From positions 1 to 64,000 of the forward strand of contig NZ_SGWQ01000013.1 of assembly GCF_004216555.1 (NCBI RefSeq): a DNA stretch of 64,000 nucleotides. The letters run 5' to 3'. Source of the DNA: Herbihabitans rhizosphaerae (lineage in GTDB: Bacteria > Actinomycetota > Actinomycetes > Mycobacteriales > Pseudonocardiaceae). This document shows, one piece after another, positions 1-64,000 of this stretch (its first letter is position 1; every line of letters starts with the position of its first letter). The position numbers and the translations under genes were made by a program. The notes under the pieces were generated by a model, which ran no database searches, was not told the origin of the DNA, and saw only the letters and a program-made list of their open reading frames with translations.

Positions 1-3000
1 TCACCGCACAACCCCGAACCACACCCAAAACCACATGACCCAACCGCCGCGCCACCGACAACCGCTCCACCAACACCACACCAACACCCTCGGCCCAAGC
101 GGTCCCGTCGGCGTCATCAGAAAACGACTTACACCGCCCATCAACCGACAACGCACGCTGACGCGAGAATTCGATGAACGCGTCCGGTGTCGCCATCACG
201 GCAACGCCACCCGCCAAGGCCATGGAACATTCGCCCTGCTGAACCGACTGCACCGCCAAATGCAACGCCACCAACGACGACGAACACGCCGTATCCACCG
301 TCACCGCAGGACCCTCAAGACCCAACACATACGAAACACGACCCGAAGCCACGCTCCCGGCCTTACCGATACCGAGATAACCGTCCACGCCGTCCGGAAC
401 CCGACCGATATTGGACGCGTAGTCGTGGTGCATCATGCCGAAGAAGACGCCAACGTCCTGACCGCGGAGTGACTTCGGGTTGATTCCGGCGTTCTCGATG
501 GTCTCCCAAGAAACCTCCAACAACAACCGCTGCTGCGGATCCATCGCCAACGCCTCACGCGGAGAAATACCAAAAAACTCCGCATCAAACCCAGCAACAT
601 CACCCAAAAACCCACCCGACCGAACATACGTCGTCCCCGGCACATCAGGATCCACATCAAACAACCCACCCAAATCCCAACCACGATCAACCGGAAAACC
701 ACCAACCGCATCCCCACCAGAAACAACCAACCCCCACAAATCCTCCGGCGAACACACCCCACCCGGCAAACGACAACCCATCCCCACAATCACAACCGGA
801 TCATCATCGACAGCCGGCCGCCCGAGGTCGCTGTCAACGGTCGGCTCGGGCCCGGCCGCAGCTCCGAAGAGCTCGCGGTACAGGTGACCGACGAGCACGT
901 CCACCGACGGGTAGTTGAACGCAAGAGCGGCCGGCAGCGACAGACCGGTCGCCACGACCAGCCGGGTGCGCAGCTCCACCGCGGTGGTCGAGGTGAAACC
1001 GAGATCCTTGAACGCGCGATCGGCCGCGACCACCGCCACCCCGGACAGAGCGCTGACCTCGGAGCGGACCATTTCGAGCAGCGCATCACGCTGCTCGGGC
1101 TCGGAGAGACCCGTCAACTCGGCCCGCAGCGCGGACGCCGTGGCCGGGTCGGCCGCGCGCGTCTCTGGCGTCACCTCGATGAGCCCGCGCAGCGGTCCGG
1201 GCACCACGCTCGACTCGAGTGCGGCGGTGTCCGGCTTCACTGCCGCGAGCGTCGGCGCGTCGGAGCCGAGCGCGGCGTCGAACATCGCCAGGCCGTCAGT
1301 AGTGCTCAGCGGCCGAACCCCGGCATGGTTGGGCCGAGGCGTGCCGACGAGGTCCCAGGCGAGGTTGAGCGCCGGCATCCCGTGCGCGCCCCGGCGCCGG
1401 GCCAGTGCGTCGAGGAAGGCGCTCTCCCCGGCACGATCACCGCCGAGCAGGCCGGACGAGGTGCCAACCAGGACGAACATCCGCAGATCGAGATCGCCGG
1501 TCAGCTCATGCAGGTTGACCGCACCGTCCACAGTGGACTGTGTGTGTACGACGGCACGAACGGGCATGGCCGCCTGCCGCAACGCACCGGCCAGTGCCGA
1601 CCGATCGGCGGGATCGCACGCGACGAGCGACACCTCCGCACCGAAACGGCCGAGGTCCTCGACCAACCGCTCCGCGGAGCCGGCGGCGGCGCCGTCCGGA
1701 CAGGTCAGCAGCAGACGCCGCACGCCGTGAACCGCGACGAGGTGTCGCGCCACCGCGGCGCCGGGCTCCGAGTCGACGCCGGTGACCATGACGGTGCCGT
1801 CACCGACGTCGAACGGCTCGCCGCCGACAACGCCATCGGTAAGGATTCTGGTCAGCCGGGGGCACAGCGGAACTCCTTGGCGCACAACGGTTTGCGGCTC
1901 GCCCAAACCGACCACGAGCGGAAGCGCCGCGACGTCCTCGTTCGTCGGCCCGAGATCGGTGATCGCGATTTCCGGCGCGTCCAGTTGTGCGGTGCGGACC
2001 ACCCCCCACACCGGCGCGCTGGCGAGATCTGCCACGTCGTCGCCGGCGCCCACGGCGACGGCACCCCGCGTCACCACGACCAGGCGGATGCCGCCGAGCG
2101 CGCCTTCGCCGTACGCGGTCAGCTGCCGTTCGACCGAGGCCACGCGATCGCGAACCGCATCCGTGATCCGGTCACCCGACTCGTCGCCGACGAGCAAAAC
2201 CGCCACTCGGGGCGCCGCTCGCCCGTTGGCGAGCTCACCCATCAGCGTGTCGAAGTCAGCGTACTCGTCAGCTTCGATCCCTTGTGTCGCAAGGGTTTCC
2301 ACAATCCCGAACCGATCACCGCCGAGGACCGCCCAGCTCTCGTCGGACACCTCCGCCGGAGACACCGACGGAACGGGAATCCAGTCCAACCGCAGCAGCG
2401 TCTCGTAGTGGCCGCTGCTCGACGCCCGCAGCCGCGCCGGCTGCTCGAGCAGCACGTGCCTGGTGATCTTTCCCGACGCGGTGCGCGGGATGCGGTCGAT
2501 CTCGTACAGCTCCTCGGGAAGCTTGAAGTAGGTCAGCTGCTCACGACAGGCGGCGAACACGTCGTCCGGATCGAAGCCGCCGTCACTCGCGACGATGAAC
2601 GCCACCGGGATCTCGCCGAGCACCTCGTGCGGTTTGCCGACGACCGCGACGTCCGCGACACCCGGCAGTTGCCTGATCACCGACTCGACCTCGCCGGGGT
2701 GGATGTTCTCCCCACCACGGATGATCAGTTCCTTGATGCGGCCCGTGATCGTGAAGTACCCCGCCTCGTCCCGGCGCGCGAGATCACCGGTCCGGTACCA
2801 GCCGTCGGTCACCGCCTGCCGAGTCGCCTCCGGCTGGTTGTGGTAGCCGACCATCACGCTCGGCCCGCTCACCCAGACCTCACCCTCCGCGCCCGCCGAC
2901 ACGTCCAGTCCGTTCTCCGGGTCGATCAGCCGGACACCGAGACCGGGCACCGGCAGCCCACAGGACCCTTCGACCCTCGCGCCGGTCGGCCAGTTGATCG

Positions 3001-3967
3001 TGATCGACCCGCAGGTCTCGGTGCTGCCGTAGGCGTCGAGCAGAGGCGCGCCGAAGGTCTCCTCGAACGACTTGCGCAGTTCCGCCGTCGTGACAGCGCC
3101 GCCGACCAGGCACATCCGCAGGTCGGGCGCCTGGAAGCCGCGCTCCCTCGCGGCGCGGACGAGGTGGTGGTACATCGTTGGCACGCCGGCGAGGAACGTC
3201 GAGGATTCCTCCCGCAGCACCGCCAGCACCTCGTCGGCGGAGAAGCCGTCGACGATCCGGGCGGTCGCGCCCACCGCCGTCACCGACAGCACGCAGGCGA
3301 TGTGCGACAGGCTGTGGAACAGCGGCAACGGCCACAGCACCCGGTCCTCGGCGGACAGCTCGGGGATGGGCACGTAGCAGGCGGCGACGGACCACAGGCA
3401 GTTCCGCTGAGTGGACAGCACGCCCTTCGGCCGCCCCGTGGTGCCCGACGTGTAAAGCATCCAGGCCACGTCGTCCAGTTCGAGGTCGTCCCGCGCCTGC
3501 CCGACCGGTTCGCTGTCCGCCAGCACGGCGAACGACACGGCCTCGGCCGGCGCCGGTTCGGCACCGACCACGATCACCCGGATGTGCGGGCGCTCCCGCA
3601 GCACGCTGCCGAGCGCCTCGAAGCGGACGAGGTCGGTCACCACGATCCGGGCGCCGCTGTCGTCCAACAGGTACGCCAACTCGGCCTCGGTGAGCTGTGG
3701 GTTCAGCGGCACACCGATCGCGCTGGCTCTGGTGATCGCCAGGTAGCTCTCGATCACCTCGACGCTGTTGGCCAGCAGGATCGCCGCCCGATCGCCGGGT
3801 TGGAGCCGCAGATCGGACAGGTGGCCGGCCAGCCGCCTGGTGCGATTCTCCAGATCCGTATAGGTCACGCTTCGCCGCTCGTCCCGAAACGCCACCTTGT
3901 CGCCAAATCGCTCCGCGTTGCCCATGAGCAACTCGGGAAGGGGGCGGATCAGCTCGGTGCGAAGCAT
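1..3967 (-). CDS. Type I modular PKS, ansamycin loading module plus start of KS1 (partial, RifA-like)
   Basis: First ~1322 residues of a modular PKS; the gene continues past base 1. A CoA-ligase-like A domain (residues 1-510) shows the P-loop YTSGTTGRPKG near 175, IKELIIRGGEN near 414 and PRTASGKI near 496; in rifamycin-type synthases this domain activates AHBA. A KR-like region (730-870) is degenerate: the nucleotide-binding loop reads TGVDSEPG and the Tyr/Asn segment before AFLDALA is missing. An ACP follows with the phosphopantetheine Ser in LGFTSTTAVEL (~992). KS1 begins near 1052 (VVIVGMGCRLPGG) with the active Cys in DTACSSS (~1227). The ATG at 3967 has GAGGAG upstream. This A-(KR)-ACP-KS order is that of the first ansamycin PKS protein. 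It is divergent from the gene at 4249. Codon use in parts of the KS differs from the loading module. The product ansamycin cannot be deduced from this part alone. Confidence 0.93.
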   Translation of the reverse strand, partial: MLRTELIRPLPELLMGNAERFGDKVAFRDERRSVTYTDLENRTRRLAGHLSDLRLQPGDRAAILLANSVEVIESYLAITRASAIGVPLNPQLTEAELAYLLDDSGARIVVTDLVRFEALGSVLRERPHIRVIVVGAEPAPAEAVSFAVLADSEPVGQARDDLELDDVAWMLYTSGTTGRPKGVLSTQRNCLWSVAACYVPIPELSAEDRVLWPLPLFHSLSHIACVLSVTAVGATARIVDGFSADEVLAVLREESSTFLAGVPTMYHHLVRAARERGFQAPDLRMCLVGGAVTTAELRKSFEETFGAPLLDAYGSTETCGSITINWPTGARVEGSCGLPVPGLGVRLIDPENGLDVSAGAEGEVWVSGPSVMVGYHNQPEATRQAVTDGWYRTGDLARRDEAGYFTITGRIKELIIRGGENIHPGEVESVIRQLPGVADVAVVGKPHEVLGEIPVAFIVASDGGFDPDDVFAACREQLTYFKLPEELYEIDRIPRTASGKITRHVLLEQPARLRASSSGHYETLLRLDWIPVPSVSPAEVSDESWAVLGGDRFGIVETLATQGIEADEYADFDTLMGELANGRAAPRVAVLLVGDESGDRITDAVRDRVASVERQLTAYGEGALGGIRLVVVTRGAVAVGAGDDVADLASAPVWGVVRTAQLDAPEIAITDLGPTNEDVAALPLVVGLGEPQTVVRQGVPLCPRLTRILTDGVVGGEPFDVGDGTVMVTGVDSEPGAAVARHLVAVHGVRRLLLTCPDGAAAGSAERLVEDLGRFGAEVSLVACDPADRSALAGALRQAAMPVRAVVHTQSTVDGAVNLHELTGDLDLRMFVLVGTSSGLLGGDRAGESAFLDALARRRGAHGMPALNLAWDLVGTPRPNHAGVRPLSTTDGLAMFDAALGSDAPTLAAVKPDTAALESSVVPGPLRGLIEVTPETRAADPATASALRAELTGLSEPEQRDALLEMVRSEVSALSGVAVVAADRAFKDLGFTSTTAVELRTRLVVATGLSLPAALAFNYPSVDVLVGHLYRELFGAAAGPEPTVDSDLGRPAVDDDPVVIVGMGCRLPGGVCSPEDLWGLVVSGGDAVGGFPVDRGWDLGGLFDVDPDVPGTTYVRSGGFLGDVAGFDAEFFGISPREALAMDPQQRLLLEVSWETIENAGINPKSLRGQDVGVFFGMMHHDYASNIGRVPDGVDGYLGIGKAGSVASGRVSYVLGLEGPAVTVDTACSSSLVALHLAVQSVQQGECSMALAGGVAVMATPDAFIEFSRQRALSVDGRCKSFSDDADGTAWAEGVGVVLVERLSVARRLGHVVLGVVRGCAV

Positions 3968-4190
3968 TGACGACACTCCTCTACGGGCGAGATATGAAGA
4001 CGTTTCACGCTCCGTTCGTGACGTTTGCCAACGGCACGGATGCGCAATCGAACCCGAGGCCCAGTCTCACGCCGGCAAAGCCAGCGCATTCCCCAGAACG
4101 CCCCCCTAACCCATCCCTAACTTCTGTCCTCGCGTAAGTATTCATGAATCCGCAATAGAGACCGCCGCGCGTCGGACATAGACTGACCGC

Positions 4191-4210
4191 GAATTGATCA
4201 CCATCAATTT
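4191..4210. promoter_or_regulatory. Inverted repeat in the PKS / SpaB_C divergent promoter region
   Basis: The 281-bp gap between the PKS start (3967) and the gene at 4249 contains AATTGAT-CACC-ATCAATT at 4192-4209, a perfect 7-bp inverted repeat lying 40 bp before the rightward start codon. It is AT-rich against a GC-rich background, as operators often are. It could serve either divergent gene; binding is inferred only. Nothing else was recognised in this gap. Confidence 0.35.
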
Positions 4211-4248
4211 CACGTCATCGAGCTCGCCGACCCGGGGGTAGCACACAC

Positions 4249-5097
4249 ATGAGACAGCATTGGCTATGCTTCCACTTCACAAGATCACCGAGAGCCGCGA
4301 CGCAAGGAATCGAGCAAGTCATTTCGACCGTCGGCGCGGCGTTGGTCGAGCAAATCCGGTCCGAGGCGGGCAGTCGTTGGCTCTTCCACCGGGGAGGTGA
4401 AGGGCGACGGCAGGACATCGAGGTGTGGTTCCGAGCTACCGCGAGCACGCAGCGCGCCCTACGGGAGCTCGCACATCTCAAAGCCAACGAGATTGGCTGG
4501 TCGGCGCGGACTTTCAGGCAGAACCCGGGCATTCAGAAGCACGGCACCGCCGGTACGGCGGACCTCGCGGTCGAACTGGCGTCGATCTCCAGCGAGCTGG
4601 CACTCGGCCTGCTCAGCTGCCCGGACCCGGCATGGAGTCGAACATTGCCGGCCGCGATCCACCACTTGTCACGAGTCCTCGAATTCGTTCCGGAAAAACA
4701 TCGATTGAGCTTCCTCTTCCAGTGCTGGCAAACGTGGTCGAACACGCTCGAACCAGCTCGACGAGTAGCGGTCGGCGCATTTGCCGACATGGACGCCGGG
4801 CGCGCCACAAAAATCATTGAGTCCGTGCGAGTCGCCGAATCGACGGCGGCCCATTGGACCTCCTACGATTCCGCACTGGCCGAAACCCTGTCAGATAACG
4901 CCATCCCGAACGGCACACCGGTCAACTATCTGTTGTTCGAGCACGCGCATCTGACGAACAACCGACTCGGCATCGATACCGAGACTGAGGCGCGTGCGGC
5001 GAGGACACTGCGTTCCGCGCTCGTGTCCGGAATATCACTCGAATCTCTCACGACTCCTGCCGGCCAAGCTGACACACAAGTGTTCCAGGCAGTTTGA
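4249..5097 (+). CDS. Standalone LanB C-terminal / SpaB_C-like (thiopeptide-type) protein
   Basis: A 282-residue protein resembling the SpaB_C domain, the glutamate-elimination half of split lanthipeptide/thiopeptide dehydratases that is also found in tRNA-dependent peptide aminoacyl ligases. The N-terminus (HWLCFHFTRSP) fits the WxYF/L opening of the family. A central LASISSELALGLLS fits the conserved Ser-Glu-Ala-Leu helix, and HAHLTNNRLGIDTETEARAA near residues 240-260 matches the HMxxNRLG...E motif that closes SpaB_C. No full-length LanB N-terminal (glutamylation) domain or precursor peptide is visible nearby. It ends 25 bp before rifG on the same strand, so the two are probably co-transcribed. 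Its role in an ansamycin cluster is unknown; it could attach or eliminate an amino acid, or be a RiPP relic. The family call rests on motif resemblance by eye. Confidence 0.55.
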   Translation: MRQHWLCFHFTRSPRAATQGIEQVISTVGAALVEQIRSEAGSRWLFHRGGEGRRQDIEVWFRATASTQRALRELAHLKANEIGWSARTFRQNPGIQKHGTAGTADLAVELASISSELALGLLSCPDPAWSRTLPAAIHHLSRVLEFVPEKHRLSFLFQCWQTWSNTLEPARRVAVGAFADMDAGRATKIIESVRVAESTAAHWTSYDSALAETLSDNAIPNGTPVNYLLFEHAHLTNNRLGIDTETEARAARTLRSALVSGISLESLTTPAGQADTQVFQAV

Positions 5098-5122
5098 TGA
5101 AGGACTGGAGGACCGACCCGCG

Positions 5123-6178
5123 ATGACTTTCCCCGCGCACGGCGAGAAACAGACCGCGGCACCGCCGGAGCCGAGGACCGTTCGCGTCGACCTCGGTGAG
5201 CGGTCCTACGACGTCCGGATCGGGCCGGGTGTTCGGCGATCGCTGCCCGAGACGGTCGCGGAACTCGGCGCGCGCCGTGCCGCCGTTGTGACCGCGCGGC
5301 CGGACGAGTGGCTGCCCGATCTCGAAGTTCCCACGCTGGTCGTGCAGGCCCGTGATGGGGAGACGAACAAGACGCTCACCTGGGTCGCGGACGTGTGCAG
5401 CGAGTTCGCCCAATTCGGGCTCACCCGTTCCGACGTGGTGATCTCCTGCGGTGGGGGCACGACGACCGACTCCGTCGGACTCGCCGCGTCGCTCTACCAC
5501 CGCGGCGTGCCGGTCGTCCATCTGCCGACCTCGCTGCTGGCGCAGGTCGACGCCAGCGTGGGTGGCAAGACGGCCGTGAACATCCCGGAAGGCAAGAACC
5601 TGGTCGGTGCGTACTGGCAGCCGGCAGCCGTCCTCTGCGACACCGACTTCCTCGACACGCTGCCGCGGCGCGAGCTGATCAACGGTTACGGCGAGATCGC
5701 GCGCTGCCACTTCATCGGCGCGGGCGATCTGTTCGGCCTCCCGATCCACGACCAGATCGCCGCGTCGGTGGCGCTCAAGGCGTCGATCGTGTCCGCCGAC
5801 GAGCGCGACACGGGCCTTCGGCACATCCTCAACTACGGGCACACCCTTGGCCACGCCATCGAGCGCGCGACCGACTTCGCCATGCGACACGGCGAGGCGG
5901 TCGGGGTGGGCACCGTGTTCGCCGGCCGCCTCGCGGGCACGCTCGGCCGGATCGACGCCGACCGGGTCGCCGAGCACCACGAGGTCGTGGCCCGGTACGG
6001 CCTCCCGACGACGCTGCCGGCCGGCGTGCACCTCGACCGGCTGCTGGCCCTGCTGCGGCTGGACAAGAAGGCGGCGACCGGTGGGTTGACCTTCGTGCTG
6101 GACGGCCCGCGCGGGGTGGAGCTGGTGCGCGACCTGCCCGAGGCCGTCGTGGCAGGGGCGCTTCGAGAAATGCCGTGA
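5123..6178 (+). CDS. rifG: 3-amino-5-dehydroquinate (aminoDHQ) synthase, RifG-like
   Basis: A 351-residue protein of the dehydroquinate synthase family, the usual size for RifG. In AHBA biosynthesis it cyclises aminoDAHP to 5-deoxy-5-amino-3-dehydroquinate. Visible family motifs are the NAD-binding stretch ISCGGGTTTDSVGLAAS, the LPTSLLAQVDASVGGKTAVN block, the metal-ligand region GYGEIARCHFI and the two His motifs LNYGHTLGHAIE and RHGEAVGVG. The ATG at 5123 has GGAGG nine bases upstream. Primary-metabolism AroB would normally sit with aroK/aroC; here the neighbours are AHBA genes, which supports the amino-shikimate role. It converges with the phosphatase gene, stop to stop, with a gap of 4 bp. 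Confidence 0.93.
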   Translation: MTFPAHGEKQTAAPPEPRTVRVDLGERSYDVRIGPGVRRSLPETVAELGARRAAVVTARPDEWLPDLEVPTLVVQARDGETNKTLTWVADVCSEFAQFGLTRSDVVISCGGGTTTDSVGLAASLYHRGVPVVHLPTSLLAQVDASVGGKTAVNIPEGKNLVGAYWQPAAVLCDTDFLDTLPRRELINGYGEIARCHFIGAGDLFGLPIHDQIAASVALKASIVSADERDTGLRHILNYGHTLGHAIERATDFAMRHGEAVGVGTVFAGRLAGTLGRIDADRVAEHHEVVARYGLPTTLPAGVHLDRLLALLRLDKKAATGGLTFVLDGPRGVELVRDLPEAVVAGALREMP

Positions 6179-6182
6179 CACG

Positions 6183-6875
6183 CTACGAGCTGCCGCGGGA
6201 GACCGGCACCAGGCGCAGCAGGTCGGCCGGGGTCTCCAGCACGTGATCCGGCCGGGCCGCGAGCAGCGTCGCTCTGTCCGACTCGCCCCACATGGCGGCC
6301 GCCGAGGTGACGCCGGCGCCGCGAGCGCTCGCGATGTCGGTCACCGCGTCGCCGACCATGATCGCCGAATCGGGTTCCGCGCCGAGCAGGTCGAGCGCGC
6401 GCCGGACGATGTCCGGTGCGGGCTTCGGCCTCGCCACCTCGTCGGAGCCGATGACATGGTCGAACAACGCCAGCACACCGAGCCGGCCGAGCAGCGCCCG
6501 CGCCCGCTCACCACTCTTCCCGGTCGCCACGGCCATGCCGACGCCGGCGTCGCGCAGGGTGCTCAACAACTCCCGCACCCCGTCGAACAGGGTGACCTGG
6601 TGCGCGAGGCGGTGGCTCTCCCGGACGAACGGCTCCTCCATGGCCAGGGGGAGATCCATGATCCTCATGATGTCCGGAAAGTACCGGCCGAGGTGTCTCT
6701 CGTACTCGTCGAACGGCGCCTCGCCGTCCCCGACGACCTCGGCGTAGGCGATGGTGAACGCTTGGCGCATCACCGAGAAGCTGTCCGCGATCACCCCGTC
6801 GAGGTCGAACACGACCGCGGTCGTCGCCCGCGCGCCGACCGCGTCGCCGCCGTGTGCCATCAGCCTGGTGTTCAC
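6183..6875 (-). CDS. rifM: HAD-family phosphatase of the AHBA pathway, RifM-like
   Basis: A 230-residue HAD-superfamily hydrolase. Motif I is VVFDLDGVIADS (nucleophile Asp), motif II lies in AVATGKSGERA, and motif III/IV is the Lys of RPKPAPDIV plus MVGDAVTDIASARGAG. Genetic work on rifamycin and related clusters places RifM with RifK and RifL in forming kanosamine from UDP-glucose. The start is taken as GTG at 6875: AAGGAGGACTC stands directly before it, only a few bases after the rifL stop at 6886. The longer open frame would lie inside rifL. It is the last gene of a rifK-rifL-rifM operon, the same order as in the rifamycin cluster. Confidence 0.92.
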   Translation of the reverse strand: MNTRLMAHGGDAVGARATTAVVFDLDGVIADSFSVMRQAFTIAYAEVVGDGEAPFDEYERHLGRYFPDIMRIMDLPLAMEEPFVRESHRLAHQVTLFDGVRELLSTLRDAGVGMAVATGKSGERARALLGRLGVLALFDHVIGSDEVARPKPAPDIVRRALDLLGAEPDSAIMVGDAVTDIASARGAGVTSAAAMWGESDRATLLAARPDHVLETPADLLRLVPVSRGSS

Positions 6876-6885
6876 GAGTCCTCCT

Positions 6886-8007
6886 TCATCCGGCGACGGG
6901 CTGGCCTGTGATGGCCCGGTGCGCCGAGTCGTAGATCTGCTGAATGGCATGGATGGTCTGCCGTGCCTCTCGGATCGCCCGGCCCTTGCTCGCGGAATCG
7001 GCGAGCAGCGCGGGCACGTCGTCGAGTTGGTGGCGGTACTCTTCGCCGACAGGCTCGTCGGGTAGCTCGATCACCGTCGGCTCACCGTCGAACTCGCGGA
7101 CAAGGGTCGACCCGCTCACCCTGTTCGGGCTGAACCCGAAGGTGCATCGCAGCGTGGCGGTGCCTGCGCTGCCCTCGAACCGGACCAGCGTCACGTCGCG
7201 CGCCTCGTGCGAGGCCCAGCTCGCCCGCAGGGAGACCGACAGCCCGTCATCGGCGATCAGGAAGCCGCGTGCGGTGTCCTCGACGTTGCCTGGCCGACCA
7301 CCGCGCGGCTGCCCGGCGCCTTGCTCGTCATAGCGCCACGCCGCCTGCCGCGAACCATCGCTGATGAAGTCGTCGGACACGGTTCCGACGATCTGGTGGA
7401 ACGACACGGGCCCGAGCAGCGGCGTGATCGTGTCCAGCAGGTGCCACCCGAGATCCACCAGGGCACCGCCACCGGACAGCTTTTGGCTGGTGAACCATCC
7501 GCCGAGGTCCGGAACGCCGCGTGCCCGGACCCAGGCGAGGTCGACGTGCCGGATGCGTCCCAGCGTGCCGATGACCTCACCGAGCGCGCGCACGTCGGCA
7601 CGATGCCTGGCCGCGCTGCCGGCCAGCAGGACGGCGTCCGTCGCGCTCTCCGCGGCGGCCAGGTCGCTCGCCTCGTCCAGATTGAGGCACACCGGCTTCT
7701 CCAGGAACACCGAGATCCCGCCGCGCAACAGCCGGCACGCGATCTTGCTGTGCAGGTGGTTGGGCACAGCGACGACCGCTAGGTCGACGGCGGCCGGGTC
7801 GATCTCGGAGACGTCGGACAGCAGCGCGGCACCGCCACCGGCCGCCCCGACCGAGGCACGCGAGACGGGCTCCGGATCCACCAGCGCCACGACCTCGAAC
7901 TCCGGGTGGTCCAGCAGCCTCGGCAGCCAGATCGAACGCCCCGCCCAGCCGAGCCCGACGACGGCGATCTTGATCGGCGGCGCCGCGCCGGCGAACCTCG
8001 AAGTCAC
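6886..8007 (-). CDS. rifL: GFO/IDH/MocA oxidoreductase, RifL-like
   Basis: A 373-residue NAD(P)-dependent sugar oxidoreductase. The Rossmann motif is VVGLGWAGRSIWLP (residues 15-28) and the catalytic Lys sits in FLEKPVCLNL. GGGALVDLGWHLLD is the conserved C-domain segment with Asp and His. RifL is thought to oxidise UDP-glucose at C3, giving the 3-keto sugar that RifK aminates on the way to kanosamine. Its ATG overlaps the rifK stop (ATGA at 8004-8007), so translation is coupled. The 3' end is followed after 10 bp by the rifM start. Confidence 0.92.
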   Translation of the reverse strand: MTSRFAGAAPPIKIAVVGLGWAGRSIWLPRLLDHPEFEVVALVDPEPVSRASVGAAGGGAALLSDVSEIDPAAVDLAVVAVPNHLHSKIACRLLRGGISVFLEKPVCLNLDEASDLAAAESATDAVLLAGSAARHRADVRALGEVIGTLGRIRHVDLAWVRARGVPDLGGWFTSQKLSGGGALVDLGWHLLDTITPLLGPVSFHQIVGTVSDDFISDGSRQAAWRYDEQGAGQPRGGRPGNVEDTARGFLIADDGLSVSLRASWASHEARDVTLVRFEGSAGTATLRCTFGFSPNRVSGSTLVREFDGEPTVIELPDEPVGEEYRHQLDDVPALLADSASKGRAIREARQTIHAIQQIYDSAHRAITGQPVAG

Positions 8008-9170
8008 GACCGCGCCAGCGTCTCGGCGACGACGTCGGCAACCTGGTGGATCTGTTCCTCCGTGGCCAGCAACGTCCTGTGGTGCAACCAGATGCAGTCG
8101 GTGCTGATCGCCTCGGTGTTCGGGCAGCGCGTCGCGATCTCGTCGACCGTCTCGTTCGGCGCGTTGCTCTCCCAGAAGCCGTCGGACCGGTAAATGGCCC
8201 GGAATGCCGCGAAGGCCGGGAGGCCGGCACCGACCAGCGCGTCCACGAGTTCATTTCGGCGCTGTTCGGTAATTCCGGGAATGCGGAACATGGCCATGTA
8301 GTGCGACTTCCGGTCACACCTGTCGTCACGCGACTGGGTGACGACACCGGGAATCTCGGCCAGTCGAGCGGCGAGCACCGGCCAGCGTTCTTCTCGGGTG
8401 TCGACCTGCGAGTCGAGCCGGGCCAGTTGGGCGCGCAGCACGCTCGCGGAGAATTCGTTCATGCGGAAGTTCGAGCCGGACTTCTGGTGGAAATACAGGC
8501 GGTCCGCGCGCGGACGGCCACAGCTGTGCCGGAGGAACGCCTCCTCACGCAGCTCCCGGTCGGGAAAAGTGACCGCACCACCCTCACCGGCGGTCATCAG
8601 CTTCCCGTTCTGGAAGCTGAACGCGGCGACCGAGCCGAGCTCGCCGACCCGCTTGCCCTGCCATCGCGCCCCGTGCGCGTGCGCCGCGTCCTGCACGATC
8701 GGGACCCCCGTATCGGCGGACAGCTTCGCGAGCGCGTCCATGTCGGACATGTGACCGGCCATGTGCACCGGCATGATCGCGCGAGTCCTCGGCGTGATCA
8801 TGGCCTGTGTCGCGGCGACGTCGATGCAGTATGTCTCGGGGTCTACGTCGACGGGCACCGCGACGGCCCCCAGCCGCTGCGCCGCCTGCGACGACGAGAT
8901 GAAGGTGAACGCGGGCACGATGACCTCGTCACCCTGGCCGACCCCGAGCACCTGGAGGGCCAGCTCGAGCGCGTGAGTGCCGTTCGTCACGGCCAGCGCG
9001 TACTCGGAACCGTGGTGCATGGCGAACTCGCGCTCGAAGGAGTCGACCTCCGCACCGCCCATGCGCCACCACTGTCCCTGTTCGAGCGCCCTGACAAGAC
9101 CGGCTCGTTCCGCCTCGTCGAACTGGGGCCACGGCGGAAGAGTCAGCTGACGTCCTGAACTTGTGGACAT
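8004..9170 (-). CDS. rifK: AHBA synthase (PLP-dependent aromatase/aminotransferase), RifK-like
   Basis: A 388-residue enzyme with the same length as RifK and near-identical family blocks: LEQGQWWRMGG, LAVTNGTHALELALQV, AFTFISSSQAAQRLGA and PVHMAGHMSDMDALA. The PLP Lys is in FSFQNGKLMTAGEGG and the C-terminal signature is RNELVDALVGAGLPAFAAFRA. AHBA synthase aromatises aminodehydroshikimate to AHBA and also acts as the aminotransferase making UDP-kanosamine. It is the diagnostic gene for ansamycin and mitomycin type clusters. ATG at 9170 is chosen because GGAG precedes it by about five bases and family members begin here; an upstream in-frame extension to 9314 would run through the promoter region. 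First gene of rifK-rifL-rifM. Confidence 0.96.
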   Translation of the reverse strand: MSTSSGRQLTLPPWPQFDEAERAGLVRALEQGQWWRMGGAEVDSFEREFAMHHGSEYALAVTNGTHALELALQVLGVGQGDEVIVPAFTFISSSQAAQRLGAVAVPVDVDPETYCIDVAATQAMITPRTRAIMPVHMAGHMSDMDALAKLSADTGVPIVQDAAHAHGARWQGKRVGELGSVAAFSFQNGKLMTAGEGGAVTFPDRELREEAFLRHSCGRPRADRLYFHQKSGSNFRMNEFSASVLRAQLARLDSQVDTREERWPVLAARLAEIPGVVTQSRDDRCDRKSHYMAMFRIPGITEQRRNELVDALVGAGLPAFAAFRAIYRSDGFWESNAPNETVDEIATRCPNTEAISTDCIWLHHRTLLATEEQIHQVADVVAETLARS

Positions 9171-9438
9171 ATTTCTCCATTTCATCAGCCGGGAAGTACG
9201 AAGCTCCCCCGAATAGTCGGCTATTAGTTCGCAACGACTTCTCGTCAACCCCGGATAGCACATATCCGAGTTATCGCACAACAGCACGCTACCCCAGGTC
9301 AGGCGGATCGTCATTCCCCTCAGAGCACCCCTACCTCGCCCCAGTATCGATTCATCAAAGAATTACTCGTCACCGACCGGACGTTGAGATATGCTCGCTA
9401 TCGAAATGGATCCTGCGCGGAAGTATGCGAGGTGACAG
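9171..9438. promoter_or_regulatory. Divergent promoter region between rifK and rifJ
   Basis: A 268-bp gap between two divergent AHBA genes, less GC-rich than the flanking coding DNA. It contains CGGATA-gcaca-TATCCG, a perfect 6-bp inverted repeat at 9252-9268, about 80 bp upstream of rifK. No clear sigma-70 -35/-10 pair was assigned. It presumably holds both promoters and possibly a site for the SARP encoded at 10685. Confidence 0.4.
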
Positions 9439-9873
9439 GTGACCGAACTACTGCTGTTGAACGGGCCGAATCTCGGCATCCTCGGCCGGCGCGAGACCGA
9501 GGTCTACGGCACGGACACACTCGCCGACATCGAGCAGATGGTGGAGAAGGAGATCGCCGACGTCGGCTGGCAGGTCAGGTCGGTCCAACGCGAGTCCGAA
9601 GGTGAGTTGATCACCGCGGTCCAGGACGGCTACGACACCGTCGGCGCCATCGTGAACCCAGGCGCGCTGATGATCGCCGGGTGGAGCCTGCGTGACGCGC
9701 TCGCGAATTACCCGAAGCCGTGGATCGAGGTGCATCTGTCGAACGTCTGGGCCCGGGAGCGGTTCCGGCACGAGTCCGTGCTCGCTCCACTGGCCAGTGG
9801 CCTGATCGCCGGCCTCGGCGCGACCGGTTACGTGCTCGCGGCTCGCGCGCTGCGTTCCCTCGTCGCGGACTGA
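9439..9873 (+). CDS. rifJ: AminoDHQ dehydratase (type II dehydroquinase), RifJ-like
   Basis: A 144-residue type II dehydroquinase, normal for the family. Family landmarks are LLLNGPNLGILGRRE at the N-terminus (catalytic Arg), the flexible-loop Tyr in EVYGTDTL, NPGALMIAGWSLRDAL, EVHLSNVWARE with a conserved His, and FRHESVLAP. It dehydrates aminoDHQ to aminodehydroshikimate, the substrate of RifK. The MIAGWSL variant of the usual THTS segment is typical of AHBA-cluster enzymes as recalled. GTG start at 9439 with GAGG about 8 bp upstream. Its last 46 bp overlap the 3' end of the convergent rifI. Confidence 0.94.
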   Translation: MTELLLLNGPNLGILGRRETEVYGTDTLADIEQMVEKEIADVGWQVRSVQRESEGELITAVQDGYDTVGAIVNPGALMIAGWSLRDALANYPKPWIEVHLSNVWARERFRHESVLAPLASGLIAGLGATGYVLAARALRSLVAD

Positions 9874-10688
9874 TCGCTGCGGAGCTGGAAGAACTCGCGG
9901 TACAGACTCAGCTGTTCGGTCAGCATGTGGCGGCCCAGGTGCACGGCGTGGCCCTCGGCCGACGCGGCCGCGAGCAGTGGGGTCATTTCCGGCGTCATGA
10001 TGACGTCGGCCACGAGGCCCGGCCGACCGATGGCCGCCGGATCGAACGGCAGCGGATCCGCGGTCGACATCCCCAGCGGTGTGGCGTTCACCGCGATGTC
10101 GACCTTGTCGAGCACCGGAGTCGGCGTGGCGGCCGTTCGCCCTGGCCACAGCCGATCGAGGCGCTGGGCGAGGGCGTCGGCCCTTGCCGTGTCCCGGTCG
10201 CACAGGCGCAACACGTCCACTCCGGCGTCCAGCAGTGCCGGCGCGATCGCACTGCCCGCACCGCCGGTGCCGACCAAGGTCACCCGTGCACCGGCCGGGT
10301 CGTGGCCGCCACGGCGAAGCCCGGCGACGAAGCCCACACCGTCGAAGTTGTCGGCGTACCAACGCCCGTCCGATTCACGCCGTAGCGCGTTGGCGCCACC
10401 CGCGACCGACGCCGCGACGCTGGCGCGGTCGGCCAGCTCGACCGCGCCCGCCTTGTGCGGAATGGTGACCAGCAGCCCGTCGAGATTGCCGACGCGCCGC
10501 AGACCGCCGAACACCTCGACAAGATCCACCGCAGTCACGTGGATTGGCACCAACACGGCGTCCACGCTCTCCACGGCGAACAGTTCGTTGACCATCGCTG
10601 GCGCCCTGACCTGCGTGATCGGGTCACCCAGCACTCCGTACAGGCGGGTGGCGCCACCGACAGCGGCGTTGGCCGGGCCGCGGGTCAC
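9828..10688 (-). CDS. rifI: Shikimate dehydrogenase-family amino-quinate/shikimate dehydrogenase, RifI-like
   Basis: A 286-residue AroE/YdiB-family protein. The substrate-side catalytic Lys is in LLVTIPHKAGAVELAD and the Asp in DNFDGVGFVAG. The NADP loop is VGTGGAGSAIAPALLDAG. The usual SxS substrate motif of AroE is replaced (GDPITQVRAPAMVN), which suits a non-shikimate substrate. In rifamycin clusters RifI oxidises aminoquinate or aminoshikimate, a side or salvage step for aminoDHQ. The GTG start at 10688 overlaps the stop of the SARP gene (GTGA), so it is probably translated from the same message. An operon of regulator plus RifI is unusual. The 3' end overlaps rifJ by 46 bp. Confidence 0.88.
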   Translation of the reverse strand: MTRGPANAAVGGATRLYGVLGDPITQVRAPAMVNELFAVESVDAVLVPIHVTAVDLVEVFGGLRRVGNLDGLLVTIPHKAGAVELADRASVAASVAGGANALRRESDGRWYADNFDGVGFVAGLRRGGHDPAGARVTLVGTGGAGSAIAPALLDAGVDVLRLCDRDTARADALAQRLDRLWPGRTAATPTPVLDKVDIAVNATPLGMSTADPLPFDPAAIGRPGLVADVIMTPEMTPLLAAASAEGHAVHLGRHMLTEQLSLYREFFQLRSDQSATRERSARAAST

Positions 10689-13489
10689 GAACGCTCACTC
10701 GCACGCGACCCGGCCACCATGCGTCCGGCTTGGTCGCGCAGCCACTTTTGGGCCTGCCGCTGCCGTTCTGCCCGCGCGGCCCTGGAGAGCTGGCTGAACG
10801 CGAGATCACGCACGACAACGCTGTGGAACGCGAAGACAGGCTCGCCGGCACGCGAGTCGTGCACCTCGCGGCGAAGGAACTCACGCTCCTCGAACAGCTC
10901 CAGGTATCGCATCACCTCGTGGAGGTCGCGGCCCGATACGGCGGCCACACCCGCCGGGCATATCGACTCACCGAGCACCGCGGCGTCCTGCAGAACCGAT
11001 TTCTCCGTCAGCGACATCGCGTCCAATCGTGCCGCGATGACGCTCTGCACGGACGGCGGCGGCTCGAGGAACAGGTCGCTCAGATCCTGCTCGAACGCCT
11101 CGATCTGCCCGGCGCCGCCCGTCGGCGGTGACGGAAAGCCCTCGGCCTTGTCCCTGAGCATCCGCACGTACTCGACCGCGAATAGCGGGTTCCCACCGAT
11201 GCGGTTGAGCAGCGCGCGCTGAAAGGTCGCCAGCCTGCCCTCGGTGAGCGACGGTTCACCCGGCTCGCAGAGGCCGTACTTGTACGACAGTTCCTCGATG
11301 ATCCCCAGAATCGACTCGCCCGACAGCGGACCGATCTCCAGCTCCAGATCGACATCCTCGAGCCCGCCGGAGGAGGCCGGGCGCATGGTCGCCAGCACCA
11401 GCGCGGTTATGGCGGGACTCCGGACGAGCTCGCCGAGTACGGCGACCGCCGCGTCACCACCGTGGTGCGTGTCCTCGAAGATCGCGACCGTCGGGGTGCG
11501 CGCCGCGATCGCCGAGATGAGTCGAGCACACACCCGGAGCGCGGCGAGTTCGTCGACCGGCCCGGTCACCTCCCGCCGAGGGATCAGCAGATCGCGCAGC
11601 TCGCCCCGTAGCGTCGCCGCCGTCGGCTCGTGGCCGACCAGTTCGTGCACGGCGGCGGTGAGCTTGCGGTCGACGACCGCCGTCGGGTCGGAGTCGCTGA
11701 TCCCGGCCACCGACCGGAGCAATCCGGCCGCGGCGGCTCGCACCGGGTCGCGCCCGAACGGCGAGAAGCGACTGACCAGGATTCGCGCATCGGGATGTCT
11801 TTCCCGCACGGCCCTGCTGAATTCGGAGACGAGCCGGCTCTTTCCGGTGCCGGCCTCACCGACGATGGAGACCAGTGCGGAACTTCCCAGGCGGCGGACC
11901 TCGTCGAACCGCAGCCACAGCTCGCTCAGCTCCTGGTGGCGCCCTAGCAACGTCGTCGTGTCGTCGTTGTCGGCACGATTCATTCCGCCGACAGTGGAAA
12001 GCTCCCAGCCACCAATGGCGTCATCGCACTTCGTGAACTCGAACGCGCTCTTGTTCGCGTTTCTCGTCTTGTCGCACACGCGCGGCTTGCCTGGCGCCGA
12101 GGCGGACAGCAGTCGAAGGCAGTCGTCGATAACCGCGCCGATGACCCGGTACGGGTGACCGTCGTCCATCGACGGTCGAGACACCAGCACCTCACCGGTC
12201 GCGACCGCCACGCTGGCACCGACGGTGGTCCCCGCCACGCGCGCCCGGTCCGAGGACCCCTCCGCGAGTGCCGCGAACCGCCCGCAGATGGCCAACGCGG
12301 CGCGGATCGCCCGCTCCCCGTCGCGCTCCAACGTGTCCGGGACGCCGAACAGGGCGAGCCAGACCGAGCCGAAATGCTTAGCCACCTGCCCGCCCCACTG
12401 CTCGACCTCCTCGCGGACGATCGTGGCCAGCTCCTCGACGGTCTGGTCGAAGTCCTCGGGATCGGTCGCCACCGCCGTGTTCCAACTCGGCTGGACCTGC
12501 AGGATGGTCGCCCACTTACGCTCGACGTGGATGCCGTCGCCCGTGGCCGGCTGGTTCGCCGGCCGCCACCCGGCAGCCGGCGGATCGGGTTCGTCGATGA
12601 TCGCGGCCGTTGCGACAGGTACGTCGACGGTGATCTGTGCGCCGTTGTCGCGGCCGGCCGCGCCCATCTGGTCCGCCGAGGTCCGGCTGTGTGGGCCGAA
12701 GTGCCATGGCCAGCCGCGTTCGCGCAGGTCCAGCGCGGGGTCCTGGTCGAGGATGGCCCGCTCCAACTTCTGCAGCTCACGGCTAGGGTCCAGTCCCAGG
12801 GTCTCGACCAGCACCTGCCTGGTCCGCCGGTACACACTCAGCGCGTCGGCCTGCCGCCCGCACCGGTACAGGGCGAGCATGACCTGTCCGCACAGCCGCT
12901 CGCGGAGCGGCTCGGCCTCGGTGAGGGACTCGAACTGGTTGACCACCTCGTGATGCAGTCCGGTGGCCAACTGAGCCTCGGCGAGGTCCTCGAGCACGGC
13001 GAGTCGCGACTTCCGCACCACGCTCAGTTCGGGCCAGGCCACGCCGTGTTCCTGCAGGTCAGCGAGCACCGGACCGCGCCAAAGGGCGAGCGCCGCCCGC
13101 AAGTCACGGGCTGCCTCCGTCCATCTCCCGTCGGTCAGGTGATCACGACCTTGTTCGGCCAGCTCCCGAAACTGCGTGAGGTCGACCTTCTTCGAGTCGA
13201 CGGCGAGCAGGTATCCCGGCGATCGCGTGAGCAGTGCCGGCATTCCGGCGCCACCTTTCCCGCTGGCGCCGAGCACGCCGCGGAGGCCGGCGACCGCGTT
13301 CTGCAGGATCTTGCGGGCGGTCGCCGGAGGATCGTCCGCCCATAACGCGTTGACGAGCTTGCTCGTGGCCACGACCTGATTAGAGTTGAGCAAGAGGTAC
13401 CCCAGGATCGCTCGCTGGTTCACACCCCCGAGCGGCACCGGCAAATCCCCAGAGACGACCTCGAGGCCGCCAAGCACCCTGAATCGCAC
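10685..13489 (-). CDS. Large SARP regulator: wHTH-BTAD, degenerate cyclase domain, AAA ATPase
   Basis: A ~934-residue, probably cluster-situated activator. It opens with a SARP DNA-binding domain (VRFRVLGGLEVV, LLLNSNQVVATSKLVNALW) and a BTAD (about 100-245, ending in the LGLDPSRELQKLERAIL signature). Around 330-455 lies a class III nucleotidyl-cyclase-like domain (EQWGGQVAKHFGSVWLALFG, ERAIRAALAICGRFAAL), but the metal-binding Asp positions read LQV and GS, so catalysis is unlikely. A STAND/AAA ATPase follows (LLGRHQELSEL; Walker A GEAGTGKSRL near 547) with a C-terminal helical region. GTG at 13489 with GAGGGG just upstream is preferred; ATG at 13522 is a longer option. SARPs bind direct repeats near -35 boxes in biosynthetic promoters. 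It overlaps rifI by 4 bp. Confidence 0.85.
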   Translation of the reverse strand: MRFRVLGGLEVVSGDLPVPLGGVNQRAILGYLLLNSNQVVATSKLVNALWADDPPATARKILQNAVAGLRGVLGASGKGGAGMPALLTRSPGYLLAVDSKKVDLTQFRELAEQGRDHLTDGRWTEAARDLRAALALWRGPVLADLQEHGVAWPELSVVRKSRLAVLEDLAEAQLATGLHHEVVNQFESLTEAEPLRERLCGQVMLALYRCGRQADALSVYRRTRQVLVETLGLDPSRELQKLERAILDQDPALDLRERGWPWHFGPHSRTSADQMGAAGRDNGAQITVDVPVATAAIIDEPDPPAAGWRPANQPATGDGIHVERKWATILQVQPSWNTAVATDPEDFDQTVEELATIVREEVEQWGGQVAKHFGSVWLALFGVPDTLERDGERAIRAALAICGRFAALAEGSSDRARVAGTTVGASVAVATGEVLVSRPSMDDGHPYRVIGAVIDDCLRLLSASAPGKPRVCDKTRNANKSAFEFTKCDDAIGGWELSTVGGMNRADNDDTTTLLGRHQELSELWLRFDEVRRLGSSALVSIVGEAGTGKSRLVSEFSRAVRERHPDARILVSRFSPFGRDPVRAAAAGLLRSVAGISDSDPTAVVDRKLTAAVHELVGHEPTAATLRGELRDLLIPRREVTGPVDELAALRVCARLISAIAARTPTVAIFEDTHHGGDAAVAVLGELVRSPAITALVLATMRPASSGGLEDVDLELEIGPLSGESILGIIEELSYKYGLCEPGEPSLTEGRLATFQRALLNRIGGNPLFAVEYVRMLRDKAEGFPSPPTGGAGQIEAFEQDLSDLFLEPPPSVQSVIAARLDAMSLTEKSVLQDAAVLGESICPAGVAAVSGRDLHEVMRYLELFEEREFLRREVHDSRAGEPVFAFHSVVVRDLAFSQLSRAARAERQRQAQKWLRDQAGRMVAGSRASERS

Positions 13490-13839
13490 GGTCCCCTCAT
13501 TTATCATGGTTATGCCATTCATGGACCTAACAAAGAAACGCGGAACTAAATTCGATTAATTCTCACGATACATGCCATTCGGGCTCATCTGGAGGGTCGA
13601 AGCGGGCGAACATTCAACACCACCCCCGCGATGGATATGAGGACAAAGGCTCACCGGTCCACGGTCAAACCATTTTCCCCGTCACCCAGCTTCAATACCT
13701 TCCGTGACATTATCTAACACAAAGCAAGGCTACCTAAGCAGGTGATCATGCGCAAGTATCCGAGCACGCTCGCTGAGTACATCTTAAGCTTTCCTCAAGG
13801 CGCTGACCTGCGGCTTTACTCATCCTTGCGCCGAGAACA
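13490..13839. other. Gene-free region upstream of the SARP gene
   Basis: About 350 bp, noticeably AT-richer than the surroundings, between the SARP start and the decayed regulator to the right. It must contain the SARP promoter. A short GGCTACCTAA element near 13730 resembles half of an iron box but lacks one base of the spacing. No gene, RNA or clear inverted repeat was recognised. Confidence 0.4.
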
Positions 13840-14425
13840 GACAACCCGACATAAGATCCTGCCCGAAACACGAAGATGGTCCGCTCCGGCCGCTGCGCAC
13901 ACCCGCCCGACCCGCTCGCCGACGTGCACGTCCGGGTCGCCGGCTGCCCGAGCGCGAGGAGAAAATCATCGACGACCTCGCCGTGGCTGCGAGCGGCATC
14001 GTCTGAGAAGCCGTGCAGATCGGCATGGAAGACGCCGTCTGGGAACAACTCCGTGACGCGGTGCGCCCAGTGCACGGCCAAGGTGGTCTCGCCGACTCCG
14101 GCGACACCGTCGATGATGATCACGCCCGCGAACTTGAGTTCACGGGCGATGGCGTCTAACGCTGTCAGATGGTCACCGCGGCCCACGAAATCAGGCACGT
14201 CGGGCGGCAGGAGATGCGGCACCGCAACAGGCGCCGGCGCGGGCGACTCGGTGTGCGGCTCACTTCCAGGTGCCGGGCAAGCAGTGTTGCGCAACGACTC
14301 ATGGTGCCGCCGTAAATGGTCTGCTGCCATGTCGTCGGCGTCTTCACGGAAGATTGCCACGTTCGCAGGTAGTAGTCGCTGGCCTCCTGAAACCGTGCGA
14401 GGCCGTGCATTGCGGTCAGACACAG
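13840..14425 (-). pseudogene. Decayed AfsR/SARP-type regulator fragment (BTAD end plus NB-ARC start)
   Basis: Pieces of one regulator are spread over different minus-strand frames. MHGLARFQEASDYYLRTWQ (end of a BTAD) lies near 14350-14410. VPDFVGRGDHLTALDAIA and DGVAGVGETTLAVHWAHRV, a Walker A loop with the Lys changed to Glu, lie at about 14060-14200, followed by FHADLHGFSDDA. Near 13945 the frame breaks, and the expected continuation (xERVGRVRSGRSG, normally the DLxxRxxxYRSLLAGR stretch) is found in the next frame. The DNA-binding domain and most of the ATPase are absent. This is a relic between the ansamycin cluster and tRNA-Ala, not a functional gene. Confidence 0.7.
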
Positions 14426-14696
14426 ACAGTCAGAATTGGACGGCTAGCGCCCGCAAGATCGCCCGCACATGCTTGTACAGGATCTGCAGCGCTCCCTGAA
14501 ACTACCGACCCCGCAAAGACGCGGGTCAGAAGGCACCAAGGTTCTCACCGAAGGCGCACACACCAAAGTCACTGTCCGCACACACTCTCCAGAACATTTC
14601 CCGCTCCCGAACAGTGACTCTCCAGATTTCCTCCAGAACGCGTCCACTGGCGTCGACCGGCACACCCAGCAATAATCGCGACCAAAACCAAAAACA

Positions 14697-14730
14697 CCCG
14701 CCGACCAGGGAGAATGTCCCGGTCGGCGGG
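14697..14730 (-). terminator. Rho-independent terminator of tRNA-Ala
   Basis: The 10-bp arms CCCGCCGACC (14697-14706) and GGTCGGCGGG (14721-14730) pair perfectly; GGGA/TCCC inside the loop extends the stem. In the minus direction it is followed by TGTTTTTGGTTTTGG, a T-rich run. It starts 13 bp after the tRNA 3' end, so it fits the tRNA transcript. Confidence 0.85.
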
Positions 14731-14742
14731 CGATGCTTCGGG

Positions 14743-14815
14743 TGGAGCTGACGGGGATCGAACCCGTGACCCCCACACTGCCAGTGTGGTGCGCTACCAG
14801 CTGCGCTACAGCCCC
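14743..14815 (-). tRNA. tRNA-Ala (anticodon GGC)
   Basis: A 73-nt cloverleaf. Acceptor arms GGGGCTG and CAGCTCC pair with the G3-U70 wobble that marks alanine tRNAs. The D arm is GCGCAGCTGGTAGCGC, the anticodon arm CCACA-CTGGCAG-TGTGG gives anticodon GGC, and the T arm is GGGTTCGATCCCC. The discriminator is A; CCA is not encoded. Alone in its transcript, followed by a strong terminator. Confidence 0.97.
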
Positions 14816-14935
14816 ATTTGGTCACGCGGACGGCTGCATGCTCTCCGCCGCGTGCTGGTACACGCTACATGACGTCCTCGGTACCGGTGAAACCGGGCTT
14901 CCGCCGGGCCACCTCAGGGTGCTACACCAGCAGGC

Positions 14936-16261
14936 GTGACCATGGACAACGCCGTCCCGCTCCTCGATCGTGACGCCGAGGGAGCCGACCCGCGACAACG
15001 CCGTGAACTCCAGGGTGCCCGCCTGCGCGACCTGATCGATCGGCTGCTGGGCGCCGGCGGCCTGCAGGCGGCCCGGCTGCGCGACGCGGGTGTCGAGCGT
15101 GGCGGCGACGTGACCTTGGACGACCTGCACCGCCTCCCGATGGTGACCAAGGCCGACCTGTGGGCGCACTATCCGCACGGCCTGCGCGCGGTCGACGCCG
15201 AGGAGATCGTCTGCGTGCACGGCTCCTCCGGCACGGGCGGGCGGCCGACCCTGATTCCCTACACGGCGCACGATCTGGACGTGTGGGCGCAGGTGATGGC
15301 CCGCGCACTCGCGGGCGCCGGAGCCACCCGCTCGAGCGTGATCCACAACGCCTACGGGTACGGGCTGTTCACCGGCGGGCTGGGCGTGCACCACGGCGGA
15401 ATCCGGTTGGGCGCAACGGTTCTCCCGCTCTCCGGCGGCATGACCGACCGGCAGGTGCGCATGATCGCCGATCTTCGCCCCGACATTCTGACCTGCACGC
15501 CGTCGTACGCGATCTTCCTCGGCGAGGCGCTGCGCACGGCCGGCGTCGCCACCGATCTCCGCGCCGGCGTGTTCGGTGCCGAACCGTGGACCGACGAGAT
15601 GCGCACGCAGATCCAGTCGCTGCTCGGCCTGCGCGCGCTGGACATCTACGGCCTGTCCGAGATCATCGGGCCGGGTGTGGCGTGCGAGTCGCTCGACTCC
15701 GACGGGATGCTCAACGTCGCTGAGGACCACTTCTATGTGGAAACCGTTGACGCGCAAGGGAATCCGGTGCCGGACGGCACACCGGGCGAGTTGGTGTTCA
15801 CGACGCTCACCAAGACCGGTATGCCGCTGCTGCGCTACCGCACCGGCGATGTGGCGAGCCTGGCCGGCCCGGTCGCCGGCTCGCCACGCACGCTGCGCCG
15901 GATGTCGAAGCTGCTCGGCCGCACCGACGACATGCTGGTCGTGCGCGGCGTGAACGTCTTCCCCACCGAGATCGAGGCGGTACTGCTGGCCGACGTCCGG
16001 GTCAGCCCGCATTACCTGATCGTGGACGACCGCCGGGTCGCCGCCCGCCCGGAGCTTCGGGTCGCCGTTGAGCCGTTCGAGTCCACTGTGGACAACGATC
16101 GGCTGGGCACCGAGCTGACCGGCGCGCTGCGCGAGCGGCTCGGCATCTCCTGCGTGGTCAGCGTTCTCGGGCCGGGCAGCGTGCCGCGCACCGAGGTCGG
16201 CAAGGCGCGGCGGCTCGCCCGTTGGACAGAGGGTGAGCCGCCGCTCGCCGGACTCGGTTAG
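14936..16261 (+). CDS. Phenylacetate-CoA ligase (PaaK) family AMP-forming enzyme
   Basis: A 441-residue acyl-adenylating enzyme of the PaaK type, which makes aryl-acetyl or aryl-CoA thioesters. The P-loop is HGSSGTGGRPTLIPYT (~residues 93-108), followed by NAYGYGLFTGGLG, the acyl-binding YGLSEIIGPGVACE and the C-terminal LLGRTDDMLVVRGVNVFPTEIE hinge. VPRTEVGKARRL near the end carries the conserved Lys. Length is normal. It starts with GTG at 14936 or ATG at 14942; both have only a weak AGCAGG. No other phenylacetate catabolic genes are adjacent, so the substrate is open. It lies next to an AHBA cluster but is separated by the tRNA, and nothing ties it to ansamycin synthesis. Convergent with the DsbA gene, overlapping it by 4 bp. 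Confidence 0.85.
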   Translation: MTMDNAVPLLDRDAEGADPRQRRELQGARLRDLIDRLLGAGGLQAARLRDAGVERGGDVTLDDLHRLPMVTKADLWAHYPHGLRAVDAEEIVCVHGSSGTGGRPTLIPYTAHDLDVWAQVMARALAGAGATRSSVIHNAYGYGLFTGGLGVHHGGIRLGATVLPLSGGMTDRQVRMIADLRPDILTCTPSYAIFLGEALRTAGVATDLRAGVFGAEPWTDEMRTQIQSLLGLRALDIYGLSEIIGPGVACESLDSDGMLNVAEDHFYVETVDAQGNPVPDGTPGELVFTTLTKTGMPLLRYRTGDVASLAGPVAGSPRTLRRMSKLLGRTDDMLVVRGVNVFPTEIEAVLLADVRVSPHYLIVDDRRVAARPELRVAVEPFESTVDNDRLGTELTGALRERLGISCVVSVLGPGSVPRTEVGKARRLARWTEGEPPLAGLG

Positions 16262-17076
16262 GCGGCGCCGGAGGCGACCCGATCAAGCCAGCCGCTGTCG
16301 CCGGTCTCCACGACCTTGTTGTTCACCGCGACGGTCGGCGAGAAGAAACCCTTGCGGCCGCTGGATTCCCGCTGCAGCTCAGGTGCCTTGCTGGCCTTCT
16401 GGAAGTCCTCGGCCGCGATCTGGTTGTACTTGCCGGAGTTCACGCAGGACTCGAACGCCCCATCGGTGATCCCGGCGCGCTTGCCGAGGCCGATCAGCTG
16501 CCCCTTGTCGTAGCCGCGTGCGCCTTCCTCCGGCTGCGCGGCGAACAGGCTCTTGTGGAACGACGGGAACTGGCCGGCGTCCGCCGCGCACAGTGCGGCG
16601 TTCGACGAATCGGCGGAGTACCCCGGCGGGTCGGAGGCGTCGGACAGCATCGGCATCATGTGGTAGCGCACCTTGATCGCGCCTTCGCCGACCTTCTTGT
16701 CGATGGCCTCGCCGTTGCGCTTCTCGAACGCACCGCAGCCGGGACACAGGAAGTCCTCGTAGATGTCCACGGTGACCTTCGCGTCCGGCTTGCCGACGAC
16801 GACCACCGGACCCTCGCGCACGACCTGATGGTTGGTGGCGGTCTGCAACGCGATGGTCTGGTCCTCGGTCTTGTTCTTCTGCGAGTTGGTGTAGATCACG
16901 CCGCCGATCACGGCGCCGGCGAGCAGTACGACCACGATCGCGCCGATGATCATCTTGTTCCGGTCCCCGTTGGACCGCGCGGCGGCCACCGCCTTGGCGC
17001 CCTTGCTCTGCGCCTTGCTGCCGGGCGTGCCGCCCTGCTGCCGCCGTTTACGAGCGCTGCGCTCGGCTCCGCCCAC
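16258..17076 (-). CDS. Membrane-anchored DsbA-like thioredoxin-fold protein
   Basis: A 272-residue protein. A basic cytoplasmic N-terminus is followed by one membrane helix (MIIGAIVVVLLAGAVIGGVIY, ~residues 42-62) and an extracytoplasmic thioredoxin-like domain. The redox motif is CPGC in IYEDFLCPGCGAFE, and the helical insert and cis-Pro segment (FFSPTVAVNN) follow. Actinobacterial proteins of this type oxidise or reshuffle disulfides in secreted proteins. Its GTG start at 17076 lies inside the end of the MauE-like gene (29-bp overlap). That pairing is common in actinobacteria, where the MauE/DoxX protein probably exchanges electrons with the thioredoxin-fold partner. Confidence 0.85.
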   Translation of the reverse strand: MGGAERSARKRRQQGGTPGSKAQSKGAKAVAAARSNGDRNKMIIGAIVVVLLAGAVIGGVIYTNSQKNKTEDQTIALQTATNHQVVREGPVVVVGKPDAKVTVDIYEDFLCPGCGAFEKRNGEAIDKKVGEGAIKVRYHMMPMLSDASDPPGYSADSSNAALCAADAGQFPSFHKSLFAAQPEEGARGYDKGQLIGLGKRAGITDGAFESCVNSGKYNQIAAEDFQKASKAPELQRESSGRKGFFSPTVAVNNKVVETGDSGWLDRVASGAA

Positions 17077-17653
17077 CTGCTTGCCCTTCCTCGTTTTCTC
17101 CTACGTCGTCGAGCTGGTCGTCGACGACGTCGTCATCTTCGTCTGGTTCGGCCTGCTCCGCAGTACCGCCGGACAGCGCGCCGTCCAGCGAGAACAGTGT
17201 CCTCGGGCGCACGATCAGCCACGCGGCCAGCAGGAGGAACCCGATGTCGCGGGCCACTTCCTGTGGATACTGGGTCTCGCCCGGCGCGACCGCCCCGCCG
17301 CCGCCGAAGCAGCCGCAGTCGATCGTGAGTCCGCGTGCCCACGCCTGGCTCACCGCCGCGATGAGGCCAAGCAGCACCACCGCGGAGGCCACGGCGACGA
17401 CCCTCGTGCCCAGCCCGAGCAGCACGAGCACGCCGAGGGCCAGCTCGAGGAACGGCAGCCCGGCGGACACCAGGCTCACTGCTCCGGCCGGCAGCAAGTC
17501 GTAGGCCTCGACCGCGACATAGCTCTGGTTCAGGTCGATGACCTTGAGCCAACCTGAGATGAGCCACACCGCGGCGAGGCCGAGGCGAACGAGTGTCCCG
17601 ACGATGTCGAGCACCTTCGCGGATGGCCTTACCACGGGGCGCACAGTACTCAC
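17048..17653 (-). CDS. MauE/DoxX-family integral membrane protein
   Basis: About 200 residues with four membrane helices (IVGTLVRLGLAAVWLISGWLKV; LVSAGLPFLELALGVLVLLGLG; VVAVASAVVLLGLIAAVSQAWA; DIGFLLLAAWLIVRP). A Cys pair, TIDCGCFGGGG, follows the third helix; such a CxC motif is typical of MauE-like redox partners. The acidic C-terminal tail overlaps the start of the dsbA-like gene. Start uncertain: GTG at 17653 (VSTVRPVV) is preferred over the longer frame from 17701 because the extra N-terminus looks like leader sequence, but no strong ribosome site is visible. Confidence 0.8.
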   Translation of the reverse strand: MSTVRPVVRPSAKVLDIVGTLVRLGLAAVWLISGWLKVIDLNQSYVAVEAYDLLPAGAVSLVSAGLPFLELALGVLVLLGLGTRVVAVASAVVLLGLIAAVSQAWARGLTIDCGCFGGGGAVAPGETQYPQEVARDIGFLLLAAWLIVRPRTLFSLDGALSGGTAEQAEPDEDDDVVDDQLDDVGENEEGQAGGRSRAQRS

Positions 17654-17736
17654 GGAATGTGAGATGAAGCTGAGAGATCGACATTGACTGCCACACTCCA
17701 TCCGAAAGGTGTCACCCGATCAGACGAGGACGAACG

Positions 17737-20163
17737 TTGGGGCTGCCGGACGACCTCCCCGACCTGCCGGTTCGCGCGGTCCTGCGGGACGTGGCGTCGA
17801 CGCTGCACGAGCACGGTGCCGCCGTGCTGCTCGCGCCGCCCGGCACCGGCAAGACCACACTGGTGCCACTGGCATTGGCCGACCGGGGCGCGCGGGTCGT
17901 GGTGGCCGAGCCGCGCCGCCTGGCCGCCCGCGCGGCGGCGGCGCGGATGGCCGCGCTGCTGGGTGAGCGGGTCGGCGAGACCGTCGGGTACTCGGTGCGC
18001 GGCGACCGGCGCGTGTCCAAGCGCACCAGGATCGAGGTGGTCACCTCGGGCCTGCTGGTGCGCAGGCTGCAGTCCGATCCCGAGCTGACCACCGCGGACA
18101 CCGTGCTGCTGGACGAGTGCCACGAGCGCCATCTGGACGCCGACCTGCTGCTCGCACTGCTGCTGGACGCGCGCTCCGGGCTGCGGCCGGACCTGCGGGT
18201 GCTCGCCACGTCGGCGACGGTCGCGGCCGACCGGGTGGCCGAGCTGCTCGGCGACGCGCCGGTGCTGCGGGTGGACGCCAGAACCTTCGACGTCGACGTG
18301 GCGCACGTCCCGCCGGTTCGCGGCGAACGGCTGGAGGCGTGCGTGGCCCGCGCCGTGCGCACCGCGTTGTCCGATGTGGACGGTGACGTGCTGGTGTTCC
18401 TGCCCGGCGTGCCGGAGATCAGGCGGGTGACCACCGCACTCGGTGGAATCGCCGCCGACGTACTTCCCTTGCACGGCAGGCTGTCCAGCGCCGAGCAGGA
18501 CCGGGCGCTGCGGCCGGGCGATCGCCGCAGGGTGGTGCTGTCCACCGCGGTCGCCGAGTCGAGTCTGACCGTGCCCGGGGTGCGCACGGTGGTGGACGCC
18601 GGGCTGGCTCGAGTGTCCCAAGTGGACCATCGCAGGGGCATGGCCGGCCTGGTCACCGTGCGAGTGTCGGCCGCGGTCGCCGAACAGCGCGCCGGGCGGG
18701 CCGGCCGGGAGGCGCCGGGCCGGGTGTACCGCTGCTGGCCGGCGCACGAGCACGGCACGCTCCCGCGGTACCCGGAGCCGGAGATCCGCACGGCCGACCT
18801 GACCAGGCTGGCCCTGGAGCTGGCCTGCTGGGGCACCCCGGACGGCTCGGGCCTGACCTGGTGGGACGCGCCGCCGGCGGGTGCGCTGGCCGCCGGGCGC
18901 GCGACGATCGCCGCACTGGGCGCGACCGACGGCGGCGAGATCACCGAACGCGGGCGCCGGCTGGCCGATCTCGGCCTGCACCCCCGGCTGGCCCGCGCGC
19001 TGCTGGACGGCGCGCGGACCGTGGGCGCGCGGGCGGCGGCCGAGATGGTGGCGTTGCTGGACGACGACGGGCTGGCGAAATCGGCGGACCTCGGCGAGTC
19101 GCTGCGTCTGCTGCGGGCCGACACCTCGTCGCGGTGGACGCGCGAGGTGCGTCGACTGGCCGCGTTGGTCAGCGGTGCGGACGGCAGGCCGGATCCGGCG
19201 CTGGTGGTCGCACTCGCGTACCCGGAACGCTTGGCGCGCAAGCGATCCGCGGGTTCCCCGGTGTACCTGACGGCCGGCGGGACGGCGGTCGAGCTGCCGC
19301 GCGGGTCCGGGCTGGAGTCCGCCGAGTGGCTGGCGGTCGCGGTGGCCGACCGGCCGCCGGGCGCCGCGCACGCCCGGGTTCGGCTGGCCGCGCCGGCCGA
19401 CGAGGAACTGGCCGTGGCCGCCGCGCCGGCGCTGGTGTCCACCGGGGACGAGGTGCTCTGGCGGGACGGTGACGTGGTGGCCCGCCGGGTGCGCGCGCTC
19501 GGCGCGATCACGCTGTCCGAGCGGCCGCTGGCCGATCCTGATCCGCGTGCGATCGAGGCCGCCGTGCTGGACGGGTTGCGCCGAGACGGGCTGTCCCTGC
19601 TGAACTGGAACGAGCGGGCCCGGTCACTGCGGGACCGGATCTCGTTGCTGCACACGGTGTTCGACGACTGGCCGGCCACCGACGACGACGCGCTTCTGTC
19701 CACTGTGGACACCTGGCTGGCCGGCGCGCTCGGCCGGGTCCGGTCGCGCGCCGGTCTGGCCACCGTGGACGTCGCGGCGGCGCTGCGGAATCTGCTCGAC
19801 TGGCGGCAGCTGTCCACGCTGGACGAGCTGGCGCCGGAGCGGGTGGCGGTGCCGTCCGGGTCGCGGATCCGGGTGGACTACACCGCCGACGGTCCGGTGC
19901 TGGCGGTGAAGATCCAGGAGGTGTTCGGCTGGACGGACAGCCCGACCGTGGCCGGTGGGCGGGTGCCGCTGGTGCTGCACCTGTTGTCCCCCGCCGGCCG
20001 TCCGGCGGCGGTCACCGGTGACTTGAAGTCGTTCTGGCACAACGGGTATCCGGCCGTGCGCGCCGAGCTGCGCGGCCGCTACCCGAAGCACCGCTGGCCG
20101 GAGGACCCGCTGGCCGCCGAGCCGAGCCGGCGCACGACCAAGCCCCCGACGAAGCGCGGGTAG
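17737..20163 (+). CDS. hrpB: ATP-dependent RNA helicase HrpB (DEAH-type)
   Basis: An 808-residue DExH helicase. Motif I LLAPPGTGKTTLVP, II LLDECHERHLDADL, III LATSATV, V STAVAESSLTVPGV and VI QRAGRAGREAPGRVYR are all intact. The C-terminal HrpB domain is present (NLLDWRQLSTLDELAPE; DLKSFWHNGYPAVRAELRGR; YPKHRWPEDP). HrpB proteins are presumed RNA helicases with no settled substrate. Start is the TTG at 17737 with GAGGA about nine bases upstream. Length is normal for the family. It stands alone; the GNAT gene begins 10 bp after its stop and may be co-transcribed. Confidence 0.92.
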   Translation: MGLPDDLPDLPVRAVLRDVASTLHEHGAAVLLAPPGTGKTTLVPLALADRGARVVVAEPRRLAARAAAARMAALLGERVGETVGYSVRGDRRVSKRTRIEVVTSGLLVRRLQSDPELTTADTVLLDECHERHLDADLLLALLLDARSGLRPDLRVLATSATVAADRVAELLGDAPVLRVDARTFDVDVAHVPPVRGERLEACVARAVRTALSDVDGDVLVFLPGVPEIRRVTTALGGIAADVLPLHGRLSSAEQDRALRPGDRRRVVLSTAVAESSLTVPGVRTVVDAGLARVSQVDHRRGMAGLVTVRVSAAVAEQRAGRAGREAPGRVYRCWPAHEHGTLPRYPEPEIRTADLTRLALELACWGTPDGSGLTWWDAPPAGALAAGRATIAALGATDGGEITERGRRLADLGLHPRLARALLDGARTVGARAAAEMVALLDDDGLAKSADLGESLRLLRADTSSRWTREVRRLAALVSGADGRPDPALVVALAYPERLARKRSAGSPVYLTAGGTAVELPRGSGLESAEWLAVAVADRPPGAAHARVRLAAPADEELAVAAAPALVSTGDEVLWRDGDVVARRVRALGAITLSERPLADPDPRAIEAAVLDGLRRDGLSLLNWNERARSLRDRISLLHTVFDDWPATDDDALLSTVDTWLAGALGRVRSRAGLATVDVAAALRNLLDWRQLSTLDELAPERVAVPSGSRIRVDYTADGPVLAVKIQEVFGWTDSPTVAGGRVPLVLHLLSPAGRPAAVTGDLKSFWHNGYPAVRAELRGRYPKHRWPEDPLAAEPSRRTTKPPTKRG

Positions 20164-20173
20164 CCTCGCGATC

Positions 20174-20596
20174 ATGCGTTGGACCCACGACGAGTTCGAA
20201 CTGGACGACGATCCCGCCAGGGTGGACCGCGACGCCGTGTGGCAGTACGTGTCCACCGAGGCGTACTGGGCTCGCTGGCGTACTCGCGAGCACGTGGAAC
20301 AGCAGATCGACAACGCCTGGCGGGTGGTCGGCGTCTACCACGGCGAGGAGACGATCGGGTTCGCGCGCGCCATGTCCGACGGCGTGGCGCTCGCCTATCT
20401 CGCGGATCTCTATGTGCTGCAACGGTTTCGCGGGCGAGGGCTGGGCGTGGCGCTGGTGCGCGCGATGATCGAGGAAGGCCCCGGCGCGAGCTTCCGGTGG
20501 ATGCTGCACACCGACGACGCGCACGAGCTGTACGCGAAGTTCGGGTTCGACAAACCGGATCGCACCTATCTGGAACGGCCCCACCCATCCCTGTGA
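20174..20596 (+). CDS. GNAT-family N-acetyltransferase
   Basis: A 140-residue single-domain acetyltransferase. The acetyl-CoA binding loop is LQRFRGRGLGVALVRAMI (Q/RxxGxG/A type, residues 80-97), preceded by the beta-strand GVALAYLADLYVL. A C-terminal LYAKFGFDKPDRTYLERP matches the YxxxGF motif. It resembles small actinobacterial GNAT proteins of unknown substrate. ATG start at 20174, 10 bp after the hrpB stop. Confidence 0.85.
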   Translation: MRWTHDEFELDDDPARVDRDAVWQYVSTEAYWARWRTREHVEQQIDNAWRVVGVYHGEETIGFARAMSDGVALAYLADLYVLQRFRGRGLGVALVRAMIEEGPGASFRWMLHTDDAHELYAKFGFDKPDRTYLERPHPSL

Positions 20597-20600
20597 CACC

Positions 20601-21896
20601 TCACATGACGCGTTCCGAGGAGCCGGATCGCATGATGTGGTCCGCGCGGATCTGGCGCGCGATGAATCGCCCGTTCTCGACATTCGCCGAGATCGCCGTC
20701 GGAGCGAGTGAGTTCCCGTCCGGGAGCCCGGCGTAGTACAGGCCGGGAATCGCCCCGAGCAGGCCCTTCTGCTGGATCGGCGCGCCGAATTCGTCGAGTG
20801 CGTTGTCCGGCAGGATCCGGTAGTCCGGCCCGAATCCAGTGCACCAGACAATCGTGGTGATGTTTCGGCTCACCAGGTCGAGCTTGTTCCCGAAGTTGGA
20901 TATCACGCCCATGTCGACGCCGGGTGCCGGCCGTTGCTCCGGTACGACGAAACCGCGCTGACGAATCCCGGTGTCGATTTTGTCCAGCACTTTCTGGAAC
21001 GAGCGGGCGGACGCCTCCGCGATCGCGACGACATTGTCCTCCAGCAGGAGAACATCACCTTCCGCCGCGCGCGTGGAACCGACGAGCACGACTCCCTTCC
21101 TGGCCAATGTGCCGAGATTGAGATCCTCGCCGCGATCCTTCACGGCGGTCACCGGCAACCCGGCCAGCGGACGGTCACCTGCTTCCCCGAAATCGGGCGT
21201 GACGAAGTCCTCGTACAGCGAGAAGACGAACATCCAGTCGTGCAGGCCGCGACCGCGATACCGGCGGGGCCACGCCTGGTGGCGACCGACCGACAGCACG
21301 ACATCGCGTCCGGCGTCCACGAGTTCGTCCGCGATCTGTTGACCACTGATTCCCGCGCCCACCACGAGGACGCTCCCGTCCGGCAGGGCCTCGGGATTGC
21401 GATAGTCGCGCGAATGCATTTGATTGACGGACGGATCGACATGCGACGCCAGATCGGGTATTCGAGGGTTCGCATAGCCGCCCATCGCCGCGACGAGATT
21501 GCGGGACTCGACGACGCCACCGGTGGATAGATGGGTCCTGAATCGGACGTCGTCGCGATCGGTGGCATCCGGCGGGCACTCGACCTCTCGAACCGGCGTG
21601 TGCTGCAACACCCGAAGATTTCGCTCTTTCACATAGCGGCGCAGGTGTCGAGCCAACTCCGGCCCGGACATGAGGCCGTCGGGATCGTCGCCGTCGTATT
21701 CCCACCCGGGAAACCGAACCGACCGATTCCCGCTGCCCACGAGCAGACTGTCCCAACGCTCGTGCGCCCACGCCTGACCGATCTCCACCCTTTCCAGGAC
21801 GATCGACTCGTGGCCGAGCTCCTGCAGGGCGGCGGCCACCCCGCAGCCCTGTTGCCCGGCGCCGATGACGACCGTCTCCGAGTATTCGATGTCCAC
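20601..21896 (-). CDS. Flavin-containing monooxygenase-type FAD/NADP oxidoreductase, iron-box controlled
   Basis: A 431-residue flavoprotein with two dinucleotide-binding motifs: VVIGAGQQGCGVAAALQELG at the N-terminus (FAD) and LVVGAGISGQQIADELVDAG near residue 180 (NADP). A fingerprint close to the FMO motif, QMHSRDYRNP, lies just before the second. Such enzymes hydroxylate N or S, or do Baeyer-Villiger chemistry. GTG at 21896 is chosen because GGAAGG lies 9 bp upstream; the longer frame to 21971 would run through the iron box. The operator suggests expression under iron limitation, perhaps in siderophore or steroid/lipid oxidation, but no siderophore synthetase is nearby. Confidence 0.8.
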   Translation of the reverse strand: MDIEYSETVVIGAGQQGCGVAAALQELGHESIVLERVEIGQAWAHERWDSLLVGSGNRSVRFPGWEYDGDDPDGLMSGPELARHLRRYVKERNLRVLQHTPVREVECPPDATDRDDVRFRTHLSTGGVVESRNLVAAMGGYANPRIPDLASHVDPSVNQMHSRDYRNPEALPDGSVLVVGAGISGQQIADELVDAGRDVVLSVGRHQAWPRRYRGRGLHDWMFVFSLYEDFVTPDFGEAGDRPLAGLPVTAVKDRGEDLNLGTLARKGVVLVGSTRAAEGDVLLLEDNVVAIAEASARSFQKVLDKIDTGIRQRGFVVPEQRPAPGVDMGVISNFGNKLDLVSRNITTIVWCTGFGPDYRILPDNALDEFGAPIQQKGLLGAIPGLYYAGLPDGNSLAPTAISANVENGRFIARQIRADHIMRSGSSERVM

Positions 21897-21922
21897 CTGG
21901 ATCAACCTTCCACCGAGTTCAC

Positions 21923-21941
21923 TAAAGCTAGGCTTACCTAA
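21923..21941 (-). promoter_or_regulatory. Iron box (IdeR/DmdR-type operator) upstream of the monooxygenase
   Basis: TAAAGCTAGGCTTACCTAA matches 15 of 19 positions of the actinobacterial iron-box consensus (TTAGGTTAGGCTAACCTAA), including the full GGCT-ACCTAA right half. It ends 27 bp before the GTG start at 21896, a position suited to Fe(II)-repressor control. Binding itself is inferred. Confidence 0.7.
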
Positions 21942-22216
21942 GCCTGCTCGTTGAAGTCGGCTTGATGTCAACCGTGATGAAATCCGGAGGGAGATCCGGC
22001 CACGAGCGCGCCGATCCAGCCCGTGAAGGTGACCGCACGGCCGCGCGAGGCCGTATGCGCATCACCCTCACATTTCCCGCGCCTTGGTGATCATGTCTGA
22101 CCAGGGCTTTCTCTGCGGCCGAGGGACTTTAGCGGGCTAAAGTACGCGAAGGGGTACCGGTACGTTTGTCAAGCACTTGGTGACCCGGAGTTGGTCAGCG
22201 ACGTCTCGGTCGGGCA
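21942..22216. other. Intergenic region with an 18-bp palindrome
   Basis: 275 bp with no gene between the monooxygenase promoter and the end of the PH-domain gene. At 22126-22143 the sequence ACTTTAGC-GG-GCTAAAGT is a perfect palindrome with 8-bp arms. It could be an operator, or the stem of a terminator for the leftward ydbT-like gene (no T-run is visible). Nothing else was recognised. Confidence 0.4.
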
Positions 22217-23752
22217 CTAGTCGACGGGTTCCAGGAACTGGCTGAGCACGTCGGGCAGCGCGTCGTCGGCGAACGCGACGCCCTCGTGCGCGTCCATGTC
22301 GAGGAACTCGTAGGCACCCTTCACCGCCGCCGTCGTCGCGGCCAGCGTGATCAGCCCGGCGCGCCGCTGGAACGGCGTCTGGCGCACCGTCCAGCCGATG
22401 ATTCCGTTGCGCCGCAACGCGACCGTGCGCCGGGCGAGCACACCGTGCCTGGTCACCGCGTAGTCGCCGGACAGCCCGTGCCCGAGGTTGCGGTAGGCGT
22501 CCCTGGCCGCGAGTACCGCCGGCGGGGTGAGCACGATCGCGCTGATCCACGCGATGTGCAGCAGTACCGGCGTGACCGTCAGGCCGAGCACGACCAGCAC
22601 CACGACGACCGCCGCGACGCCGGCCAGCGCCCACCGCAGCCTGCGCCCGCGCGCGGCGGCCGGGTGCGCGATCAGCCGCACGGTCTCGGTCGGCGCGACC
22701 TGCTCGCGCAGTACGTCGGCCGCGACCGCGTGCGCGACCTCCAGCGGCGCCTCGGGCAGTAGCATGCGGCTCGCCACCTTCTCGTCCTCGGCCTTCTTGG
22801 CCAAGCCGGTGGCCACCGCCTCCAGCCGGGCCGCTCCGACGAACCGGGCGCCCAGCGGCTCGACCACCTCGATGCCGCGCAGCCGTCGCTCCTCCAGCGA
22901 GACCGACCGCTTGGTGAGGAATCCGCGCTGCAGGCGCAGCGTCGGCCCGGGTTCGCGCTCCAGCCGGTAGTTGGACCACATCTCGACGTACAGGCCGAGC
23001 GTGCAGATCAGCCCGACTCCGAGCACCACGACCACGAGCAGCAGGATCGCCTGCCAGAGCGGCAGATCGCGGATGAACTCCCAGGCCCGGTGCAGCACGG
23101 TGTCCTGCGCGCCGAACCAGTCGGCGACCTTGAACACCACGCCGATCGCCGCCGCGCCGAGCAGCACCGGCCACACCGACAGCGGCGCGTACCTGATCCA
23201 CTTCCAGTCCAGCGTGGCGATCGCGTCGTCCGAGGTTGGGACCGCCGTCGGTGTGGCCGTCGTCGGCGTGCGGTCCAGCAGGGTGGCCCGCAGTTCGTCG
23301 GCCCGCTCGCGGCTGATTGGGTCCAGCGTCACCTGGCCGTCGTCGGACTCGCCGTGCTGCCCGGTGCCGATCTTCACCTTCGCGACGCCGAACGCGCGGT
23401 AGATCGGGTTGGCGGTGACGTCCACGCTGCGGATCCGGTCGCGGTGCACGGACAGGTGCTTGCGGTGCAGGATCCCGGTGCGCGACTCGACCCGGTCGCC
23501 GGTGATCCGGTAGCTGAACTTCTTCCAGCGCAGGTAGTCGCCGAGGACCGCGAGCGCGACGGCCAGCACCACGCCGGGCACGCCGAACGCCAGCACGATC
23601 CCGACCGGCTTGTCGTCGCGAGTCATGCCGATCAGGATCGGAATGCCGGCGCCGATCAGCGCGCCGCCGACCAGAACCGCTGTCACACCAAGGGATCTGC
23701 GGTCCAGCGGGTGCCACTGGGTGTCCTGTGTGGACTTGACCGACGCTGTCAT
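22217..23752 (-). CDS. YdbT-like membrane protein with bacterial PH (bPH2) domains
   Basis: A 511-residue membrane protein. Repeated bPH2 units follow membrane hairpins: FSYRITGDRVESRTGILHRKHLSVHRDRIRSVDV after helices at ~25-75; YRLEREPGPTLRLQRGFLTKRSVSLEERRLRGIEV after helices at ~215-260; and YAVTRHGVLARRTVALRRNGIIGW after helices at ~390-430. This is the YdbT architecture, whose function is not established; the domain usually binds lipid or the membrane face. The ATG at 23752 overlaps the stop of the YdbS-like gene (ATGA), as in the ydbS-ydbT pairs of many Gram-positives, so the two probably form a complex. A His-tagged cofactor site or enzyme motif is not seen. Confidence 0.85.
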   Translation of the reverse strand: MTASVKSTQDTQWHPLDRRSLGVTAVLVGGALIGAGIPILIGMTRDDKPVGIVLAFGVPGVVLAVALAVLGDYLRWKKFSYRITGDRVESRTGILHRKHLSVHRDRIRSVDVTANPIYRAFGVAKVKIGTGQHGESDDGQVTLDPISRERADELRATLLDRTPTTATPTAVPTSDDAIATLDWKWIRYAPLSVWPVLLGAAAIGVVFKVADWFGAQDTVLHRAWEFIRDLPLWQAILLLVVVVLGVGLICTLGLYVEMWSNYRLEREPGPTLRLQRGFLTKRSVSLEERRLRGIEVVEPLGARFVGAARLEAVATGLAKKAEDEKVASRMLLPEAPLEVAHAVAADVLREQVAPTETVRLIAHPAAARGRRLRWALAGVAAVVVVLVVLGLTVTPVLLHIAWISAIVLTPPAVLAARDAYRNLGHGLSGDYAVTRHGVLARRTVALRRNGIIGWTVRQTPFQRRAGLITLAATTAAVKGAYEFLDMDAHEGVAFADDALPDVLSQFLEPVD

Positions 23753-24261
23753 GTCGCGTCCCCGGGCGTCGCCTGGGTCACCTCGGTCAACTGCTGCACG
23801 AGGTCGGCGGCCAGCTCGTGGTCGAGCCCGTCGATGACGATCGCACCCTTCGCCGACGCCGTGGTGACGGTGATGCTGGCGAGCCCGAACGAGCGCTGCA
23901 GCGGGCCGCGTGCGCTGTCCACGGTCTGGATGCGCGACATCGGCGCGATCCGCCACTCCTGCCACAGCCACCCGGTGCGCGAATACACCGCGTCATCGGT
24001 GACCTCCCAGCGGTGTACCCGATAGCGCCAGCGCGGCAAGATCAAGGTGGAGGCCAGGCCGAGCACGGTGATCACGCCGGCGGACAGCCACAACCACTGC
24101 CGGGCGCCGGGGATCAACATTGCCAGCACGGCGAGCACGAGCACGATCGGCACGAAGCTGAGCAGTTCCTGGGCGGTCCACCACCGCACCGCGCGCGGGT
24201 CGACTCTGTTCCTTGGCGGGCGGAGCCGAACCGCGTCTCCCCCGATGGTCGCTGTGGTCAC
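23749..24261 (-). CDS. YdbS-like PH-domain membrane protein
   Basis: About 170 residues: two membrane helices (LLSFVPIVLVLAVLAMLIPGA; WLWLSAGVITVLGLASTLIL) followed by one bPH2 domain (YRVHRWEVTDDAVYSRTGWLWQEWRIAPMSRIQTVD...SFGLASITVTTASAKGAIVI). It forms a two-gene unit with the larger YdbT-like gene, 4-bp overlap. The start is uncertain: GTG at 24261 begins VTTATIGGDAV but has no good ribosome site, and ATG at 24318 is a longer possibility that would coincide with the inverted repeat described at 24319. Confidence 0.8.
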   Translation of the reverse strand: MTTATIGGDAVRLRPPRNRVDPRAVRWWTAQELLSFVPIVLVLAVLAMLIPGARQWLWLSAGVITVLGLASTLILPRWRYRVHRWEVTDDAVYSRTGWLWQEWRIAPMSRIQTVDSARGPLQRSFGLASITVTTASAKGAIVIDGLDHELAADLVQQLTEVTQATPGDAT

Positions 24262-24318
24262 GCGGACAGCATGGATCAGCGCGACTACTCCCGCATCACC
24301 CCGCAGATCGATCCCCAT

Positions 24319-24367
24319 GTCAATCGAAAGACTGACCCCACAGCATGTCGAGATCGTCTCGATTGAC
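24319..24367. promoter_or_regulatory. Widely spaced inverted repeat between ydbS-like and acyl-CoA ligase genes
   Basis: GTCAATCGA (24319-24327) and TCGATTGAC (24359-24367) are perfect 9-bp inverted copies, with AAGAC/GTC extending the symmetry. The centre lies about 115 bp before the fadD-like start. Such spaced half-sites suit a TetR- or GntR-type regulator of fatty-acid genes. Inference from symmetry only. Confidence 0.4.
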
Positions 24368-24459
24368 CGATTTGCGCATGGTCTGGGTCACATTTCGCAT
24401 CTAGCCTCAGACAACCAACCACCCGCGACCTGCGCGGACGAGCCGAGCGGAGGCCAGCG

Positions 24460-26280
24460 ATGTCGAGTGAGACGACCGAATCCACCTGTACCCACCCGTC
24501 GGGCAAGACCGTGCACACCCTGTGCGAGGCGTTCCAGGAGAGCGCGGTCATGCGCCCGGACGCGGTCGCGCTGCGCACCGCGGGCGGCGGGCTGGAGATC
24601 ACCTGGCGCAGCTACGCCGAGCGGGTGCGCGCGATCGCCGCCGGGCTCGCCGCGCGCGGCGTCCGCAGAGGCGACACGGTCGGCCTGATGCTCACCAACC
24701 GCCCGGAGTTCAACCTGGTGGACACGGCCGCGCTGCACCTTGGCGCGATCCCGTTCTCGATCTACAACACCAGCTCGGCCGAGCAGATCGCCTACCTGTT
24801 CTCCAACGCGGAGAACAAGATCGTGGTGACCGAGCAGCAGTTCCTGCCCCGGCTGGGCGGCGTGGACCTGGAGCACGTGGTGTCGGTGGACGGCGAAGCG
24901 GACGGTGCCACCGAGACGCTGGCCGGCCTCGAAGCCGCGGGCGACGACGGGTTCGACTTCGACGCGGCGTGGCGGGCCGTCGAGCCGTCCGCGGTGGCGA
25001 CGCTGATCTACACCTCCGGCACCACCGGCCCGCCCAAGGGCGTCGAGCTGACGCACTCGAACCTGCTCGCCGAGGCGGACGCGCTGTGCGGGTACATCGA
25101 CGCCGGCCCGGACGACCGCACCACGTCCTACCTGCCGTCCGCGCACGTCGCCGATCGCGCGGCCACGCACTACTTCAACATGATCTACGGCGTCCAGATC
25201 ACCACGGTGGACGACCCGCGCGCGATCGCCGCCGCGCTGCCCGAGGTGCGGCCGACCGTCTGGGTCGGCGTGCCGCGCGTGTGGCAGAAGATCAAGGCCG
25301 GCATCGAGGCGAAGATCGCGGCGGAACCCAAGCAGGCCAAGCGAAAGATCGCCGAGTGGGCGATCGGCGTGGGCCGGAAGGCCGCGCTGGCGCGACTGTC
25401 CACATCGGACCTCCCGCTGCCGCTCAAGGTCCAGCACCGGCTTGCCGAGACTCTCGTTCTCGGCAAGCTCCGGCACGCGCTGGGCCTGGACGAGCTGCGC
25501 TGGGCGGTGTCCGGCGCGGCCGCGATCCCGGTGGACACGCTGGAGTTCTTCCTGGGCATCGGGATTCCGGTCTACGAGGTGTGGGGCATGTCCGAGACGA
25601 CCGCGGCGGTCACCACGAACAGCCCGGAGGACCTGCGGATCGGCTCGGTCGGCAAGGTGGCCCCCGGCTCGGAGTTGAAGCTCGCCGAGGACGGTGAGCT
25701 GCTCGTACGCGGCCCGCTGATCATGCGCGGCTACCGCAAGCAGCCGGACCGGACGGCCGAGACCATCGACTCCGACGGCTGGCTGCACTCCGGTGACATC
25801 GCCAAGATCGACGACGACGGCTTCGTGTTCATCGTGGACCGCAAGAAGGAACTGATCATCAACGAGTCCGGCAAGAACATGTCGCCGTCCAATATCGAGA
25901 ACGCGCTCAAGGGCGCGTCGCCGCTGGTCGGCCAGGCGGTGGCGATCGGAGACGGCCGCCCGTACGTGACCGCGCTGATCGTGCTGGACCCGGACATGGC
26001 CGCGGCGAAATCCGGCCTGGCCGACGCGGCGCCGGTCGCACTCGCCGAGCACGAGGGCCTGCGCGCGGCGGTCACCGAGGCGGTGCGCACCGGCAACGCG
26101 TCGCTGTCCCGAGTGGAACAGGTCAAGCGGTTCCGCATCGTGGCCAGCGCCTGGGAGCCGGGCGGCGAGGAGCTCACCCCGACCATGAAGCTCAAGCGCA
26201 GGCCGATCGCCGACAAGTACCGCTCGGAGATCGACGGGCTCTACGCGCCGTCGCCCGATCCGGACGTGATCAACATCTGA
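24460..26280 (+). CDS. Long-chain fatty-acid-CoA ligase (FadD15-type)
   Basis: A 606-residue AMP-forming ligase. Motifs: P-loop LIYTSGTTGPPKGVELTHSNL (~residues 185-205), A5 YEVWGMSETTAAVT (~370), A7/A8 WLHSGDIAKIDDDGFVFIVDRKKELIINESGKNMSPSNIE, and the Lys near the C-terminus in TPTMKLKRRPI. The insertion and motif spacing fit the long-chain FadD group that activates fatty acids to acyl-CoA for beta-oxidation or lipid synthesis. The ATG at 24460 follows GGAGG-like sequence (GCGGAGGCCAGCG). Monocistronic. Confidence 0.9.
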   Translation: MSSETTESTCTHPSGKTVHTLCEAFQESAVMRPDAVALRTAGGGLEITWRSYAERVRAIAAGLAARGVRRGDTVGLMLTNRPEFNLVDTAALHLGAIPFSIYNTSSAEQIAYLFSNAENKIVVTEQQFLPRLGGVDLEHVVSVDGEADGATETLAGLEAAGDDGFDFDAAWRAVEPSAVATLIYTSGTTGPPKGVELTHSNLLAEADALCGYIDAGPDDRTTSYLPSAHVADRAATHYFNMIYGVQITTVDDPRAIAAALPEVRPTVWVGVPRVWQKIKAGIEAKIAAEPKQAKRKIAEWAIGVGRKAALARLSTSDLPLPLKVQHRLAETLVLGKLRHALGLDELRWAVSGAAAIPVDTLEFFLGIGIPVYEVWGMSETTAAVTTNSPEDLRIGSVGKVAPGSELKLAEDGELLVRGPLIMRGYRKQPDRTAETIDSDGWLHSGDIAKIDDDGFVFIVDRKKELIINESGKNMSPSNIENALKGASPLVGQAVAIGDGRPYVTALIVLDPDMAAAKSGLADAAPVALAEHEGLRAAVTEAVRTGNASLSRVEQVKRFRIVASAWEPGGEELTPTMKLKRRPIADKYRSEIDGLYAPSPDPDVINI

Positions 26281-26407
26281 TTGCGGTGTCTGACATCGGG
26301 CAAAGCCGCCGCCAAGCACGCCTTCGGCGTCGGCGGTCGCCCTCGCCTTTCAAGCCGACCACAGCGTGGTTACCGCTCGGCGCGGACGTCCCGCTGTTCT
26401 CAGACGC

Positions 26408-27625
26408 TCACAGCGTGCGAACTCTGGCGAACACGACCAGCGGGGCGAGTGCGGCGACCCCGGCCACCACGGCCAGCAGCACGTACCCGCCGCCGGCGAA
26501 CAGCGGGCCGGCGGACAGGCTCGCGAACGCCGCCGAGCCCCACACGACCGCGTCCACCGTGCCCTGCAGCCGGGTGCGCTCCGCCTCCGGCAGGTCACGG
26601 GCCAGCAGGCTGCTGCCGCCCACGAACGCGAGGTTCCAGCCGTAGCCGAGCAGGAACAGGGCCAGTGGCAGGCCGGTCGCGTGCGCGGTGGGCGCGGTGA
26701 CGCAGGTGACCGCGGCGAGGATCAGCGTGCCGATGCCGAGATAGATCGTGACCCGGCCGCCCCACCGGTCGGCGATCTTCCCGGACAGCGGCGCCAGCGC
26801 GAACATGCCGACCATGTGCGCGGCGATCACCCAGCCGACCACGTCGAGCCCGTGGCCGTGATCATGCAGCTGCACCGGGGTCATGGTCATCACCGCGACC
26901 ATCGCCACGTGCGCGGCCACCATCGCCGACAGCGGCGCCAGCACGGCCGGCCTGCGCAGCGCGGACAGGACCATCGATGGCGACTTCCGCTCGACCGGCG
27001 CGACCGCCTCGCCGCGCGGCAGCACGAACGTCGCGCCGACCGCGAGCAGGACGATCACCGTGGTCACCGCGATCGGGCCGGACAGCTCCGGCAGGCCGAG
27101 CCAGCGCGCGACCGACGCGCCGGGCGCGATCAGCGCCGGCCCGGCGATCGCGCCGACGGTGCCGGCCCACACGATCACCGACAGCCCGAAACCCTTGCGC
27201 GCCAACGGATACAGGTCAGCGGCGACGTACCTGGCCAGCTGTGCGCCGGCGTTGCCGATACCGAGCAGCACCATGCCGACGAGCAGCAGCGGCAGCACCC
27301 CGGACACCGCGGCGAGGAACGCGATGACACCGCCGAGCGCGCCGAGTCCGTACATCAGGGACAACGCGGACCGCTTGCCGAGTCGGGCCATCAGCGTGCC
27401 GGCGAGCAGCGATCCGGTCGCCGTGCCGAGCACGTTGGCCGCCGCCGGCAGGCCGCTCCAGCCCGCCCCGCCGATCTCGGAGGCGATCAGCGTCGCCGCC
27501 GTACTCGCCCCGACGATGGCCGTCGTCTTCGCCGCCACGCCGACGAACAGCGCGATCATCGCCCGCCGGCGCGTTCTCGCGTCGGTCTCCGCCTCCGTGC
27601 CCGTCTCCGTCACGATCACGGACAC
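26408..27625 (-). CDS. MFS transporter, 12 helices
   Basis: A 405-residue major-facilitator protein with alternating hydrophobic segments throughout. The loop 2-3 signature is GTLMARLGKRSALSLMYGLGALGG and the second-half repeat is APLSGKIADRWGGRVTIYLGIG. Acidic and Thr-rich N-terminal tail. Probably an efflux carrier; the substrate is unknown. Start is GTG at 27625 with a weak ribosome site. It follows the next MFS gene by 27 bp on the same strand, so two different exporters appear co-transcribed. Confidence 0.85.
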   Translation of the reverse strand: MSVIVTETGTEAETDARTRRRAMIALFVGVAAKTTAIVGASTAATLIASEIGGAGWSGLPAAANVLGTATGSLLAGTLMARLGKRSALSLMYGLGALGGVIAFLAAVSGVLPLLLVGMVLLGIGNAGAQLARYVAADLYPLARKGFGLSVIVWAGTVGAIAGPALIAPGASVARWLGLPELSGPIAVTTVIVLLAVGATFVLPRGEAVAPVERKSPSMVLSALRRPAVLAPLSAMVAAHVAMVAVMTMTPVQLHDHGHGLDVVGWVIAAHMVGMFALAPLSGKIADRWGGRVTIYLGIGTLILAAVTCVTAPTAHATGLPLALFLLGYGWNLAFVGGSSLLARDLPEAERTRLQGTVDAVVWGSAAFASLSAGPLFAGGGYVLLAVVAGVAALAPLVVFARVRTL

Positions 27626-27652
27626 TAACCCGATCGGGTGACAAATCCCGAG

Positions 27653-29053
27653 TCAGTTGGCCAGGCTCGGCGCGGCGACGCGGGCCGGCTCGCGGCTGAG
27701 GCCGACCAGTGCCGCCCCGACCAGGGTGAGCGCGGCGGCGACCACCGCGGCGAAGGTCATGCCGACGGCGTACTCGTGCGGCGCGCTTCCGGTGGCCGGC
27801 GCGAGCGCGATCACCGCGGCGGTCAGCGCGAACCCGACGCACGAGCCCACGTAGCGGGCGGTGTTGTTGGCGCCGGAGCCCATCGCCACGCTGCTCGCCG
27901 GCACGCTCTGCACGGCGAGCGTGCCGAGTGCCGCGTTGGTCAGCCCGTACCCGGCGCCGGCGATCACGAAGCCGGGCAGCAGCCGCACCCAGTCGGAGTG
28001 TTCGGTGAAGCCGATCATGGCCAGTTCGCCGGCGCCACACAGCGCCAGCCCGACGGCGAGCCGGATCCGCGCGCTGATCCTCTGAACGCGGCCCGATCGC
28101 AGTGCGACCACGGTGGACAGGCCCGCCCAGATTCCGATCACCAGCGCGCTGCCGACCGGGGTGAGACCGAGCGCGATCTGCATCGCGGTGGGCGTGTAGC
28201 TGATGAACCCGATCACCGCGATTCCGTTGAACAGCGCGCCGAGTGTGGCGGCCCGGAACAGTGGCCGGCGCAGCAGCGCCAGGTCCAGCATCGGCTCCGC
28301 GACCCGCCTCTCCACCACCACGAAAACGGCGATCAGCAGCACCGCGGCGATCAGCAGGACGATCACGGCCGGCTGCCCCCAGCCGGCCCGCGCCTGCGTC
28401 AGCGCGGTGACCAGCAGCCCGACTCCGACGGCGAAGGTCAGCGCGCCCGGCAGGTCGAGCCGCCGCGGTACGTCGCTGCGGGACTCGTCCACGCCGAGCC
28501 GGCCGGCGATCGCCAGCGCCGCGGCGGCCACCGCGACCAACCAGAACGCGACGCGCCAACTCACCAGCTCGGTCAGCGCCGCCGCGATCAGCGGGCCGAT
28601 GGCGGTGCCGGCGCCCACCATCGCGCCCCACAGGCCGGTCGCCCGCGCGCGAGCCGGTCCGGTGGGGAACGCGTGGCCGACGAGTCCGAGACCGGCGGCC
28701 ATCACCGCGGCACTCGCCCCGCCCTGCAGCACCCGCCCGATCACGAAAACAGCGGTGTCCTGGGCCAGCGCACAGATCACGCTGGACAGCGCGAACGCGG
28801 CGGCGCCGATCACGAACACGCGCCGGCGGCCGTGGTCGTCGGCCAGGCTCCCGGCGACCAGCAGCACGGTGGACAGGCCCAGGCTGATGCCGCCGATGAT
28901 CCAGGTGGTGCCGACCGCGTTCGCACCGAGCGAGGCGGCCGTGTCCGGCACGATCACCAATGCCATCGCGAAGTTGGCCAGTACCAAGAAAGTCGACGCG
29001 CTGGACACGACGAGCGTGGACCGGGTCCGGTCCGATGTGGACGTCGTTGCCAC
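27653..29053 (-). CDS. MFS drug exporter (DHA2-like), divergent from HxlR regulator
   Basis: A 466-residue efflux protein of the EmrB/QacA-like group. The loop 2-3 motif is GSLADDHGRRRVFVIGAAAFALSS, motif C-like GAMVGAGTAIGPLIAAAL is in helix 5, and there are about 14 hydrophobic segments. The GTG at 29053 has CAGGGAG 6 bp upstream; the longer frame to 29428 would overlap the regulator. The HxlR gene is read divergently 86 bp away, with two inverted operator-like repeats between them, so the exporter is probably induced by an HxlR ligand. Confidence 0.87.
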   Translation of the reverse strand: MATTSTSDRTRSTLVVSSASTFLVLANFAMALVIVPDTAASLGANAVGTTWIIGGISLGLSTVLLVAGSLADDHGRRRVFVIGAAAFALSSVICALAQDTAVFVIGRVLQGGASAAVMAAGLGLVGHAFPTGPARARATGLWGAMVGAGTAIGPLIAAALTELVSWRVAFWLVAVAAAALAIAGRLGVDESRSDVPRRLDLPGALTFAVGVGLLVTALTQARAGWGQPAVIVLLIAAVLLIAVFVVVERRVAEPMLDLALLRRPLFRAATLGALFNGIAVIGFISYTPTAMQIALGLTPVGSALVIGIWAGLSTVVALRSGRVQRISARIRLAVGLALCGAGELAMIGFTEHSDWVRLLPGFVIAGAGYGLTNAALGTLAVQSVPASSVAMGSGANNTARYVGSCVGFALTAAVIALAPATGSAPHEYAVGMTFAAVVAAALTLVGAALVGLSREPARVAAPSLAN

Positions 29054-29066
29054 CGCGACTCCCTGA

Positions 29067-29120
29067 GTTCGTTCATTGAATCCAGGGTCACGGTAGCAGC
29101 GTCGGTTCAATGAATGAACC
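29067..29120. promoter_or_regulatory. Paired HxlR-type operators in divergent promoter
   Basis: GTTCGTTCATTGAATCC (29067-29083) and GGTTCAATGAATGAACC (29104-29120) are inverted copies of each other, differing at a few positions. Each is itself nearly palindromic around TTCATTGAA. They sit between the exporter (29053) and regulator (29140) starts with centres about 37 bp apart. Confidence 0.7.
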
Positions 29121-29139
29121 CAGTGATATCGTGAGTGAC

Positions 29140-29661
29140 ATGGGTCTCGGAAAGGGGTACGCCACCCAGGAGTGCGCCATGGCCAAGGCGCTCGAGCTGA
29201 TCGGCGAGCGCTGGACGCTGCTGATCGTCCGGGACGCCTTCTTCGGCGTGCGCCGGTACAACGACTTCCTGCGGCGCCTCGATCTTCCGCGCGCGGTGCT
29301 CGCCGAGCGGCTGCAGGCCCTGGTCGAGCACGGCGTCTTCGACCGGCTGCCGGACCCGAACCACTCGACTCGCAGCGAGTATTCCTTGACGCCGCAAGGG
29401 ATCGCGCTGTGGCCGGTGGTCTACTCACTGGCCAGGTGGGGCGAGCGGCACATGGACCCCAAGGGCGCCACCCGGTTCTACTTCCACGTCGAGTGCGGCA
29501 AGCGGATCGACGCGAACGGGCTGTGCGGCGAATGCGGCCGGTGGGTGCCGCCCACCGAACTCGAGGCGCGGCCCAACCCGCGGCGCGCCTACACCCGCAC
29601 CGACCCGGTCAGCCTCGCGCTGCGCAAGCCGCACCGCCTCCTGGAACCGCTGCTTCCCTGA
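29140..29661 (+). CDS. HxlR-family winged-helix regulator
   Basis: About 173 residues. The HxlR wHTH is clear: CAMAKALELIGERWTLLIVRDAFFGVRRYNDF (residues 12-43), then LAERLQALVEHGVFDR and the wing YSLTPQGIALWPVVYSLARWGERH. The C-terminus has a Cys cluster (VECGKRIDANGLCGECGRW), possibly a small zinc ribbon or thiol sensor. ATG at 29140 is preferred because family members begin MGLGKGY; an in-frame ATG at 29110 lies inside the operator repeat. It probably represses itself and the divergent MFS gene. Confidence 0.88.
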   Translation: MGLGKGYATQECAMAKALELIGERWTLLIVRDAFFGVRRYNDFLRRLDLPRAVLAERLQALVEHGVFDRLPDPNHSTRSEYSLTPQGIALWPVVYSLARWGERHMDPKGATRFYFHVECGKRIDANGLCGECGRWVPPTELEARPNPRRAYTRTDPVSLALRKPHRLLEPLLP

Positions 29662-29780
29662 GCACGCACCGAAATCGCGTGCCACTACGTATTGCTTCGC
29701 GGTTTTCGACCGCTGATGCTGAGTAGTGGTCACGCCCCGAACCCTGCCGGTGGCGGACCGTTCTCAGCGAGGGAGAAACC

Positions 29781-30953
29781 ATGAAGTCGATCAGGCGGCG
29801 GATGCTGTGCCTCGGCGCGGCCACCGCCACCGCGTTCACCGTGCTCGGAACCGGGTCGGCCCAGGCGGCCGTGCCGGGCGTGTACATCGTCGGCTTATCG
29901 GGCACCGGACAGACGGCCGAGACACTGGCCGGCCGCTACGGCGGCGACGTCCGCCAAGTGTACTCGGCCGCGCTGCGCGGATTCTCGGTCAGCATGTCCG
30001 ACGAGCAGGCCAGGCGGCTCGCGGCCGACCCCGGCGTGGAGTTCGTGCAGCGGTCGACCCTGGTGCGCGGCGACGGGTACGGCGCCGGCCGGGCGGCCGG
30101 TGAGCGGCCGAAGCCGCCGTCGTGGGGGCTGGACGTCATCGACGGCAAGCGTGACGGCGTCTACACGTACCCGAACGGCGGCACCGGTGTCACCGTGTAC
30201 AACCTGGACACCGAGCTGAACCTGGATCACGTGTCGTTCGAAGGCCGCGCGACGTCCGGGTACGACTTCGTCGACGACGACGCGAACGTCAACGACTGCA
30301 AGGCATCGTCGGACAGCGGGCACGGCACGTTCACCGGCGGCGTGTCCTCCAGCGAGGACTACGGCGTGGCCAAGGACGACAAGATCGTCGGCGTCAAGAT
30401 ACTGAGCTGCCAGGGCAGCGGGTCGAACGAGATGGTGATCGCCGGCATCGACTGGGTGGTGCGGAACGCCGCCAAGCCCGCCGTGATCAACGCGAGCTGG
30501 GGCGGCCCCGGAAACACCGCGATCGACCGTGCGGTGTCCAACGCCGTGCGGAGCGGGATCACGTTCGTCGCCACGGCGGGCAGCTCCGACTCCGACGCCT
30601 GCCAGTTCAGTCCCGGCCGGCTGCCCGAGGTGATCACGGTCGCCGCGACCGACGATCAACTCGCCGAGACCGGTCCGTCCAACCACGGCAGCTGCGTCGA
30701 CCTGTACGCGCCGGGTGCCAACATCGTGTCCACGAGCAACTCGGACAACCAGGGCAGCAAGATCATGAGCGGCACCTCGCCGGCCACCGCGCACGTCACC
30801 GGCGCCGCGGCGATCTACCTGTCCGCGCACCCCGACGCCACGCCCCAACAGGTCCGCGACGCGCTGGTGAACAACGCCAGCGACGGCTGGGTGCTGAACC
30901 CCGGTCCCGGCTCCCCCAACAAGTTCCTCAACGTCAGCAAGCTCGGCGAGTAA
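29781..30953 (+). CDS. Secreted S8 (subtilase/proteinase K-like) serine protease with altered oxyanion residue
   Basis: A 390-residue preproprotein. Signal peptide MKSIRRRMLCLGAATATAFT...GSAQA, I9 inhibitor propeptide (VPGVYIVGLSG to VEFVQRSTLV, ~30-95), then a proteinase-K-like catalytic domain. The catalytic Asp is in VYNLDTELNLDH, the His in SDSGHGTFTGGV and the Ser in MSGTSPATAHVTGAAA. The oxyanion-hole Asn, normally in the AAGN motif, is replaced: the sequence reads FVATAGSSDSDACQFSP (residue ~267). Cys positions fit the family disulfides. GGGAG precedes the ATG. Either an enzyme with reduced or changed activity, or a pseudo-protease. Monocistronic. Confidence 0.88.
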   Translation: MKSIRRRMLCLGAATATAFTVLGTGSAQAAVPGVYIVGLSGTGQTAETLAGRYGGDVRQVYSAALRGFSVSMSDEQARRLAADPGVEFVQRSTLVRGDGYGAGRAAGERPKPPSWGLDVIDGKRDGVYTYPNGGTGVTVYNLDTELNLDHVSFEGRATSGYDFVDDDANVNDCKASSDSGHGTFTGGVSSSEDYGVAKDDKIVGVKILSCQGSGSNEMVIAGIDWVVRNAAKPAVINASWGGPGNTAIDRAVSNAVRSGITFVATAGSSDSDACQFSPGRLPEVITVAATDDQLAETGPSNHGSCVDLYAPGANIVSTSNSDNQGSKIMSGTSPATAHVTGAAAIYLSAHPDATPQQVRDALVNNASDGWVLNPGPGSPNKFLNVSKLGE

Positions 30954-31019
30954 GCCGGCCGACGGTCGGTCCGTCTGGGCTGTCGAGCCACACACGCTGC
31001 TCGTCGTCCGGGGTGACGG

Positions 31020-31143
31020 TGAGGCCGAAGCGGTCCCATGTGATCCAGCAGTACGCGGCGGCATACCAGCGGCTCCTGGCTGCTGCGGAAGAGCCCGATG
31101 AAGCCCGGAAACTCGTTGCTAGGGTGGCAAAGCAGTACCGATG
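31020..31143 (+). pseudogene. Possible C-terminal remnant of an Scr1-type XRE regulator
   Basis: Immediately upstream of the DUF397 gene the frame encodes HVIQQYAAAYQRLLAAAEEPDEARKLVARVAKQYR then stops at 31143. This resembles the closing helix of DUF5753/Scr1 regulators, which usually precede DUF397 genes. There is no HTH domain upstream, only the end of the protease gene. Weakly supported by resemblance and position. Confidence 0.3.
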
Positions 31144-31168
31144 AAAGATCAAACGAGAGAAGGCAATC

Positions 31169-31357
31169 GTGGGCACGATCGACCTGAACGACCTGCGGTG
31201 GCGCACGAGTTCCTTCACCGGAGGCGACAGCGGCAACTGCGTCGAGGCGGCCTGGCCGGGTGGCGGTGCCGCCATTCGCGACTCCAAGAACCGGGACGGC
31301 GGCACGCTCTTGCTGACGAGCACCGCGTGGGACGCGTTCCGCGCCAACCTCGGCTGA
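31169..31357 (+). CDS. DUF397 small protein
   Basis: 62 residues with the DUF397 pattern: LRWRTSSFTGGDSGNCVEAAW, AIRDSKNRDGGTLLLTSTAWDAFRANL. DUF397 proteins partner Scr1-type XRE regulators and are thought to be released or bound as co-factors, in a toxin-antitoxin-like or developmental switch. GTG start at 31169 with GAGAAGG upstream. Here the regulator is missing except for a possible remnant, so this copy is an orphan. Confidence 0.8.
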   Translation: MGTIDLNDLRWRTSSFTGGDSGNCVEAAWPGGGAAIRDSKNRDGGTLLLTSTAWDAFRANLG

Positions 31358-31393
31358 CCTGGCGCGCTCGTCGGCGCGGGGCACAATTGGGCC

Positions 31394-31630
31394 ATGACTT
31401 CCGGATCCGAGAACACGCCAGTACCCGAGGGCGACTACACCGAGTCGGGGGTGCCCACCTTCGACTACGTGCGGGACCAGATCGAGGGCCGTGCCGCCAC
31501 GTCGACGGGCGCCGCCGAGCTGCCGACCGAGGCGGCCACGGCCGAGGCACTCGACGAGCAGATGGCCGAGCGTGAGAAGGCCGGCCGCGACAAGCTGGAG
31601 GAGATCCGCCGGTCCATGCGGGAGCGCTGA
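31394..31630 (+). CDS. Small acidic hypothetical protein
   Basis: 78 residues, highly charged. An unstructured N-terminus (SGSENTPVPEGDYTESGVPTFDYVRDQIEGR) leads into a predicted helix (TAEALDEQMAEREKAGRDKLEEIRRSMRER). No catalytic motif, signal or membrane segment. Similar short proteins occur in actinomycetes, but no function is known to me. ATG start; ends just before the convergent RibD-like gene. Confidence 0.65.
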   Translation: MTSGSENTPVPEGDYTESGVPTFDYVRDQIEGRAATSTGAAELPTEAATAEALDEQMAEREKAGRDKLEEIRRSMRER

Positions 31631-31638
31631 CCCGCGAC

Positions 31639-32259
31639 CTACCGCAGGTCGGTGACGCCGTCGTAGTCGCCGACCTCGGCGGCGCCGGTGACCTCGTACT
31701 CGAGGACCAGCAGACCGCGCGCGGTGGCGTCGTGCCGGACGAGTCGCAGGCCGGTCGCCGTGGCGGGGTGAGTCAACAGCCGGCGGCCCGATCCGAGCAC
31801 GGTGGGCGCGACGACGAGCCGGAGCGTGTCGACGAGCCCGGCGGACAGCAGCGCGCCGCCGAGCCGGGCGCTGCCGTGCACCTGCAACTCGCGTCCCGGC
31901 CGCGCCTTCAGTTCGCGGACCGCCGGCTCGCCGCGCAACACCGTGGTCGGCGCCCAGTCCCCCGCCTCGATCGTGTTGGACACGACGTACTTCGGCAGCA
32001 CGTTCATCCGCTCGGTGAACGGGTCGCCGGGATCGGTGATCGCCGGCCAGTCGCGCGCGAACGCGGTGTACGTCCGCCGGCCGAGCAGCAGGCCGTCGGC
32101 GAGGTCGAGCCACTCGGAGGCGCACCGTATGAACGCCTCGTCCATGTGCGGCACGAGCCAGCCGCCCAGGGTGAAGCCGTCGCTCGTGTCCTCTGTGGAC
32201 GATCCCGGCCCTTGGCTCACGCCGTCCAGGGTGACGAATTCCGTCAGGGCGATCTTCAT
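31639..32259 (-). CDS. RibD C-terminal/dihydrofolate reductase-fold protein
   Basis: A 206-residue DHFR-like oxidoreductase: MKIALTEFVTLDGVSQGPG at the N-terminus, LLLGRRTYTAFARDWP, KYVVSNTI, and the cofactor-side LQVHGSARLGGALLSAGLVDTLRLVVAPTVLGSGRRLL. Proteins of this YyaP/RibD_C group are NADPH reductases of unknown substrate and often follow ArsR-SRPBCC pairs, as here. Last gene of a three-gene operon with 4-bp overlaps at each junction. Confidence 0.85.
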   Translation of the reverse strand: MKIALTEFVTLDGVSQGPGSSTEDTSDGFTLGGWLVPHMDEAFIRCASEWLDLADGLLLGRRTYTAFARDWPAITDPGDPFTERMNVLPKYVVSNTIEAGDWAPTTVLRGEPAVRELKARPGRELQVHGSARLGGALLSAGLVDTLRLVVAPTVLGSGRRLLTHPATATGLRLVRHDATARGLLVLEYEVTGAAEVGDYDGVTDLR

Positions 32260-32720
32260 CCTTCGACCAGCTTGGTGAGTTGATCGGCGGCGGAGCCCCA
32301 GCCCTCGGCGAACCCCATCTCGGCGTGCCGCGCGCGGGCGGACGGATCACCGTGGCGCACGACGATCCGGTAGTCGGTCCCGTCCGGGTGATCTTTCAGC
32401 AGCACCTCGGCGGTCATCGAGAGCGGCGCCGGGCTCGCCGGACGCCACCCGCTGTCGACCGCGTTGGTAAACACGATCCGCTCGAATTCGTCCACCACAA
32501 GGAAACACGCGTCCATGTGCGGAACGAACGCCTCGCCGTCGTCGCTCATCAGCGTGACCAGCCCGCCGCCGGGCCGAGCGTCGAGCCGCTCGACGTGACA
32601 GCGCGTCGGCGCGGGGATCCACCACCGCGCCAGGTTCGCCGGATCCGTCCACGCGTCCCACACCGCCTTGCGAGGCGCGCGAATGACGCGGTCGATACCA
32701 AGATCGAGATCAGGATTCAC
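32256..32720 (-). CDS. SRPBCC (AHSA1/START-like) protein
   Basis: 154 residues with the AHSA1 pattern: IDRVIRAPRKAVWDAWTDPANLARWWIP at the N-terminus, RPGGGLVTLMSDDG, ERIVFTNAVDSGWRP and AEGWGSAADQLTKLVEG at the C-terminus. This fold makes a deep hydrophobic pocket for a ligand. It overlaps the ArsR stop and the RibD start by 4 bp, so the three are one translational unit; ArsR-SRPBCC pairs are widespread, with ligands generally unknown. Confidence 0.87.
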   Translation of the reverse strand: MNPDLDLGIDRVIRAPRKAVWDAWTDPANLARWWIPAPTRCHVERLDARPGGGLVTLMSDDGEAFVPHMDACFLVVDEFERIVFTNAVDSGWRPASPAPLSMTAEVLLKDHPDGTDYRIVVRHGDPSARARHAEMGFAEGWGSAADQLTKLVEG

Positions 32721-33052
32721 TTCTTCTCCTCAGGATTCGTCACGAACTTCTCCAGGCGATCGGTGCGGTCCGACCAGATGCGCCGCTGCTCGGCGAGCCA
32801 GTCCTCGACGAGCGCGAATCGCTCCCGGTTCAGCTCACACGTGCGCACCCGCCCGGACTTCGCCGTGCGGATCAGCCCGTTCGACTCGAGCACCCGCACG
32901 TGCTTCATGAACGACGGCAACGTCATCGGCGCGTCCTTGGCGAGATCACCGACACTCGCCGGCCCGCGACCCAGCCGCTGAATCACGGCCCGCCGCGTCG
33001 GGTCCGCGAACGCCACGAACATCCCGTCGAGCACCGCCGAATACTGAGCCAT
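32717..33052 (-). CDS. ArsR-family winged-helix repressor
   Basis: 111 residues: VFVAFADPTRRAVIQRLGRG opening typical of ArsR partners of SRPBCC proteins, recognition helix in APMTLPSFMKHVRVLESNGLI and wing RTAKSGRVRTCELN. No metal-binding Cys motif, so it probably senses an organic ligand or protein. It is the first gene of the ArsR-SRPBCC-RibD operon, with a perfect palindrome about 23 bp upstream of its ATG that is the likely autoregulatory operator. Confidence 0.9.
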   Translation of the reverse strand: MAQYSAVLDGMFVAFADPTRRAVIQRLGRGPASVGDLAKDAPMTLPSFMKHVRVLESNGLIRTAKSGRVRTCELNRERFALVEDWLAEQRRIWSDRTDRLEKFVTNPEEKK

Positions 33053-33074
33053 GTGGCTAAGTATGGCCCGTCAG

Positions 33075-33100
33075 AACACTTAGCGCAAGGGCTAAGTGTT
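33075..33100. promoter_or_regulatory. Palindromic operator of the ArsR operon
   Basis: AACACTTAGC (33075-33084) and GCTAAGTGTT (33091-33100) form a perfect 10-bp inverted repeat with a 6-bp spacer; another CTAAG lies at 33057. It stands immediately upstream of the arsR start at 33052. Symmetry, length and position fit an ArsR dimer site. Confidence 0.75.
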
Positions 33101-33190
33101 GTCGAGCGGGCGCGGTCATGCTCGTCGTGCACGACCGTGATGCTCAGCCGGCCTTTCCGTTGGCCACCGGCCCGGTGCCATCCTCCGGAC

Positions 33191-34464
33191 ATGAGCATTC
33201 GTCTCGACATCAGACAGCGAATCGTCGCGTTGACAGGCGCCGCCGCGGTCGCGCTCGCGTCCGCGACCGTCGCCACCGCATCCGTCCCGACCCCGGCGAC
33301 CGGGCACGGCTGGACCGGAACCTGGGCGAGCGCCGCTCAGCATCCCGGCGCCGGTCCGTTCGAACCGGACTGGTCCACCGACGGGTTCGCCGACCAGTCC
33401 GTCCGCCAGGTGGTGCGCGTCAGCACCGGCGGCGCGGCCCTGCGCATCACCCTGTCGAACGTCTACGGAACGAAACCGTTGCGCCTGACCGGCGCGACGG
33501 TCGCGAAGACCAGCGACCAGGCCTCCGTCCGTCCGGATACCGTGCGCCCGCTGGCCTTCCACGGATCGCCGGCCACCGTCATTCCCGTCGGCCGGCAGGC
33601 CACCAGTGACGGACTCGGGTTCCCCGTCTCACCGCTGGAGCGGCTGACGGTGACGCTGTACTTCGCCGAGCCGACCGGTCCGGCGACGTTTCACCGGTTC
33701 GCCACGGCGGAGACCTACCGCGCGTCCGGCGATCGCCGGTACGACGCCGGCGGGGCGTTCAGCCTGACCGACACGAGCACGGCGTCGTACTTCCTCGCAG
33801 GCGTGGACGTGCTCGGGAAGCCGGGCCGGGCGCGGTCGTGGCCTTCGGCGATTCGATCACCGACGGCGTGGGCTCGTCCACGGGTACGGACAACCGCTAT
33901 CCCGACGAACTGGCCGAACGGCTCGCCGGCACCCACCGGCCGGCGAGCGTGGTCAACACCGGCATCGGCGGCAACCGGCTGCTGAACGGATCACCCTGCT
34001 TCGGTGACGCGGCCCTCGTCCGATTCCAGCGGGACGTGCTGGACCAGGCCCGCGCCCGAACCGCGATCGTCCTGCTCGGCATCAACGACATCGTGTCCAA
34101 CGACGTGGACACCTTCGGCTGCTTCGACCCGCGGCCGACCGTCACGGCCCAGCAGATCATCGACGGTCACCGGAAGATGATCAGGGCGGCGCACGCGCAC
34201 GGCATCAGAATGATCGGCGCGACCATCACTCCGTACGAGGGCTTCCAGTTCTACACCGCCCAGGGTGAGCGGCTTCGGCAAGAGGTGAACCGGTGGATCC
34301 GCACCAGCGGTGAGTACGACGCGGTGGTCGACTTCGACCGGGTCGTCGCCGATCCCAGCGCCCCTGGCCGCATCCGCGCCGAGTACGACAGCGGTGATCA
34401 CCTGCACCCCGGCGACGCCGGATACCGCGCCATGGCCCACGCCGTCGACCTGAAGACCCTCTGA
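33191..34464 (+). pseudogene. Secreted SGNH/GDSL hydrolase interrupted by one frameshift
   Basis: One gene in two frames. 33191 to about 33825 encodes a signal peptide (VALTGAAAVALASATVATASVP) and the N-terminal beta domain (TGTWASAAQHPG, VRQVVRVSTGGAALRITLSNVYG). The reading then shifts: from about 33832 the other frame gives AVVAFGDSITDGVG (catalytic Ser), NTGIGGNRLL, VLLGINDIV and DHLHPGDAGY (Asp/His). All SGNH blocks are intact once the shift is bridged. The shift falls in GGGCCGGGCGCGG, where one G appears missing, so it may be a true recent mutation or a sequencing error. The family includes secreted esterases and lipases. Confidence 0.8.
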
Positions 34465-34472
34465 GTCCGAGT

Positions 34473-35033
34473 TCAGTCGTGCAACTCGGCGACGTGCAGC
34501 CGGCGGCCGGCGGGCCAGGTCATCGTGGTGCCGCCGGTGAAGGTCACGTGCACGTCCCGGTTCTCCGGCTGCACACGCGCGACGTAGCCGACGGGCCCGA
34601 TCGTGCCGTGCAGCCTGACCCAGGTGCCGAGCTGGAGTTCGCCGGCGGCGACGGTGCCGGTGTTGTGCGCGATCGAGGCCGGCGCGAGCCGGGTGGTGGC
34701 CAGGCGCCAGAACCCGTAGCCCGCAACGGGAAGCAGGACGACACACGCTCCGCTGATCGCCGGGTAGACCGGCAGCAGGGCGATACCGGCGACGAGTCCC
34801 AGGAGCAGGCAGATCACGACGATGATCAGACCGGTGCTGACCGGCCGGTCGCCGGCCTGCACCCAGCCGGTGGTCCGGACCAATCCGTTTCCGAGGAGCC
34901 CACGTGGCCGGTGGGCGACCGCCGGATCGCCGCGGTCGTGCTCGCCGACGAGTTCGGTGTCCAGTACAGGGTCCATACCGGTGGGCTTGCGGAACATGTC
35001 GACCATCGGCTCGGGCTCGTCGCGTGCGCTCAC
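34473..35033 (-). CDS. Hypothetical membrane protein with C-terminal beta-rich domain
   Basis: 186 residues: a polar N-terminus, two membrane helices (LIIVVICLLLGLVAGIALLPV; AISGACVVLLPVAGYGFWRLA), then a C-terminal domain (GTVAAGELQLGTWVRLHGTIGPVGYVARVQPE...VHVTFTGGTTMTWPAGRRLHV) that looks like an NfeD-like or SH3-type small barrel. No family assigned. The GTG at 35033 has GGAGGAGGG directly upstream and overlaps the stop of the SNase-like gene (GTGA), so the two are translationally coupled. Convergent with the SGNH hydrolase. Confidence 0.7.
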   Translation of the reverse strand: MSARDEPEPMVDMFRKPTGMDPVLDTELVGEHDRGDPAVAHRPRGLLGNGLVRTTGWVQAGDRPVSTGLIIVVICLLLGLVAGIALLPVYPAISGACVVLLPVAGYGFWRLATTRLAPASIAHNTGTVAAGELQLGTWVRLHGTIGPVGYVARVQPENRDVHVTFTGGTTMTWPAGRRLHVAELHD

Positions 35034-35959
35034 GCCCTCCTCCACCTCGGCTGGCGACCGTCTCGGTCCCTGCACACCACGTGCTCGCCTTCGACGGTCA
35101 CGCCTCGGGCGCCCTCCGGGGAGCAGCGGTCACCCTTGCGCACGCCGTGTTGCACACCGTCCTGAGGCGGCGGCGTGGTGGGCGGGACGGGCGGCGGCCG
35201 GTGGGTCGGCGGCGGCGGTAGCTGGGTCGGCGGTGGCGGTAGCTGGGTCGGCGGTGGCGGCGGGCCCTGCTGGTTCGTGGGCGGTGGGCTGCTCGTGGGG
35301 TTCGGCACGCACGGCGGGCCCCACACTCCGCGCCGCGCCTGCCGGGCGTCGGCTTCCACAGCGGCGAGATCCTGCTGGTTGGGCGCGGTTCCGAGACTGA
35401 TGTCGACCTGTGCCGCCCCACTGGCCAGGACGGTGTGCGCGTAGTCGTGCCCGTCGGCCAGCAACACCCGAGCCGGAACGCGGCCATCCGGGTCCGGTTG
35501 ATGCGCACCAGGACGCTCGTCCCCGGCCAACCTGACCTGCTTGCCGAGCACCAGTTCCACGGCATGCAGCCGCGCCTGGTCGGCCCAACACGGTGGCGTG
35601 GCCCGGATTCCCGATACCCGCACCGCCACCGGCCGGTTGGTGAGGGTGTCCACGCCGTCCAGCAGGTTCGCCGACGGCACACCGATCACCGCGATCACCC
35701 GATCAGGTGCCGGCCGTGCCTCGGGGGTATCGCTGGTCTGGCCGACATCGGTGCTCGACGAGGCGGTGGGCGTCATCGTGGGAATCGGCGGCCGCGCGAC
35801 CGCCGAAGCCGGGGCTCGCCCCACACCGGCCAGCGCCACACCGGCCACCACCACCGCGAGCAGGGTGCCCGTACACACGACCGCCACCCGCGTGCGCTGA
35901 GACACACGCCACCACCAGCGGCGAAGTGCGTCCGGATCGGACTGGCTGCCGTCGCGCAT
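35030..35959 (-). CDS. Membrane-anchored SNase-fold protein with degenerate active site and Pro-rich linker
   Basis: 309 residues. One N-terminal membrane segment (VAVVCTGTLLAVVVAGVALAGVG, ~20-42), a Thr/Ser/Pro linker, then a staphylococcal-nuclease-like domain (RVIAVIGVPSANLLDG to DARQARRGVWG, ~85-215): CWADQARLHAVELVLGKQVRL, DPDGRVPARVLLADGHDY, and LASGAAQVDIS. The catalytic IDxPE segment reads GIRATPP, so the Ca-binding Asp and general-base Glu are lost. Then comes a Pro-rich stretch with repeated PPPPTQLPPPPT units, and a short C-terminal domain with a Cys pair. Likely a binding, not cleaving, surface protein. ATG at 35959 with GGGGAG upstream. Confidence 0.72.
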   Translation of the reverse strand: MRDGSQSDPDALRRWWWRVSQRTRVAVVCTGTLLAVVVAGVALAGVGRAPASAVARPPIPTMTPTASSSTDVGQTSDTPEARPAPDRVIAVIGVPSANLLDGVDTLTNRPVAVRVSGIRATPPCWADQARLHAVELVLGKQVRLAGDERPGAHQPDPDGRVPARVLLADGHDYAHTVLASGAAQVDISLGTAPNQQDLAAVEADARQARRGVWGPPCVPNPTSSPPPTNQQGPPPPPTQLPPPPTQLPPPPTHRPPPVPPTTPPPQDGVQHGVRKGDRCSPEGARGVTVEGEHVVCRDRDGRQPRWRRA

Positions 35960-36192
35960 TTTCCATCTCCCCGACATTTGTTCGAGCGACGTATCCTGCC
36001 ACACCGCGACAGAAGCCCGTCACCGACATTCGAGGGATATTCTCCGCACCCGCCAACAAAGAGCACCCAAAGCCGCGGATTGTCGATTTCCGCAGGTCAG
36101 AGCGCATGACGACTGCACATCGCCGATGCCCGTAAATAACGCGGCGCTAACAATTCACATCCAAGGCAATCCCACATCATTGCCTGAATCGG
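35960..36192. other. Gene-free region between SNase-like and TetR genes
   Basis: About 230 bp. It holds the promoter of the leftward SNase-like gene and the 3' flank of the leftward tetR gene, with a locally AT-rich part at 36110-36185. No inverted repeat with a T-run, RNA or open frame of credible coding character was seen. Confidence 0.4.
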
Positions 36193-36792
36193 TCAGGCCC
36201 GCTCGATTCCGAGCGCGTGGTGGAGCTGGCGTGTCCACCAGAGCACGTGTGCGGTCGAGTCGTTCGCCGCGGCGCCGGTGAGGCCGGCACTGCGCCGGAA
36301 GGCGCTTCCGTGGAGGGCTTCCGTGGCCATCGCCTGGTGCAGGGCCGCGACCGTGTGCCGGGTGTCGTCCACGGAACTTCCGGGTGGCCGAAGCCGGTGG
36401 AGTGCGTAGACGACCGGATCGAGCATGCCGCTGCCCCGGTCGCGCCAGCCCGCCGCGTGCAGCGCCACCGCGAGTTCGCCGTAGCCGCGCCGGTACAAGG
36501 CCTCCAGCGACTCGACCAACTCGTGGAGATCGGCCCCGCCGTCCAGCCACGTCGCCAGAACGTCCTTGAGCGCGGCTCGAAGCTGGCGTCCACCGTGTCG
36601 AAGAAGCTCGGCGAGCAGCTTGTCGCGATTGCCGAAGTGATGCGTGACGCCGGCGTCGGTCATGCCGACCCGCGCGGCCACCGCGCGCACCTGTACGGCG
36701 GCGACGCCTCCCTCGGCGAGCAGCGACGCCGCGGCGTCGAGGATCAGCCGGCGGGCCTCGTCCGGGGGCCGTCGCACTCGCGAGGTGGTCAC
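36193..36792 (-). CDS. TetR-family repressor
   Basis: 199 residues. N-terminal HTH: ARRLILDAAASLLAEGGVAAVQVRAVAARVGMTDAGVTHHFGNRDKLLAELL (residues 13-64), the TetR signature. The C-terminal ligand domain is unassigned. GTG start at 36792. It is divergent from the alpha/beta hydrolase, with two inverted repeats between them, so it probably controls both genes. Confidence 0.9.
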   Translation of the reverse strand: MTTSRVRRPPDEARRLILDAAASLLAEGGVAAVQVRAVAARVGMTDAGVTHHFGNRDKLLAELLRHGGRQLRAALKDVLATWLDGGADLHELVESLEALYRRGYGELAVALHAAGWRDRGSGMLDPVVYALHRLRPPGSSVDDTRHTVAALHQAMATEALHGSAFRRSAGLTGAAANDSTAHVLWWTRQLHHALGIERA

Positions 36793-36797
36793 GAGCC

Positions 36798-36846
36798 AAC
36801 ACTACCTTGGCGCGTCAAAGTAGTGTTACCTTGGCAGCCCAAGGTA
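36798..36846. promoter_or_regulatory. Two overlapping TetR-type inverted repeats
   Basis: AACACTAC (36798-36805) and GTAGTGTT (36820-36827) are perfect 8-bp arms 14 bp apart. TACCTTGG-CAGC-CCAAGGTA (36827-36846) is a second perfect 8-bp inverted repeat. The motif CTACCTTGGC also occurs at 36803. Both occupy the 67-bp divergent promoter between tetR (36792) and the hydrolase (36860). Confidence 0.75.
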
Positions 36847-36859
36847 GAAAGGATCAACG

Positions 36860-37585
36860 ATGCTCCCAGCAACGGTGACCGGCACGGGTCCGACGGTCCT
36901 GCTGCTGCACGCGGGCGGCGAGAATCGCGGCGTCTGGGCGCCGGTCGCGGCGCGGATGGCCGAGCACGGCCTGCGGACGGTGGCCCCCGACCTGCGCGGT
37001 CACGGGGACAGCTCCGGGCCGGCGACCACGCTTCGGGTGTTCGCCGACGACGTGATCGAGATCCTGCGCCGCGAGCCGGCGCCGATCGTCGTGGTCGGCG
37101 CCTCCCTCGGCGGGTTCGCCGCCCTCACCGCTCTCGGCGAACCGTCCATCGCGCGTCGCGTCGCCGGCCTCGCGCTCGTGGACGTCGTGCCCGATCCCGA
37201 TCCGGACCGGGTGCGCGCGTGGCTCGAGACCCAAGGACTCGCCGGCCAGCAAGCCGAACTCGTGGACGACATCCTCGAGGCGGGCCCGGAGCTTCTCGCG
37301 ACGACCGCGGCGTTGGACCTGCCCATCCTGCTCGTGCGCGGCGGACGCTCTCCACTCGGCGACGCCGACGCGGACCGGCTCCGCACGGCCAACCACCGCG
37401 TCACCGTCACCCGCGTGCCGGACGCCGGCCACCTCGTGGCGCGTGACGCCCCCGCGGAACTCGCGCACATCGTGTCCGCGTACGCCACCACCTGGCTCGC
37501 CGCCGGCGATGTCGTCAGCCGCGCGTTCGAGCTGCAACGCGGTGCTGGGAATCGAACCCAGGTCAAGGTCGCCAACTTGGACTGA
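36860..37585 (+). CDS. Alpha/beta-hydrolase with a chimeric C-terminus
   Basis: 241 residues. Fold landmarks: VLLLHAGGENRGVWAPVA (oxyanion turn), VAPDLRGHGDSSG, nucleophile elbow VVVGASLGGFAAL (Ser ~87) and catalytic His in VPDAGHLVARDAP. GAAAGGA precedes the ATG. The last ~18 residues (RGAGNRTQVKVANLD) are translated from a tRNA-like T-arm sequence, so the original 3' end was probably replaced where the defence island begins. The catalytic residues are unaffected, so it may still work. Substrate unknown; likely controlled by the divergent TetR protein. Confidence 0.82.
   Translation: MLPATVTGTGPTVLLLHAGGENRGVWAPVAARMAEHGLRTVAPDLRGHGDSSGPATTLRVFADDVIEILRREPAPIVVVGASLGGFAALTALGEPSIARRVAGLALVDVVPDPDPDRVRAWLETQGLAGQQAELVDDILEAGPELLATTAALDLPILLVRGGRSPLGDADADRLRTANHRVTVTRVPDAGHLVARDAPAELAHIVSAYATTWLAAGDVVSRAFELQRGAGNRTQVKVANLD
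37547..37570. repeat. T-arm fragment resembling the ssrA 3' end (candidate att site)
   Basis: GGTGCTGGGAATCGAACCCA here versus GGTGCCGGGAATCGAACCCG at 60799-60818 (the ssrA 3' end), in the same orientation; both continue GGTC. Over 24 bases only two differ, and those two are a compensating stem pair (C-G to T-A). Outside this core there is little identity. It is not part of a complete tRNA. Interpreted as the displaced end of a tRNA/tmRNA gene at the left edge of an integrated island; the T-loop itself is common to all tRNAs. Confidence 0.5.
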
Positions 37586-37646
37586 CCGTGCCCTGATACC
37601 AGGCCGCCAGCCGCCGTTCCGGTTCGAGATCGAATACGGTGGGCGG

Positions 37647-38195
37647 GTGACAGTCGGTGGGGGACATCAGCCAGCCGTGAGCCTGAACCGCAACCAGCAC
37701 CAGGGCCTCTACGGCGAGTCCTTCGTGCGGGTCCTGGCGTCGGCCGCCGGGCTCACGGTCGCGAAGGCCGACCTGGATGTCACGGGCGACGACTACACCA
37801 TCTGCCGCAAAGGCAATCACGGCGGCACCCGGCATCCGAAGATCGACGTCCAGGTCAAATCATGGTCACGGCGGTCAGCGGTGCATCACGATGGGCACTG
37901 GCATTACTCGATGCGACCGGGCCACTTCAACGAGCTGGCCGGCACGGATTTCCCACTGCCACGCTATCTGATCCTGGTTATCGTGCCGGACCAGCGGTCC
38001 GAGTATGCCGAGACCCGGCCGGACTCCCTGCTGGTCCGCTTCGCGGCCTACTCGATGTCGCTACAGGATCGCGAGCGGGTCGACCCCAACTCGACCGCCA
38101 AGGTGCCGGTGCACGTTCCGGTCGGCAATCTGCTTACCGTGGACAAGCTGCGCGACCTGATGGTTCCGCCGCCGGCATGGCGAAGGGAGTCCTGA
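37647..38195 (+). CDS. DUF4365 (nuclease-like) protein
   Basis: 182 residues. The N-terminal NQHQGLYGESFVRVLASAAGLTVAKADLDVTGDDYTI, then HPKIDVQVKSWS, matches the DUF4365 pattern, with E, D and QxK positions like a PD-(D/E)XK nuclease core (Glu ~25, Asp/Gln/Lys ~68-72). The C-terminal half includes RYLILVIVPDQRSEY and DSLLVRFAAYSMSL. DUF4365 proteins recur in phage-defence loci. GTG start at 37647 is the best fit but has only a weak GGTGGGCGG. Its stop overlaps the start of the next gene by one base (TGATG), so the two form an operon opposite to drmB. Confidence 0.7.
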   Translation: MTVGGGHQPAVSLNRNQHQGLYGESFVRVLASAAGLTVAKADLDVTGDDYTICRKGNHGGTRHPKIDVQVKSWSRRSAVHHDGHWHYSMRPGHFNELAGTDFPLPRYLILVIVPDQRSEYAETRPDSLLVRFAAYSMSLQDRERVDPNSTAKVPVHVPVGNLLTVDKLRDLMVPPPAWRRES

Positions 38196-39313
38196 TGACG
38201 ATGGGGCTTTCGGCCGGCGATCTGGCCGGCGTCGAGCTGGCTGGGATCGTCGCCTATCTCCGGGCGACCGGCTGGCGGGAGGCGGACAGCTTCGCGCGGA
38301 CGGTCGTCTGGGCCCGTGCGGTGTCGGAGGACGACACCGAAGTGCTGGTGCCGGACAGCCGCCAACTCCGAGGGTACGAGAGCAGCGTGGCCGAACTGCT
38401 GGCCACGCTGTCGGCGGTCGAGCGGCGCCCGAGGACCGAGGTGTTGCGCGACATCACCTCCACAAACCTGGACGTCCAGTACATCCGCACCACGCCGGAC
38501 GGGCCGAGCGGCACGATCCCGCTGCACGAGGGGTACCTGGCCATTCACGGGGTGCGTGATCTCTTCCTGTTCGCCGCGACCTCGGCCGTCTCGACCGATC
38601 GGCCCGCGGTCCTCCCGAGTACGAAACCCCTTGAAGCACAAGGATTCCTCGACACCGTCCGACTTGGACAGACCGGCAGCGGAAGCTACGTGCTGCGCCT
38701 GGAGACGCCGCTGCCGCAAGCGAACACGACCCCGCCTCTGTCGTCCAGGGACGTGTTGCTGCACCTGCACGCGGCGGTCAGCGCGGCTCACAACGCCGCG
38801 GTCGACTCGGTGGAGCGCCAAGACCTGACCCACTTCGCGGATCGCATCGTGGACGGCGTGTCGGCCAACCTGTGCGAGGCGCTCACCAAGATCGGTGGCC
38901 TGCGGCAAAGCGAGTTCGACATGCGATTCGCATGGGCCCCGGCCGCTCCGGTGGAGGAGGAGACACCGGCCGTGGCGTTCGACCAAGGCCAGATCAACGC
39001 CCTGAAACGCGGGGCGAGGTTTCTTCGAGAGTTGCCGGTCCTCCAGCGGGCGACCGTCGTGGGACAGGTCGTCGACCTGCACCGTGCGCCACAGGACAGG
39101 CTCGGCAAAGTGCAGCTCGAAGGCACCGTTCAGGGGCAGGAGGCGGCCCTGGTCACCATGCAGTTGCCGTCGAACTGGTACGACCTCGCCGTGGTGGCGC
39201 ACGGCGAGCGTGAGCACGCTCAGCTCCAGGTCGTCGGTGATCTCCGGTTCACCGGGCGCCAGTATGTGGTCAGCGGCGTCACGAGCGTCGAGATCATCCG
39301 GGAATCGCGCTGA
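38195..39313 (+). CDS. Unknown protein partnering DUF4365
   Basis: 372 residues, cytosolic. The N-terminus (VAYLRATGWREADSFARTVVWARAVSEDDTEVLVPDSRQLRGYESSVAELLATLSAVE) resembles a family of uncharacterised actinobacterial proteins with a small mixed domain. Next come IRDLFLFAATSAVSTDRPAV-type and VRLGQTGSGSYVLRLETPLP segments, and a C-terminal beta-rich part (VTMQLPSNWYDLAVVAHGEREHAQLQVVGDLRFTGRQYVV). No HKD motif, so it is not DrmC. Coupled to the DUF4365 gene by TGATG. Its 3' end overlaps drmB by 20 bp, convergent. Function unknown; a defence effector or sensor partner is a reasonable guess. Confidence 0.65.
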   Translation: MTMGLSAGDLAGVELAGIVAYLRATGWREADSFARTVVWARAVSEDDTEVLVPDSRQLRGYESSVAELLATLSAVERRPRTEVLRDITSTNLDVQYIRTTPDGPSGTIPLHEGYLAIHGVRDLFLFAATSAVSTDRPAVLPSTKPLEAQGFLDTVRLGQTGSGSYVLRLETPLPQANTTPPLSSRDVLLHLHAAVSAAHNAAVDSVERQDLTHFADRIVDGVSANLCEALTKIGGLRQSEFDMRFAWAPAAPVEEETPAVAFDQGQINALKRGARFLRELPVLQRATVVGQVVDLHRAPQDRLGKVQLEGTVQGQEAALVTMQLPSNWYDLAVVAHGEREHAQLQVVGDLRFTGRQYVVSGVTSVEIIRESR

Positions 39314-41144
39314 AGAACCCGCAGTCCCGGGTAGCGAGGGTGTCGACCAACAGGGCACGGTCCAGGTACTGGTTGCCGCGTTCGCAGGAGGTCTCCGAGG
39401 CGAACAGGCAGGCGTGGCAGGCTGCGCCGTACAACCGTCCGTGGACCACCGGATCATGCTCGGCGCACAGTGGATCCGAGCTGCACAGTCTGGCGGACTC
39501 CAGTGCCCGGTCGATCAGGTGACCGAGATGTGCCGACCTGCCGAGCGACACCAGGCCGCCGAGAGTGCCTTCGCTGTCCGGCGCCGCCGTGTACAGCAGG
39601 ACCCCGGCCATCGGCACGCCCTCGCGCGTGGCGTAGATCCGTTCGGCGATCCCCGCCGCGCTGTAGCCGGAATCGAGCGCCAGCTCGCGAATGAGCAGGT
39701 GCGCGAACGTATGCAGCAGCACGTACCGGAGTCCGGGCCAGCCTCGAGGGTCGACATCGCGTCGACGACACCACTCGTCGTGTGCGGGAATCAGCCTTTG
39801 CCGCGCCCGCAGGACGGTTTCGGCCTTGCGTTCCCATGCCGCGACAGCGGCCTCGTCGAATCGCAGGAACAAGCCCTCGCCGCGCAGTTCGGCACAGGGA
39901 ACCCAGGTTGGGTCGCCCTCGGCCAGTGGCGCACGCCGGCTGTCCGGTGTTTCCCGCACCTCCCATTCTGGCGCGTCGATTCGGGTGAACCCGTAGAGCG
40001 CGGCGACCTCACGAAGCCTCGGAACCAGCGTGACCCGGTGCAGCCAACCACGAGCCGAACTGGGCACTGGCTCGTCCTGAGTGGTGAAATCGGGATGTGT
40101 CACCACTTTCGCCGAAGTGAACGCCTCCCATTCCGGAATGGAAAGGTCTTCACCGGTTCGCGTGGGCGGGGATGCCGTACCACGGGCGGCGCGCGCCCGG
40201 ATCGCCCGCCAGACGTTGTCGAGCCCGTGCGGCTCCAGCTCCGACCAGCAGTTCTGCTTAACCAGCAGCTCCTTAGCCGGGCCCTCGTCCAGTCCTGCGA
40301 ACAATAGTAGTAGATCCCAGAATTCTTCGACGAGATGCTCGAGTGGATCGTCGGCCAGCGGCAGCGTGAATACCCGCAGCTGCATGGGAAACCAGCTGTT
40401 GGTGGCGCCAAGAACTAACGTTCGGGTCGACTTACCGCAGGTGCTGAAGGTACCGAGGTGCGGATGACGGCCCCGGCATGCCGGCAGGTTGATCGGCGCG
40501 TCCGCGCCGAATGCCTGTGACATTGGACGGCGTTTACCACATTCGTCACAGGTGACATACACATTGGCCGCTTCGCCGGTGCTGCCCGATTCGGTCATCT
40601 TGAGCGAGTGGCCAGATTCCGGCACGTCGCCTTTGTGTGCGTAGTACTGCCACGGAAAGTCGTCCAGGTGCCCTTCTTCACACGCCAGCACGAAACGTGC
40701 GGGGAGGGCTGGGGGACGATTCGAGCCACTTCCCTTGCATGAATGCACATACTTGTTCCTATCCGGTCTCGCCGAATTGGGAACCAGTTCGAAATAGTCG
40801 AAGTTCGCGCGGCCGAGACGGTTGCACCGGGAGCAGCGCAGCCAGGTGGGGAAGAGTTGAACCGGCACCCCGACTTTGGCCCACGAGCCGAACGGATCGT
40901 AGGTTTCCTGCTCGTACGGCGGAAGGCGAAGATGGGCGACCTGGTTACCGAGCTTCGCCCGGACGGCGGCCAGCAGGCGTTCCTCGACGATCTCCGTCGA
41001 CTTCTCCACCTTCCAGGCGTCGAGCCCCTGCATGATCACCGACAGGTTCGGCAGATCGGCCATCGCGCCGACACCGTAGGTGTGCAGCAACTGGTTCGGC
41101 CGCAATGTGCCGACCCGGAGCGGTTGTGGGTCCGGCGAGGTCAC
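39294..41144 (-). CDS. drmB: DISARM protein DrmB (DUF1998)
   Basis: 616 residues. The N-terminus (LRVGTLRPNQLLHTYGVGAMADLPNLSVIMQGLDAW) is typical of DrmB. Multiple zinc-binding pairs follow: WLRCSRCNRLGR (~100), LACEEGHLDDFPW (~155), YVTCDECGKRRPM (~198) and HLGTFSTCGKS. The C-terminal DUF1998 domain has LLHTFAHLLIRELALDSGYSAAGIAERIYA, GVLLYTAAPDSEGTLGGLVSLGR and the closing Cys cluster GAACHACLFASETSCERGN. In DISARM, DrmA and DrmB form the core complex that acts with the methylase against incoming phage DNA. Its ATG overlaps the drmA stop (ATGA). Length normal. Confidence 0.88.
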   Translation of the reverse strand: MTSPDPQPLRVGTLRPNQLLHTYGVGAMADLPNLSVIMQGLDAWKVEKSTEIVEERLLAAVRAKLGNQVAHLRLPPYEQETYDPFGSWAKVGVPVQLFPTWLRCSRCNRLGRANFDYFELVPNSARPDRNKYVHSCKGSGSNRPPALPARFVLACEEGHLDDFPWQYYAHKGDVPESGHSLKMTESGSTGEAANVYVTCDECGKRRPMSQAFGADAPINLPACRGRHPHLGTFSTCGKSTRTLVLGATNSWFPMQLRVFTLPLADDPLEHLVEEFWDLLLLFAGLDEGPAKELLVKQNCWSELEPHGLDNVWRAIRARAARGTASPPTRTGEDLSIPEWEAFTSAKVVTHPDFTTQDEPVPSSARGWLHRVTLVPRLREVAALYGFTRIDAPEWEVRETPDSRRAPLAEGDPTWVPCAELRGEGLFLRFDEAAVAAWERKAETVLRARQRLIPAHDEWCRRRDVDPRGWPGLRYVLLHTFAHLLIRELALDSGYSAAGIAERIYATREGVPMAGVLLYTAAPDSEGTLGGLVSLGRSAHLGHLIDRALESARLCSSDPLCAEHDPVVHGRLYGAACHACLFASETSCERGNQYLDRALLVDTLATRDCGFFSAIPG

Positions 41145-44100
41145 TGGTCTCCCCCGTTTCCGTCGTCGGGCAGCACGAACGGCTCGAACGGCGGCCCGTC
41201 GTCACCGTCGTATCCGCCCGTCGGCTGCATCAGCAGTTGCACTCCCGGCTCGACATCCCGCAGCGACAGTGACACGGTGCGATGTCCCCAGCGCGGCTGT
41301 TCGCCTGGCCGGTACAGCAGGCCGTCGATGTCGTCGGAACCGCTCCCCCGCCCGTAACCGAGGCGACGGCCGGGAACTCGACGCTGCCTCTCCCATGTGG
41401 ACAGTCGAGCGTCCAGCTCCTCCTCGACCCGGCGGGCCACCTCGCGGTCGGTGATCTCCTCCGCGCGGCGCCTCACGTACCGAACGACGTGGTCGGCCAG
41501 CTCGGAGGTCTTGCTGAACTCCTGCGCGCCGAGGTTTCCGTTGTACCTCGGGCCCAGTTCGCGAACGAGCGAGACCAGCAGCCCGGTCAGCCCGCGGTCC
41601 ACGGCGCGCTCGGCGAACGGTGTCACGGACAGCGCTTCCACGTGGGCATACGCGGTGGCATGGAAGTGCTCAAAAGTCTCGTAGTGCGACAGGTCCCTCG
41701 GCCGGGCCCAGTTGTACACGGTGAACACCAGTCCGGGTGCCGCTCGTCCCACACGACTGGTCGCCTGGATGTACTCCGCCGTGGATTTCGGCTGACTGCA
41801 CACCACCATGGCGCCAAGACGTGACACGTCGACGCCGACGGCGATCATGTTGGTCGCCAGCAGCACATCGATCGGGCGAGGCGCGTCCTTGCCGGCACCA
41901 CGCGGGAACGGCACCTGAAGCCGGTCGAGCAACGGGCGAATCTGGTCGGACGTCAGCCGCGAGGTCAGCTCCTCGATGATCGGATCTGGTCGCCGGAGCA
42001 GACCGCGCTCACCGGCTCTGCCCAGCCGGGCGGTCACGTCGTCCTCCGCGAGACGGCGCATCCCGCCCAGGTCGCGCAGGCTGTTGAAATATCCGACCAG
42101 GGTCATGTAAGGGTCGGTCACCTCGTTGCGCCCGTACTTGACGTGCAGTTTCTGGGCGGCGCCGAGCACCGAGACATACACCCGGATCAGGGTCGACTTG
42201 ATCCGCGCGCCGTGCCCGCAGATGCCGACATAGCGCCGGCCCGGCGTGCTGGCCGTGTCCCGCTGCCTGGCAAAGAAGTTGTCGTTCGCGGACAGGCCGG
42301 GCGGTGGGAACACCTCGGTGCGCCGGTTGAACAATGCGGAGATCTGCCGGTTCGCTCGCCGCACGGTCGCCGTTGACGCGATGACCTTCGGCCGCACGTC
42401 TCGCCCCGTGTGCGGATTGCGCCAGGTGGCGAGTCGGTCGACGGCGCTTTCATAGAGGCCGACGAGAGAACCGAGCGGGCCCGAGATCAGGTGCAACTCG
42501 TCCTGGATGATCAAGTCCGGGGGGCGCAGCGCCGGCACCTCGACGATCTGCGCGGCCGGCGCGTCCGGCCTCGGCGGATGCCTGGTCGATTCCCAGTCCT
42601 TCGCCGCGATGTCGTCGGTGACAAGCCCGTGTCGCTGACAGCGCTTGCGCACCCGGCCGAACAGCGCCGCAGTCTCACCCTTCCACGGCAGTTGCGCGAA
42701 CTTGTCCACAGTACCGATCAGCAAGGCCGGCGGGTGCCGGTAGATCTCCTCGTCGACGACGAGCACCGGCAGCCCTTTGCGTTGCTCCGCCTCGGCGCCC
42801 CGGCCCGGGAAGTTGACCGTCCCAAATGGACAGTCGAGGTCCGGGCAGACGACGATGGTGCGGCGATAAGCCTTGAGTACCAAGATATCCCGGCCAGGGT
42901 CGATCGCGCTGCCGCACCATGGGCAGCTGGAAAGCTGGTGTGGCGAGCCCTGTCCCCTGTGCCCCGGTCCCGCGTTGCGCCGGCGGCTCTTCAGCCAGTC
43001 CGCCGCGTGCTCGTTCGTGTTCGGCGTGACCCGCATGCCCACCCACATCCCGATGCGGAACGGCACCTCGCCCCAGATGCCCTCGTCCTGCCGGCGCAGC
43101 ACCTCGGCGGCACAGATGAGCGTGGTGGCGCGCTCGAACTGCTGGATGGTCAGCAGCCGTAACGTGTAGCGCATCAGCACCGCGACGCCGTCCCGCGCGT
43201 TGAGGTCGCCGTAGTCGGGCTGCCGCCTGCGGATGGCGATGGTGTACGCGGTCAGCCCGAGGTACGCCTCGGTCTTGCCGCCACCGGTCGGAAACCAGAG
43301 GAGGTCGGCGACCGCCAGGTCGTGGTCCTCGGACCGCTCGGGATGTGCCGGGTCGGTCAGCGCGCAGAGGTTCAGCAATACGAAGGCCAACTGGAACGGC
43401 CGCCAGCGCGGCACATCCGTCACCTCGGTGACCACCGCGCTCAGTGTCTTCGTGGTGTCCTTGCGCCGGATCGCGGCGGCTTGGGTGTGCACACGCTGCA
43501 AGTGCATCGCACGATTGGCGAACCCGAACGCCCGGCGGGCCTCCGGGTCACGCGCGAGCAGGTCGATCCCGGCCGCGATCCGATCGGCGGTTCGCCCCGC
43601 CGCGTCGAGGTTGTCCCGCGCAGTGGCGGCGAACTCGGCCAGGTGATGGCCGTCCTCGCCGATCTCCGAGCGCCGCCGCTCGATCCAGGCGCGGTATCCG
43701 GCGACCAGCGGACGCAGGGCATCGGCGACACCCGCATCCGAGGAGTCCGCGAGGTCGGCGAGCGCACCCATCTCGAGCACGAGGTCCGCCAGTTCGGCGA
43801 GATCGGGATCGGTTTTCACGCTCGGCACGTCCGTCGCCGCGATCTCGTACTCCGGCACCGTCCGGGTGTGAATTCGCTTGGCGCGCAACAGATTCAGCTG
43901 ATCGACCTCGACGTGTACCGCCGCGCCGCTGCCGACCGCGAACTCGGGCGTGAACCGGTAGGCCATGGCCAGCCGTTCCCGTTCCGCCGCGTCGTCCGGG
44001 TCTCCGCTCCGTGATCGTTCCGGGCGCGGCAGAAAGACCGCGTCCGCGCCGGGGCCGGCGGCGGACAGGCGCACCTGGAAGGTCCAGGAGGGTGCGTGTC

Positions 44101-44674
44101 GGCCCGGACCGGGCGCCTGCCGGTTCTCCAGGAACAGCGACACCAACCAGTTGCCGTCGTGCCGGCGCACCCGCCCTCGGACCACCACGTCCTTCTCGTC
44201 GGGGTCGGGCGCGAGGGGGACGACCAACCCTTCGATCAGGCGCACGGAAACCGTGCCCCCCATGGACACCCGACGCCACACCCGCTTGTCGAGCGTCTCC
44301 TCCCGCTCCGACATGGCCAGTTCGTAACGCCCCCACGCGGCGGTGACCAGCAGCTCGGTCGCGTCTCCGGCGATGTGCGCGGTGAACCCGACCGAGGACG
44401 GGTTCAGGCTGGGCATGTTGGGACTTCTGGTGTCGTCGTCGTTCTCACTGGGCTCGCCCGTGGCGGCCGGGGTCGGCTCGCCCTGAGTGTCCGGCTCGAT
44501 CACCTCGCCGCGGGGCGCGAGCCTGCCTAGCGGATAGCGATCGATCGGGTTCTCCCCGACGAACTCCTCGTCCTCGCCGCCGAGCGGACCGTGCAGGTCG
44601 GCGAGTACCAACGCCTGCAGCTCGTCGCGGATGAGCCGCGAGTCGGGCGGTTCGAGCACTGGCTGATCGGTCAC
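41141..44674 (-). CDS. drmA: DISARM helicase DrmA
   Basis: 1177 residues. The SF2 helicase core has Walker A [17 protein letters not shown] (~460), a DExH box [24 protein letters not shown] (~725), [14 protein letters not shown], and the C-terminal lobe [41 protein letters not shown] (~935-975). An insert near 585 carries a zinc-finger-like pair (SSCPWCG and CPDLDCPFG). The helicase part and neighbours are those of DrmA in DISARM. GTG at 44674 with AAGGGGG upstream is preferred; the longer frame to 44764 lacks family similarity. Its 3' end overlaps drmB. The long N-terminal region (1-430) includes beta-rich segments with no family assigned. Confidence 0.88.
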   Translation of the reverse strand: [1177 protein letters not shown]

Positions 44675-44883
44675 CGGCGACCCCCTTCGCGAACGCGGCC
44701 ACGATGCGTGTGCGTGATCTCCCCGAGAGCGGCCGCTGTTAGCACACGTTATCGACTCCACCACGCACAGTAGTGGAGTTCGTCAAACAAGCCAGGCCGT
44801 GCGGTACCGGACCGCGACCTTGATCTTGGCTTCAGCCAGACCGGCAGGCCTTCGTTTCGTTCGTTTTGCAGTACCGTGGAGGT

Positions 44884-45369
44884 ATGACCACGACCGAGCG
44901 AACCGTCCTGCCACCCGAGAGGCCCGCGCGAATGCTCGAGCTTCTCGGGGCGATGAGCGCTCCCAAAGTGGGCGGCGGAGCGGCACTGGTCGACAGGGAC
45001 GGCACTCGCATCGAGCTACCGGACGAGCTGTACGAGGTGCTGCGGGACATGCTCACAGCCCTGTCGCAGGGACTCGCCGTTTCCGTCGTGCCGCAACACA
45101 TGATGCTCACCACGAGCCAGGCCGCGGAGTTGCTCGGCGTGTCACGGCCGACTCTGGTACGACTACTCGAGGCTGGTGAGATTCCGTACGACAAGCCGAA
45201 CCGGCACCGTCGAGTGCGGTTGGACGATCTTCTCGCCTACCAGCAACGGGCCCGGCGAGCTCGCGCGGCGGCGCTCGACGACATGGTTCGGGTGTCCGAG
45301 GAGGCAGGCTTGTACGACCTGCCCGAGGACGCGACGCCGGAACGTCTGCCTCCGAACGGGAACGATTGA
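44884..45369 (+). CDS. HTH (excisionase-like) antitoxin of a PIN toxin pair
   Basis: 161 residues. MLTTSQAAELLGVSRPTLVRLLEAGEIPYDKPNRHRRVRLDDLLAYQQ (~77-125) is a MerR/excisionase-type HTH. The N-terminal arm (ERPARMLELLGA...ALVDRDGTRIELPDELYEVLRDML) and C-terminal tail fit actinobacterial antitoxins that precede a PIN-domain RNase gene. The ATG at 44884 has GTGGAGG very close. The toxin gene that should follow is reduced to a stub (45374). It is divergent from drmA, whose promoter shares this gap, so it may have been retained as a regulator. Confidence 0.75.
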   Translation: MTTTERTVLPPERPARMLELLGAMSAPKVGGGAALVDRDGTRIELPDELYEVLRDMLTALSQGLAVSVVPQHMMLTTSQAAELLGVSRPTLVRLLEAGEIPYDKPNRHRRVRLDDLLAYQQRARRARAAALDDMVRVSEEAGLYDLPEDATPERLPPNGND

Positions 45370-45373
45370 GTCC

Positions 45374-45442
45374 ATGTTCCCGGAACTGCTGCTGGATACA
45401 ACACGACGCCAGGGTGCTCCCCGCGCGCAGAGCCGCCCATAG
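45374..45442 (+). pseudogene. Stub of a PIN-domain toxin
   Basis: Four bases after the antitoxin stop a frame opens MFPELLLDT, very like the MFPALLDT start (with the first catalytic Asp) of PIN toxins paired with this antitoxin type. It then runs into unrelated residues and stops after 22 codons. The remaining ~170 residues of the toxin are absent from all frames nearby. A deletion has removed the RNase. Confidence 0.6.
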
Positions 45443-45456
45443 CTGACGCGGAGGCG

Positions 45457-45660
45457 TCAGTCGCCGTCGAGGACCTCATCGACATCGCCGTCCGAAACGT
45501 CGGCGATCTTGAGGTGCTCGAGGACCTTGGCCATCCTCAAGTCCGACTTGACGCTCGCGCGGTGCAGCTTGTACAGGGTGTCGCCATAGCCACCCTCCAC
45601 GTCGGCCAGCCGGGCCTCCAACGCCTGAATCCGACGCTCCAACGTCTGTATTGACGCCAC
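45457..45660 (-). CDS. Small coiled-coil hypothetical protein
   Basis: 67 residues: MASIQTLERRIQALEARLADVEGGYGDTLYKLHRASVKSDLRMAKVLEHLKIADVSDGDVDEVLDGD. Leucine/isoleucine heptads in the first 25 residues predict a coiled coil; the tail is acidic. No enzyme motif. It follows the 45784 gene on the same strand by about 120 bp and could be its partner. Function unknown. Confidence 0.55.
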   Translation of the reverse strand: MASIQTLERRIQALEARLADVEGGYGDTLYKLHRASVKSDLRMAKVLEHLKIADVSDGDVDEVLDGD

Positions 45661-45783
45661 GATGTCCCCTTACGTTGGTCGCCCGGCCAGTGATCTCAGC
45701 GAGAGTATTGCACGCCAGGCGCTATCGCGCGGCCTCGCGGCTACGCACGACGAAAGCTGTTGCGGCACTTGGCTTTTCGCTGC

Positions 45784-46074
45784 TCACGGGCGGACGATGC
45801 CGACCTCGGCCAGCCGGCTGAACAGCTCCATGGCGCTGTGCACGGATTTGAAGGTGCCACGCATGCCGGGGTCGACACTGACCACCTCGACGCGGTTGGG
45901 CAGCACCAGGCCCCAGGCGAGCACGCGGGTGTCGGCGACCTCGCCCTCTTCCAGTTCGCGCTCGATCTCGCAGACGGCGAACACCTGCGGTGCGGTGTCT
46001 GTCACCTCGGCGGCAACCGGCGCCTTTTCGCCGCCTTCCAGTGCCCAGTAGTCGAGCGCTTGCTTCGTGTCCAC
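45784..46074 (-). CDS. Hypothetical protein divergent from the Scr1-type regulator
   Basis: 96 residues: VDTKQALDYWALEGGEK, VTDTAPQVFAVCEIERELEEGEVADTRVLAWGLVLPNRVEVV, TFKSVHSAMELFSRLAEVGIVRP. Mixed alpha/beta with no known domain seen. The GTG at 46074 has GAGGAG about six bases upstream, preferred over the longer frame from 46107. It shares its promoter region, with a 20-bp palindrome, with the XRE regulator at 46198, so it is probably that regulator's target. Confidence 0.65.
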   Translation of the reverse strand: MDTKQALDYWALEGGEKAPVAAEVTDTAPQVFAVCEIERELEEGEVADTRVLAWGLVLPNRVEVVSVDPGMRGTFKSVHSAMELFSRLAEVGIVRP

Positions 46075-46110
46075 GGTGGCTCCTCGCGTCGAATCGCTTA
46101 CCGGCATGCA

Positions 46111-46130
46111 GTGTGTTATTCATAACACAC
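46111..46130. promoter_or_regulatory. 20-bp perfect palindrome between 45784 gene and XRE regulator
   Basis: GTGTGTTAT-TC-ATAACACAC: 9-bp perfect arms in the 123-bp divergent promoter region between starts at 46074 and 46198. Probable operator for the Scr1-type XRE protein, controlling both divergent units. Confidence 0.75.
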
Positions 46131-46197
46131 GGCGCTCGACACGACTACTTGGGAGACTGCGATGATCGAGGTCATAACCGGTGACGGAGGTGCCGAG

Positions 46198-47061
46198 ATG
46201 GCTCAGCGAAGCGACCCTTCGGCCCTGCGCTGGCTGATCGGCACCGAGCTACGGCAGGCTCGGCTGCGCTCCGGCCGCAAGCAGGCCGAGGCGGGCAAGA
46301 CGATCGGCTGCACGCAAGCGAAGATCAACTATCTGGAGATCGGCCGTAACCAGCAGCAGCCGGAGGAAGTCACCAAACTGCTGCGCTTCTACGGTTGCGA
46401 CGCCGCGCACTCCGACCGGATAGCCTCGCTGGCGGGCCGCGCCGATCAGGGCACCTGGTGGGCCGCGTTCTCGGATGTCGTGCCGGATTGGCTCAAGACC
46501 TTCGTCGGCCTGGAAGGCTTGTGCGCCACGGAGTTCATGTATGAGCCCTTGCTGATACCTGGCCTGCTCCAGACGCAGGAGTACGCCGAAGCGTTGTTGG
46601 TCGACCACCTGCGCGTGGCCACCGTGGACGTCGACCGGGTGGTCAACCTGCGCATGACCCGCCAGGCTCGACTGACCGATGAGGACACGCCACTTCGGTT
46701 CAGCACGGTGATTGAGGAGACCACGCTGCATCGGTTGGTCGGTGGCCCACAGGTGATGATCCTCCAGTTGAAGCACTTGCTCGAACTGTCCGAACTGGAC
46801 AACGTAATCATGCAGATCATGCCCCAGTCGGTAGCCGTGCACGACGGCCTCGAAGGTGAGTTCACTCTCCTGGACTTCACCGAGGCGCAGAGCATCGGCT
46901 ATGTCGAGTTCCCGGACGGCGCCATCTACGTCCAGGACCAAGATCAGGTGGCGGCGTATACTAAATCCGAGGAGCGGATGCGCGCGGTCGCGCTGTCGCC
47001 AGTCGATTCGGCCGAGCTGATCCGCAAGCGCCTCGCCAAGCTGCGCAGAACCAAGGAGTAG
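46198..47061 (+). CDS. Scr1-type XRE regulator (HTH plus DUF5753)
   Basis: 287 residues. The N-terminal XRE HTH is LIGTELRQARLRSGRKQAEAGKTIGCTQAKINYLEIGRNQQQPEEVTKLL (~12-62). The DUF5753 domain follows: LEGLCATEFMYEPLLIPGLLQTQEYAEALL, RMTRQARLTDEDTPLRFSTVIEETTLHRLVGG, and VMQIMPQSVAVHDGLEGEFTLLDF. GGAGG stands 7 bp before the ATG at 46198. It is followed after 2 bp by a DUF397 gene, the classic pair in actinomycetes that regulates development, antibiotics or linked defence genes. Its place inside a DISARM locus suggests control of that system, but this is inference. Confidence 0.88.
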   Translation: MAQRSDPSALRWLIGTELRQARLRSGRKQAEAGKTIGCTQAKINYLEIGRNQQQPEEVTKLLRFYGCDAAHSDRIASLAGRADQGTWWAAFSDVVPDWLKTFVGLEGLCATEFMYEPLLIPGLLQTQEYAEALLVDHLRVATVDVDRVVNLRMTRQARLTDEDTPLRFSTVIEETTLHRLVGGPQVMILQLKHLLELSELDNVIMQIMPQSVAVHDGLEGEFTLLDFTEAQSIGYVEFPDGAIYVQDQDQVAAYTKSEERMRAVALSPVDSAELIRKRLAKLRRTKE

Positions 47062-47063
47062 CC

Positions 47064-47252
47064 ATGACCACCGGCCCCGAGGCCCGGACCTGGCGGAAGT
47101 CCAGCTACAGCGGCAACGGCGCCAACTGCGTCGAGCTGACCATCGCCCCGACGGCTGTGCTCGCCCGCGACTCCAAGAACACCGCCGGCCCGGTGCTCGG
47201 CTTCGGCCACACCAAGTGGGCCACCTTCCTCACCGCCGTCAAGTCCAAGTAG
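47064..47252 (+). CDS. DUF397 protein, partner of the Scr1-type regulator
   Basis: 62 residues: EARTWRKSSYSGNGANCVELTI, AVLARDSKNTAGPVLGFGHTKWATFLTAV, the standard DUF397 blocks. It starts 2 bp after the XRE stop, so the two are co-translated, and ends 2 bp before the convergent drmMI stop. DUF397 proteins act as small binding partners of Scr1 regulators. Confidence 0.88.
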   Translation: MTTGPEARTWRKSSYSGNGANCVELTIAPTAVLARDSKNTAGPVLGFGHTKWATFLTAVKSK

Positions 47253-47254
47253 CC

Positions 47255-50200
47255 CTAGAACAGCATCCCCTCGTCCGATGGCGGGGCAGCCTTGCGCGAC
47301 CGCTTCGCCGGGCTCTTCTTCTTGGTGTGCAACCCTTTCGCGACCTCTTCGGCATACCGCTCGTGATTCAACTCCAGCAGCCGGTCGAGCAACTCGTCCC
47401 TCGCCTCGGGTGACACGGTGAACCGCCGCCCCTGCCGCGTCTCGTGGAATCCATGCCCAAGATCCAGGTCGTCCCACCCGTACGCCTCAGCGGTCGCGAG
47501 ATCCACCTCCACATGAATCTCCCGCAACCGCACGATGTCGTCGTCGGTCACCGCCGGATCGTGCACCAGGTTGTACAACTTCGTGAGCCCCAACTGCCGC
47601 CCCAACATCACTCCCCGGCGGAACTCATGCAACTTCTCCCCCACCCGATCCATACGCCCAGTCAATTCCAGAGGCTGCGCGAACGTCTCGAAAGCATCTG
47701 AGGGCGAATAGTTTAGGGTGACCCCCAGAGACGAGCTGTAAGCATGAGCCCACAACTGGTTCACTCCAGAGGAAAGGAGGCAAAGTTCACTGCCGGTCGA
47801 CATCGAAAAGACAACGAGCTTATTCGATAGCACCTGATCCCTAGTGACGATTTCAGGCGTAAAATACTTCGTGACCAAGGAAGCGACTATTACCTGATCC
47901 AGTCCCGAGATCGCCGCCAACATTTCGCCACGAACGCGCCAATATTGCCACCACCGATCCATCAAGCCCACATAGGTCAGCGGATTCTTCTCTTCCCGCT
48001 CAGGCTTGACTAGCTTCTCTACGATAGACAGAACCTCTGGATAGCCTCGCGACTGATCGATCGACCAATCGTGAAAGTTGATAATCCATCGCGTTGCGGA
48101 GCAATCTGGCCGCGAGTTCAAGTCCTCCCCAGTGAGATAAGGAAATATCACATCCCGGTTGCGTCGATCTTTACGGAGGAGTTCCTGAGCGAGCGACGAT
48201 TCAAGGATAAACCCCATCCCAAGAGGCTTACACCCTTCAAACGATAGATCGGAGTTTTCGTCCAATCGATGCGGCTTCCTAATGCTAGTGCTTGATTCCA
48301 CCTCAAGCGAAGGTGAAATCCCTCTCACTGGGCTGCCGTCTAGTACAAGCTTCTCACTCTCACCGATCCGACGGGAGACCCACACGAGAGACACATAAAT
48401 ATTTGCTGTTCCCGTCCACCTTTGGGAGCTGACAGCTCTATAGGGACACCATCCAGCAGTAGACGTGCGCTCCAATCCAATCTCGCGCGTGTCACCCTCA
48501 GTTATCGTCTTCTTTGCAATAATTCCAATCCTTCCACCTGCGGCGATATCGATATTTCTCCGCAGGAAGTAGGCGCACAAGTCGCCCCTACCTCCTGCGG
48601 TCTCTCCAGCGAGAATTGTCGAACTCAAGTAGCTTGAAACGTCCTTACCGACTGCACCACTGATGAGCGTGCCGCCGATAAAGGGCGGGTTACCTACGAC
48701 TGCGTCGAAGCCGCCTCGGTTCATGACTTCGGGGAATTCGAGGGGCCAGTGGAGGGGGCGGATCGCTGTTGGGCGGGTTCCCTGGAGCCAGGCGGTGATT
48801 TCGTCGCGGAGTTGGGGTTCCAGGGCGTTGTCCTCGGCGCGAAGATAGTCGTTGATCTGGTCGGCGATTCCGTCGAGGCGGGTGTCGAAATCGACGGACT
48901 CCTCATCGGCCAGATGTCGAACAACAGTGGACAGCGCGGCTCCGACGATGGCGTCGGCGGTGAGGCGCAGTTTGGCGGTCATGAACTCGGCCGTGTCCAA
49001 CAGGTCCGATTTTTCCTCGGCTTGGCGGGCGTCCTGCACGACGGACGATTCGATCTGGAGCCGCATGTCGGTGACATCTGACATGATCATTTCGATTTTG
49101 TCGTGCAGGTTGCGGAACAGGTTGGAGCCCCCGGCGAGTCCCATTTTCGGGTCGAGGTGGAAGGCGGCGAGCTGATCGGAGGAAAGCAATCCGATCAGGG
49201 AGTCGCCGCAGCGCAGGGCGTGGTCCAGGAAACCGAACGGCTTGTCCTTGGCGAGGGTGACCAGCCACATCGATAGCTTGGCCAGCTCCACCGCCATGTC
49301 GTCGCGGTCGACGCCGTAGATGCACCGCGCGGCGACCAGGCGGCGGGCCGCTAGGAGCAAACCCTCGCGATCGTCGCCGGCTCCGACCAGGGCGCTGACG
49401 TCGCTTGGAACACCGTCGCGGTCCCAGGCTTCGACCACCCGGTCGGCCAGGTAGCGGCACGCGGCCACCAGGAACGCGCCGGAGCCCATCGCCGGGTCCA
49501 CGACCTTCAGCTCCAGCAGCTCGTCGGCCTTCTTCGCCCGCCAGTTCGTCGGCTCGGCACCCTGCGCCGGTCCGGGGGCGAAGCACAGCGGCGCGAGCGT
49601 GTGCCGCACGATCTCCTCGGCCAGCTCACGTGGCGTGTAGTGGGTTCCGGTCGCGCGGCGGTCACCGACCTGGGTGAACAGCACGGACCTCGCCGGGAAG
49701 ACCGTTGGCGCGCCGCGCAGATCGTCACGCAGCAGACCCCAGAACGGCAGCACCCGCTCGGTGAGCGCGTCGTCGTTGTCGCAGGCCGCGTGCAGATCGC
49801 CGCGCTGCTTGAGATCCGGCGTGGCGGCCAGCCACTTGCGAGCCTGATTCTCGGTGGCCTTCCAGGTCGTGGTCAGCCACTCGATGACCGCTGGTTCTCC
49901 TTGCCCCGCAATGGTTTCCAGCTCGGTGAGAGGCAGCTCCGGCTTGGTCTTGACCCGCAGTCCGACGAACGGTTCGTCCACCTTGAGGCAGGAGTACTCC
50001 AGCAGACCCTCGTACACGTGCCCGATCTGCTCGACGCCCAGCCGGGCGTAACTCAGCCGTTCGGCCGCCTTTCCCTTGTGCCGCAACACGAGCAGCGCGT
50101 GCAGCACGGCCCGCACGACCCGGTCGGTGATCGCCGCGTCGGCCAGCCACGGGTAGCTCGCCGGGTCGAACAGCGAGCCGCCGTGCGCCGGAATCCGGAG

Positions 50201-51238
50201 ATCCGGGTGCTCGCAGCCCGCGTGGATCGCGCCGAACAACGCCAGCAGCCGAGGCCAGGCGGCCGCCCGCCGGTCACCGACCTCGTCGCCGTACAGACCG
50301 CGCTCGGCCTCCAGCTGCTCGTACAGGGTGGAGACCGCATAGCCGTTGGCATACACGGGATCCGTGATCGGCAACAGCCGTTGCTCGTCGGCGAACAGCA
50401 GGAACACCAATCGCATCAGCGAGGTGAGCGCGGCACGGTAGATGTCGCGCTCGGACACGTCGGCGAGCAGCGCGCCGCCGGCCTCGCGGTCCAGCCTGGC
50501 GAGTTCGGCGACGAAAAGCTCCACCGCCTCGCGCACCTGCCCGCCGAGCGTGGTGGTGACGTGCGCATGCTCCTCAGCACTGCGTGCGAACAGCTCGGCG
50601 AGGTTGCCGTCGGGGCGCAGAACCCTTGGCGCACAACACAATGAAGCGAACACGCGGAGCAGCACCGGCTCCTCGGACCACAGGTCGGCGTCGAAGCTCG
50701 CGACGCTGGTCGCCTCGCCAGGTCGGGCGTGCACCAGCACCCACAGCCGCCCGTTGGTCAGCAGCGCCAGCGGGACCCGGGTGTCCCGGCACATCTGCGC
50801 GACCTGCTCGGCCAGCGCCGGCTGGCCGTCGACGGCGGCGATCAGCGGGTCGTCGGCCTCGCGCTGGTACACGTGCAGCCGGGTCGGCTGTGGCGCGTCG
50901 GACGGTCCGTCGACCACCGCGTCCGGGCGCAGGCCCGGGAACTCGGCGGCCAGCGACGCTCCGGTACGCAGCGCGGACGGCGGGAAGCGCAGCACCTCGG
51001 ACAGGATCAGGTCCTGCCAGGCGGGACCGAGCGGGCCGGGATCGGCGGACACCTCTGTCCACGCCTGGCGGACCCGGGAGCGGGTCTCGTCCGGCACGGT
51101 GTCCAACCCCTGTGGGAAGGCATCGGTGAGGATCGGCAACGCGAGGAACGGGCCTTCCGGCCGAAGCAGCCCGAGCCACTCGGCGTGCTGCTCGGCGACC
51201 GTCGGCGGTCTGCTTCGCTGAGCCGTTCGCGGGGCCAT
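47255..51238 (-). CDS. drmMI: DISARM N6-adenine DNA methyltransferase DrmMI
   Basis: 1327 residues, Eco57I-like. A long N-terminal region (1-560; LQVY-like DPLIAAVDGQPALAEQVAQMCRD, LMRLVFLLFADEQRLLP, QIGHVYEGLLEY) precedes the methylase core: motif I VVDPAMGSGAFLVAACRYLADRVVEAW (~584), IYGVDRDDMAVELAKLSMWL, and motif IV VVGNPPFIGG (~851). Residues ~860-1180 form the target-recognition region, encoded by DNA far less GC-rich than the rest. The C-terminus is basic (KKKSPAKRSRK). In DISARM the methylase marks host sites. Start and drmD stop overlap by one base (TGATG). Position next to drmD and upstream of drmA/drmB fits class 1. Confidence 0.86.
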   Translation of the reverse strand: MAPRTAQRSRPPTVAEQHAEWLGLLRPEGPFLALPILTDAFPQGLDTVPDETRSRVRQAWTEVSADPGPLGPAWQDLILSEVLRFPPSALRTGASLAAEFPGLRPDAVVDGPSDAPQPTRLHVYQREADDPLIAAVDGQPALAEQVAQMCRDTRVPLALLTNGRLWVLVHARPGEATSVASFDADLWSEEPVLLRVFASLCCAPRVLRPDGNLAELFARSAEEHAHVTTTLGGQVREAVELFVAELARLDREAGGALLADVSERDIYRAALTSLMRLVFLLFADEQRLLPITDPVYANGYAVSTLYEQLEAERGLYGDEVGDRRAAAWPRLLALFGAIHAGCEHPDLRIPAHGGSLFDPASYPWLADAAITDRVVRAVLHALLVLRHKGKAAERLSYARLGVEQIGHVYEGLLEYSCLKVDEPFVGLRVKTKPELPLTELETIAGQGEPAVIEWLTTTWKATENQARKWLAATPDLKQRGDLHAACDNDDALTERVLPFWGLLRDDLRGAPTVFPARSVLFTQVGDRRATGTHYTPRELAEEIVRHTLAPLCFAPGPAQGAEPTNWRAKKADELLELKVVDPAMGSGAFLVAACRYLADRVVEAWDRDGVPSDVSALVGAGDDREGLLLAARRLVAARCIYGVDRDDMAVELAKLSMWLVTLAKDKPFGFLDHALRCGDSLIGLLSSDQLAAFHLDPKMGLAGGSNLFRNLHDKIEMIMSDVTDMRLQIESSVVQDARQAEEKSDLLDTAEFMTAKLRLTADAIVGAALSTVVRHLADEESVDFDTRLDGIADQINDYLRAEDNALEPQLRDEITAWLQGTRPTAIRPLHWPLEFPEVMNRGGFDAVVGNPPFIGGTLISGAVGKDVSSYLSSTILAGETAGGRGDLCAYFLRRNIDIAAGGRIGIIAKKTITEGDTREIGLERTSTAGWCPYRAVSSQRWTGTANIYVSLVWVSRRIGESEKLVLDGSPVRGISPSLEVESSTSIRKPHRLDENSDLSFEGCKPLGMGFILESSLAQELLRKDRRNRDVIFPYLTGEDLNSRPDCSATRWIINFHDWSIDQSRGYPEVLSIVEKLVKPEREEKNPLTYVGLMDRWWQYWRVRGEMLAAISGLDQVIVASLVTKYFTPEIVTRDQVLSNKLVVFSMSTGSELCLLSSGVNQLWAHAYSSSLGVTLNYSPSDAFETFAQPLELTGRMDRVGEKLHEFRRGVMLGRQLGLTKLYNLVHDPAVTDDDIVRLREIHVEVDLATAEAYGWDDLDLGHGFHETRQGRRFTVSPEARDELLDRLLELNHERYAEEVAKGLHTKKKSPAKRSRKAAPPSDEGMLF

Positions 51239-54200
51239 CAGCGGCCTGCCCTGCCGATCGCGGCCGGCACCAGGAACTCCACCGCAGCGGGGAACCTACG
51301 CGCGGTCGGGTCGGCGTAGCGGCGCCGCAGCGCGTCCGCCTCGGCCTCCACCTGGTCAGGAATCGTGTCCAGCCGGTTCAACAGCGCCTCGTGATCGGTG
51401 CGCAACTGCTCACGCTCGTCGAGTTCGAAAAGGCTCGCCTGCTGCCACTGCTCGGTATCGTGCAGCGCGGCCCGAATGTTGCGCTCCAGCTCACCGAGCA
51501 CCGCCTCGACAGCCGCCACCTCTTCATCACACCTGTTGCGCAGCAACGCTTCCATGCTCCTGGTGCGATCCACGGCGCGGCGCCTGAGCAACCGGCCGAG
51601 CGGGTCGGCGAGACCGGGCCACAGGGCGGCAAGGCGCTGACGGACCGTCTCGGCGACCGGCTCGTCGGACGCCGCCGCGAGCCACGCGGCGACCTCGTCG
51701 GCGTTGCCCCTGGACAGCTTGCCCTGTTCGATCAGGCCGCCCGCAGTCATGACCTCCTCGTGCAGCCGGGTGCCTTCGGCGCCGGTCACCACGACCCGGC
51801 CGTGCGCGACGACGGCCGGCACCCGCAGCAGGTCGCCGGGCACCACCCGCGCGGTGACCCGGTGCAGCTTGGCCGCGCCATGGCCGGTGCGGGCCTGCGC
51901 CCACAACTCGGCGCGCAGCAGCCGCAGGCACATCTGCACCAGTCGGTGCCCCAGATGCAGCACCACCACGTCGCCGGGACCGGACACCGCAGCCTGATCG
52001 AACGTGACCAGCCGCTCGGCGCCGGTCACCGGGTCGTTCAGGCCGTCGTTGCGCGCCGCCGCCCACGCACCGGGCAGCTCGGGCAGCCGGAAAACCTTCG
52101 CGTCCACGGTGGACGGAGCGGTGGCCGGCGTCAGGTCTTTGCGGTGCGCCAGCTTCAACGCGATGCGCACCACCTGCTCCACTGTGGACGGTTTCAGGTC
52201 GAGCTCGGTGCGGGAGCGGGCGAGTTGCTCGGTCAGTCGCTCCAGTTCACGGGCCAGGTCCCGGTCAACCTTGAGCCGGGCCCGAGACGCCCGGCGACCG
52301 ATCTCCGCGTCGGCCGTCTGCCATTCGGTCTGCCGGCCCAGCATCTTGCGCTCCACCTGCGCGGAGATCACCTCGCCGGCGCTGCCCAGGTCGGTGCGGA
52401 TTTTGTCCACCTTCTCCACGGCGATGCGCAGGAACGCCAGCTCGTCCTCCAGCGATCCCTCGCCGAAGGTCTGCGTCTGCCATCCGGCCGGCACGAAGTG
52501 ACGCACCTCGACCTCGGGCGCACGCTGTCCGTGCCGGTCGACCCGGCCGTTGCGCTGCTCCAGCCGGTTGGGGTTCCACGGAATCTCCCAGTGCAGCACC
52601 CGGTGGCAGTACCACTGCAGGTTGATTCCCTCGCTCGCCGCATCGGTGGCCACCAGGACGCGCACCGGATCGAGATCGGGGTCGGCGGTGAACACGTTCT
52701 TGACGCGCTCCCGCTCGTCACGATCCTGGCCGCCGTACAGCAGGGCGAGGCGTTCCTTCGGATAGCCGGCGGCCATCAGCCGCTCGTACAGCCACCGCTG
52801 GGTGTCCCGGTACTCGGTGAAGATGATCACACGCTCCGCGGACTCGCCCTTCGGTGGCACGATCGGGTCCAGCCAGGTGCGCAGCGCGGCGAACTTCGCG
52901 TCGGTCCGGTCCCGCGCGTCCTCGGCCCAGCGCCCCAGCTGGGCGAGCACCGCCTTCTCCTCGGTGGACAGTGCGGGCGCGGCGTGCCGGACGGCGGTGA
53001 GCGCCTCGGCCTCCGCCTCGGCGTAGGCCTGATCGTCCTCAGCGGTCTCGTCCACCCGCTCGAACAACGGGACGAGCACCCGTTCGGTCGTGGCCACCCT
53101 GACCGGCGTGTTCTCCCTGTCCCGCATGGTCTTCTGGTGCACGGCGATCGTGTTGGCGAAGGCCGTCGGCGAGGAGAACAGCCTGCGCTTGAGCAAGGTC
53201 GTGACGAAGTCGGCCGCCGTCCTGGCCGCCTTGTCCGCGCCGACCGTGTCCCGGCGGCTGCGCGCGTAGGACGCCAGCAGCTCGTGCGCACGACGCTCGG
53301 GCTCGGAGTAGTCCACCTCGATGTAGTCCAGCCGGCGAGCGCTGAACCTCGGCGTGCCGTCCCAGCGCGGTGGCAACTCGCTCTTCAGCCGGCGCACCAT
53401 CACCCTGGCCAGCTGCTCGTCGGTCGGCCGCACTCCGCGCTGAAAACGGTGATCGTCCAGCAGCTCCAACAGCGCTGTGAACGACTCCAGATAGCCGTTG
53501 TGCGGGGTCGCCGACAGGAACAGCCGATGCTCGCAATGCGGTGCCAGCTCACGGATCGCCTTGGTGCGCAAAGAATCCACCGCGTACTTGCCGCGCCCGC
53601 CAGGTGCGCAGGTGTGCACTTCGTCCACCACGAGCAAGTCGAACGCTCGTGGGTACCGCGGTGTGGACGGCAGGATCTCGCGCAGCAACCTGCGCGGCCG
53701 TTCCCGCTTGAACCAGTCCACGCTGACGATCAGCCGCGGATAGTGCGTCCATGGGTTGACGTACAACCCCTGCTGACGGCGCAACTGTCGCAGCAGCTCG
53801 GCGTCCACGATGCGGAAGTCCAGCCCGAACTTGTCCCGCATCTCGTCTTTCCACTGCAACGTCAGGCCGGCTGGGCACACGATCAGCATCGTGCGGGCGC
53901 GGTGTCGCAGCATCAGCTCCTGCATCACCAGCCCGGCCTCGATCGTCTTGCCCAGCCCGACGTCGTCGGCGATCAGCAGGTTCGTGCGCGGCATGGACAG
54001 CGCCCGAACCACCGGGTCCAGCTGGTAGTCCTCGATCTGGATGCCCGAGCGGAACGGCGCCTGCAGCGCGGTGGTGTCCGCCGAGGCGATCGCACCCCAT
54101 CGCACCGCGTGCAGAAACGCGGCCAGCTCCGTCGGATCGTCGAACCCGTGCGCCGGATCGGGCAGAACCGCCGAGTCGTGCACGAGCGCGCCCGGCTCCA

Positions 54201-54414
54201 GCTCCCAGACCACGCGCAGCTCCTCCTCGCGCGCGTCGTCCTCGATGCTGATCAACGTCACCAGGTGGGTGGCGCGGGCGGTGAGCGCGCCCGGGTCACT
54301 GCTCAACACGTCGCCGCGCGCCACGTCGGACGCGATCCACTGCCGGTTTCGCACGGTCACCAATTGGCCCGGCGCCGGCACGCCAACCGCCGGTTCGCTC
54401 GCCACACTGGTCAT
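51238..54414 (-). CDS. drmD: DISARM SNF2-family helicase DrmD
   Basis: 1058 residues. N-terminal SNF2 lobe: ADDVGLGKTIEAGLVMQELM (~151), DLLVVDEVHTCAPGGRGKYA (~265), FLSATPHNGY. C-terminal lobe: VIIFTEYRDTQRWLYERL, LVATDAASEGINLQWYCHRVLHWE, NRLEQRNGRVDRHGQ (~620). A C-terminal helical part includes the region around ELDEREQLRTDHEALLNRL. This is the domain set and position of DrmD, which defines class 1 DISARM. The ATG at 54414 has GGGGGCG six bases upstream. First gene of drmD-drmMI, 1-bp overlap. Divergent from the UvrD-type gene. Confidence 0.88.
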   Translation of the reverse strand: MTSVASEPAVGVPAPGQLVTVRNRQWIASDVARGDVLSSDPGALTARATHLVTLISIEDDAREEELRVVWELEPGALVHDSAVLPDPAHGFDDPTELAAFLHAVRWGAIASADTTALQAPFRSGIQIEDYQLDPVVRALSMPRTNLLIADDVGLGKTIEAGLVMQELMLRHRARTMLIVCPAGLTLQWKDEMRDKFGLDFRIVDAELLRQLRRQQGLYVNPWTHYPRLIVSVDWFKRERPRRLLREILPSTPRYPRAFDLLVVDEVHTCAPGGRGKYAVDSLRTKAIRELAPHCEHRLFLSATPHNGYLESFTALLELLDDHRFQRGVRPTDEQLARVMVRRLKSELPPRWDGTPRFSARRLDYIEVDYSEPERRAHELLASYARSRRDTVGADKAARTAADFVTTLLKRRLFSSPTAFANTIAVHQKTMRDRENTPVRVATTERVLVPLFERVDETAEDDQAYAEAEAEALTAVRHAAPALSTEEKAVLAQLGRWAEDARDRTDAKFAALRTWLDPIVPPKGESAERVIIFTEYRDTQRWLYERLMAAGYPKERLALLYGGQDRDERERVKNVFTADPDLDPVRVLVATDAASEGINLQWYCHRVLHWEIPWNPNRLEQRNGRVDRHGQRAPEVEVRHFVPAGWQTQTFGEGSLEDELAFLRIAVEKVDKIRTDLGSAGEVISAQVERKMLGRQTEWQTADAEIGRRASRARLKVDRDLARELERLTEQLARSRTELDLKPSTVEQVVRIALKLAHRKDLTPATAPSTVDAKVFRLPELPGAWAAARNDGLNDPVTGAERLVTFDQAAVSGPGDVVVLHLGHRLVQMCLRLLRAELWAQARTGHGAAKLHRVTARVVPGDLLRVPAVVAHGRVVVTGAEGTRLHEEVMTAGGLIEQGKLSRGNADEVAAWLAAASDEPVAETVRQRLAALWPGLADPLGRLLRRRAVDRTRSMEALLRNRCDEEVAAVEAVLGELERNIRAALHDTEQWQQASLFELDEREQLRTDHEALLNRLDTIPDQVEAEADALRRRYADPTARRFPAAVEFLVPAAIGRAGR

Positions 54415-54531
54415 GTTCGCCCCCAGGCTTTCGTCGGTAACGGTTCCACTCGAACCACGTACCTGAATACCATCGGTAACCACCGTAGTACGGCCCGCGC
54501 GAAAGCGGGCACCGACTGGAGGGGGGACTGG
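54415..54531. promoter_or_regulatory. Divergent promoter between drmD and RelE-UvrD gene with direct repeats
   Basis: 117 bp. TCGGTAAC occurs twice in the same orientation, at 54434-54441 and 54473-54480, 39 bp apart, each followed by C/G-rich flank. The repeats lie in the short shared promoter, so they could be regulator sites coordinating the two defence genes. No clear -35/-10 assigned. Confidence 0.4.
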
Positions 54532-56628
54532 GTGCCACGGCTGAGTATCGACGTGGGCTTCCTGGCGAGTTACACCAAGTTGCAGCCAGCCGTGCGCAAG
54601 GCGGTCGACCGGACATTCGCCAAGTTCACCGAGCACACCCATGCCGGGCTGCACCTGGAAAAGCTGAACAACGCCAGGGATCCGCGAATCCGCACGATTC
54701 GCATCGACCAGGCGTGGCGCGGTGTCGTACTGGCCCCGGAGTCGGGCGACGAGTATGTGCTCATGGCGGTCATGCACCACGATGACGCCAACGCGTTCGC
54801 GACGAGCCGGCGTTTCTCGGTCAACCAGGCGATCGGTGTGCTGGAGGATCGCAACCAGCAAGCCCTCGACGACATCGAGCCAGCTCTGCGCACTGCGGCG
54901 AACGCCACAGAGGAGCGGCTGTTCGCGGCATTTCGGGACAAGGAACTCACGAAACTCGGTGTGGACGCCGATGTGCTGCCACTCGTTCGTCTGCTGACCT
55001 CGGACACGCATCTGGAAGCCCTGGCCAACCTACTGCCAGATCGCCAATACGACGCGCTCATCGGGCTGTCGTCCGGCATGACCGTCGAAGAGACCTGGCA
55101 GGAACTGTGCGCCCACATCGCCGAGGAGCCGCCGGAGCACATCGACACCACCGACCTCACGGCGGCGATCGAGCGCACCTCCGACCGGTTCGCGCCGATC
55201 TCCGGCCCGGAGGAACTCGCCGACATCCTGAAGCACCCGTTCGACGTATGGCGGCGGTTCCTGCACCCGCACCAGCGAGCCATCGCCTACCGGCCGTCGT
55301 TCAGCGGGCCGGCGCTGGTCACCGGAGGTGCGGGAACCGGCAAGACGGTCACCGCGATCCACCGTGCCGCGTTCCTGGCCAAGCGGCTGCCGCCCGGCGA
55401 CGGCCAGGACATCCTGCTCACCACGTACACCAACAACCTCGCCGACTCGTTGGCCGATCAAGTCGGGTTGCTCCTCGACGGACCCGGTCTGGACCGAATC
55501 CATTCAACGACCGTCAACAAGCTGGCTGTTCGGATTGTCACCGATGCCGAAGGCACCACGCCGGACATCATCAACAGGGGCGCTGAGGACCAGCTATGGA
55601 AGTCGGCATCGGAATGGATCGGCCTGGCCTTCTCCCCTGCCTTCCTAAAACGTGAATGGGAGCAGGTGATCCTCGCTCAAGACTTGCCTCATCGCTTGGC
55701 CTACCTGGCATGCAGCCGCCGTGGCCGGGTGCGGCCAATCTCGCAGAATCAGAAGGAGACCGTGTGGGCTGCCATGACGTATGCACTCGACAAGTTGCGT
55801 GGATCAGGACGACGAACGCATCTGCAGGTCGTCGCCGAAGCTGCTCGAATCCTCGCTGAGCGACCAGCGCGTCCCTACCAGCACGTTCTCGTCGACGAGG
55901 GGCAGGATCTACACCCCGTACAATGGCGACTTCTCCGCAACGCAGTGCCGAGTAGACCCGACGACTTGTTCATCGTCAGTGACCCGAACCAGAGAATCTA
56001 CAACAACTACGTGTCACTGGCTCGTATTGGTATCGAGGTACGCGGGCGCAGTAACCGTCTTTCACTCAGTTATCGAACAACTCACGAGATCCTGAGCCGG
56101 TCGATTCGGATACTCGACGGAGATATCCCCGTGGGCCTGGACGACGAGCCGGATGCGTTGAACGGATATCGCGCCCAAAGGCATGGCGCTCGCCCCACCG
56201 TCCGCGGGTTCACCTCATGGACCGACGAACTCGTTGGCCTCACCGACCAGGTTCGAGTATGGCTCGATCGGGGCATCGAGCCGCATGCGATCGGTGTCGC
56301 TGCCCGCACCAACGCGACAGTTGACCAGGCCATACTGGCCCTTGACCACGCCGACATCCCCTGCGCCACAAAGCGTGCCGCCGATCGAATTCGAGTCGGC
56401 ACCATGCACGGGATGAAGGGACTGGAGTTCCGCACGGTGGCACTCGTCGGCCTCGACGATCGTGCCGTGCCGCTGCCCGCAGCGGTCACCGACGCCGCCG
56501 AAGACATCGCCGCGCACGCACAGGACACCTTCCGCGAACGGTCTCTGCTGTTCGTCGCGTGCACGAGAGCGCGGGACGAGCTCTACCTGTCACACTCGGC
56601 CAACCCGAGCCCGTTCTTGGGTACCTAA
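54532..56628 (+). CDS. RelE/ParE-fold domain fused to UvrD/Rep-type helicase
   Basis: About 698 residues. The N-terminal 95 residues (LASYTKLQPAVRKAVDRTFAKFTEHTHAGLHLEKL...IRTIRIDQAWRGVVLAPESGDEYVLMAVMHHDDANAFA) have the RelE/ParE-type toxin fold pattern. A helical spacer follows, then an SF1A helicase: Walker A LVTGGAGTGKTVTAIHRAA (~269), LLTTYTNNLADSLA, motif II HVLVDEGQDLHPVQW (~455), LSLSYRTTHEIL, VGTMHGMKGLEFRTVAL (~622) and FVACTRARDELYLS (~673). GTG start inferred at 54532. It is divergent from drmD, convergent with the DUF262 gene (4-bp overlap). Such fusions occur in actinobacterial defence contexts; whether the RelE part is a nuclease is unknown. Confidence 0.8.
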   Translation: MPRLSIDVGFLASYTKLQPAVRKAVDRTFAKFTEHTHAGLHLEKLNNARDPRIRTIRIDQAWRGVVLAPESGDEYVLMAVMHHDDANAFATSRRFSVNQAIGVLEDRNQQALDDIEPALRTAANATEERLFAAFRDKELTKLGVDADVLPLVRLLTSDTHLEALANLLPDRQYDALIGLSSGMTVEETWQELCAHIAEEPPEHIDTTDLTAAIERTSDRFAPISGPEELADILKHPFDVWRRFLHPHQRAIAYRPSFSGPALVTGGAGTGKTVTAIHRAAFLAKRLPPGDGQDILLTTYTNNLADSLADQVGLLLDGPGLDRIHSTTVNKLAVRIVTDAEGTTPDIINRGAEDQLWKSASEWIGLAFSPAFLKREWEQVILAQDLPHRLAYLACSRRGRVRPISQNQKETVWAAMTYALDKLRGSGRRTHLQVVAEAARILAERPARPYQHVLVDEGQDLHPVQWRLLRNAVPSRPDDLFIVSDPNQRIYNNYVSLARIGIEVRGRSNRLSLSYRTTHEILSRSIRILDGDIPVGLDDEPDALNGYRAQRHGARPTVRGFTSWTDELVGLTDQVRVWLDRGIEPHAIGVAARTNATVDQAILALDHADIPCATKRAADRIRVGTMHGMKGLEFRTVALVGLDDRAVPLPAAVTDAAEDIAAHAQDTFRERSLLFVACTRARDELYLSHSANPSPFLGT

Positions 56629-58931
56629 TGTGGCCAGCGCGTGGCGACGTAGTCAGGAACCTCGGAGATATTCAGCGCTGGGCTGGTGTTATTGGCGCGC
56701 ACGTAGAAGGCCTTATCCGTGGCGTCCTTGCCCGTGCTCGCGTAGACGGGCTTCGTTGACGGCGCGACATCAATGATGATCACCCATTTTCCGTCGACCT
56801 GCTCCGTGCGTGCCCGCGTGTGCGAAAAGATCGGCCCGGACCCGCAGGCGCTGGCGAGCCCATTGGTGATCGCGTTGAGATAACCGTCGATGTCCATGCC
56901 GCTGCGCTGGAAATCCGCCTCGAGGCCGAGGATGTGATTGTCACGATCGGTGATGCCGATGCCGAGCGTGCCACCGTCGGTGTTCAGGAACGCGGCGACC
57001 GTCTTGATCACCGCGTTGCTCGGGTATTTGTCCTTTCCAAATCGCTCACCGTATCCGACCGCCGTCTGCTTGAACTCGACCTCGAACGACTCGATGCCCG
57101 CCACCAGTTCAGCGACCGTCGGACCGGACCACCGGTCGGGCTGAACGGCGCCCGGGATGGCGGCGACCCCGGTGCGCAGCTTGTCGAACGCGGCCCTGAT
57201 GACCTTCGCTATGTTCTTGCGGCGAAGGGCCAGGAACTCGTTGTACTCGAGCTGCTCCCACCCCTCCGGAAGCGCGTGCAGAAAGCGAACTCGCTCGTGA
57301 TCCTCCCCCGGCACGTGCCGCTCCCAGAGAGTCGCCAAGTACTCAAGCGACGACTCGTTGTTCGGCCGGAACCCATGCCTGTCGAAAATCGCGTAGTTGG
57401 CCATCTGATTGAGCTGGCCGACCCCAGTGACGCCGACCGACTCCAGGTACTTGCGGGGAAACAACCGCCAACGATCCATCGCACCTAGATCGGGGCTCAC
57501 AGAGGGGTCAAGCAAGTCGCCGATGCGGACGTCGGAGAAGAGCACGTTCGCATCGAGCAGAATCAGCGCCGCATGATAGGAAAAAAGGCTGGGTGAGTAT
57601 CCCGCCGACGTCGCCAACAAGTCCGGCAGCGCGACTTTCCAGAAGTCGTTGGTCAACTGCGTGTCGATGACCCGATCAAGCTCCTCCACGAACTCCTCGG
57701 CGTTTGTGGTCTGAATAACGCGTCGCAAGTCCTGTTCCATCTTGGTTTCCGCCGCACCGCCAGTGTACCGGCCAGTGATCACGCACATGAAGAACCATCG
57801 AGCAATGACCAGCCTCAACGTGCTGCGTTCAATGCCGTAGTCCCGCCACCCGATGAGGAACATGACATAGCAGTACAAGACATTGAACCGTGATGTGATC
57901 ATCGATCCGCTGCGATACCCGGCCTGCCGAAGCGCGCCGAGAAACTCGTGCCAATTATCGAGATCCAGCGCCTCCTTCTGCGCGTCTCGCAGAAGTTCGA
58001 ACTGCCGCGTCCTGACCTCCTCGGACATACGACCGGTGTCGATCTCCTTGCCGCGCAACACGGGATAGACCGCTTGTAGCCGAGCGCGCCGCAAGCCCAG
58101 CCCCACCGTAGCTCGAAGCAACTCGTCAGGGCTCGGCGTCAAGAAGTGGTTGAACGGGCTCTTCGCTCCTTGAGCGGGGAACCGCGCGGCGCGACAGAAG
58201 CCCTCCAGCTCGCGGCGACCGGCGTCCCAGTAGACCGACATCAGCGTGAGGATGAAGTCCGCCTGCTTGAGCTCGACCCCCTCCGAGTTGATGCGCACGA
58301 AGATGTCCGCGACTTCTCGCTCGGTCGCCGCCGCCGAGAGCTCGAGCGCGGTAAACGGATAGTCACGCAGGTCGTAGAGCCGATCGATCGCCTCGACGAT
58401 CTCGTCCTCTTCGTCGTGACTGACCTCGCGACCGGCACGTAGACGATCGATGAACTCCGTCTGAAAGCGGTGCCGCGACTTCGGGCCGGACCACAGCTCC
58501 GAGATGTTCTTGATGTACTCCGGATCCTTCTCGATGGCGGCATCCGGAACGGCGAACCGCTTGTCTCGCGGCCGAAACGCGATGGCCAGATGCGCCTGGC
58601 GATACTCATCGTCCACTACCGGACGGTTCTTGATGACCGAGTAGAGCGAGGTGAGCCGCTGCTGACCGTCCACGATCAATCGGCGAGCCACCTGCTGCTT
58701 CTCATTTGTACCGATCTGCTTCGTACCTTTCGGATTCGTCGGGTTCTCCCAAAACAGGAAGTATCCGACAGGAAAGCCGCGGTACATCGAGTCAAAAAGA
58801 TCACGTACCTTGGTTCGGGACCACACGAAGGGACGCTGAATCTCGGGAAGCCCGATGTCGCCGTCCTCGATCTCAGCCAATAGTTTCGAGAGCTGATAGT
58901 TTACTTCGCGAAACAGCGCTTTCACCGTCAC
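56625..58931 (-). CDS. DUF262 (GmrSD-like) protein fused to Schlafen AlbA_2 domain
   Basis: About 768 residues. The N-terminal DUF262/ParB-like domain has PEIQRPFVWSRTKVRDLFDSMYRGFPVGYFLFW, the signature DGQQRLTSLYSV (~90) and FVRINSEGVELKQADFILTLMS. A helical middle follows (~250-600). The C-terminus (~610-760) is an AlbA_2 domain, FEVEFKQTAVGYGERFGKDKYPSNAVIKTVAAFLNTDGGTLGIGITDRDNHILGLEADF, of the Schlafen-type ATP- or nucleic-acid-binding family. The HNH (DUF1524) domain that completes GmrSD nucleases is absent. GTG start at 58931 or 58925. Probably a defence protein sensing or cutting modified DNA or RNA; the fusion is unusual. Convergent with the UvrD fusion gene. Confidence 0.8.
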   Translation of the reverse strand: MTVKALFREVNYQLSKLLAEIEDGDIGLPEIQRPFVWSRTKVRDLFDSMYRGFPVGYFLFWENPTNPKGTKQIGTNEKQQVARRLIVDGQQRLTSLYSVIKNRPVVDDEYRQAHLAIAFRPRDKRFAVPDAAIEKDPEYIKNISELWSGPKSRHRFQTEFIDRLRAGREVSHDEEDEIVEAIDRLYDLRDYPFTALELSAAATEREVADIFVRINSEGVELKQADFILTLMSVYWDAGRRELEGFCRAARFPAQGAKSPFNHFLTPSPDELLRATVGLGLRRARLQAVYPVLRGKEIDTGRMSEEVRTRQFELLRDAQKEALDLDNWHEFLGALRQAGYRSGSMITSRFNVLYCYVMFLIGWRDYGIERSTLRLVIARWFFMCVITGRYTGGAAETKMEQDLRRVIQTTNAEEFVEELDRVIDTQLTNDFWKVALPDLLATSAGYSPSLFSYHAALILLDANVLFSDVRIGDLLDPSVSPDLGAMDRWRLFPRKYLESVGVTGVGQLNQMANYAIFDRHGFRPNNESSLEYLATLWERHVPGEDHERVRFLHALPEGWEQLEYNEFLALRRKNIAKVIRAAFDKLRTGVAAIPGAVQPDRWSGPTVAELVAGIESFEVEFKQTAVGYGERFGKDKYPSNAVIKTVAAFLNTDGGTLGIGITDRDNHILGLEADFQRSGMDIDGYLNAITNGLASACGSGPIFSHTRARTEQVDGKWVIIIDVAPSTKPVYASTGKDATDKAFYVRANNTSPALNISEVPDYVATRWPH

Positions 58932-59098
58932 CCCAGTCGTCGTGCTCGTCGTTCGTGTACACAACCTCGTACATGTTGTCACAAGATCAGCTCCGTGCGT
59001 GACCGCACCTACGCCGTACCAAAGTGGAAGACTGCGGCGAACGGGATCGTCATGCGACGGCTACTGTCAGACCTTATGGAAAGAGGTGTTCGAGGTCC

Positions 59099-59434
59099 GT
59101 GGCTCGGTTGACCGGTCGGTGGCGGATCGTGGAAATGAGCGGGTGGGGCCACGACGCGGTCGACCTCGTCGAACCCGGTTTCATCGAGTTCGCCAAGGAC
59201 GGGACCGGCCAGTTCGGTTTCATCGCCGTCCGCGGCTGGCTGGACTGCCGCACTGTCGAGCGGGACGGTCGAACCGGTGTCGAGTTCACCTGGGAGGGCC
59301 TCGACGAGGGTGACCAGGTCAGCGGACGTGGCTGGGCGATTCTCGCTGATGACGAGACGGTCGAGGGGCATCTGTTCTTCCACATGGGAGACGACTCGAG
59401 TTTCCGGGCAGAACCCTTCACCCCTACCGATTGA
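59099..59434 (+). CDS. Hypothetical small protein, first of a conserved pair
   Basis: 111 residues: VARLTGRWRIVEMSGWGHDAVDLVEPGFIEFAKDGTGQFGFIAVRGWLDCR, RTGVEFTWEGLDEGDQVSGRGWAILADDETVEGHLFFHMGDDSSFRAEPF. All-beta, regular W/F/G spacing like a lipocalin-type barrel. No catalytic motif. GTG at 59099 with GAGG about 8 bp upstream. Followed by the next gene after 11 bp on the same strand, so probably co-transcribed. I recall similar proteins in actinobacteria with no assigned function. Confidence 0.65.
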   Translation: MARLTGRWRIVEMSGWGHDAVDLVEPGFIEFAKDGTGQFGFIAVRGWLDCRTVERDGRTGVEFTWEGLDEGDQVSGRGWAILADDETVEGHLFFHMGDDSSFRAEPFTPTD

Positions 59435-59445
59435 GTGGATGGGTA

Positions 59446-60612
59446 GTGAGCGAGTACCAGTACTACGAATTCCTGGCGATCGACCGGCCGTTGGACGATG
59501 ACGAGCAGGCCGAGGTTCGGTCGCTGTCCACCCGAGCCAGGATCACCGCCACGAGTTTCGTGAACGAGTATCACTGGGGCGACTTCCGCGGTGATCCGAA
59601 CCGGTTGATGGAGCGCTATTACGACGCACACCTGTATGTGGCCAACTGGGGCACTCACCGCGTGATGCTCCGCCTACCCTGTTGTCTGCTCGATCCCAAC
59701 GTCGTCGAGGATTACGTCGTCGACGACCAGGCGAGTGCCTGGGTCACGGACGAGTTCATCGTGCTCGACGTCACCTGCGAAGACGAGGCCGGTGAGTTCG
59801 CCTTCGACGACGATGTCGAGGTGTTGCTGGCTGCGATCGTTGGAGTTCGTGCCGAACTCGCCGCCGGTGATCTCCGCCCGCTTTACCTCGCCTGGCTGGC
59901 CGCCTACGGCGCCTGGGAGCGCGACGAGGACGTCTTCGACCGCGAAGCCAACGACGATCTCGAACCACCCGTTCCACCCGGACTGGGCACGCTCACCACG
60001 GCACAGCGGGCGCTGGCCGACTTCCTCCGCGTCGACGACGACCTGCTCGCGACCGCGGCCCAGACTTCTCCACCACTCGAGCAGATCGCCGACGATCCCG
60101 GCGACCTCGCCGCGCAGGTGGCCGGCCTACCCCTCGTCGAGAAGGATCGGCTCCTGGCGCGGGTCGTCCAGGGTGAGGCCGCGCGAGTGCGGATGGAGTT
60201 GGTACACCGTTTCCGCAGCGACACCACCCCGACCATCCCCGCTCCAGCCCGCCGAACCGTGGCCGACCTGCTCGATGACGCGGCACGTCGACGCAATGAT
60301 CGACATCGCCGCCTGATCGCCGAACGCGCCGAAGAAGAGGCACGCCAGGAGCAGGCACGCGCCCTGACCCGCGACCGACGACTCGATGAGTTGGCCGACG
60401 ACGAGGACGCCGCGTGGTCACGGGTCGACACACTGATCGCGACCCGGAAACCGGCCGAGTACGACACCGCCGTCACGCTGCTTACAGATCTCCGAGCACT
60501 CGCCGAACGCGAGGCCCGCTATGACACATTCACCTTGCGCACCATGGAGATCCGTCAAACACACGCACGCAAACCCAGCCTCATCGAGCGCCTCACCCGG
60601 GCAGGCCTCTGA
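59446..60612 (+). CDS. Conserved hypothetical protein, second of the pair
   Basis: 388 residues. The N-terminal part is alpha/beta (SEYQYYEFLAIDRPLDDDEQAEVRSLSTRARITATSFVNEYHWGDFRGDPNRLMERYYDAHLYVANWGTHRVMLRLP). The C-terminal ~150 residues are helical and highly charged (DDAARRRNDRHRRLIAERAEEEARQEQARALTRDRR), a likely coiled coil. No signal, membrane helix or nuclease motif. GTG at 59446 is chosen (GGATGGG just upstream); a TTG at 59431 is possible. It is the last gene before ssrA. Unknown function; its place at the island edge does not show whether it arrived with the island. Confidence 0.65.
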   Translation: MSEYQYYEFLAIDRPLDDDEQAEVRSLSTRARITATSFVNEYHWGDFRGDPNRLMERYYDAHLYVANWGTHRVMLRLPCCLLDPNVVEDYVVDDQASAWVTDEFIVLDVTCEDEAGEFAFDDDVEVLLAAIVGVRAELAAGDLRPLYLAWLAAYGAWERDEDVFDREANDDLEPPVPPGLGTLTTAQRALADFLRVDDDLLATAAQTSPPLEQIADDPGDLAAQVAGLPLVEKDRLLARVVQGEAARVRMELVHRFRSDTTPTIPAPARRTVADLLDDAARRRNDRHRRLIAERAEEEARQEQARALTRDRRLDELADDEDAAWSRVDTLIATRKPAEYDTAVTLLTDLRALAEREARYDTFTLRTMEIRQTHARKPSLIERLTRAGL

Positions 60613-60746
60613 GCACGGGCGGGCCGGGAGTTCGCCCAACCTCCAACGTGCCCACGAACGCGCACGGCGCCGTTCATAGGCGCCAACGCTGGAAGATGCC
60701 CCGGTAGGAACCTGGGGGTCTGGGGGCTGGGCCCCAGAAATGACGA

Positions 60747-60788
60747 CGGGCGACGTGGTCTGCGCGTTCCGCAGACACACGTCGCCCG
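60747..60788 (-). terminator. Hairpin terminator downstream of ssrA
   Basis: CGGGCGACGTG (60747-60757) and CACGTCGCCCG (60778-60788) pair perfectly, with an inner GTCTGCG/CGCAGAC stem. In the minus direction TCATTTCTGG follows. It begins 7 bp after the tmRNA 3' end. The rest of the gap from 60613 to 60746 shows a few GC-rich inverted repeats (GGGGCTGGGCCCC) but no gene. Confidence 0.75.
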
Positions 60789-60794
60789 AGACCG

Positions 60795-61164
60795 TGGAGG
60801 TGCCGGGAATCGAACCCGGGTCCTCTGTCGCATTGCCAGGACTTCTCCGTGCGCAGTTCACTGTGCCTCTACTCGGCCCCGCCGGTCACGTGAACAAGCC
60901 GGTGTGACGGGCCCAGCCGCTGTAAGTGTCCCGTCGCGAGTCCGCGGCCAACTCGCGACGGCAAGCCCCCTAGCTGATGCCGGCGACCGGGTCGGGGGCG
61001 ACCCCGGGCCGACAGACTCGCGCTCGCCTCAGGCGGCGAGGGCGAAGTCGCGCTGACTATTAGTCTTGGCGCTTATTGGTTTGCGGCGACGCTTGAGGTG
61101 GCCATCCGCCTGCACCTGCACGCTTCCCCTGACTCAACGTCCAGAGTCGAAACCGTTCACCCCC
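60795..61164 (-). ncRNA. ssrA: tmRNA (transfer-messenger RNA)
   Basis: A 370-nt RNA that rescues stalled ribosomes with SmpB. The 5' end GGGGGTGAACGGTTTCGAC and 3' end CGGGTTCGATTCCCGGCACCTCCA form the tRNA-like part; acceptor arms GGGGGTG/CACCTCC pair with the G-U that directs alanylation. The tag reads AKTNSQRDFALAA then TGA (resume codon GCC), with the usual C-terminal ALAA degron. CCA is not encoded. Its 3' end is the presumed insertion site of the island to the left. smpB lies 820 bp upstream on the same strand. Confidence 0.97.
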
Positions 61165-61327
61165 TTCGTGGGTATCCCAGTAAGGATAACGTCTCGCGGC
61201 CGCGGGATCATTCCAGTTCCACCGGTGGGGCTAGCTCCACCGCCGAGACGGCGGGTATCCCCATGGATCTCCGGCACTCACCGAGAGGATGATCGAGGTC
61301 AGTCGCACGAACGGGGAGATCGTGATC

Positions 61328-61990
61328 ATGGCCGATGTCGAATCGCGCACGTTGCAGCCGGGGCCCATCAGGGCGACGGGGTTCCTGTTGTCCAACATCG
61401 TGTTCGGGGTGATCGGCTTCGGGCTGGTCATGACGACGATCCCGTTCGGCCTGCTCACGCTGGTCTTCTGGGTCGGCATCCTGGTGCTGTGCACCGGCCT
61501 GTTGCTGCTGCGCGGCGCGGCTCAGGTGCACCGCACGTGGCTGCACACCTGGCTCGGCGTGTACATCGCGCGGCCGTACCGGGTGATGCCGACAGGTGCG
61601 GCCGCCCGGCTGCGCACGCTGCTCACCGACGGCGCGACCTGGAAGGACACGATCTACCTGCTGCTGATGTTCCCGATCGGCATGGCCGAGCTAATCGGCG
61701 TGAGCATGCTGTGGGGCATCGGGCTGGGCATGTCCACGATGCCGCTGTACTACGGCCTGTTCGACAAGGGCGACGAGCCGCAGATCTTCCACCCCGACTT
61801 CGTGGTGGACACCTTCGGCGAGGCGATGATCTGCTCGGCGGTGGGCCTGCTGATCCTCTGCATGGCGATCATCGTGGTGCCGGCCGTCGCGAAGGCACAC
61901 GCCAAGTTCGCGGTGTGGATGCTCGGCCCGAGCCGCAAGATCATGAACGGCGACCGGGAGAGCACGCCGCGGGCCGCCGCACTCGTCTAG
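61328..61990 (+). CDS. Putative-sensor domain membrane protein
   Basis: 220 residues, four or more membrane helices: [43 protein letters not shown], then a cytoplasmic [47 protein letters not shown] loop, and C-terminal helices up to [13 protein letters not shown]. It matches the putative-sensor domain that normally forms the N-terminus of actinobacterial histidine kinases, here without a kinase domain. ATG at 61328 with GGGGAG upstream is preferred to 61289. Reads between ssrA and smpB on the opposite strand; overlaps the smpB 3' end by 4 bp. Confidence 0.75.
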
Positions 61991-62463
61991 TCGATACCTT
62001 TCGCGGCACGTCCGGCGGCGCGCACCATCTCCCGCCGGGCGTCCCGCTTGGCCAGGTCCTGCCGCTTGTCGTAGGACTTCTTGCCCTTCGCGAGCGCGAT
62101 CTCGACCTTGACCTTGCCGTCGGAGAAATACAGCGACAGCGGCACCAGCGACAGGCCGCTCTCCTTGGTCTTGCCGATCAGCCGCAGGATCTCCTGCTTG
62201 TGCAGCAACAGTTTCCGGTGCCGGCGCGGCTCGTGGTTGGTCCACGTGCCCTGGTCGTACTCCGGGATGTGCAGGTTGCGCAGCCACACCTCGCCGTCGT
62301 CCACGGTGGCGAACGCGTCGGCCATGGAGGCGCGGCCGGCGCGCAGGCTCTTCACCTCGGTGCCGACGAGCACGATCCCGGCCTCGTAGGTGTCCAGGAT
62401 CGTGTAGTCGTGCCGCGCCTTGCGGTTCGACACGATCACCTTCTGTCCACGTTCCCTGGGCAT
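61987..62463 (-). CDS. smpB: SsrA-binding protein SmpB
   Basis: 158 residues, standard length. [36 protein letters not shown] at the N-terminus, [33 protein letters not shown], and the basic C-terminal tail ([26 protein letters not shown]) that mimics mRNA in the decoding centre. Partner of the ssrA gene just downstream. Upstream ftsX ends 46 bp before its start on the same strand, the usual ftsE-ftsX-smpB-ssrA order. Confidence 0.97.
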
Positions 62464-62509
62464 GGCGACACCCTACGTGTTCGCCGGCGGTGGGTGCGAC
62501 ACGATTCCG

Positions 62510-63421
62510 CTAACGCCGGACATAGAGCCGCAGTGTCACGTATCCGGTGACCGCGGAGATCAATATCGCGGTCAGCACCAGCCACGGTGTCACCGCGACC
62601 ACGTCCACGCCTCGGATCGGACTGATGATGTTCGGATCGATCAGCTTGCCGTTGCCGATCACTTCGTCGAAGAACCACGACTTGACGCCGACCAGCAGAC
62701 CGATCGCGGCGATCGCGCCGATCACGCCGGCGACCACCGCCTCGAGCAGGAACGGGAGCTGGGTGTACCAGCGGGTCGCGCCCACCAGTCGCATGATGCC
62801 GACCTCGGTCCGTCTGGTGTACGCGGACACCTGGACGGTATTGGAGATCAACAACAGCGCGGCGATGGCCTGCACGATCGCGGCGACGAACGCCAGCGCC
62901 TGGATACCGCCGAGCGCGTCGAAGAACTTGTCGAGGAAGTCGCTCTGGTCGACCACCTTGTCCACACCGGGCTGGGTGGCGTAGGTCTGCGCGATCACCT
63001 CGGGCCGGTCCGGATTCTTCAGTTTGACCTGCAGTGACGCGGGCAGCGCCTCTGGTCTGGCGACCTGCACCAGCTCCGGCTGCCCCTCGAAGATCCGCCT
63101 GAACCGCTCGTAGGCCTGCTCACGGCTTTCGAACACCACCTCGTCGATGACGTCGGTGTTGCTCTCCAGCTCGGCCTTGAGGCGCTTGCACGGGTCCTGC
63201 GTGCAGGTCTTGTCCTTATCCCCGACGTCGTTGGTGAGGAAGATGTGCACCTGGAGCTTGTCCTGGTACAGCTCCTGGGTGTTGTCGATCATGCGGACCA
63301 CGAGCATGCCGCTGCCGAGCAGGGTGAGCGAGATCGCGGTCGTGATGATCATCGCGATGGTCATCGTGACGTTCCGGCGCAGGCCGGTGACGACCTCGCT
63401 GAACACGAAACTTGCGCGCAT
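62510..63421 (-). CDS. ftsX: Cell division ABC permease FtsX
   Basis: 303 residues with the FtsX topology: cytoplasmic start FSEVVTGLRRNVTMTIAMIITTAISLTLLGSG (helix 1), a large extracytoplasmic loop (~45-170; two Cys at CTQDPC) that in actinobacteria activates a peptidoglycan hydrolase such as RipC, then three C-terminal helices (GIQALAFVAAIVQAIAALLLISNTV; PFLLEAVVAGVIGAIAAIGLLVG; VVAVTPWLVLTAILISAVTGYVTL). FtsE is immediately upstream (42-bp gap), forming the FtsEX complex. Confidence 0.95.
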   Translation of the reverse strand: MRASFVFSEVVTGLRRNVTMTIAMIITTAISLTLLGSGMLVVRMIDNTQELYQDKLQVHIFLTNDVGDKDKTCTQDPCKRLKAELESNTDVIDEVVFESREQAYERFRRIFEGQPELVQVARPEALPASLQVKLKNPDRPEVIAQTYATQPGVDKVVDQSDFLDKFFDALGGIQALAFVAAIVQAIAALLLISNTVQVSAYTRRTEVGIMRLVGATRWYTQLPFLLEAVVAGVIGAIAAIGLLVGVKSWFFDEVIGNGKLIDPNIISPIRGVDVVAVTPWLVLTAILISAVTGYVTLRLYVRR

Positions 63422-63463
63422 CGGTGCGGTTGTCCTCGGGGATCGGGGGCGGGGGCGGGTTGG

Positions 63464-64000
63464 TCAGCGGCCGACGCCGTAGACGCCGCGTGCGTCGTCG
63501 CGGATGACCTTGCCGAGGCTCAGCTCGACCACACGCCGCCGCATCGAGTCCACGATCGAATGGTCGTGGGTGGCCATCAGCACCGTGGTGCCCGTGCGGT
63601 TGATCCGCTCGAGCAGCAGCATGATGTCCTGGCTGGTGTCCGGGTCCAGGTTTCCGGTCGGCTCGTCGGCCAGCAGCATCAGCGGCCGGTTGACGAACGC
63701 GCGCGCGATCGCGACACGCTGCTGCTCGCCGCCGGACAGCTCGTTCGGCATCCGGTCGGCTTTTCCTTCCAGGCCAACGAGTTCGAGCACCTCGGGCACG
63801 ACCTTCTTGATCGTGTGCTTCGGCTTGCCGATCACCTCGAGCGCGAACGCCACGTTCTCGGCGACCGTCTTGTTGGTCAGCAGGCGGAAGTCCTGGAACA
63901 CGCAGCCGATGGACTGGCGCAGGCGGGGGACCCTGCGCCGGGCCATGCGGGCGACGTCGAAGTTGGCCACGTAGACCCGGCCCTTGGTGGGCACTTCCTC
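63464..64000 (-). CDS. ftsE: Cell division ATPase FtsE (3' part only; start beyond window)
   Basis: The C-terminal ~178 residues of FtsE, beginning inside the ATPase at [16 protein letters not shown]. Seen: Q-loop [13 protein letters not shown], signature [19 protein letters not shown], Walker [16 protein letters not shown] and H-loop [12 protein letters not shown]. Walker A lies past 64000. With FtsX it powers peptidoglycan hydrolase activation at division. Stop at 63464, 42 bp before ftsX. Confidence 0.95.

Follow-up and report, generated by a model that had tools for sequence, protein, structure and literature searches.

A standalone SpaB_C-fold protein recurs in ansamycin-type AHBA clusters and may assist in making the aromatic starter unit

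To our knowledge, the SpaB_C fold is known only from peptide modification. It forms the elimination domains of the class I LanB dehydratases NisB, MibB and MadB, which also carry an N-terminal glutamylation domain, and it stands alone, at a size similar to that of the protein described here, in TbtD and PbtD, the thiopeptide pyridine synthases of the aza-[4+2] type. According to the accessible part of PMC11212132, SpaB_C domains carry out glutamate elimination or cyclization, aminoacyl-tRNA is used by the LanB domain PF04738, and PEARLs and PF14028 do not co-occur. The same part describes PEARLs such as SnaE, for which a 'lantibiotic dehydratase' gene lies in a PKS/NRPS context that has no precursor peptide (PMC11212132). 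For the ansamycins, AHBA biosynthesis is described in the accessible part of PMC8788734 as rifGHIKLMN together with rifJ. In the accessible part of PMC12623338, asm43-47 of Actinosynnema pretiosum are AHBA genes arranged in the operons asm43-44 and asm45-47, and they were down-regulated in a regulator mutant making less ansamitocin.

The window analyzed here is a stretch of 64,000 nucleotides of Herbihabitans rhizosphaerae (genome G000), and the observation of a lone SpaB_C protein inside its AHBA cluster is confirmed. The open reading frame (4249-5097, forward strand) starts with ATG and encodes 282 aa, with the stop codon ending at 5097; its GC3 was 0.70, against 0.82-0.90 in the nine other genes measured. 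A search of the SpaB_C and PEARL families had been suggested in the first-pass annotation, and in the Pfam scan the single match was PF14028 (Lant_dehydr_C/SpaB_C, E 8e-12), with no other Pfam family and in particular no PF04738, the PEARL aminoacyl-tRNA ligase domain. The PF14028 score was 46.3 bits against a curated cut-off of 24.4, and residues 5-257 aligned to positions 1-254 of the 255 in the profile, so the match is full-length. The NCBIfam and PADLOC searches gave no match, and the PDB sequence search with the protein directly gave no relevant match.

An AlphaFold2 model was built on 13 aligned sequences (pLDDT 84.3, pTM 0.84). With an E threshold of 0.001, Foldseek found 19 chains for this model, every one an entry of MibB, MadB, NisB, TbtD, PbtD, the aza-[4+2] cyclase or TsrL. 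The top 12 VIA-align rows were likewise all SpaB_C-type entries with Z 15.8-18.4 (MadB 18.4, TbtD 17.9, aza-cyclase 17.7, NisB 17.6, MibB 17.0, PbtD 16.9 and TsrL 15.8), and the next row had Z 11.4 over 76 residues, covering the ferredoxin-like part only. The window protein is thus predicted by the model to have the ferredoxin-like plus helical SpaB_C fold, and because of these fold matches the family call is independent of any single motif. The SpaB_C assignment made earlier is therefore borne out both by the full-length PF14028 match and by the fold. NisB, MibB and MadB share PF14028 as well as the fold with the window protein, which lacks their N-terminal glutamylation domain. TbtD (242 aligned residues, 3.4 A) and PbtD (243 aligned residues, 3.8 A) resemble it in standing alone, but their identity to it is only 9-15%, its setting is an AHBA/PKS cluster, unlike theirs, and it has no LanB glutamylation partner of the TbtD kind making dehydroalanines, since PF04738 is absent from G000.

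Pfam annotation of the neighbors confirmed that the gene lies between a PKS and rifG. The type I PKS gene (2..3976, reverse strand; AMP-binding, SpnB_Rossmann, KR, PP-binding and ketoacyl-synt), with a putative AHBA-type loading module, is divergent from the SpaB_C gene, starting at 3976, and is cut because the window begins at base 1 of contig C13. On the other side is the gene for a rifG-like aminodehydroquinate synthase (5123..6178, forward strand; DHQ_synthase E 2.3e-42, DHQS_C E 2.4e-32). There are 25 bases between the SpaB_C stop (5097) and the rifG ATG (5123), and a good ribosome site (CTGGAGGA) precedes the rifG start, so the co-transcription with rifG that had been proposed is probable, as read from the sequence. 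Then follow genes for a rifM-like HAD phosphatase (6183..6950, reverse; HAD_2 E 1.1e-33), a rifL-like oxidoreductase (6886..8007, reverse; GFO_IDH_MocA E 3.6e-19), a rifK-like AHBA synthase/aminotransferase (8004..9314, reverse; DegT_DnrJ_EryC1 E 9.8e-118), a rifJ-like type II dehydroquinase (9439..9873, forward; DHquinase_II E 6.1e-46), a rifI-like aminoshikimate dehydrogenase (9828..10688, reverse; Shikimate_dh_N E 1.2e-13) and a SARP-type regulator (10685..13522, reverse; BTAD E 6.1e-47, AAA_16). A PaaK-like AMP-binding protein is encoded beyond the SARP regulator (14936-16261). Contig C7 of the same genome encodes PKS modules, a RifF-type protein, an Orf19-like hydroxylase and a RifN-type kinase, which probably represent the remainder of the AHBA cluster of the window. 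Across the genome, a class II DAHP synthase was matched once, on contig C4, and a copy of RifH type is absent.

The absence of a dehydratase partner, claimed earlier for the surroundings of the gene, holds beyond a cluster scan, since PF04738 (Lant_dehydr_N) had 0 matches across the whole genome G000. Of the 12 genomes with SpaB_C that were searched for PF04738, G000 among them, four had no match (G000, G162, G336 and G352), and in the remaining 8/12 the matches lay on different contigs or hundreds of kb from SpaB_C. The LanB/RiPP reading was rejected, because PF04738 is missing from the own genome and distant from SpaB_C in these 8/12 genomes.

In NisB, the substitutions R786A, R826A and H961A left glutamate transferred but not eliminated, according to the accessible parts of PMC4979651 and, for H961, also PMC4341554. 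The motif columns were read from a profile alignment of the SpaB_C clade (21 members) with LanB-type SpaB_C proteins. We presume that NisB R786, R826 and H961 lie on the LanB motifs HxRxRx, YEPExxK/RFG and HLxxNRLG. The HxRxRx motif aligned to clade columns without Arg (E58, W60); the Glu of YEPExxK/RFG was kept in 0 clade members (G94 in the window protein), and at the Lys of YEPExxKFG (K97) Lys or Arg was found in 5/21. The HxHxxNNRLG motif noted in the first-pass annotation is present in the window protein as HAHLTNNRLG (residues 232-241), but two of its positions are not conserved in relatives: the second His (H234, the His of HLxxNRLG) was kept in 7/21 clade members and the second Asn in 6/21. 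Judged from this alignment, the LanB glutamate-elimination motifs are lost in the clade. Another set of residues is conserved, with L156, F157, W160, R172 and R255 in 21/21 members, H139 in 20/21, and R152, C159 and Y206 in 19/21.

These results bear on the proposal that SpaB_C acts on aminoacylated peptides, either attaching an amino acid to AHBA or to the ansamycin, or carrying out a LanB-like elimination from an aminoacylated substrate. Membership in PF14028 is the one point in its favor. The elimination motifs are missing from the clade, PF04738 is absent or distant as described above, and by the accessible part of PMC11212132 the LanB half that uses aminoacyl-tRNA is the other domain; PEARLs represent that opposite half (PF04738), whereas the window protein has PF14028 only. 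The proposal was not upheld and is extremely improbable.

To place the gene among AHBA clusters, AHBA synthase was called at E at most 1e-120, and was found in 38/390 genomes of the family of the window, 25/394 class genomes and 39/392 genomes of the genus of G512. SpaB_C relatives were present in 21/100 AHBA-synthase genomes examined, and 79/100 had no detected member of the clade. The other clade members were 22-33% identical to the window protein; only 8/21 members matched PF14028 at E 0.01 and 4/21 matched TIGR03891. In 20/21 of the genomes with both, SpaB_C lay inside an AHBA cluster, the exception being the weakest member (G1066, E 1.4e-17), with no AHBA gene within the surrounding 18 kb.

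With the window protein as query, matches were obtained in 22/390 family genomes, 11 of them in AHBA clusters. The SpaB_C of G155 (L031:9424-10326) belongs to the same clade, yet it has no AHBA genes nearby and its genome has no AHBA synthase; its neighbors encode SAM synthetase, GHMP kinase and a POR-type oxidoreductase. The other 10/22 matches were weaker (E 3.9e-9 and worse) and are another kind of protein, with no AHBA genes within ~10 kb on each side in 9/10 (G094 left out). In the family, where the 12 matches of the clade profile are by construction, it found no additional AHBA genome; among genomes outside the family, it matched in 10/62 with AHBA synthase, four of them by construction. 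A single-sequence scan of the genome contig collection with the window protein found no close relatives. The motif-pattern scan of the same collection gave 51 stretches and 12 confirmed loci, six of which were genomes already counted, and all 12/12 confirmed loci hold AHBA genes.

In 21/26 distinct AHBA loci, rifG directly follows SpaB_C on the same strand. SpaB_C does not adjoin rifG in the other 5/26 (G223, G146, G162, G336 and S. hokutonensis). A second PKS piece of the AHBA-loading type lies between SpaB_C and rifG, beside Orf19, in G146 and G162 (L027:5121-7988 and L029:11863-14697). Three AHBA clusters have a YceI-like gene in divergent orientation to SpaB_C (L033:9187-9729, L034:10452-10982 and L027:10829-11398). 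The window gene is not a stray LanB piece, as its relatives recur in AHBA clusters; SpaB_C belongs, as a recurrent component, to one group of AHBA (ansamycin-type) clusters and not to a peptide pathway. The rifamycin-type AHBA operon (rifF-G-H-I-K-L-M-N) has the same AHBA enzymes, including rifG, as the clusters with SpaB_C, but has no SpaB_C in the 8 rows of its clade on the RifK tree. Since these operons lack SpaB_C and none was detected in 79/100 AHBA genomes, the protein is no general requirement for AHBA.

Replacement of the amide synthase RifF by SpaB_C was also considered and rejected. A RifF-type PF00797 protein is in-cluster in 7/11 family genomes with SpaB_C, and in the genome of the window contig C7 carries one next to PKS modules and Orf19. 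No RifF-type PF00797 protein was found in the 120 kb read in G004 and G336, the two genomes with a 192-aa SpaB_C, whose clusters are thus also without an in-cluster RifF. Compensation for a missing RifH (aminoDAHP synthase) was rejected as well, because 3/11 family clusters with SpaB_C and several Streptomyces ones have RifH, so there is no clean exchange.

Two genomes of the same genus as Actinosynnema pretiosum DSM 44132 (G068) were compared, namely G057 and G066. Cluster I of G057 encodes amide synthase, halogenase, 3HCDH, ACP, acyl-CoA dehydrogenase, acyltransferase, carbamoyltransferase, ROK kinase, rifJ, rifK and PKS, a content that we take to be the ansamitocin gene set; it has rifN, rifJ, rifK and PKS but no rifG, rifL or rifM. 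Cluster II, 75 kb from cluster I, has the order rifK-rifL-rifM-SpaB_C-rifG and is adjoined by neither a PKS nor an amide synthase nor Orf19, and within the 140 kb read the rifG, rifL and rifM of G057 are in cluster II only. Pfam found no family on the G057 SpaB_C protein. G066 has the same genes as the G057 locus, but with PKS, RifF and Orf19 between rifM and SpaB_C. Aligned across the junction, the two genomes show a clean difference of 44.9 kb, absent in G057, with ~10 shared bases, and loss in G057 would be the simpler direction because other loci with SpaB_C have a PKS beside the gene. The SpaB_C frame is intact in G057, with 10 synonymous and 11 nonsynonymous changes on the G057 side versus 7 and 10 on the G066 side. 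For RifG there were 3 synonymous and 8 nonsynonymous changes in G057 versus 7 and 0 in G066; these numbers are small, and on their account the AHBA locus of G057 may be loosening. We take asm47 to be rifG. The operons asm43-44 and asm45-47, as given in the accessible part of PMC12623338, fit the gene order of cluster II, in which SpaB_C takes the position of asm46; going by gene order, the protein would be Asm46.

For the SpaB_C protein, the role is proposed to be in AHBA supply rather than in tailoring or amino-acid attachment, a reading to which we give nearly, but not quite, an even chance. It is the most economical one because the SpaB_C-rifG pair persists at a locus that lacks PKS, amide synthase and hydroxylase, and because cluster II of G057 presumably feeds AHBA to a different (benzenic) PKS. 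Counting for it are the rifG pairing (21/26), the AHBA genes at all 12 scanned loci, the dN/dS values given below, the loss of LanB motifs and, within the accessible text, the asm45-47 operon. Counting against it are the 79/100 AHBA genomes with no detected SpaB_C, the 5/26 loci away from rifG, the two members short of ~90 residues, G155 without AHBA genes, and the RifG changes in G057 (3:8). Next to RifG, SpaB_C would use the former peptide cleft to bind either RifG itself or an intermediate of the aminoshikimate pathway, and may promote or shield a step on the way from kanosamine to AHBA by means of the conserved set H139, R152, FLFxCWQxW, R172, Y206 and R255. Within AHBA supply it could be a RifG partner, or could bind a labile intermediate, an amino sugar or cyclitol, or catalyze its conversion.

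The main competing reading places SpaB_C in the making of naphthalenic ansamycins, as a tailoring enzyme or on the assembly line. With the MhpA-like hydroxylase Orf19 as its companion, it would catalyze ring closure, aromatization or [4+2] chemistry on the AHBA-primed polyketide. The fold is common to aza-[4+2] cyclases and pyridine synthases, SpaB_C lies between PKS and rifM, away from rifG, in S. hokutonensis and G223, and Orf19 directly adjoins it in G146 and G162 and is in-cluster for 11/13 SpaB_C clusters read widely on one contig. Among the 80 of 101 genomes compared, an Orf19-like protein at >=435 bits, that is at least 435, was found in 19/21 genomes with SpaB_C versus 45/59 without, and at >540 bits in 19/21 versus 24/59, with a query that came from a cluster with SpaB_C and thus favors that side. 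However, the same 45/59 show that most AHBA genomes without SpaB_C have the hydroxylase, G057 has SpaB_C without any Orf19 match and without an adjoining PKS, and the G223 cluster holds only an Orf19 fragment. A role in tailoring or on the assembly line is considered doubtful. Orf19 as the sole partner of SpaB_C was rejected, since it is also common without SpaB_C.

SpaB_C is under purifying selection, with dN/dS of 0.04-0.53 in 9/9 pairs; RifG in the same pairs had 0.16-0.36, and SpaB_C was above RifG in 8/9, so it is constrained but more loosely. On the RifK tree (54 rows, 24 with SpaB_C), the SpaB_C label required 7 changes on the best tree versus 18.1 in shuffles, with 0/500 as low; the well-supported branches alone force only 1 change, and near-copies add to the clustering of the label. 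The rif-type operons form the SpaB_C-negative clade of 8 rows. SpaB_C is inherited with the cluster and has probably undergone several gains or losses. A hitchhiking relic with no present role, kept by lying in the rifG operon, would suit the patchy distribution, the 7 changes and the dN/dS of up to 0.53, but it is very unlikely given the intact frames across several genera of the family of the window and in Streptomyces, the dN/dS below 0.55 in 9/9 pairs and the clustered label.

SpaB_C might also have no catalytic activity and serve as a scaffold or docking protein, linking for instance the AHBA pathway to the PKS loading module; drift and truncation would then reflect active-site loss. This is consistent with the 22-33% identity to the window protein, the dN/dS above that of RifG, the lack of any LanB catalytic motif, and the two 192-aa members in G004 and G336 (L033:9883-10461 and L034:9666-10244), which are without the first ~90 residues and so without the ferredoxin-like half. 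It is nevertheless judged improbable, as the conserved R172, R255, W160, H139 and R152 resemble a binding or catalytic site.

In searches of the open-access literature on ansamycin/AHBA genes, asm43-47, and lantibiotic dehydratase/SpaB_C names, no description of the gene was found among the papers listed; it is real and recurrent and, as far as these searches show, undescribed. Since the standard family models miss most members (Pfam finds 8/21 at E 0.01), this may be why it escaped notice. The aromatic starter unit of ansamycin-type antibiotics may be made with the help of SpaB_C, a contribution that would so far have been overlooked. The fuller proposal, that a LanB-elimination/aza-Diels-Alderase fold was recruited outside peptide chemistry as an unrecognized AHBA-pathway protein, present in about one-fifth of the sampled AHBA-bearing actinomycetes and encoded by gene four of the ansamitocin AHBA locus, asm46 by position, is tentative and falls appreciably short of an even chance. 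If true, the conserved extra protein beside RifG would be an added step or partner in the pathway behind rifamycin- and maytansinoid-type drugs, and the SpaB_C fold would have a non-peptide role.

One clade member is located on a 297-kb linear Streptomyces plasmid, where its annotation is only 'lantibiotic dehydratase C-terminal domain-containing protein'. The plasmid-borne ansamycin region (NZ_CP108007.1, 46507-55667 and 73906-76233; L176) also contains extra shikimate-type genes encoding two class II DAHP synthases, aroB, aroC, aroA, transketolase and chorismate mutase, which perhaps feed the pathway.
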